Shown here in pieces: positions 1 to 24,667 of a DNA stretch of 24,667 nucleotides. The notes under the pieces are model-generated. The model had not been told where the DNA came from, ran no database searches, and worked only from the letters and a program-made list of their open reading frames with translations. The position numbers were made by a program, and so were the translations under genes. The stretch covers positions 1-24,667 of IMG/VR virus record IMGVR_UViG_3300032047_001816; one strand, 5' to 3'. The first letter of the stretch is position 1; every line of letters starts with the position of its first letter. Source of the stretch: a virus.

Positions 1-32
1 GTTATCCACAGGTTTATTGAGTTATCCACAGG
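1..32 (+). promoter_or_regulatory. Pair of perfect DnaA boxes
   Basis: TTATCCACA, the strict consensus DnaA box, occurs twice as a direct repeat at 2-10 and 22-30, each inside GTTATCCACAGG. The centres are 20 bp apart, about two helical turns, so both boxes face the same side of the helix. They lie in non-coding DNA beyond the methyltransferase gene and its terminator-like hairpin. Known role: binding of the host initiator DnaA, for replication, titration or transcription control. The part further left is outside the window, so a larger cluster may exist. The sequence match is certain; the function is inferred. Confidence 0.7.
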
Positions 33-44
33 CACACACAAAAC

Positions 45-79
45 AAAAAAAACACATCAACCGAGAAGAAAATGTGCTT
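45..79 (-). terminator. Probable Rho-independent terminator after the C5-methyltransferase gene
   Basis: On the minus strand AAGCACAT (79-72) can pair with ATGTGTTT (57-50), 8 bp including one G.U, around a 14-nt loop. A run of Ts follows (52-45). It lies about 35 nt downstream of the methyltransferase stop codon, where the leftward operon would end. The stem is A/T-rich, so strength is uncertain. Confidence 0.4.
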
Positions 80-114
80 TAGTGTGTACGTAAAGAATGT
101 ATAATTGATTATAG

Positions 115-1065
115 TCAATCAAGCAAATTACTTTGTTGTATTTTTTTGCCAATGTACTCAGAGCATTGAGGTACAATGGCATTGCCAAGTGCTCTCAATC
201 GAGCCAATCTATTGGAAAGCCCATCATCTCTGTGACGAAGTGAGGGTTGAGTCGGAAAAGTTTGCCAATAGTTTTGGTGCTCTGTTTGTTGTATCTGGCT
301 GGGTTGACAGTTGATGTATTGAGTTTGTAATTCTTGTGACTTGGTGCATATCTGTTGCCTGTCTCTATCAATCTGATGAGACTGTTGTTGCCCATCTTGT
401 CTGGGTCTGATTTGCATGGTGTTGGTAGTAGTTTCACAAAACGTGCCAGGCCTACTGACCCATTCACACCGTTGTTGCTGATTTTTCGAGGTTTGCCTTT
501 CTTTGTCCAGATTATTTTTGTGTTGTCGTTCATGATGCTGCCTACTGTTGCATCGCTTGACGTTGGGGTAGGCAACGACAAAGACTCTTTTTCTGAGATG
601 GGGTGCACCAAATTGTTTTGCTGATATAGTGCACCATTCTGCATCATACCCGATTTGGGCCAAGTCTTGCAAGACAATGTGCATGCCTCTGTTTTTCCAC
701 AACAGGGCTGGCACGTTTTCCAACACTGCAACTCTTGGCTGTAGGTGATTGATAAGTCTGTGCATTTGCCTCCAAAGACCCGACCTGTCACCATGCTCAA
801 TGCCTTTGCCTTTGCCTGCTGCTGAGATGTCTTGGCAGGGAAATCCGCCACAAACAATGTCAACTGATTGTATTTTTTCATAGTCAATCTCTCTTATATC
901 ATCATATATTGTTGCATCAGGCCAGTGTTTTTGCAATATGGTCTGACAGTATTTATTTTGCTCTATTTGCCAAATTGTTTTGCTGTTTAGTATGCCTCTC
1001 TCAAGCCCTAACTCAAAGCCACCAATGCCAGCAAAACAACTGCCTATTGTTATTTCATTACTCAT
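115..1065 (-). CDS. DNA (cytosine-5-)-methyltransferase
   Basis: A 316-residue protein with the ordered motifs of C5-cytosine methyltransferases. Motif I is SCFAGIGGFELGLE (residues 9-22), which binds S-adenosylmethionine. Motif IV is GGFPCQDIS (73-81) with catalytic Cys77, motif VI is ENV (116-118), motif VIII is FGAPHLRKR (152-160), and motif X is RALGNAIVPQ (291-300). The segment between motifs VIII and X (about 170-280), where the target recognition domain normally sits, is Gln/Arg/Asn-rich and looks unlike a folded domain. That same stretch carries the second gene at 195-881 in another frame, which probably explains its composition. The start overlaps the upstream stop (TAATG). It should modify phage DNA against host restriction or for regulation; the target sequence cannot be read from the protein. 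It is the last gene of its operon. Confidence 0.93.
   Translation of the reverse strand: MSNEITIGSCFAGIGGFELGLERGILNSKTIWQIEQNKYCQTILQKHWPDATIYDDIREIDYEKIQSVDIVCGGFPCQDISAAGKGKGIEHGDRSGLWRQMHRLINHLQPRVAVLENVPALLWKNRGMHIVLQDLAQIGYDAEWCTISAKQFGAPHLRKRVFVVAYPNVKRCNSRQHHERQHKNNLDKERQTSKNQQQRCEWVSRPGTFCETTTNTMQIRPRQDGQQQSHQIDRDRQQICTKSQELQTQYINCQPSQIQQTEHQNYWQTFPTQPSLRHRDDGLSNRLARLRALGNAIVPQCSEYIGKKIQQSNLLD
195..881 (-). CDS. Overprinted protein nested in the methyltransferase gene (+1 frame), LPTPxxSD / LNPxFVxxMMGFP family
   Basis: A 228-residue open frame lies wholly inside the C5-methyltransferase gene on the same strand, shifted +1. I chose ATG at 881, preceded by AAGAGAGATTGACT, a purine-rich ribosome-site-like sequence; a TTG two codons earlier is possible. 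The product is not random. It shows QLTLFVADFPAKTS (6-19), WKTCQ (54-58), TWPKSGMMQNG (73-83), LPTPTSSD (103-110), a second LPTP box (152-155) and ends in LNPHFVTEMMGFPIDWLD (211-228). From memory, phage proteins with this motif series (DFPARTS, WPRSGM, WPTPTASD, LNPxWVEWLMGFP) are common near dcm-like genes and have no established biochemical role. Frame arithmetic explains the kinship: GFPCQDIS of the methyltransferase reads DFPAKTS one base on, and the DNA for its motif X end reads MGFPIDWLD. Whether it is translated here is inferred from motif conservation and CpG content. Confidence 0.65.
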   Translation of the reverse strand: MKKYNQLTLFVADFPAKTSQQQAKAKALSMVTGRVFGGKCTDLSITYSQELQCWKTCQPCCGKTEACTLSCKTWPKSGMMQNGALYQQNNLVHPISEKESLSLPTPTSSDATVGSIMNDNTKIIWTKKGKPRKISNNGVNGSVGLARFVKLLPTPCKSDPDKMGNNSLIRLIETGNRYAPSHKNYKLNTSTVNPARYNKQSTKTIGKLFRLNPHFVTEMMGFPIDWLD

Positions 1066-1370
1066 TATAATTTGCCATTCAAAAGAAATTTAAGCATAAC
1101 CTCCTCAAAGAATACAGATGCAAACAGTGCATCTGCATCATCTTTGATCTCATCATAATTTTGCACAATCTCAAGCAAATCATCTTGGTTACCAAGCCAA
1201 TCATATATAATGACATGCTCTTGATTGTCAAGACTCTCATCAAGTGTCTCACCTTGCATCAATGCATATGCTGCATCTGCTGCTGATCTTGCACTCTCAA
1301 AGTGATGGCTCTGGTCTTTTGTTTGAATGGTGATGCCTGTCTCTGTAAAGTCATATAAAAAGTTTGTCAT
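1065..1370 (-). CDS. Small acidic hypothetical protein upstream of the methyltransferase
   Basis: A 101-residue protein rich in Asp and Glu, with a run of aspartates near residues 64-80. I recognise no domain, membrane segment or signal peptide. The start is well supported by AGGAG at 1378-1382, seven nt before ATG. Its TAA overlaps the methyltransferase ATG, so the two are translationally linked. It is the first gene behind a good promoter at 1402-1430 and after a terminator, so this pair forms its own transcription unit. Strong acidity in a small phage protein next to a DNA methyltransferase could suggest a DNA mimic or regulatory partner, but that is speculation and no fold supports it. 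Confidence 0.75.
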   Translation of the reverse strand: MTNFLYDFTETGITIQTKDQSHHFESARSAADAAYALMQGETLDESLDNQEHVIIYDWLGNQDDLLEIVQNYDEIKDDADALFASVFFEEVMLKFLLNGKL

Positions 1371-1401
1371 GTTGTTTCTCCTAGTTGTTTATTGTCTTAC
1401 T

Positions 1402-1430
1402 ATTGTAGTCAATAATTTATTTACCGTCAA
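1402..1430 (-). promoter_or_regulatory. Sigma70-type promoter for the small protein/methyltransferase unit
   Basis: On the minus strand TTGACG (1430-1425) and TACAAT (1407-1402) are separated by exactly 17 nt, upstream of the gene starting at 1370. The 9-mer ATTATTGAC (plus-strand GTCAATAAT) occurs at 1426-1434, overlapping the -35, and again at 1408-1416 in the spacer, an 18-bp direct repeat suggesting an operator. The same 9-mer recurs at 6321-6329 in the early promoter region. ATTGTAGTCAAT (1402-1413) is also a short dyad. Promoter match seen; repressor binding inferred. Confidence 0.6.
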
Positions 1431-1451
1431 TAATAAAAGATAAAAAAAAGC

Positions 1452-1486
1452 AAAAAAAAATGAGACCATCAAAAAGACAGCCTCAT
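1452..1486 (-). terminator. Rho-independent terminator of the early/replication operon
   Basis: On the minus strand ATGAGGC (1486-1480) pairs with GTCTCAT (1466-1460), 7 bp with one G.U, loop 13 nt, followed by eight Ts (1459-1452). It sits about 75 nt beyond the stop of the HTH gene at 1559, so it closes the operon that begins near 6256. The next promoter begins just downstream at 1430. Confidence 0.55.
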
Positions 1487-1558
1487 CAGAGTCAAAAAAT
1501 AATTAAGGAGATATTTATCAACCTAGAAAAAAACAACATATGAATATGTAGACATAAA

Positions 1559-1828
1559 CTACTCGATTTGATTATCTATGTCAATCATTATTTTGTCAAT
1601 GCCTGCAACAACATAACTCTCTGGATATCCATCATTGAGTCTTGCAAATGCTGTGCAGATCTTGATGTATGTTGCTAGTTTTGGCAACTGCTGTGCTGTG
1701 TAGTACCTGAACAGCATACCCATTGCAATGCCTGCCTCATCACAAAACTGCTGTTTGGTTATGCCCAAATCTGCAATCTCTTTATTGAGCCAAAAAGCAA
1801 AATGAGTCAACTTGTATCTCTTTGCCAT
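1559..1828 (-). CDS. Small HTH (XRE-like) putative DNA-binding protein
   Basis: An 89-residue protein with an XRE-like layout in residues about 18-60: LGITKQQFCDEAGI forms the first two helices and the following segment GMLFRYYTAQQLPKLATYIKI gives a turn, a recognition helix and a further helix. A fold of this type binds an operator as a dimer. I place the start at ATG 1828 because GGAGG lies 8 nt upstream, while the earlier in-frame TTG (1843) lies inside that ribosome site. It follows the HNH gene stop by one base (TGA-G-ATG). As the last gene before the terminator it could be a Cro- or repressor-like regulator of the nearby promoters, which is inference. Confidence 0.7.
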   Translation of the reverse strand: MAKRYKLTHFAFWLNKEIADLGITKQQFCDEAGIAMGMLFRYYTAQQLPKLATYIKICTAFARLNDGYPESYVVAGIDKIMIDIDNQIE

Positions 1829-1829
1829 C

Positions 1830-2174
1830 TCATTTGCCTCCAAACTTTGAAACTTTGCTATGACAAGATCTGCACACTGCTCTCAAATCCCAAAGACACT
1901 CATCACCAATATGCCAATATGAAATGTGATGTATCTCAGAGGCATATATATTGCATTCTTTCATCTGTGCTTGGCATTTGCCTTGTGCATCAATCAGTTT
2001 GAGTTGTCTGAGTCGTTTCCAATTCTCAGATTGCAAATACATTTTTTTTGCTTGATTCCAAAGTGCTCTCTGGTCTTTGGATGGCTCATGAGATCTTGTT
2101 GGAAATGTCTTTTTGTATAGGTCTGCCAGGCCATCACCCTCAGCATATCTCATTGCAATCTCAAATATGGTCAT
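1830..2174 (-). CDS. HNH endonuclease
   Basis: A 114-residue protein with a C-terminal HNH nuclease module. The Cys pairs are KCQAQMKEC (about 67-75) and CRSC (about 102-105), which would hold a structural zinc. The core is EIHHISYWHIGDE with HH as the metal/catalytic histidines, then LWDLRAVCRSCHSKV, which fits the helix of the beta-beta-alpha-metal fold. The N-terminal half is basic and helical (NWKRLRQLKL). The start is ATG 2174 in a TGATG junction with the exonuclease gene; a TTG one codon earlier is less likely. It sits in the replication/recombination block and not beside a terminase, so a role in early DNA processing or host DNA degradation is more likely than packaging. Length is normal for free-standing phage HNH proteins. 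Confidence 0.85.
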   Translation of the reverse strand: MTIFEIAMRYAEGDGLADLYKKTFPTRSHEPSKDQRALWNQAKKMYLQSENWKRLRQLKLIDAQGKCQAQMKECNIYASEIHHISYWHIGDECLWDLRAVCRSCHSKVSKFGGK

Positions 2175-2728
2175 CAACTATACCTCAATACATACCTACA
2201 ATACCACCAAAGTCTTTGCATTGCTGTAGATCTGCAAAGTTTATGATATAGTTTTCTGCATTGCATAGCATCAAACTCTGCTGTATGTGCTTTGTCTGTT
2301 GGCCAACCAAAGAATTTTCTTACAGTATCCATTGAGGTACTTTGCAGCCAGTGCAGATGCTCAAACACCAATACTCTTGTGTCAATCATCTTTGGGTGTA
2401 TACCTGGCACACCTGCCATGAATAATGACTCATTCAAAAAGTCAATATCAAATATTGGATTGTGACCAATTACAATGCAGCCTGATAATATTTCTTTGAC
2501 ATCAAATGCAATAGTTGAGAACTCAATTGCATCTCTCCATTTTGAATGTGAATAGCCATTGATTTTGAGTGCAGTCTCATTGGCTCTCTCCATATTCTGA
2601 GGCCTCAATCTCCAATGATACTGCTCAATGATTTGACCACCAACCTCAATAATGATGGCCAACTCAATCATCTCATGCCAACCTGCTCTCAATCCAGTTG
2701 TCTCAGTATCTATATATGCCAGTTTCAT
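2174..2728 (-). CDS. DnaQ-like 3'-5' exonuclease (DEDDh family)
   Basis: A 184-residue protein with all three exonuclease motifs. Exo I is YIDTETTGL (5-13) with the metal-binding DxE, Exo II is GHNPIFDIDFL (about 88-98), and Exo III is HTAEFDA (about 148-154), with the His five residues before Asp that defines the DEDDh group. This family removes nucleotides from 3' ends as a polymerase proofreading subunit or free exonuclease. The start is preceded by GTGAGG six nt upstream. The C-terminus (about 160-184) is Arg/Trp/Tyr-rich and beyond the core fold. It lies 9 nt after the helicase-loader candidate. No phage polymerase is visible, so it may act with the host polymerase or in recombination. 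Confidence 0.9.
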   Translation of the reverse strand: MKLAYIDTETTGLRAGWHEMIELAIIIEVGGQIIEQYHWRLRPQNMERANETALKINGYSHSKWRDAIEFSTIAFDVKEILSGCIVIGHNPIFDIDFLNESLFMAGVPGIHPKMIDTRVLVFEHLHWLQSTSMDTVRKFFGWPTDKAHTAEFDAMQCRKLYHKLCRSTAMQRLWWYCRYVLRYS

Positions 2729-2737
2729 AATGCCTCA

Positions 2738-3694
2738 CTATGTATGCCAATGCCACTCAATCTCATTATCAAATGACTTGTCATCATTTATAACATGCAC
2801 CTTTGTCTCTTGAGTCCTATTATTGACCACTTGACTTGGCTCATATGACTCTGTGCTATCCTCAGATATTGAATCCTCATCATTATCTGTCTCCAGCTGC
2901 TCAAAATCATTTGGCACAGGTATCTGCATATTATTTGCAATCTGCTTGATGGCTTTTTGCATCTCAAGACCTATATTTGACAGTCTCTCTGTCTTTTCTT
3001 CTTTGCTCTCACCTAGTGACAACCTCAAATGTGCTCTCCTCTTTCTGACTGCATCACTCAAACCAATCTCATAATATGATACCGATGGCAGATTTTTGCT
3101 GTTATTTCTGACAGTGTACTCATCATGCTCTGGAATCTCCTCAATCTGATATGTCTCACCTTGCACCCAAATACCCAAATCCTTTTGCCAACTCTCAAAT
3201 CTGTTGCCAATGTATCTCTTTGGATGCTGTGTATTGAGAGCAATAAAGTCTCTAAATGGTGCTGCACCAACGCTTGACTGTCTCCTCTTGCCATAATCAC
3301 AATCACAGGCACACTGCACATCTTGTTTGTATGATGTCTCATCAAGTATCATCCAAAATGATACTAGCAAAAACCCTGCATTGCATTTGTCACACTGCAC
3401 TGCCTTTGGAGACTTGGCAGCACCAGAACCAATATATGACTCCATTGATTTCACTATCTTGCCCATGCTTGGTGGGTAGTCACCATCTATTTTTTGTAAT
3501 ACATGCCAGCCTGCTTTGATGATTGAGTCAGGGTGTGTTGTCTTAAATGTACCCCTCAGCAACTTGCACATCTGTGATGGCCAACTGTCATTATCAAATC
3601 TTGGCCAGTTTACTGTGTATTTACCTACCACATCAATGATTGCCTCATTTCTGGTCATTGGTGGTATCTCTTTATTATGTTGTTTTCTATACAT
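2738..3694 (-). CDS. Putative phage replication protein, helicase-loader-like, with Cys-rich zinc motif
   Basis: A 318-residue protein. The N-terminal 90 residues are helical with the pattern W-P-x-F-x-N-D-x-W...L...HPDSIIKAGWHVL...YPPSMGKIV, reminiscent of phage helicase-loading proteins (lambda P or G39P type) in which a Trp/Leu-rich bundle ends in a Pro-Pro-Ser segment. Then CDKC and CACDCD (about residues 100-135) form a likely zinc site. The C-terminal third is acidic and low in complexity (NDEDSISEDSTESYEPS). I chose ATG 3694 because AAGGAG (3707-3702) lies 7 nt upstream; ATG 3700 is almost on top of that site. The ribosome site overlaps the stop codon of the initiator gene. A role in loading the host helicase at the nearby origin is inferred from position and composition. 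Confidence 0.55.
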   Translation of the reverse strand: MYRKQHNKEIPPMTRNEAIIDVVGKYTVNWPRFDNDSWPSQMCKLLRGTFKTTHPDSIIKAGWHVLQKIDGDYPPSMGKIVKSMESYIGSGAAKSPKAVQCDKCNAGFLLVSFWMILDETSYKQDVQCACDCDYGKRRQSSVGAAPFRDFIALNTQHPKRYIGNRFESWQKDLGIWVQGETYQIEEIPEHDEYTVRNNSKNLPSVSYYEIGLSDAVRKRRAHLRLSLGESKEEKTERLSNIGLEMQKAIKQIANNMQIPVPNDFEQLETDNDEDSISEDSTESYEPSQVVNNRTQETKVHVINDDKSFDNEIEWHWHT

Positions 3695-3705
3695 TTTCAT
3701 ACTCC

Positions 3706-4269
3706 TTAAAAGTCTGGTGTTTCGTTATCGTTAATTAAATTTTTAAATCTATTATTTGCTTTTGTAATAATTTTGTTATTTTTGTTATTATTTTGTTTAT
3801 ATATACCCGAACTCATGTGTTCGTGTTCATACACGTCATCATGTGTTCTTGTAGGAAGTCTCAAACCTTCTTGTTGGAACACGTCATTTTTTGATTTCGT
3901 ACAAGAAGTATCTGGCACATTTTGCTTGTTGGTTACTATTGTATAAGTAGCATTTCCATACTGATTTTTTTTGACCTGCAACAAAGGTATTGGCAAAGTT
4001 TGACCATGCTCTTTGTACTCAAAACCTGACTCAATCTTTTTGATTGCATTGATGGATTTGCTGACTGTTCTCTCTGATTTGCCTAACATCAAAGATATCT
4101 TTTGCTGGCTCACAAATTTTGTTTGCCTGACTCTGTATGTCTTATCATTCTTGATGATTTTGCAATGATAGAGCAATGCATCAAAGACCAGTGCTGTTGT
4201 TGCACTCATCTTTGACTTGTATGCAAAATCATCAAGATATATGGCAGCATATTGCTCTTTGTGTTTCAT
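3706..4269 (-). CDS. Putative replication initiator with winged-helix N-terminus
   Basis: A 187-residue protein. Residues about 5-80 resemble the winged-helix N-terminal domain of phage and plasmid initiators. A first helix around SATTALVFDALLYHCK is followed by a basic HTH, KFVSQQKISLMLGKSERTVSKSINAIKKI, and then by short strands ending near ATYTIV. The remainder is polar and of low complexity (Asn/Lys-rich, with NNNKNNK), which fits a linker rather than a domain. The DNA for that part carries the repeat cluster and A/T-rich stretch described as a candidate origin, as lambda O carries its own ori. It overlaps the upstream HTH gene by 4 nt (ATGA) and its stop merges with the ribosome site of the next gene. 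The function is inferred; no catalytic motif is present. Confidence 0.6.
   Translation of the reverse strand: MKHKEQYAAIYLDDFAYKSKMSATTALVFDALLYHCKIIKNDKTYRVRQTKFVSQQKISLMLGKSERTVSKSINAIKKIESGFEYKEHGQTLPIPLLQVKKNQYGNATYTIVTNKQNVPDTSCTKSKNDVFQQEGLRLPTRTHDDVYEHEHMSSGIYKQNNNKNNKIITKANNRFKNLINDNETPDF
3720..3908. other. Candidate replication origin: repeat cluster plus A/T-rich stretch inside the initiator gene
   Basis: Two direct repeats TCATGTGTTC[G/T]TG lie at 3813-3825 and 3839-3851, 26 bp apart. ACACGTCAT occurs at 3831-3839 and 3879-3887. TTCTTGT[A/T]GGAA occurs at 3846-3857 and 3868-3879, 22 bp apart, with an inverted ACAAGAA at 3901-3907. CGTGT-TCAT-ACACG (3822-3835) is a perfect hairpin. 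Immediately beside them, 3720-3805 is about 85 % A/T (TTAATTAAATTTTTAAA, TTATATATA). Seven CpGs fall in about 180 bp while the flanks have almost none. Iterons plus a flanking unwinding element inside an initiator gene is the lambda ori layout. The repeats are seen; origin function is inferred. Confidence 0.5.
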
Positions 4270-4517
4270 ACATCAAGCCCTGCATCCAACTCAATACAAT
4301 ACATCATTCTCACAAGCAACCTCTCATATTTTTTGCCTGAGATTTTTGAGATGGCTTTGCAAACCTTTATGGCATTGATTGCTGTTGGTGATGATTTGCC
4401 ATTCAGCCAGTTTGACAATTGTGCAATTGACATACCAGACCTCATTGCAATCTCTTGCTGACTCATTGCCTTTGTCTCTAAAATCATAAACCATCTCAAC
4501 TCTGTCATTTTTCTCAT
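4266..4517 (-). CDS. Small XRE-family HTH regulator
   Basis: An 83-residue protein in which an XRE/Cro-type HTH is clear: AMSQQEIAMRSGMSIAQLSNWLNGKSSPTAINAIKVCKAI (about residues 17-56), with SIAQLSNWLNGK as the recognition helix and turn. The C-terminal 25 residues may dimerise. The start at 4517 has AGGAGA about 5 nt upstream; the 14 nt AGGAGATAACATGA are identical to those at the start of the methyltransferase gene at 5152. Its stop overlaps the initiator start (ATGA). Lying just before the initiator gene, it could control replication-gene expression or bind the origin, which is inference. Confidence 0.8.
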   Translation of the reverse strand: MRKMTELRWFMILETKAMSQQEIAMRSGMSIAQLSNWLNGKSSPTAINAIKVCKAISKISGKKYERLLVRMMYCIELDAGLDV

Positions 4518-4525
4518 GTTATCTC

Positions 4526-5152
4526 CTATGTAAAAAGTTTTAATTGTCTTTGATGTTGCTTAAGTCTGCTTGATGCAGCTGCAAAATATTCCTCATCAAT
4601 CTCATATGCTGTCAAGTCAAAATCCATATCATGACAAGCAATAGCGATTGAGCCAGAGCCAAGATGTGTGTCAAGTATGCTGTCACCTTCTTTGGCATAT
4701 TTTTGCAAAATCCAAGAATACAAAGATATTGGTTTTTGTGTTGGATGTACTCTCTTGATGCCAGCGTTATAATCTTGTATATGATTGTATTTGTATTTTC
4801 TGACACTGCTATCAAATGAAGTCCAAGCCAACTCACAATCTGACATGGGATTTGTGCCATTGTTCTTATCCCATACCAACATGCATCTTGTATTTGTTAA
4901 ATAATCAAGAAAGTAATTACCACCCCAAATTATTTGATTTTTGCTGACTCTCTTTAACTCATCAAAATATTGCTTAGATGGAATTGCATCATCCCATGTC
5001 TTTTCTTTATGAATTTCTCTTTTCCATTTACCAAATGAGATGCCTTTTGCTTGTTTGATGCCATAGGGTGGGTCTACAACAGCCAAATCAAATTGATTGT
5101 CTGCCATCTCAAGCATTGCACTGAGACAGTCTGTGTTGTGTAGTGTTATCAT
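4526..5152 (-). CDS. DNA methyltransferase (DPPY, beta class, N6-adenine or N4-cytosine)
   Basis: A 208-residue amino-methyltransferase. The catalytic motif VDPPYGIK (about residues 26-33) comes first. A central region with CMLVWDKNNGTNPMSDCELAWTSF follows, then HPTQKP (about 136-141) and the SAM-binding motif I as LDTHLGSGSIAIAC (about 159-172), with YEIDEEYF after it. Motif IV before motif I defines the beta class. DPPY in this class transfers a methyl group to the exocyclic amine of A or C, and the specificity cannot be read. The enzyme is short, with little room for a recognition domain, as is common for phage versions. It overlaps rusA by 4 nt (ATGA) and has AAGGAGA before the start. It gives this phage a second methylation activity besides the C5 enzyme. 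Confidence 0.92.
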   Translation of the reverse strand: MITLHNTDCLSAMLEMADNQFDLAVVDPPYGIKQAKGISFGKWKREIHKEKTWDDAIPSKQYFDELKRVSKNQIIWGGNYFLDYLTNTRCMLVWDKNNGTNPMSDCELAWTSFDSSVRKYKYNHIQDYNAGIKRVHPTQKPISLYSWILQKYAKEGDSILDTHLGSGSIAIACHDMDFDLTAYEIDEEYFAAASSRLKQHQRQLKLFT

Positions 5153-5565
5153 GTTATCTCCTTTATGATGATTGTCGTGTGTGCCTCCTCATAAACACCA
5201 GCATAGTGATCTGAGAGGTGCAATATGACAACTTGGCTGTCATCATGCCACACCTTTGCTTTTGTGCAGCAATCGAGATACATCTTTGCTATATTGTCTA
5301 TGTCTGGCATTGTTGTTTTGTATGTTCTTTGCTCTGTTTTCAATCGCTTGACTCTTGGATGCACAAACTGCATTGTCACACTCACTGGCACACGTTTCTC
5401 AGCCATTTGCCAATCTTGGGCTGCAATTAATATCTCAATTGCCTCTCTGACATTTTCTTTGTGCTTGGTTATCTTTGCAGGGTAATATGTACGGCCGTTT
5501 TTTGTGAATCTTGGTCTTGGCATTGCAACTGGATTGCCATCAATAATAATTTGTAATTGTTTCAT
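5149..5565 (-). CDS. rusA: RusA-like Holliday junction resolvase
   Basis: A 138-residue protein, close to the usual 120-140 of RusA. The N-terminal strand GNPVAMPRPRFTKNGRTYYP matches the family's G-x-P-x-x-x-x-RPR start. The catalytic carboxylates are in MPDIDNIAKMYLDCC (about 86-100) and VWHDDSQVV (about 105-113), the two Asp motifs that bind Mg2+ in RusA. The enzyme cuts four-way junctions made during recombination or replication, and clears branches before packaging. It overlaps both neighbours by ATGA. The ribosome site is modest (AGGAAGC), so translation is probably coupled to the HTH gene upstream. CpG is commoner here than in the genes to its left, which may mean a different acquisition history. 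Confidence 0.92.
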   Translation of the reverse strand: MKQLQIIIDGNPVAMPRPRFTKNGRTYYPAKITKHKENVREAIEILIAAQDWQMAEKRVPVSVTMQFVHPRVKRLKTEQRTYKTTMPDIDNIAKMYLDCCTKAKVWHDDSQVVILHLSDHYAGVYEEAHTTIIIKEIT

Positions 5566-5852
5566 GAGATGCTTCCTGTCAATCTGTGCTTTGTAAGTTT
5601 GATGTCATTTATCATGGCCTTGATAGCATCATCAAAAAGACGTTGTGCATCATCATCAGCAACAATGTCTGACTCAAAACACAACTTGTGCAGTGATTCC
5701 AATGATGGTTTTTGTCTGCCCTTTGCCCACATACAAACTAGCTGCTTTGTTACTCCAATACTTTTGGCTATGTCTGTTTGATTATGGTCATGAAAATTCT
5801 TTGTAAACCACATATAAAAACATTTATATCTGACTATTGTTGTATCACTCAT
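5562..5852 (-). CDS. HTH (XRE-like) protein, second gene of the early operon
   Basis: A 96-residue protein with an HTH in residues about 24-50: NQTDIAKSIGVTKQLVCMWAKGRQKPS, where VTKQLVCMWAKG is the recognition helix and RQKPS the usual end of a Cro-type unit. The N-terminus is aromatic and basic; the C-terminus is helical (DDDAQRLFDDAIKAMI). The ribosome site is the strongest in the operon, AAGGAGG, and its ATG overlaps the stop of the alpha-CTD gene (TAATG). Co-translation with an RNA-polymerase-related protein directly behind the divergent promoters suggests transcriptional control of this region. Repressor versus activator cannot be decided. Confidence 0.78.
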   Translation of the reverse strand: MSDTTIVRYKCFYMWFTKNFHDHNQTDIAKSIGVTKQLVCMWAKGRQKPSLESLHKLCFESDIVADDDAQRLFDDAIKAMINDIKLTKHRLTGSIS

Positions 5853-6256
5853 TACACACCTCCTTTGAGTTTTGCATCATATTTGTCTGCAAGTTTTTCT
5901 ATAATCTCATGCAATGATTTACGACCAAAATTTTTGACTTTTCTGAGCAAGTCAGTTTGTGTCATCTCCAACAACTCATGCACATAAATGATGTTAGCAT
6001 TGAATAAGCAATTTGCTGTTCTTACACTCAATTGCAAATCCTCACATTTCAAGTCTTTTGGTATTGGATTGCCAATATCAATGGTGACTCTTTGTATATA
6101 CTTCAATACATCAGCATAGATCTCTGCTGTTATCTGAATGCTATGCTTATCAAGTACTATCCAATACTCTTGCTCAGATTCCATAATGAGAGTTATTTGA
6201 TTTGGGTTTATTGTGTAGGTTTGACCCTTGACACCTGATATTGTTAAAAATATCAT
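5852..6256 (-). CDS. RNA polymerase alpha C-terminal-domain protein with a different N-terminal domain
   Basis: A 134-residue protein whose C-terminal half (about 66-123) is a bacterial RNA polymerase alpha-CTD: LKCEDLQLSVRTANCL, then a helix pair and VKNFGRKSLHEIIEKL. Residues matching the DNA-contacting ones of E. coli alpha are present: Arg79 (R265), Asn82 (N268), Cys83 (C269), Gly111 (G296), Lys113 (K298), Ser114 (S299) and Glu117 (E302). There is no alpha-NTD for assembly into polymerase. Residues 1-55 instead form a small beta-rich unit (MIFLTISGVKG...INPNQITLI...ADVLKYI), loosely FlbD-like. I chose ATG 6256, with AAGGAGA just upstream; the longer frame to 6325 runs through the promoters. 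It is the first gene of the early operon. A role in redirecting host transcription is inferred. Confidence 0.85.
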   Translation of the reverse strand: MIFLTISGVKGQTYTINPNQITLIMESEQEYWIVLDKHSIQITAEIYADVLKYIQRVTIDIGNPIPKDLKCEDLQLSVRTANCLFNANIIYVHELLEMTQTDLLRKVKNFGRKSLHEIIEKLADKYDAKLKGGV

Positions 6257-6283
6257 ACTTTCTCCTTTTTTTGTTATAAAGTG

Positions 6284-6312
6284 TTGACGTGTAAATAATA
6301 TTACATTACTAT
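6284..6312 (+). promoter_or_regulatory. Rightward promoter for the 38-residue membrane peptide
   Basis: On the plus strand TTGACG (6284-6289) and TACTAT (6307-6312) are spaced by 17 nt, upstream of the gene starting at 6381. The -35 lies in AAGTGTTGAC-N10-TATTA (6279-6303), a pattern that recurs upstream of the other rightward gene (19785-19809). It overlaps the leftward promoters, so the two directions should compete or share control. Confidence 0.5.
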
Positions 6313-6353
6313 AAACACAAGTCAATAATATATTGATTTATAACAATAGTCAA
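6298..6353 (-). promoter_or_regulatory. Tandem leftward promoters of the early/replication operon
   Basis: Two sigma70-like promoters are readable on the minus strand. The distal one has TTGACT (6353-6348), a 17-nt spacer and TATTAT (6330-6325). The proximal one has TTGACT (6325-6320), a 16-nt spacer and TAATAT (6303-6298). Both lie upstream of the alpha-CTD start at 6256. The 9-mer GTCAATAAT (6321-6329) also occurs twice in the promoter at 1402-1430, and TCAAT-AATAT-ATTGA (6322-6336) is a perfect dyad, so a shared operator is plausible. Confidence 0.5.
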
Positions 6354-6380
6354 ATAAATATTAACAAAAAAGGAGTTATC

Positions 6381-6497
6381 ATGTCATTTCTTGAATTTGC
6401 ATACCTGATGCATGACATAGCAAACAGCAACATCTTTGCAGCTTTTATGCTGCTCATCTTTATGGTCAGTCTTGCGTGTCTCTTTATTGACGATTAA
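6381..6497 (+). CDS. 38-residue single-span membrane peptide, divergent from the early operon
   Basis: A short rightward gene with a good ribosome site (AAAAAAGGAG, 6 nt before ATG) and an upstream promoter. The product is MSFLEFAYLMHDIANSNIF followed by a hydrophobic segment (about residues 18-36, AAFMLLIFMVSLACLFI) and a DD end, so one transmembrane helix. Candidate roles are a holin-like or superinfection-related peptide, or a small regulator acting at the membrane; nothing in the sequence decides. It is one of only two rightward genes in the window and converges on the coiled-coil gene, overlapping its end by 14 nt. It is too short for routine gene finding, and the ribosome site and promoter are the main support. 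Confidence 0.65.
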   Translation: MSFLEFAYLMHDIANSNIFAAFMLLIFMVSLACLFIDD

Positions 6498-6951
6498 CAA
6501 AACTTACTTTGATACCATCAAGAGCACCATCAAGCCGCTGCACTTGTGACTCAAGAGCTGTCAGCCTCTGATTGGTGCTCATTACTTTTGTGTTGATATC
6601 ATCAAATCTGGTGTTCAATGTGTCGACTCTGCTGCTCATCTGGTCTATTTTTTCAACTGCTCTGTTGATGGCATTTGCAATCTCTTTCTCTTGGTCACGT
6701 CTCTCAGTGTCAATCTTTGCAATGACACCATCATATTTGTCTCTCAATGCATCCTCTCTGTTTTCATATTTGCTCTGCATTGTCAAACGTGCTGTCTCAT
6801 CATTTGTTCTCATTGTCTCAATTTTTTTGAGATATATTAATTGTTGTTTGTCGTGTTTATCTTCTTGTTTTGTGTTGAGATACATCATATACAATGCCAA
6901 TGCACCAATTGGCCCAGCATTGAGTAGTATGTCAGTGATCATTTCCATCAT
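6484..6951 (-). CDS. Membrane-anchored coiled-coil protein, probable lysis accessory (holin or spanin-like)
   Basis: A 155-residue protein with one hydrophobic segment near the N-terminus (about residues 5-24, ITDILLNAGPIGALALYMMY). A long charged coiled coil follows (about 30-150), with heptad-like KIDTERRDQEKEIANAINRAVEKIDQMSSRV and ending in NQRLTALESQVQRLDGAL. There is no signal peptidase or lipobox motif. Its start overlaps the wall-enzyme gene by ATGA, so the two are coupled. The topology (one N-terminal anchor, long helical tail, next to a wall hydrolase) fits a lysis-module protein, but spanins are normally periplasmic and holins shorter, so the class stays open. It is the last gene of the late operon. 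Confidence 0.6.
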   Translation of the reverse strand: MMEMITDILLNAGPIGALALYMMYLNTKQEDKHDKQQLIYLKKIETMRTNDETARLTMQSKYENREDALRDKYDGVIAKIDTERRDQEKEIANAINRAVEKIDQMSSRVDTLNTRFDDINTKVMSTNQRLTALESQVQRLDGALDGIKVSFVNRQ

Positions 6952-7535
6952 TTGACACCATCAATGAGAGTGTATGTAAACTCTCTCCAACCATTGACAG
7001 CAACTTGTGCCTCACATAAATTAATAAATCTCTCATAATGTGCAGCATTTGCAATCACTGTGCAGCCTGCTGACCATAAATCAACTCTTGTGCTGTCTGT
7101 GCCTGCTTTGTGTATGTTGATTCCAAATATACCCTCCTCAACAGTACTGGCATCAATATCATGCCTGTTGTCTCTTGTGGGGTCTCTATACACTTTCAAT
7201 GGTGCTCTCTGTACTAGTGCTTTGTATTTGCCTTTGTGCAGACCAATTGTATGTGAGCCTTTGTATTGGCCTGGCAATAGTATTGCAGTGCCTTGCACTC
7301 TGCTTGGATTTTGCAAATAATAATAGCCCGGATCTGTTGTACATTTAAATTGCTCATGCTGCCAAAGACCAGAGACCTTGTATGCAACATGCAAAACATC
7401 ATCAAATGCATTTGTGTGCAAATGACATCTCTCACCTATAATATTCAAATCAAAATTATCACCTTCAAAAATCTTAAAACCAAGATCTTTGACTCTCTGC
7501 AAAATTGTTGGCAGCATACTCACCTCTGTGCTCAT
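6948..7535 (-). CDS. Putative peptidoglycan-active enzyme with YkuD-like His...Ser-x-Gly-Cys motif
   Basis: A 195-residue soluble protein without signal peptide. The key segment is GIFGINIHKAG (about 137-147) followed by DLWSAGCTVI (about 152-161). A His on a strand and an S-x-G-C motif about 15 residues later form the catalytic signature of L,D-transpeptidase (YkuD-like) folds, with the Cys as nucleophile. GSHTIGLHKGKYKALVQ before it fits the preceding strands. In a phage late operon, beside a membrane-anchored coiled-coil protein, the likely role is lysis or local wall cleavage during infection rather than cross-linking. The ribosome site is AAGGTG, about 9 nt before the ATG, and the gene lies 11 nt after the tail gene. 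The catalytic assignment rests on motif reading alone. Confidence 0.6.
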   Translation of the reverse strand: MSTEVSMLPTILQRVKDLGFKIFEGDNFDLNIIGERCHLHTNAFDDVLHVAYKVSGLWQHEQFKCTTDPGYYYLQNPSRVQGTAILLPGQYKGSHTIGLHKGKYKALVQRAPLKVYRDPTRDNRHDIDASTVEEGIFGINIHKAGTDSTRVDLWSAGCTVIANAAHYERFINLCEAQVAVNGWREFTYTLIDGVK

Positions 7536-7546
7536 ATTTTAACACC

Positions 7547-9256
7547 TTATAACTGTTTCACATTTGCTATGTGGTTATGTTCTATTTTTAAATCAAAAAC
7601 CCAGTGTGTCATATTCCATTGCTTTGCAATTATCTGTGCTTTCTGTTGGTCAATGGCTATGTCAAGATCTGTCAACTCTATAATATCACCAAGTTGCAAA
7701 AATCCATACTCTGGAGATGCTGCATATTGTGTGACATATGTTGGCATTGATTTGAATCGTATCATATCAAGTGCAATCTTAAATGCTGTCACTCTATCAT
7801 ATACATATGCCAACTCAAATGTTGCTGATTTTGCACCATATATCTGTTGTGATACTACTGCATATTGAGATGCTGTGATTGCAATTGGAGTGCCTAAAAA
7901 GCCAAAACTTGATGAGTACTCAGGTATATTTGCCTGCACTTTTGCCTTTGAAATATATGATTGTCTTGCACCATCCCATGCAAATCTAACTGTCACCTCA
8001 TTGATGACATCACTTGGCTCTGACATTGGAATCAATGCACCTAGTCTGTAAAAAACAGCACCAGCCTCAATGACATCAGCAACAGGCACATCAACACCCA
8101 AAGCCAACATATTGAGACGAGGTGCAAGTCCGTCTTTTGACAAGATGATTTCAACTGGCAAATATGGCAATATATTTTCTTGTAACCAAGCAAGACCAGT
8201 GATTTTTTCATTTGTGATAACACCTGCAAATTTGTACTCATTGAGATATTGCCTCAAGTTGTACCAAGATGCATAATCAATGTTTGCATTGCTAGATGTC
8301 AAAGCCCACATACAAATGTCACCACCGCCCTCAAGAACATCATCACCAAAAGGAGACTTGAGGCCTTTGTCAATTTGCCCCCAATACTCAAGTTGATCAT
8401 CTGTCAAAGGGTCTGTGATATTTCCACCAAAGTAGCTGCTATCAACAGCAGCATATGATGTTGATCTCTCATTGATTTTTTGCAAAAAACCACTTTTCAA
8501 AAAATCACTGTACAAGTTTTCAGCATCAAGCACATCACCTGTGTCAGTCTCTGTGTTACCATCTTTGACATCAACAGATGCACTCATCACCTTGTGACAT
8601 GCCAAAGTAAAATTATAATCTGATAAATCTGAGTCGAGTCCAAGATAGTACATTGGCACTGGATGCACATCAACACTGTCAACTGTATTGAGTCGACCAA
8701 AAACAACAGGTATTGTCTTGCCAAAGTTTCTCTCATCTAGTGATGCAAATCCCGCCTCAGTAAATCCAAGCAAACCCTCATCAATGATATGTGTTTTGTT
8801 GACACCATCAATCAAAGTCCTAGTGATGACAAAACTATCTGACTCCAATGCAAACTCAACATATGATTTTGACCTCTCTGGATATCCAAATATTGGCTGA
8901 GACACTTTGCCTGTTGCCAAAATAACTCTCTGCTCATAATCTGTCTCACCATCAAGCACATATGCCAACTCACAAGGTGCATTGTCAAGCACATTGCCTT
9001 TTTTGTATTCATCAGCAACATCAACACCAGCAAAAAACAACGCAAATGGCACACTCAATGACTCATAATCAGCACCAAGCACTCTGCTTTTTTGTTGATA
9101 TTGAGGGTCATCCAAATGATTGTCAAAATTATAGCTGTTGCCAGAGGCTGTCAATACAATTGGCTTTGTTGCAAATCTGTATATGTAACCACCCCATGTG
9201 ACACTCAACAAAAATATTGGCTGCCCTCCAATCCATCTGTCTCTATATTCTGACAT
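7547..9256 (-). CDS. Tail-associated structural protein, distal tail or baseplate candidate
   Basis: A 569-residue protein without signal peptide or clear membrane segment. Beta-rich with acidic loops. Features that fit tail-tip proteins are the N-terminal strand pattern GQPIFLLSVTWGGYIYRFATKPI, an early segment about the response to Y/F-rich strands, and FGKTIPVVFGRL (about 178-189), a phrase seen in phage distal tail and host-specificity proteins. The last 100 residues have PEYGFLQLGDIIELTDLDI and end in a strand-rich unit. It follows the large receptor-type protein with a TGATG overlap (ATG at 9256, a TTG precedes it) and comes before the wall enzyme. I cannot name a family; structural tail protein is a safe call and the exact position is not. 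Confidence 0.55.
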   Translation of the reverse strand: MSEYRDRWIGGQPIFLLSVTWGGYIYRFATKPIVLTASGNSYNFDNHLDDPQYQQKSRVLGADYESLSVPFALFFAGVDVADEYKKGNVLDNAPCELAYVLDGETDYEQRVILATGKVSQPIFGYPERSKSYVEFALESDSFVITRTLIDGVNKTHIIDEGLLGFTEAGFASLDERNFGKTIPVVFGRLNTVDSVDVHPVPMYYLGLDSDLSDYNFTLACHKVMSASVDVKDGNTETDTGDVLDAENLYSDFLKSGFLQKINERSTSYAAVDSSYFGGNITDPLTDDQLEYWGQIDKGLKSPFGDDVLEGGGDICMWALTSSNANIDYASWYNLRQYLNEYKFAGVITNEKITGLAWLQENILPYLPVEIILSKDGLAPRLNMLALGVDVPVADVIEAGAVFYRLGALIPMSEPSDVINEVTVRFAWDGARQSYISKAKVQANIPEYSSSFGFLGTPIAITASQYAVVSQQIYGAKSATFELAYVYDRVTAFKIALDMIRFKSMPTYVTQYAASPEYGFLQLGDIIELTDLDIAIDQQKAQIIAKQWNMTHWVFDLKIEHNHIANVKQL

Positions 9257-12200
9257 CAAACCTCTCTCAGCACTATAGTGCTCACTCTGAATGCCTCATC
9301 AATTAACTCATCACCAATGACAGACTCAATTGATATATCACCTTGTAACACAGCAAGCATTTGATCATCATCTCTTTTATATACAACTCCGTAGGGAGTT
9401 GGTTGGCCATCTGATGTGTCTATTGCTGGCAAATATACCAATGGCCTCATCTGACCTTGTAATTTTGTTATCAATCCAAGCATCATGCCAGGCACATCAA
9501 ACTGAGATGCTGTTGCCAAAGATACAACATTTGAGTTGAGTTTGATATAATTTGGTGCAACATTTGAGCCTGACAGTGTCCTCAAATCAATTGGATCTGA
9601 CCAACTCACTCTCACTGTACGTTTGGAGGCTCTGAGATTCCTGCTGTATATTGTACCAGATTGCAACTCTTCACTGATTGTGCCTGAGTCTCTTGATATT
9701 GTTCTACCTCTGCCATATTGCTGACCTGGTATAAGCACAGGCCCAATGCTCATGTGACTACAACTAAAATATTTGTCTTTGTTTTCTCTAGTTACAAATT
9801 CAATTTTTATCTGGTCATACGTTGGTGCACCTGTCATATTCATGACTATAGTGATATCTTTTGGTATCAAATAAGCAATCTGATTGACTGTGTCAGGGCC
9901 TGTGTTGCTGAATGTATCCTCAACATAGAACACTGGTGTTGTTGGTATTCTTGTGCCATCTCTTGTCAAAGCACCAGATGTGTTTGTCACAACTTTGCTG
10001 TATGTTGTTATTACACTTGTATTGTCAACTATCTCAATGCACCAACCTGCACACTCATTATAATTGATAAATGAGCCTGATTGTGTTGACTCAGAGACTA
10101 TCAATGCACCTGCTTGCTCTTTATAATAGAATTGTAATCTTGTATCAATAGTATCTCTCAGAGTCCAAGCACCAGCACCCTCTTTGCTGTAGATCTTAAA
10201 TTGACCTGCATTGAGTCCTTTGAGATGTATGCCAATGCCAGCAAAATGTGCAAATGGTGAGCCTTGCATATCTTTGATGCTGTCAAACACAATCTCTTGT
10301 GCAGGTATTGCACCAGATGGCACACTTTGAGACCTCCAACCTGATTGAGTGCTTGGATGATTATCATAAAACATTTTATCAATACCAAATGCATATCTGG
10401 TTTTGATTTGATACTCATCATTGATGATTGCAGGGCCGTCAGCAGTTGTGATTTTGACACCATCTGCAACATATATGTATTGACCAGCTGGAGGGTACAA
10501 CATTGCACTCAACTCTGGTGCTGATGTCTCCATCTGATTGCCAGTGTTCAAACCTGCTGCAACATGAAACTCATGCCACCAAGTGCGAACATCAGCAGAT
10601 GAGCCACCATGCCCAAATGTCACCTCAGCACCTGTGATGCCAGCACCTCCATTGACCAATGCAGTTGTTGATGCACCAGGTTGATAATCTCTGTTAAAAA
10701 CTGTATCAGCATTAAAAAACCACATTTTGACATCATTGTTTGCTACTGCAATCAAAACCTCAGTCACAGCATTGATTGCCATAGTTGAGCCAATGTTTGT
10801 GCTGCCATGTGCATCAAACAATTGCATTGTTGATGTGCCAATGCGTAACTTGACATGATACTCTTGAGCACCATCACCAAGTTTTATGTCAACAAGTCTG
10901 CTGTCATCAGTTGTTGAGCCTCCAAAACCAATATCAAAACGCAATCGAACAATTACACCTTGAGCCATAGTTGTTGTGAATGTCTGCTTATATAGTCTAA
11001 AAGTAAGAGATGTAGTATTGACATATAGTCTGCCAATATTCACAAAGTCTGTGCCTGTGCCAGTGACAGTGAATGCAGACATTTGTGCTGGCTCAGCATA
11101 TGGCAAATATGTTGATGACCATTTTGCTTTTTTATATGTGTTTGGTGATGTGTCTAGGTATGGCATTGTCAATGTAGAGTAACCACCAAAAAACATCACA
11201 CCAAGTGTGTCATCTGAAAATAAAACTGTATGATGATTGTGTGCAAGTGCAACTCGACCTGTGACAACAACTGCATTGATTTCTTTTGGCATCTCTACAG
11301 TGCCAGATGTATCATCAATGTCATATACTGCTGACTGTGCAAGATTGTTACCAAAGTAGTTGAATGTCACACCATCTGTGCTATATCTAGCCAAAAGAGT
11401 TGGATTTGATGCACTTGCTAATTTGTAATATACATATATGTTGTCATTGTCATCAACACACATTGCCATCTCACCACTGCTCATTGCATTGTTTGTGCCA
11501 GATGTCAAAGTTGATGTCAGTGTCTGATCTACATATAGATTTGAGTTTCTTGCACTTTGGATGCTGTAAAATGCATGAGGTATCTGCAAATAATGACTCA
11601 GTGCAGTCTCTGCAATGTATGATATAACAAAACTGTTTTTGCGAACTGCCAAAGATACTCTATGATAGCCATTTGCAAAATCATTGCTGGTTGTTACTCT
11701 GGTGAATGTTGCACCTCCGTCAACTGATGCAAATTGCCAAAGTCGATTTTGAAATATTGAGCCACCACCTGTGTTGTAAAATGTTTCAATCAACAATAAC
11801 ACCTGACCAGCAACAGCAGCAACTTTGACACCTGCCATCTGATATGTTGTGCCAGAGACACCAAGTGTGATGGCAGTGTCAATCAGTCTGTCACTCAACA
11901 ATGACCAAGTGACACCATCATCTTTGCTGATATAACTCCTCAAATTTAATTGTGGATCTGTCAAACCAACTTGATTGTCATCAACTGTATGCACAAGCAA
12001 CAAATTGCCATTTGGCATTTTGCAGATGGCTGGCCTCATATTTTGAGAGGGTGTTGATGGAAATGAGTATATATTTTGAGAGGTATATGCATCATTGTCC
12101 TCTGTTCTTTTGTATGCATAGATTCTCGGAGTGAGCCAAGTTGACTCTTTGGCATAAACAACAATATAGAGTGAGCCATCATCCAAAGCAATTGAGTTTG

Positions 12201-12549
12201 GGTATTTATATGATGATGTACTTGAGCCAAAATCAGCAACATCATAGCCTGTGATGTGTGCTGGTATATCTCTGCCAAATGGCTCAGAGGCTGTTACGTT
12301 GTCAATCCAAACAAACTCACCCTTGTCACCCGCATGACCTGACCTGAGTGTTTTGATCTGTAGATCTGAGCCTGCTGTTTGCTCTCCAGTTGCTCTCAAC
12401 ACCAATGCACTTGCCTGCTGTGGTATTGGGTCACCTGCTCTGTTGCCTGCCTCAGTAAACGATGACTCAGTTGCATTGATATTGTTTTGGTCAATATCAT
12501 GAGGTATAACAAAACCTCTCAAATAATTTGGTGTGCTCTCAGTAGACAT
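9256..12549 (-). CDS. Large tail protein with BNR/beta-propeller and lectin-like regions, receptor-binding candidate
   Basis: A 1097-residue protein, the largest here. Residues about 100-480 contain Asp-box (BNR) motifs SKDDGVTWSLL, SVDGGATFTRV and STDGVTFNYFG in strand-rich surroundings, as in sialidase-type beta-propellers. Residues about 500-670 look like a concanavalin/LamG-type jelly roll (VRLRFDIGFGG...HVKLRIGTSTMQLFD...MWFFNAD...TWWHEFHVAAG). The C-terminal 400 residues are strand-rich and end in a segment likely to contact the neighbouring tail protein. I see no sialidase Arg triad, so this is probably a carbohydrate-binding rather than cleaving propeller. It follows the tape measure directly (TAG then ATG, no clear ribosome site), so translation may be coupled. 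The best guess is a tail fibre or tip protein binding surface sugars. Confidence 0.6.
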   Translation of the reverse strand: MSTESTPNYLRGFVIPHDIDQNNINATESSFTEAGNRAGDPIPQQASALVLRATGEQTAGSDLQIKTLRSGHAGDKGEFVWIDNVTASEPFGRDIPAHITGYDVADFGSSTSSYKYPNSIALDDGSLYIVVYAKESTWLTPRIYAYKRTEDNDAYTSQNIYSFPSTPSQNMRPAICKMPNGNLLLVHTVDDNQVGLTDPQLNLRSYISKDDGVTWSLLSDRLIDTAITLGVSGTTYQMAGVKVAAVAGQVLLLIETFYNTGGGSIFQNRLWQFASVDGGATFTRVTTSNDFANGYHRVSLAVRKNSFVISYIAETALSHYLQIPHAFYSIQSARNSNLYVDQTLTSTLTSGTNNAMSSGEMAMCVDDNDNIYVYYKLASASNPTLLARYSTDGVTFNYFGNNLAQSAVYDIDDTSGTVEMPKEINAVVVTGRVALAHNHHTVLFSDDTLGVMFFGGYSTLTMPYLDTSPNTYKKAKWSSTYLPYAEPAQMSAFTVTGTGTDFVNIGRLYVNTTSLTFRLYKQTFTTTMAQGVIVRLRFDIGFGGSTTDDSRLVDIKLGDGAQEYHVKLRIGTSTMQLFDAHGSTNIGSTMAINAVTEVLIAVANNDVKMWFFNADTVFNRDYQPGASTTALVNGGAGITGAEVTFGHGGSSADVRTWWHEFHVAAGLNTGNQMETSAPELSAMLYPPAGQYIYVADGVKITTADGPAIINDEYQIKTRYAFGIDKMFYDNHPSTQSGWRSQSVPSGAIPAQEIVFDSIKDMQGSPFAHFAGIGIHLKGLNAGQFKIYSKEGAGAWTLRDTIDTRLQFYYKEQAGALIVSESTQSGSFINYNECAGWCIEIVDNTSVITTYSKVVTNTSGALTRDGTRIPTTPVFYVEDTFSNTGPDTVNQIAYLIPKDITIVMNMTGAPTYDQIKIEFVTRENKDKYFSCSHMSIGPVLIPGQQYGRGRTISRDSGTISEELQSGTIYSRNLRASKRTVRVSWSDPIDLRTLSGSNVAPNYIKLNSNVVSLATASQFDVPGMMLGLITKLQGQMRPLVYLPAIDTSDGQPTPYGVVYKRDDDQMLAVLQGDISIESVIGDELIDEAFRVSTIVLREV

Positions 12550-14526
12550 CTAGTAACTCACTGGTTTGCTGTTGGTAAATATAGCACCTGATTGAGATGC
12601 TTGTTTCATAAATCTGTCAAAATGTTTGAATGGCTGCACAACAACAACACCAGCACCAGCACCGCCACCCTCTTGCAAGGCTCTGACACCTTGTGCACCT
12701 CCGAGCCTGTTCACTGTTGCTCTGTCAATCACTGCCTCACCTCTCAACACTCTTGTTGTTGTCTCATCTGGTCTCAATGGGTCATTGTTTCCAATCATAC
12801 CCATGTCAGCAGTTGGAGGCTTTTGAGCAAGCACTTTTGCAGTTGATGCAACACCTGTGGCAATGACTGCTGCTGTTTTCAATGGCTGACCTGCACTCTC
12901 AGCCAGTCCAGTTGCAATTGCAAAACCAATGTTGGCCAATGCACCTGCTTGATTGACTCTAAACAATCGCAATGCTTGTGCTCTTGCTGCCATGCCTTTT
13001 TTCTCATTTAACTCTGTCAAAGTGTTTGTGATGTCAACTGAGGAGTTAAACAAAGATTGTGCATTTGCCAACTCTTGTGCTGTGAGTTTCTTCTTTGTCT
13101 CTGCCTCTTTCTTTGCATTTTGCTCTTTTAACTCTGATAATTCTTTTTCCATCTCAAGACGTTTCTCATGTCTTAGAAACTCTAAGACTTCAATTTCTGC
13201 AACAGTTGCTTTTGCCAACTCTTGTTTTGCAAATACTTGCTCCTCTGTCTCTGCTTGTAATTGTGCAATTCTCAATCTGTTTTTTGCAGCTGTAATTTGC
13301 TCATCAATAGACTCATTCTGTTTTTCAAACTTTCTTTGTATTTCTGCCTCTTTGCCATCTTGCTTTGCTAACAAATCAAACAACTCTGTCTTTGCTTTTT
13401 CTTGGTTGTTTTGAGATTGCTTGAGTGACTCATTGATTTTGTCAAACATAGCCTCTTGCTCTTTCAACAGTGCCAGTCTTTCTTTCTCACTATCATTGAT
13501 TCCTTTGAGAGTCTTTTTGCTCTCAGATTGCTTTGCTTGTAGATCTTTGCTCTGCTGTCTCAATGACAACAACTGCTGTGCTTGTTCTTCATAGTTAATG
13601 TTTACTTCATCCTCTAACACCTTTCTTTTACTGGCAAATTGTGCCAACTCTGACTCAAGTTTTGATATCTCTTTTCTCTTTGCTGCTCTTTTGGCCATCT
13701 CTGCTGTGAGACCCTCTGAGCCTTTTCTATTCTCAATAATATCTCTCAACTCATCTTTTGTGATTTGCAGGTTTCTTGCTTTGATTTGCTGCTCTCCTCT
13801 CAATGCATCAACTCTGTCCTGTGCTGCTTTTTTCAATCGCTCAGCAATCTTGTTGGCCTCAATATCTCTCTGCATACTCTCAAAATCTGCTTTGGAGATT
13901 TGACCAGATAGCATCAAAACCTCTGCTTGTGCATTATTCAATTCAGCAGTAAAGTCACCAAGTGTGGCAATGCTACTTGCTTGTAATTTTTTAAACTCCT
14001 CAAGTTGTTTGTTCAAATCCTCTTGCTCTTTTGCCAAGTCCTCTGCTGCTTGTGCTGCTTTTTCTTGCTCTGCTGCATACTCACTGACTGCAAATGCTGC
14101 ACCTGCTGCCAACACTGCAAATGCTGCAAAGGCAGGGTTGAGAAATTTACCAACTCCAACAAGACCCTCAAGACCTCCAACACTATCAGCAGCAGCAGTT
14201 GCCATGTCCTCTAACTCTGGATTGACCAAACCAACAGCACCAGCAATGGCACTCATAACAGAGCCAACATCACCAGCAGAGCCATGCAACTCATCAAGTT
14301 GATCCTCTGCTCTGGCTGCACTGTGTGCAATCCTCTGCATTGACTTCTCTGTTGTTTTGCCAGTGTTCTTTGCTGCCTTCTCTGCCTGTCTCAGTTGTTT
14401 TTGTAGACCTGACACCATCTCTTTTGCTTGTTTCTCAGTCATGCCAGGCATTTGCTTAAGATTTGCAAGCAGTTGTTTTAAATCTGCTTTGTATGATATT
14501 TCAATACTTTTATTTACATCAGCCAT
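12550..14526 (-). CDS. Tape measure protein
   Basis: A 658-residue protein, mostly alpha-helical. Residues about 1-85 are basic helix, about 87-155 are Gly/Ala-rich and hydrophobic (GDVGSVMSAIAGAVGLV, FAAFAVLAAGAAFAVSEYAA), and about 158-490 form a long Glu/Gln/Lys coiled coil. A second Ala/Gly-rich hydrophobic region covers about 515-565 (ANIGFAIATGLAESAG). The C-terminus has TTRVLRGEAVIDRATVNRLGG, a phrase typical of tape measure C-termini. The hydrophobic segments are the parts thought to insert in the host membrane during DNA entry. Length sets tail length; at roughly 1.5 angstrom per residue this predicts a tail near 100 nm. Its place right after the tail chaperone block and one more tail gene confirms the call. 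Confidence 0.9.
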   Translation of the reverse strand: MADVNKSIEISYKADLKQLLANLKQMPGMTEKQAKEMVSGLQKQLRQAEKAAKNTGKTTEKSMQRIAHSAARAEDQLDELHGSAGDVGSVMSAIAGAVGLVNPELEDMATAAADSVGGLEGLVGVGKFLNPAFAAFAVLAAGAAFAVSEYAAEQEKAAQAAEDLAKEQEDLNKQLEEFKKLQASSIATLGDFTAELNNAQAEVLMLSGQISKADFESMQRDIEANKIAERLKKAAQDRVDALRGEQQIKARNLQITKDELRDIIENRKGSEGLTAEMAKRAAKRKEISKLESELAQFASKRKVLEDEVNINYEEQAQQLLSLRQQSKDLQAKQSESKKTLKGINDSEKERLALLKEQEAMFDKINESLKQSQNNQEKAKTELFDLLAKQDGKEAEIQRKFEKQNESIDEQITAAKNRLRIAQLQAETEEQVFAKQELAKATVAEIEVLEFLRHEKRLEMEKELSELKEQNAKKEAETKKKLTAQELANAQSLFNSSVDITNTLTELNEKKGMAARAQALRLFRVNQAGALANIGFAIATGLAESAGQPLKTAAVIATGVASTAKVLAQKPPTADMGMIGNNDPLRPDETTTRVLRGEAVIDRATVNRLGGAQGVRALQEGGGAGAGVVVVQPFKHFDRFMKQASQSGAIFTNSKPVSY

Positions 14527-14527
14527 A

Positions 14528-15109
14528 TTATTTTGCCCTCTTTATATCATCAGCCAACTCATCAGCCAAAATCTCAACAACTCTGTTGGTTTTTTTTCTT
14601 GCAGGTTTCCAAATCAACTCATTGCTCACTCTTGCACCGAGTGCATATGGTAGATCTGTGTTGACACCAACTTTGATTGCCCATGCATATGGTGCTGAGT
14701 TTCCAACTTTGGCAAAAATGTCATCACCTTGAATTGTTAATTCTGTGTACAACTTATTTTTTGAGCCTTTTGATGTGACTTTGTAGTCTGGCACTTTTAA
14801 AATGCCAAGATCTTGCATTTCATATGCAGCAGCATATGCACGTTTGATGTTGTAATCTCCATCGGTCTTTGCAATGTTATTTGCTGTCACTCTGACCTTG
14901 CCAATCTCTGTCAAATCTTTGACTGATGATGGCTGTCTCACTGGCCAGACTCTGTGAGCATCATCATATATCTCCTCAACTACCTCTGTCAATACTCTGA
15001 TTGTTTGAGGTGCTGCGTGCTTGATGACATCTGTGAATATTTTTGTTGCAGCTGCATCCATCTCAACTGTTGCATTGCCTGATTTAACTTTGATTTTTGT
15101 TTGTGTCAT
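14528..15109 (-). CDS. Tail protein of unknown role between chaperone and tape measure
   Basis: A 193-residue protein, mixed alpha/beta, soluble. A long N-terminal helix (FTDVIKHAAPQTIRVLTEVVEEIYDDAHRVWPVRQPSS) is followed by strands with basic and aromatic residues, and a basic C-terminal helix (KPARKKTNRVVEILADELADDIKRAK). The N-terminal helix with ...AHRVWPVRQP resembles the start of HK97 gp10-like head-tail proteins, in which a helix with Arg/Pro precedes a beta-barrel, but here it lies downstream of the tail tube, so the link is weak. It starts with AGAGG about 7 nt before the ATG and overlaps the frameshifted chaperone extension by 26 nt. Its stop is directly followed by the tape measure start. 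Confidence 0.6.
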   Translation of the reverse strand: MTQTKIKVKSGNATVEMDAAATKIFTDVIKHAAPQTIRVLTEVVEEIYDDAHRVWPVRQPSSVKDLTEIGKVRVTANNIAKTDGDYNIKRAYAAAYEMQDLGILKVPDYKVTSKGSKNKLYTELTIQGDDIFAKVGNSAPYAWAIKVGVNTDLPYALGARVSNELIWKPARKKTNRVVEILADELADDIKRAK

Positions 15110-15661
15110 AATATGCCTCTCTCATCATCATATCATCTTGCATTTGTTTCAGTTGTGCACTTTGTGCTCTTGCTCTCAAGTCTTTATTTTGCTTTGGAGT
15201 GTTATGCTCAAGTCTCCAATGAGCAATCAAAAGTGATTGAGTCTCTGTGTCTAGTGATGCAAACCAAAATGGCTGTTGATTCCAATGATGAGATATTTTG
15301 AGGCCTAAATATTCTACGCCTCCTTTGGAGGTTTGGAAAAATTTGCAGCACTCTCAACATCTTTCTCACTAGGCAAAGCACCAGCCATCACACCAAGACA
15401 CTCACTGCCTTTGTTATATATCAAAGTTGGAGGCCAGCCAGCCTCAAGCAATGTCTCAAGACAAGCAAAGCCATAGTCAAGAGGTTTGCCTTGTGATGGT
15501 CTGTAATGAGGTAGTTTGTCAGCCTTATAACAGACACCAATTGCAGCAGCACATAGTTGCACCAATGCAGCCCTGTCAAGATCTCCAGCCCAGAGTGCAG
15601 TGAACTGCATACATACTGCCAAAGATCTTGGCTTGTTTGGTTTTTGCTCATTTATAGTCAT
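15084..15661 (-). CDS. Tail assembly chaperone, long form made by -1 frameshift (G-T type)
   Basis: The 0-frame product stops at 15314-15316, but an open -1 frame continues to TAA at 15086-15084 and fills an otherwise empty 204-nt gap. It begins with no good start codon, so it is best read as a fusion: 108 upstream residues, then 84 residues starting FQTSKGGVEYLGLKISHHW and including WFASLDTETQSLLIAHWRLEHN before a charged helical tail. A canonical slippery heptamer, A-AAT-TTT, lies in the correct frame at 15344-15338. The 192-residue product would be the analogue of lambda gpG-T, binding the tape measure while the tail tube assembles around it. The position, between tail tube and tape measure, is the conserved place for this frameshift. 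Inferred from sequence and position. Confidence 0.7.
15314..15661 (-). CDS. Tail assembly chaperone, short form (0-frame product, gpG type)
   Basis: A 115-residue protein directly downstream of the tail tube gene, where siphophages put the tail chaperone. Sequence features are PRSLAVCMQFTALWAGDLDRAALVQLCAAAIGVC (helical) and YRPSQGKPLDYGFACLETLLEAGWPPTLIYNKG, then a C-terminal PSEKDVESAANFSKPPKEA whose last codons contain the slippery site. Small, helical and soluble is right for gpG-type chaperones. The ribosome site is ATAGGAATCGACATG, a variant of the motif also found before the genes at 18606 and 23276. The bulk of product should be this short form, with the extended form made as a minor fraction, by analogy with lambda. 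Confidence 0.7.
   Translation of the reverse strand: MTINEQKPNKPRSLAVCMQFTALWAGDLDRAALVQLCAAAIGVCYKADKLPHYRPSQGKPLDYGFACLETLLEAGWPPTLIYNKGSECLGVMAGALPSEKDVESAANFSKPPKEA
15338..15344 (-). promoter_or_regulatory. Slippery heptamer for -1 ribosomal frameshifting
   Basis: The minus strand reads GCA AAT TTT TCC, so the heptamer is A-AAT-TTT, the X-XXY-YYZ form needed for simultaneous P- and A-site slippage (X=A, Y=T, Z=T). After slipping, codons read AAA TTT then TTC. AAAGGAGG lies about 12 nt downstream (15326-15319), just before the 0-frame stop; it could pair with the ribosome's anti-Shine-Dalgarno, although stimulatory sites are usually upstream. Confidence 0.6.
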
Positions 15662-15689
15662 GTCGATTCCTATGTTTTATTGATTATGA

Positions 15690-16184
15690 TTATGAGTATA
15701 CTAGACCATTGAAACACTCAAATGATACTGTAATTGTGTTTGGGTCACCCTCAGAAAATGATGCTGTGCAAATACAAGTGTCAAATGTTGCCAATGTATC
15801 TCCATCACTATCACCAACAGCATCACCATCAACCTCAAAAACAATATTGATTGCATACTCATCTGTTGAGACTGCACTAGATGCTGATACATTTGAGGAG
15901 TATGAGCCAGTTTTGTTGATGAAATCCAATACAGAGCCAGCACTTGATGATGTAAACTGTCTCATATAGATTGTGAATGAGCCTGTAATTGGCTGATCGT
16001 CACCCTTTCTGACACTCTTGATTGTGCCTCTGTCTCTTATGATTGTTCTGTCGGCTTTGGTCTGTTCAAAAGAAAAGTTGCCCTCTTCATAGTCCACAGT
16101 TAATGAGATTGGTGTTGGTGATGTGCCATCTTGTAATTTGATAACCCCATCACGTCTGACTTTTGGTGCTGTTGAGTATGCCAT
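15690..16184 (-). CDS. Major tail tube protein
   Basis: A 164-residue, Ser/Thr/Asp-rich, beta-dominated protein: DGVIKLQDGTSPTPISLTVDYEEGNFSF, then RGTIKSVRKGDDQPITGSFTIYMRQF and a final strand set TASFSEGDPNTITVSFECFNGLVYS. This alternation of strands with GDxxPITGSFT matches the tube-forming fold of siphophage tail tube proteins, which polymerise as hexameric rings. The ribosome site is GGAGG, 6 nt before ATG, one of the best in the window, as expected for an abundant virion protein. It is followed by the frameshifted chaperone and then tape measure, and preceded by the terminator candidate, which is the normal order. Confidence 0.8.
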   Translation of the reverse strand: MAYSTAPKVRRDGVIKLQDGTSPTPISLTVDYEEGNFSFEQTKADRTIIRDRGTIKSVRKGDDQPITGSFTIYMRQFTSSSAGSVLDFINKTGSYSSNVSASSAVSTDEYAINIVFEVDGDAVGDSDGDTLATFDTCICTASFSEGDPNTITVSFECFNGLVYS

Positions 16185-16199
16185 TTTTGGCCTCCATAA

Positions 16200-16628
16200 T
16201 TAAGTTGTTGGTAGTGTGTGAAATACGTTAAATTCAATATTGTGTATAGCATATTCGAGACTCTGTTGCACTACTCTTGTTGAGCGTGCATATCTGACTT
16301 GAATATCTGTGTTGTATGATGACAGACAGGCTCTGATGATATCACCCTCTGCATCAAGTGCTGCATCATAATCTGTTGGATACATATCTTTTGGTCTCAA
16401 TCTAAAAGAAAAAGAGACTGTCACAAGACTTTGCATAAAGGGGCCTACTCTCCTTTGTCTCTCACCTGAGTCCTGAGAGGTACGTACATCAACAGTGAAA
16501 CCTTTGTGAGCCAATGTATTTGCAACCCTGCCAAAATACTGAGGTGGCATTTTTACAAGGTTGAAACCTGGCAAAGCATCAACTTTTGCAGCCATCAAAG
16601 ACCTGACTTGTGCAAATGATTGACTCAT
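16200..16628 (-). CDS. Tail terminator or tail completion protein candidate
   Basis: A 142-residue protein with an N-terminal helix (SFAQVRSLMAAKVDAL) and a strand-rich core, VDVRTSQDSGERQRRVGPFMQSLVTVSFSFRLRPKD, then DAALDAEGDIIRACLSS as a helix and final strands ARSTRVVQQSLEYAIHNIEFNVFHTL. This alpha/beta layout and its position directly before the tail tube gene match the minor-tail/terminator group (lambda U type), which caps the tube and joins it to the head. It overlaps the upstream gene by ATGA and has AGGAGA 9 nt before its ATG. The role is assigned from order and shape, not from specific motifs. Confidence 0.5.
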   Translation of the reverse strand: MSQSFAQVRSLMAAKVDALPGFNLVKMPPQYFGRVANTLAHKGFTVDVRTSQDSGERQRRVGPFMQSLVTVSFSFRLRPKDMYPTDYDAALDAEGDIIRACLSSYNTDIQVRYARSTRVVQQSLEYAIHNIEFNVFHTLPTT

Positions 16629-17404
16629 CTTGTATATCTCCTACGTCTGAACATGTACGGGCCTGGTCTAGTCAAATATATTGCTGGTTGTCCTGCTGTT
16701 CTTTTGTCTGCATCATCTGGCTTGCCCTCATGCCCTTCATCATAAACAAAGTTGATGATGGAATACTCATCTTGATACAAACGGTAGTGTTCTTGTGCTA
16801 ACTCCAAATAACGTGAGCCAGCACCTTGTGACATACCTGAGTGAAAATCTCTAAAAATCAAATACAATGTTAGATGTCTGTGACTCTCAGCAAATGACTC
16901 TGGTGAGGTTACAAGATACTCATACCCCATGCCATGATTTCTCAAACGTCTCAAAATGGTATACCAGGCACTATCAAGATATTGCTGATATGATGTCAAT
17001 GTTGATGGTCTCAGATTTGCAAGATCTGTGTAGACCTCCTCAAGATCTGCATCTGTTATGACTGGATATAAACGTCTCAAGACTATGGCTGCCATTCGTC
17101 TAAACAAAAAGACACTACCATCAATAGTGACATTGTACTCTTGCACATACCCCTCACCCAATGCCAAAGTTGTTGCCAATTGAGTTGGAGTGTGTGCATA
17201 TTGCACTGAGCCATCAACAAGAATGGTGCAAGCACCATCTTGCACAACCATGCCACCGCTTGTTTTGATCAGTGTGTATGTTGCTGATGTAGGTGTCACT
17301 TGAGCACCGTTGTGATAGATTTCAAGCACAGTGTTTTGTGCCTTGCCTCTCTCAAGCAACTCAGTGACTCTCACTCTTGCTGTGTATGGTGTATCTGTAG
17401 CCAT
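16625..17404 (-). CDS. Head-tail connector/adaptor candidate
   Basis: A 259-residue protein in two parts. Residues 1-100 are strand-rich with repeated Thr/Val (VLEIYHNGAQVTPTSATYTLIKTSGG), like an immunoglobulin-type or beta-sandwich unit. Residues about 105-205 are helical: RRLYPVITDADLEEVYTDLANLRP, then LDSAWYTILRRLRNHGMGYEYLVTSPESFAESHRHLTLYLIFRDF, which resembles the helical bundle of head-completion adaptor proteins that sit beneath the portal. The end is basic (MFRRRRYTR). It lies between the decoration protein and tail terminator, where connector genes occur. The start is preceded by AAAGGC and the upstream stop (TAATGAATG). Confidence 0.5.
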   Translation of the reverse strand: MATDTPYTARVRVTELLERGKAQNTVLEIYHNGAQVTPTSATYTLIKTSGGMVVQDGACTILVDGSVQYAHTPTQLATTLALGEGYVQEYNVTIDGSVFLFRRMAAIVLRRLYPVITDADLEEVYTDLANLRPSTLTSYQQYLDSAWYTILRRLRNHGMGYEYLVTSPESFAESHRHLTLYLIFRDFHSGMSQGAGSRYLELAQEHYRLYQDEYSIINFVYDEGHEGKPDDADKRTAGQPAIYLTRPGPYMFRRRRYTR

Positions 17405-17407
17405 TCA

Positions 17408-17734
17408 TTATGCCTTTATTACAAGTTTCCAAGCAGAGCCATCACATGCAAAAATTGACCCCTCACCAGCTGTCACTGTTGCAATTGTTGCAGCAGCAGC
17501 ATCTTTGACAGTTATTGCATATGTGCTATTTTCATTTTTAATCATAAAGATTGCACCATTTCTCTCAGCAGGGAAAATAACATCTCTATTGCTATCTACA
17601 TCAAGCACCTGAATCATACTATCTTTGTATGATAATGTTTTATTGTCTACTATGGATTCTATATTGATTCCATTTTTGAATTCAAAATGTCTTGCAACCT
17701 TGAATGCTTGTGCTGAATTATAAGTTGATGCCAT
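17408..17734 (-). CDS. Small head decoration-like or virion protein
   Basis: A 108-residue beta-rich protein: MIQVLDVDSNRDVIFPAE, GAIFMIKNENSTYAITVKDAAAATIATVTAGEGSIFACDGSAWKLVIKA. The DGSAWKLV ending, with Trp in the last strand and preceding valine-rich strands, is a pattern common in trimeric phage decoration or fibre proteins. The start has a perfect GTAGGAGG, 5-6 nt before ATG, pointing to high expression, which fits an abundant capsid-surface protein. It is separated from the upstream 49-residue gene by an A/T-rich 79-nt leader (17735-17813) that contains a 7-bp perfect inverted repeat (ATATATT at 17759, AATATAT at 17768). Exact function unknown. Confidence 0.5.
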   Translation of the reverse strand: MASTYNSAQAFKVARHFEFKNGINIESIVDNKTLSYKDSMIQVLDVDSNRDVIFPAERNGAIFMIKNENSTYAITVKDAAAATIATVTAGEGSIFACDGSAWKLVIKA

Positions 17735-17813
17735 GCTAACCTCCTACAGTTTATTTTGATATATTAAAATATATGGCTTTTGTTTATAGATAATTGTTTA
17801 TGTGTAAAGATAA

Positions 17814-17963
17814 TTATTTTTTCTTATCATTTGACTTTTGTATATGTTTTCTCACTTGCTTTTGTGCATCTCGAAATGAGATATCTTTGCCAGACTTTTG
17901 AGATGTTTCCATCAATCGTTTTGCAGTCCTGTCAAATGCTGCTTTGTCATTCTCATAACTCAT
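17814..17963 (-). CDS. 49-residue basic helical protein
   Basis: A short frame starting MSYENDKAAFDRTAKRLMETSQ and ending QVRKHIQKSNDKKK, which is strongly charged and predicted helical throughout, without hydrophobic segment. GGAGT lies about 9 nt before the ATG, and the gene overlaps the end of the preceding one by 11 nt, so it is well placed for coupled translation. It occupies what would otherwise be an unexplained gap before the decoration-like gene. I recognise no family. Its basic charge and position among head genes suggest a small internal virion or assembly protein, which is a guess. Confidence 0.65.
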   Translation of the reverse strand: MSYENDKAAFDRTAKRLMETSQKSGKDISFRDAQKQVRKHIQKSNDKKK

Positions 17964-18606
17964 AATGTTTGACTCCATTTGTTGTGACATCATTTGTTGC
18001 TGATTGCATGTCAGTAAGTAAATCTTTTAAACCTTGTAACTTTGCAGCTATCTCAGGTATGTGTTGAGATCTTGTATGTCTTTCAATACGTCTTTGTATC
18101 TCTGCTTGTTTGCGTTGCAAAAACTGTTTGTGTGGCACTCTCAATGCACCTTTTTGCATCAACTCCAATCTCCAATGTGCAAAGGCCTCATCATCAAATG
18201 TGATAATTAACTCACCCCCAAGATTCTCAAGGTTTGCAAATTTGGTTGACCAATATTGACCACCTCTGGCAGGGTATGAACGCAAATAGTCATGCTGATT
18301 TGGATGCAGAACACTGATCCCTTTGTCGAGCAATCTTGTTCTTGTCATGCCTGAGTCTGGATTGTTTTTATAACCTCTTGAGCCATTGACACCAGGTGTC
18401 TCATGATGTGCTTGCAAATCTGGCAGCCAAACAGGTTTTTTGATTGTCTTTTTTGATTTGCCTGTCATCACTTCTGTCTCAAAATAATACAACACCCAAT
18501 TTTTTGGATGATGCTTGTAAAAAAATCTATTGTTAGATCTTGTAGGTATCACAACAGATGCCTTTTGTTGTGACTGCCAAGGTTGAGCTATATCTTCATA
18601 TTTCAT
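17953..18606 (-). CDS. Head-region protein of unknown function
   Basis: A 217-residue protein, basic and aromatic in the N-terminal half (FFYKHHPKNWVLYYFETEV) with many His, Arg and Lys residues, then LLDKGISVLHPNQHDYLRSYPARGGQYW. A helical, charged second half follows (LQRKQAEIQRRIERHTRS...IPEIAAKLQGLKDLLTDMQ). No known motif or membrane segment. It lies directly downstream of the major capsid gene. The start has a weak ribosome site (AGGATACCGACAATATG) whose sequence is complementary to an element in the upstream leader, so translation may be controlled by RNA folding. It may be a head-completion or minor virion protein, but nothing proves this. Confidence 0.6.
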   Translation of the reverse strand: MKYEDIAQPWQSQQKASVVIPTRSNNRFFYKHHPKNWVLYYFETEVMTGKSKKTIKKPVWLPDLQAHHETPGVNGSRGYKNNPDSGMTRTRLLDKGISVLHPNQHDYLRSYPARGGQYWSTKFANLENLGGELIITFDDEAFAHWRLELMQKGALRVPHKQFLQRKQAEIQRRIERHTRSQHIPEIAAKLQGLKDLLTDMQSATNDVTTNGVKHYEL

Positions 18607-18728
18607 ATTGTCGGTATCCTATATTTTGAAAGGGTTAATTGTCGATTCCCAGAAAAAACTACACTAGGGAAAAACTAGGAACCGACATGAAAAAGTCAAT
18701 CCCTAGCACAGAAAGATAATAATCTTTT
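18607..18728 (-). promoter_or_regulatory. Structured leader between capsid gene and the next head gene
   Basis: 122 nt without a gene. In the minus-strand RNA, UGUCGGUUCCUA (18687-18676) can pair with UAGGAUACCGACA (18621-18609), which contains the ribosome site of the gene at 18606 (12 bp with one bulge). The same element can pair instead with GGAAUCGACA (18649-18640; 10 bp with one G.U). CUAGGGA (18706-18700) pairs with UCCCUAG (18670-18664) and would enclose the first element. These pairings are mutually exclusive in part, as in a regulatory switch. Base pairing is seen; regulation is inferred. Confidence 0.45.
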
Positions 18729-19685
18729 TTATGTTGTTGATTTGATAAGCACACCACGATCATCATCAATAACTGAAAGCCCAAGATAAGCATGTCCAAT
18801 AATTGATGTGATAGCCTTTGCACCGTCTCTCTCCATCTCAACAAGTACCTTGCCCAAAGACAAAGACTGTCCAGCACCTGGCAATGAGGCAGGCACTCCA
18901 TCAGCATAAGCAAGAGAACCAATGCCAAACATGGCAGACTGATATGCACCACCTGCATCATTGACATATGATGATTTGAAAACATCAACACCTAACAAGT
19001 TGCCAACATAACCAGGCCCTTTTGCCATCAACATATCTTGTGTTGCTGCCATATAACTGATTGCATTTCCTGTCTCATTTCGCAATGAGTCTTGCAATTC
19101 TGTCAAAGCAACTGGATGCAGAATTGCAGCGAAAGGAGCGATTGCACCTTTGTTGCTTGCTGCTTTTTCAAGTTGAAAAATGGCATTGAAAAAGTCATCA
19201 ACTGACATTTGAGTTGCAGCAGATCCAACAATATTGGTGAAATCATCTATTGCATCAGCAGTCTTGTCAGCAAAAGATGCCTCATAAGATCCTGCCATTG
19301 ACTGAGCCAATCTAAAAGGGTCTATATCAGAACCACCAAAGCCAGTCATTGAGGCCATGTCAGTTATTTTGTATAACAATGCCAAACGTGCAACTGCTAT
19401 GTCAACATGAGCATCTGTGAATGTTTGAGTTGATGCAGCATCAGCCTCATTTGTTGGAGTCTCAAAAAGATCGAACCCGTCAAGTCCTGCCTTTCTTACT
19501 CTGATGGTATCTGAGCCAAGTCCATTGACAGAGCCAGCATATGAGATGTATGGTGAGTTTCTGAGATTGCTTGTGTCTCTCAATAAAAGATTGATTTCCT
19601 GACTGATCATGGCTGAGAGTCTAAGATCGCCCTCTAGTGCTGCATGAGTTAAGTCAGATTGTCCAAAAGTAATTGCCTTTGCCAT
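18729..19685 (-). CDS. Major capsid protein (HK97-fold type)
   Basis: A 318-residue protein with the features of HK97-type capsid subunits. N-terminal helix and loop (MISQEINLLLRDTSNLRNSPYISYAGSVNGLGSDTIRVRKAG) with an E-loop-like region, a long acidic spine-like helix (SMAGSYEASFADKTADAIDD), then a conserved block AAILHPVALTELQDSLRN and a C-terminal P-domain-like sequence GLSVIDDDRGVLIKSTT. The segment ILHPVALTELQ is a common capsid phrase, where the subunit describes a placed strand and helix before a basic loop. Position and length (about 35 kDa) fit. There is no delta-domain fused at the N-terminus, in keeping with a separate scaffold gene upstream. The ribosome site is AGAGG, 10 nt upstream. 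Confidence 0.85.
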   Translation of the reverse strand: MAKAITFGQSDLTHAALEGDLRLSAMISQEINLLLRDTSNLRNSPYISYAGSVNGLGSDTIRVRKAGLDGFDLFETPTNEADAASTQTFTDAHVDIAVARLALLYKITDMASMTGFGGSDIDPFRLAQSMAGSYEASFADKTADAIDDFTNIVGSAATQMSVDDFFNAIFQLEKAASNKGAIAPFAAILHPVALTELQDSLRNETGNAISYMAATQDMLMAKGPGYVGNLLGVDVFKSSYVNDAGGAYQSAMFGIGSLAYADGVPASLPGAGQSLSLGKVLVEMERDGAKAITSIIGHAYLGLSVIDDDRGVLIKSTT

Positions 19686-19859
19686 TTGTTATAACCTCTG
19701 TTAAATATGTAAAAATGTATTATTCGTTTGTATCATCTTTGATTTGATTTTTCTGCTGTTGACTGGTGCGACCATAATCAAAATAAGTGTTGACACACAA
19801 AATGTATTAGCAAAAATATGCTATAAGTCTTTATATCATAAATTTTGAGGTTATGTATA
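19686..19859. promoter_or_regulatory. Divergent intergenic region between capsid gene and rightward gene
   Basis: 174 nt without a gene, A/T-rich. On the plus strand AAGTGTTGAC (19785-19794) followed at the same spacing by TATTA (19805-19809) copies the element upstream of the other rightward gene (6279-6303). TTGACA (19790-19795) could be a -35, with TATGCT (19817-19822) only at a long 21-nt spacing. On the minus strand TTGTGT-N17-TTATGG is a weak promoter candidate for the capsid gene. The shared element is seen; the start sites are uncertain. Confidence 0.35.
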
Positions 19860-20162
19860 ATGAGCACAAAAAAAGACTTCTCATCAAACGATATTGAGCA
19901 AGCAAAACACATTTTGAGACTATCATATAAACTTGAGGAGTCTGGTGTTGACCCTGAGTGCATAACTAGAATGTGCATATTTGTTGCAACCTGCTTTGCA
20001 ATGAATCACCAAATCAAAGCAGAGGAATACAAAAAAATCATTGAGGAGACTTGGAATGAGATGCTTGCTGCTGTTGGTGATGAAACCTTTCAGATTATAA
20101 CAGATGACATTGATGCTGAGAGTTGGATTGCAGCAAATCCAATCACTGATGATGAGCAATAA
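19860..20162 (+). CDS. Rightward 100-residue helical acidic protein of unknown function
   Basis: A 100-residue protein, acidic at its end (DDIDAESWIAANPITDDEQ) and helical in the middle (DIEQAKHILRLSYKLEESG, ECITRMCIFVATCFAMNH, EEYKKIIEETWNEML). I place the start at ATG 19860, preceded by GAGG about 9 nt upstream; a TTG five codons earlier is in frame but has no ribosome site. It is the only rightward gene in the late region, flanked upstream by a divergent region sharing an element with the membrane-peptide gene and downstream by a bidirectional terminator. That isolation is typical of genes expressed apart from the late operon (moron-like or regulatory). No domain recognised. Confidence 0.8.
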   Translation: MSTKKDFSSNDIEQAKHILRLSYKLEESGVDPECITRMCIFVATCFAMNHQIKAEEYKKIIEETWNEMLAAVGDETFQIITDDIDAESWIAANPITDDEQ

Positions 20163-20190
20163 AAAAAGCCACCTCAGTTGAGATGGCTTT
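20161..20190. terminator. Bidirectional Rho-independent terminator
   Basis: AAAGCCA (20165-20171) pairs with TGGCTTT (20184-20190) and CTC (20173-20175) with GAG (20180-20182), one C-A mismatch between, loop AGTT. Rightward it ends the 19860 gene (T-rich TTTTGTTTG follows); leftward the minus strand runs into seven Ts (20167-20161) after the fibre gene. It would isolate the two opposed transcripts and means the capsid gene probably needs its own promoter or antitermination. Confidence 0.8.
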
Positions 20191-20224
20191 TGTTTGTCCT
20201 ATCTGGTCAAATACATTTAACTTA

Positions 20225-22030
20225 TTATGTCATGTAAGTGATCAAAACATCATCTCCATCAGTGAGAGATGCACCAAAACTCAAACGTGTCACACCTCCA
20301 ACAACTGATATTGTAAACTCATCATTGTTTGCAGCAGAGCCACCGAGTGCAGTTTGGTTTATCATAGCAAGACCGTTTTTGAATGCCATAATTCCATTTG
20401 CAAATGCACTGTCAACTTCTCTGGCTAGGTCAATATTAACTGTTGAGCCTCCAGAAATTGTTGTCAACTCTTGATATGCTAAGAACCCAACCTTAACCGC
20501 TGTAACACTGTTATCAGCCAACTTGTCTGTTGTGCAAGCACTGCTTTGAATTTTGCCAGTACCAATTCCAAGAGCCTTAACTCTCAAACTATTACTATTG
20601 ATCTCAATAGATGAGTCATCAACTTGTATGTCAACATCATTAACATTGAAATCAAGACCAGCACCTGGCCTGAACTTAACAGCATCACCATCAATCTGTA
20701 TACCAGCACCAGTGTTGACAGATAATGCAGAACCCGCACCACCAAGCAAACCAGAGCCAGCAACAGATGATGATAATTTTGCCTCAGTAACATTGGCATC
20801 AGCAATTTTTGCTGTGATGACTGAGTTGCTTTGCAATTTGGCTGAGGTGATTCCAAGATCTTTGAGTCGTAGAGTGTCAGTATTGATTTCAATACCTGCA
20901 TCATCAACATTAACAGCAAGACCAGTTGAGGAGTCATATGCAAGACCATCACCAGCAACAGCACTTGCAATTTTGCTTGCTGTGACTGAACTGCTTTGTA
21001 ATTTGGCCTCAGAAACACTCAAACTTGCAAGTTTTGCCTCAGTTACAGCAGATCCACCAAGTTTGGCAGTGCTGCAACTAGAGTCTGCCAAGTTTGCTGT
21101 GCCAACTGTCAATGCTGCAATTTCACTGCCAGTGACTTGATTGCTGCCAATCATACTTGAGGTGATTCCATTTGCTTTGATTTGCAATTCATTTGAGCCA
21201 TTGATCTCAAGTGAGGAGTTATCAACTGCAACATTCAAGTCACCACCAACAGCATCAACACCAGCACCAAGTTTGATGCTAACTGCATCAGATGCAATCT
21301 CAATACCGCCACCAACTGCAACATCTAAACGGTTACCAGTTTTAGTGAGGCCGTTTCCTGCTGTGATTTGTCCGAGTCCTGTGAACTGAGCAAATTGCAC
21401 TGGAGATGTGCCAAGACTAGAAACCTCAGAGGTCTGCACAAATCCTTGATCAGCGTTGTCAGTACCCTCTTTAACAAAGATTGCAAGACCATTCAACTCA
21501 TCAGCAGTGTTGGCATCTGAGGATCTTGTCAATGCAGATGATGAGCCATTGAAGTCATAAACTCCATTTTCAGCAGACGATGACTGGCTCTTGATCAAAA
21601 TTCTATCTCCAGAGACCAATGTAACACCATCAAAAGAGTCAGTGCCAGGATTTGAAATTGTGACATTTGCTGTTGATGCTGCCTTTGCTGGCTCTTTCCA
21701 ATATACACCACCTCCAACAATACCATCAACATATTGCTTGTTTGCAACATCTGATGCGTTTGATGGTGTGCCTGATTGTAATATACCAGATGAGAAATCA
21801 AATGTACCTGTTAAATCAATCTTTGCAGCAGTGACAACAGTGTTTGCCAAAAGACTTGCAGCGTTTATGACTCCAGATGCCAATTTTGCTGAGGTAATTG
21901 CATTTGCTGCAATTTCTGCTGAGTTTACTGCATTTGCTGCAATTTGGTCTGAGCCAACTGAGTCAGTTGCAAGTTGAGTTGATGATATAGAGGCATTTTG
22001 TATTTGACCTCCTCTGATTTTGACTGTCAT
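20225..22030 (-). CDS. Repetitive fibre protein (head fibre or tail fibre)
   Basis: A 601-residue protein low in complexity and rich in Ala, Ser, Asn and Gly. Residues about 5-75 and 290-540 are built from short repeats of the type T-S-A-K-L/I-A-x-x-x-V, as in ITSAKLASGV, VTEAKLASLSVSEAKLQSSSV and ITSAKLQSNSVITAKI. Repeats of this kind form trimeric shafts. Residues about 85-235 form a separate unit (DVANKQYVDGIVGGGVYW...GDRILIKSQSSSAENGVYDFNGSS) known from other phage fibres. The last 60 residues (IMAFKNGLAMINQ...DGDDVLITYMT) form a terminal knob related to the 84-residue protein at 22056. The gene lies between scaffold and capsid genes rather than among tail genes, so a head fibre is at least as likely as a tail fibre. 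The ribosome site is GGAG, 8 nt upstream. Confidence 0.75.
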   Translation of the reverse strand: MTVKIRGGQIQNASISSTQLATDSVGSDQIAANAVNSAEIAANAITSAKLASGVINAASLLANTVVTAAKIDLTGTFDFSSGILQSGTPSNASDVANKQYVDGIVGGGVYWKEPAKAASTANVTISNPGTDSFDGVTLVSGDRILIKSQSSSAENGVYDFNGSSSALTRSSDANTADELNGLAIFVKEGTDNADQGFVQTSEVSSLGTSPVQFAQFTGLGQITAGNGLTKTGNRLDVAVGGGIEIASDAVSIKLGAGVDAVGGDLNVAVDNSSLEINGSNELQIKANGITSSMIGSNQVTGSEIAALTVGTANLADSSCSTAKLGGSAVTEAKLASLSVSEAKLQSSSVTASKIASAVAGDGLAYDSSTGLAVNVDDAGIEINTDTLRLKDLGITSAKLQSNSVITAKIADANVTEAKLSSSVAGSGLLGGAGSALSVNTGAGIQIDGDAVKFRPGAGLDFNVNDVDIQVDDSSIEINSNSLRVKALGIGTGKIQSSACTTDKLADNSVTAVKVGFLAYQELTTISGGSTVNIDLAREVDSAFANGIMAFKNGLAMINQTALGGSAANNDEFTISVVGGVTRLSFGASLTDGDDVLITYMT

Positions 22031-22055
22031 AATATAACTCCAATGTTATGTAATG

Positions 22056-22310
22056 TTATGAGGGTGAATATAATATAATGACATCCTCACCTGTGACAGG
22101 TGCAAATGTCAATGTAAAACTGTTATTTGTTGTTTCTGTGTAGCCATCACCACGAGTCTGCATAACTCCGTTAAACCACACAAAGAGTTTACCCGATTCG
22201 TAGGTCTCAGGTACTGCAAAAACAACATTTGAGCCATCAACTTGACTATTGAGATCTGCATATTTCATTGATGTGCCTCCACTACTGATATTGTTATAAA
22301 TAAATGCCAT
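22056..22310 (-). CDS. Small virion protein with fibre-knob module
   Basis: An 84-residue protein starting at ATG 22310, with GGAGA 7 nt upstream; a longer in-frame extension to 22478 overlaps the preceding gene and lacks a ribosome site. The body, NSQVDGSNVVFAVPETYESGKLFVWFNGVMQTRGDGYTETTNNSFTLTFAPVTGEDVIILYSPS, has the pattern F-x-V-P-x-x-Y...V-x-x-NG-x-x-Q...GED-x-I-x-x-Y, known from the ends of phage fibre proteins. The final 60 residues of the neighbouring 601-residue fibre carry the same pattern (FKNGLAMINQ...GDDVLITY). The two probably derive from one module and may bind at the same site or cap each other. The precise role is unknown. Confidence 0.7.
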   Translation of the reverse strand: MAFIYNNISSGGTSMKYADLNSQVDGSNVVFAVPETYESGKLFVWFNGVMQTRGDGYTETTNNSFTLTFAPVTGEDVIILYSPS

Positions 22311-22311
22311 G

Positions 22312-22623
22312 CTATTTCTCCACAAGTGCCACATACACTGTTGCATTGCCACTCTGTGCAGATATAAAAATAGATTGTGCTCTTGATTGCCCTCTACCAA
22401 TTGCAACCTCATATGCATTGTTTGCAGGCACAAAAAATCTCTTATCAGATGGTATTGTTTGACCATCTGTGCAATCATTTTGACCTATCCACAACTCTTG
22501 AGATGGTGAGCCTATTTGCACCATATTGCATTGAGATGGCAATAATATCTCTGTTGCATTTGTTGAGACAGTGATTGTCTCATAATGAGGAAATTTCTTT
22601 TTGTCTGTAACGTCTAAAGCCAT
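22312..22623 (-). CDS. Small beta-rich virion protein
   Basis: A 103-residue protein starting MALDVTDKKKFPHYETITV. The rest is strand-rich: NATEILLPSQCNMVQIGSPSQELWIGQN, then KRFFVPANNAYEVAIGRGQSRAQSIFISAQSGNATVYVALVEK. I use ATG 22623 because GGAGG lies 6 nt upstream and the longer frame to 22650 overlaps the scaffold gene. The last 35 residues (AYEVAIGRGQSRAQSIFISAQSGNATVYVAL) look like a jelly-roll end seen in small phage decoration or fibre-attachment proteins. It forms a block with the 84-residue protein and the fibre, so it may attach the fibre to the capsid. That is inference. Confidence 0.65.
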   Translation of the reverse strand: MALDVTDKKKFPHYETITVSTNATEILLPSQCNMVQIGSPSQELWIGQNDCTDGQTIPSDKRFFVPANNAYEVAIGRGQSRAQSIFISAQSGNATVYVALVEK

Positions 22624-22625
22624 GA

Positions 22626-23276
22626 TTAACCTCCAAACTTTGAACGCCATTGTTTCATGATGGCATCTCTGTTGCTTTGATAAAAGTCAGAATCACTCAA
22701 ACCTCTTGAGATGATATCTGGTGAGTCTGTTGGAGGCTTTGCACCTGCATTGACATTTGGTGCTTGTACTTGTGGCATTGAGACAGATGGTGTTGCTGTC
22801 TCTGTTGCTGATGGCTCTGCTGTTTGCTCTGTTGGTGCTGTCTGCTGTTGGAGTTGCATCAAATGTGGTCTCAACACTGTTGGTGCATTGTCTGGATTGC
22901 TCACAGCACCCTCAAGCCAGTCAGTCAAATTTTGTCTTTCCTTCTTTGGCACTTTGCTCTGGCTTTTTTCATAACTCCACTCAATGGCCTCAATCATATC
23001 ATCATCAACAAGACCATGCTTTGATATGGCTTTGTATCTGTCAAATCTGCTGTTGGCTTGTTGCAGCTGCTCTCTATATTCATCAAGTTGCTGTGCCAAC
23101 ACATCTGATGTGCCTGCACTTTGTTTGGCTGCATCCAAATCTGTTTGCAGTGTTCTCAATGACTCCTCTGCTGTTTGTGCTCTTGCACTCACCTTTGATA
23201 TTCTCTCTTTGATGACTGTCTCCATATCTGATTTTAATACGTAGATCTGACCATCATCACCTGTGATTGTCTTCAT
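22626..23276 (-). CDS. Scaffolding protein candidate
   Basis: A 216-residue, helical and highly charged protein between portal and capsid genes, where siphophages place the scaffold. Residues about 15-85 form a coiled coil (ERISKVSARAQTAEESLRTLQTDLDAAKQ, LAQQLDEYREQLQQANSRFDRYKAI). Residues about 145-190 are Pro/Thr/Ala/Gln-rich and disordered (PTEQTAEPSATETATPS). The C-terminus is basic and aromatic (FYQSNRDAIMKQWRSKFGG), a typical capsid-binding end. I see no protease triad, so the scaffold may leave the prohead without self-cleavage. The ribosome site is AAAGGA, in the motif AAAGGACAACCGACATG shared in part with two other genes. Confidence 0.75.
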   Translation of the reverse strand: MKTITGDDGQIYVLKSDMETVIKERISKVSARAQTAEESLRTLQTDLDAAKQSAGTSDVLAQQLDEYREQLQQANSRFDRYKAISKHGLVDDDMIEAIEWSYEKSQSKVPKKERQNLTDWLEGAVSNPDNAPTVLRPHLMQLQQQTAPTEQTAEPSATETATPSVSMPQVQAPNVNAGAKPPTDSPDIISRGLSDSDFYQSNRDAIMKQWRSKFGG

Positions 23277-23306
23277 GTCGGTTGTCCTTTTGTTGTTGGT
23301 TATTGA

Positions 23307-24667
23307 TTATAAGTATTGTGCTCTTTCTTTTCTGATTTTTTCTAACATCATCACAGCACCTTGCTCATCAAGATCTGGATACATCATTTGCATTGCTGTA
23401 ATTGGTGAGATGAGACCTGCACTGAGTTTTTGTGTGATATCCTCTCTTTGAGATTTGATCTCATCTGGAGACAAAGGCAATGCTTGATATGCAACTCTAT
23501 AGCCATCCTCTGGCAATGATGTGCCTAAAAAACGATTTGCAAGCATAGCAGATTTTTGCATAAGACTCTCATCAGCCATCCGAAAAACACTTGAGTATTT
23601 CTTTTGACTTTCTCTTTGACCTGTTCTGGAGATGGCCAAAGCATATCCAGATCTTGGGTCACCTGATGTACGTTGCAACTCTGACGGTGAGATCCCTGCT
23701 GAGGTTGCAACTCTATACTCATATTTTGCAATAGACTCCAAAAATGATGAGACATCTGCACCAGGTGCAAACTGTCCAAGTACTGGCTGAGTATCCTCAG
23801 TAGGTTGAAACATCAATATTGTGCTTGGATCTGTTGAGATGCCTGACCTCCTTGCAACTGAGTCCTGATCAAGTTGGGTCAATCCTTGCAGAGTTACACC
23901 AATGGCATACTTTTGAGGCCAACTGCAATCTTTTAATAAATGACTATAAAAACAATAAAATACTGCACTTTGTAATGAGCCATAAATTAATTGAGATTGA
24001 GCATAAGTATCCCATAGATAGCCAGTTTTTTCAGCATGATACATAACGATTGGCAAAAATGGCTGACCTTTGCTGTCAAAATATGGATAGTTTGCACCCT
24101 CATGAGTTGGATGACCCATCACCTCAGTTGAGACATCATCACCAATTGTGCCATCTGCATTGGCAATGTGCATGCCAAACTTTGGATTTGCCTTGTCTCT
24201 GATATCAAACACATCATATACATATACATCTTTGTCATTGATTTGCCTCAATCTCAACTCAGCAAAATATGTTGGCTCATCTGGTACATCTGGAGATGCA
24301 TCACAAATCACATAATCTGGTGTTACTATACGATATTGTAGACCAGGATAGTCAGCACTTGCACCTTGCACATGTGGTGACACATCTATTCTCATAATGC
24401 ATTCTCTGAGTCCAAGTGTATACTGTTGCATTCTCTGCATCAATGGCCAAAGACCTGCTTTGTATATATAGCCATCATGACCAACGAGGCTGTCAATGTC
24501 ACCAGTGGAGTTTGTCACAATTGGTTTCTCAACATAGAGTACTGCCAACTGTCTAGTCACCTGCTCAAACACATTGGATGACAAATCACTAGGCCCCCAT
24601 GCCTCACGTCTGTCAGATGGCAGGTGTCTGTATAACTCATCTTCAAGATCTTGCTCCCAAGTGCCTT
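23307..24667 (-). CDS. Portal protein (5' end outside the window)
   Basis: The frame is open to the right edge. The apparent start at 24584 is a TTG inside continuing sequence reading DRREAWGPSDLSSNVFEQV, so about 452 codons are visible and the N-terminus is missing. Features of portal proteins: the clip/wing-type region with FLPIVMYHAEKTGYLWDTYAQSQLIYGSLQSAVFYCFYSHLLKDCSWPQ, the crown/stem region GADVSSFLESIAKYEYRVATSAGISPSELQRTSGDPRSGYALAISRTG, a phrase typical of portals, and a C-terminal helix rich in Met, Gln and Arg. Portals form the 12-mer ring through which DNA enters the head. The upstream gene, normally the large terminase, would be to the right. Scaffold follows after 30 nt. Sure of portal identity at a good level. 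Confidence 0.75.
   Translation of the reverse strand, partial: GTWEQDLEDELYRHLPSDRREAWGPSDLSSNVFEQVTRQLAVLYVEKPIVTNSTGDIDSLVGHDGYIYKAGLWPLMQRMQQYTLGLRECIMRIDVSPHVQGASADYPGLQYRIVTPDYVICDASPDVPDEPTYFAELRLRQINDKDVYVYDVFDIRDKANPKFGMHIANADGTIGDDVSTEVMGHPTHEGANYPYFDSKGQPFLPIVMYHAEKTGYLWDTYAQSQLIYGSLQSAVFYCFYSHLLKDCSWPQKYAIGVTLQGLTQLDQDSVARRSGISTDPSTILMFQPTEDTQPVLGQFAPGADVSSFLESIAKYEYRVATSAGISPSELQRTSGDPRSGYALAISRTGQRESQKKYSSVFRMADESLMQKSAMLANRFLGTSLPEDGYRVAYQALPLSPDEIKSQREDITQKLSAGLISPITAMQMMYPDLDEQGAVMMLEKIRKERAQYL

Follow-up and report, generated by a model that had tools for sequence, protein, structure and literature searches.

The locus described here raises the question of whether an open reading frame (ORF) nested out of frame within a phage DNA methyltransferase gene is a gene in its own right, and what its product would contribute. 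It lies in a 24,667-nt phage record, analyzed at its full length and referred to below as the window (24.7 kb), in which the methyltransferase gene sits on the minus strand near the low-coordinate end. We call the product of the methyltransferase frame (frame 0) alpha and that of the nested +1 frame beta. Our analysis indicates that the locus very probably encodes one C5-cytosine methyltransferase made as two polypeptides from overlapping frames, with alpha as the catalytic and beta as the specificity subunit.

Two overlapping reading frames in one gene

Both ORFs are observed directly, beta lying wholly within alpha. Their features are as follows.

115..1065, minus strand: alpha ORF, C5-cytosine methyltransferase of 316 aa (PF00145, E 7.9e-48)
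1018-1038, 832-849, 712-720, 574-594 and 169-192, minus strand: alpha-frame motifs I, IV, VI, VIII and X, respectively
195..881, minus strand: beta ORF nested in alpha (+1 frame), in the longest version that begins with ATG, 228 aa
195..794, minus strand: beta ORF when begun at ATG 794, the start that the family supports, 199 aa, with AAAGG 8 nt upstream
825..845, minus strand: DFPAKTS, motif IV as read in the +1 frame; it lies upstream of the beta start supported by the family
633..665, minus strand: beta TWPKSGMMQNG over alpha GYDAEW, a dual-coding zone with lowered third-position rate
324..575, minus strand: putative beta recognition modules, whole region; the alpha frame here is an unconstrained Gln-rich stretch
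429-575, minus strand: module 1, beginning LPTPTSSD
324-428, minus strand: module 2, beginning LPTPCKSD
198..254, minus strand: motif IX-like end of beta, RLNPHFVTEMMGFPIDWLD; the stop codon of beta comes next, at 195-197

Alpha shows the hallmarks of a PF00145 C5-cytosine methyltransferase, i.e., motifs I, IV (PCQ), VI (ENV), VIII and X together with a Rossmann-like catalytic domain, and its motif X (169-192) lies beyond the beta stop at 195. The first-pass annotation had described a +1 frame open for 228 codons at 195-881 and a series of motifs within it, all of which are present; if a TTG is accepted as start, beta extends to 195-887 (230 aa). Beta has no match in Pfam or NCBIfam and does belong to a phage protein family, as had been proposed: it matches PHROG 1008 along its length (E 3.8e-23, residues 3-230, positions 32-280 of the 329 in the profile). 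This is almost the whole profile, whose label 'DNA methyltransferase' gives no hint that its members sit out of frame inside PHROG 363 genes.

Such an opening is not expected by chance. When the synonymous codons of alpha were shuffled 20,000 times and the longest +1 open run was scored, the mean was 81 codons compared to 232 observed (p = 2e-4). The other genes of the window were mostly unremarkable, with a lowest p of 0.003 among 32 tests on 16 genes and a longest +1 run of 144 codons. Among related loci, the +1 frame was significantly long (p<0.01) in 54 of 61, a series which is not free of ascertainment because its loci were recruited by similarity to beta.

Stop codons are avoided in both frames. 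In 86 non-redundant loci, we counted 2 stops in the +1 frame from codon +5 to codon +99 past the start region, where ~302 were expected, and far upstream of the start region observed and expected numbers were about equal. The drop adjoins a cluster of start codons (71 observed versus 43 expected at -4 to -2). Alpha in turn stays open through motif IX of beta in 138 of 139 loci in an unconditioned count; the more extreme figure of 0 alpha-frame stops versus 347 arises partly by construction, since these loci had to have motif X.

The start of beta is plausibly either ATG 794 or ATG 881, the purine-rich stretches upstream of both (AAGAGAG ~8 nt upstream of ATG 881) being equally plausible as judged from the sequence. 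ATG 794 is favored by the family, in which start codons cluster at this position and stop avoidance sets in there, ~30 codons farther downstream; in some relatives an in-frame stop lies directly upstream, and at several loci the +1 stop is followed directly by an ATG at the family start position. The start is not uniform, as some loci lack ATG, GTG or TTG at the consensus place.

Frame of selection along the locus

The frame under selection was counted in 15 independent pairs of related loci, for which dN/dS was pooled; in the register of this locus, the first base of an alpha codon falls on a third beta position, and the third base of an alpha codon on a second beta position. We observe that the selected frame changes along the gene. 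Before motif IV, differences at alpha positions 1:2:3 number 96:56:246, with a dN/dS of 0.14 for alpha and 1.11 for the beta frame. The picture is similar from IV to VIII (127:65:248), where alpha and beta frame have values of 0.17 and 1.36 between IV and VI, and 0.24 and 0.76 between VI and VIII. Across the recognition region, from VIII to X, the ratio becomes 250:84:54, position 1 exceeding position 3 in 15 of 15 pairs, and dN/dS is 2.09 (1.55-3.25) for alpha and 0.13 (0.09-0.17) for beta. Counts around motif IX are 70:24:38 (dN/dS at IX 0.62 for alpha, 0.25 for beta), and from motif X onward 32:21:104 (0.12 at X for alpha, 1.30 for the beta frame).

From VIII to X, constraint thus acts on the nested frame instead of the methyltransferase frame, and we conclude that the nested ORF is genuine and not a shadow ORF. 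Two suggestions of the first-pass annotation are thereby borne out: the +1 frame holds a second protein-coding gene, in line with the low nested-frame dN/dS in the recognition region and the avoidance of stops, and the Gln-rich region of the methyltransferase is shaped by the other frame. Its reading of DFPAKTS as motif IV shifted by one base is right as to register, but the peptide is not conserved, the nearest relative (locus L010) having GSHAKTS instead. Since the +1 frame between IV and VI is unconstrained, DFPAKTS is an unconstrained shadow of motif IV.

Third-position rates in 31 pairs follow the same course. In alpha, the rate starts at ~0.4-0.5; over the last 40 codons ahead of VIII it is down to 0.16-0.24, it reaches 0.056 in the recognition region, and at X it is back at 0.44. 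Between the window and L010, beta positions 1, 2 and 3 differ at 2, 0 and 10 sites in the shared module, and the 20 codons of motif IX (FRLNP...WLD) differ at third beta positions only (0, 0, 6).

Structure predictions are compatible with this division. The AlphaFold2 model of alpha, based on 87 sequences, has pLDDT values mostly above 90 in the catalytic domain and aligns with M.HhaI over 214 residues (VIA-align Z 24.8), whereas residues 203-264, 273-278 and 286-289, i.e., most of 203-289, fall below 50. Alpha is thus modeled as a HhaI-like catalytic domain with a disordered "recognition region". Beta alone (102 sequences) was predicted poorly, with a pLDDT of 60 and a pTM of 0.29; its better parts are the motif IX helix and a small group of strands in module 1. 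A poor lone model fits a subunit that needs its partner but is no proof of one. Searches by fold and sequence did not tie beta to any known target-recognition domain: Foldseek with the beta model returned no PDB match at E<=0.001, the top rows being mostly WW domains at chance level, and no meaningful hit emerged when the beta alignment was used as a profile against the PDB.

Related loci and exchange of putative recognition modules

We collected more than 180 related loci, mostly metagenomic, by similarity searching in phages, in viral contigs and in species genomes. Alpha alone as query against viral contigs recovered only L010. A beta-like sequence was found in the +1 frame of alpha at every testable locus, and the +1 register held in 182 of 182 loci with both matches, to which short matches over motifs IV-VIII contribute. 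Within one bacterial class, 13 of 369 genomes had PHROG 1008 matches; the 14 control genomes had none. Some nested +1 pairs had already been called by their depositors: as in the window, beta lies in the +1 frame in Escherichia phage K1ind3 (ORF30/ORF29) and Paenibacillus phage Leyra (gp61/gp62), with both genes called and the nested one annotated merely as 'Mte8-like' or 'methyltransferase'. Our literature searches found no description of a family-wide nested arrangement.

Beta holds one to several segments that start with LPTPxxSD. These modules are exchangeable and recur in distant backgrounds: 419 of 747 pairs of related modules stand at different ordinal positions, and in 61 pairs module identity exceeds that of the alpha catalytic parts, themselves <50% identical, by over 15 points (pairs without an alpha-part match were assigned 25% alpha identity). 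The window and L010 differ through a swap of module 1, and module 1 of the window is 65% identical to that of L097, the two alphas being 38% identical. Judging from their sequences, the modules may bind DNA. Motif IX was assigned to beta by pattern, position and frame of selection; a profile comparison of the beta segment with known motif IX gave no significant match.

Several relatives distribute the same parts differently. In the phages Firecracker, Blue7, Backyardigan and phiBT1, alpha ends shortly after VIII and beta runs on into X. In Streptomyces phage phiBT1 (L177:1518-2622), gene 9.1 is recorded as a DNA methylase that 'may be inactive'; the +1 ORF behind it, which the record does not annotate, has LPTP modules together with IX and X and would complete the methylase. 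Silvy gp53, DLane gp65 and prophiGD91-2 gp27 share their type of module as well as motifs IX and X with the window, but in them IX, X and most modules are found in one alpha-frame polypeptide. The alpha-frame enzyme of prophiGD91-2 aligns to HhaI over motifs I-VIII only. In Silvy and DLane, the first two modules lie in the +1 frame and are selected there (13:4:2 over codons 180-225). For this reason the two phages are no pure single-chain control; only the part that begins at alpha codon 320 can be used as one. Their methyltransferases (L174:1443-3095 and L175:901-2295) carry modules in both frames, each set selected in its own.

A further variant occurs in L102, L104, L109 and a Megaera plasmid, where the modules are read in +1 and both IX and X in the frame of alpha, with selection to match; this layout is also noted at L182:1820-2842. 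With motif IX in the alpha frame in L102, L104, L109 and L182, the split point varies. DLane (L175) and Inventum (L180) are ~97% identical over their first 542 bases (motifs I-VIII) and 93% identical over the last module, IX and X, and the frame of their C-terminal part relative to motifs I-VIII differs; thus, the arrangement changes between close relatives.

A candidate two-polypeptide enzyme

In the arrangement we favor, alpha would supply the large catalytic domain with SAM binding, the PCQ catalytic loop and motifs I-VIII, and would also bring motif X, which a long linker without structure separates from them. Beta would start inside alpha, at ATG 794 or ATG 881, and supply the small domain, composed of one or more exchangeable LPTPxxSD target-recognition modules and motif IX. 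The two polypeptides would bind each other, and beta would direct the catalytic domain to its DNA site, so that an exchange of +1-frame modules could give a phage a different specificity. Translation of beta from its own start and assembly of alpha and beta into an active enzyme are both suggested by the sequence analysis, and the biological role may be self-modification against host restriction.

A layout of this kind is known from one characterized enzyme, and here it is seen throughout a large family. In M.EcoHK31I, the small polypeptide is encoded within the gene of the large one in another frame, and M.EaeI is a two-polypeptide C5-methyltransferase of the same type; methylation by enzymes of the M.EcoHK31I type takes both polypeptides. 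The small ORF of the window is likewise placed inside the gene of the large one in another frame. The large polypeptide of M.EcoHK31I has motifs I-VIII and X, the small one has motif IX, and the target-recognition domain is predicted in the large polypeptide (PMC3404938). The window agrees in the motifs of its large polypeptide and, by pattern and selected frame, in the separate small polypeptide with motif IX; it departs from this description in that its recognition region is constrained only in the frame of the small polypeptide, alpha being predicted as disordered there. The window enzyme may therefore work like M.EcoHK31I, a likeness drawn from descriptions that makes no claim of homology. 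A search for an EcoHK31I relative in E. coli plasmids gave enzymes without a long +1 ORF (75-83 codons), and one in E. coli genomes only a 94-base similarity, the record fetched being an annotated pseudogene.

The small subunit of the split enzyme M.AquI carries motif IX as well as motif X (PMC3404938). As there, the two polypeptides of the window would together make one enzyme; motif X is in alpha in the window, and the Firecracker-type actinophages are closer to M.AquI. With their modules in series, members of the window family may also resemble multispecific C5-methyltransferases. In the enzymes of this type from Bacillus phages, several recognition modules follow one another in one polypeptide and one frame, which differs from the two frames used here.

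Could the same pattern arise from a single polypeptide? Ribosomal frameshifting would translate I-VIII in frame 0, slip to +1 for the modules and IX, and slip back for X. The order of the constrained segments is indeed the domain order of a single-chain C5-methyltransferase, and in the Firecracker type, where beta reaches motif X, one shift would yield a whole enzyme. The window would need two, however, and alpha is kept open right through the region; moreover, the +1 frame is open for 60-90 codons upstream of its strongly constrained part, an opening that starts at the start-codon cluster and sometimes directly behind a stop. We regard frameshifting as unlikely.

According to the first-pass annotation, the companion family arose when the methyltransferase gene was overprinted, which would make beta a new protein with a function separate from that of alpha. 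The N-terminal ~75 residues of beta, over motifs IV-VIII, would suit such an origin: they have no counterpart in the alpha-frame polypeptides of the actinophages and are weakly constrained just before VIII. Together with the alpha frame across the recognition region, they look overprinted. The core of beta, however, sits at the target-recognition region and motif IX, holding the place, the modules and the motif of the alpha-frame recognition domain of Silvy, DLane and prophiGD91-2, while alpha of the window is modeled without an ordered recognition domain of its own. As actinophages read the same modules and IX in frame with X, the core is the methyltransferase's own small domain and not a new overprinted protein, and an overprinted origin of the companion family is very improbable.

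That only the methyltransferase frame is translated and selected, with +1 conservation as a by-product, is hardly credible: DFPAKTS and the TWPKSGMMQNG region do track conserved methyltransferase motifs, IV-VI shows no +1 constraint, and nearly all homologues are in register with a methyltransferase gene, as the first-pass annotation had expected of a spurious ORF, but its other expectation, constraint in the methyltransferase frame only, is reversed in the recognition region, +1 stops are avoided far beyond expectation, and module sequences read in the +1 frame stay conserved from one background to another.

Beyond the window, we think it fairly likely that catalytic and specificity domains occupy two overlapping frames throughout a large family of C5-methyltransferases from phages and prophages, and that recognition modules move as cassettes able to lie in either frame of one gene. 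Specificity is normally predicted from the annotated methyltransferase frame, which in the recognition region is a by-product. If the two-polypeptide reading is true, the 'recognition region' of that frame is mostly a meaningless linker, and the putative specificity determinant is the +1 product, which is often unannotated and omitted from many records. Well over 100 loci offer long overlapping genes at the level of domains with a clean swap of the selected frame, which could help to calibrate the detection of overlaps and to study the splitting of a protein into two subunits while its DNA stays in place. M.EcoHK31I, long a single example, would become testable on the scale of a family.

Elsewhere in the window, long genes occupy the structural region (7547-9259, 9256-12549, 12550-14526 and 18729-19685); of these four genes, the three that we searched lacked any PHROG match at E<=0.001, so that the phage structural module is largely unrecognized. 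A second DNA methyltransferase gene lies at 4526-5152 on the minus strand (PHROG 67, E 5e-46), near genes for RusA, HNH and DnaQ-like exonuclease proteins. At the very end of the record, positions 2-10 and 22-30 carry two perfect TTATCCACA repeats, 20 bases apart, which correspond to the DnaA-box consensus.
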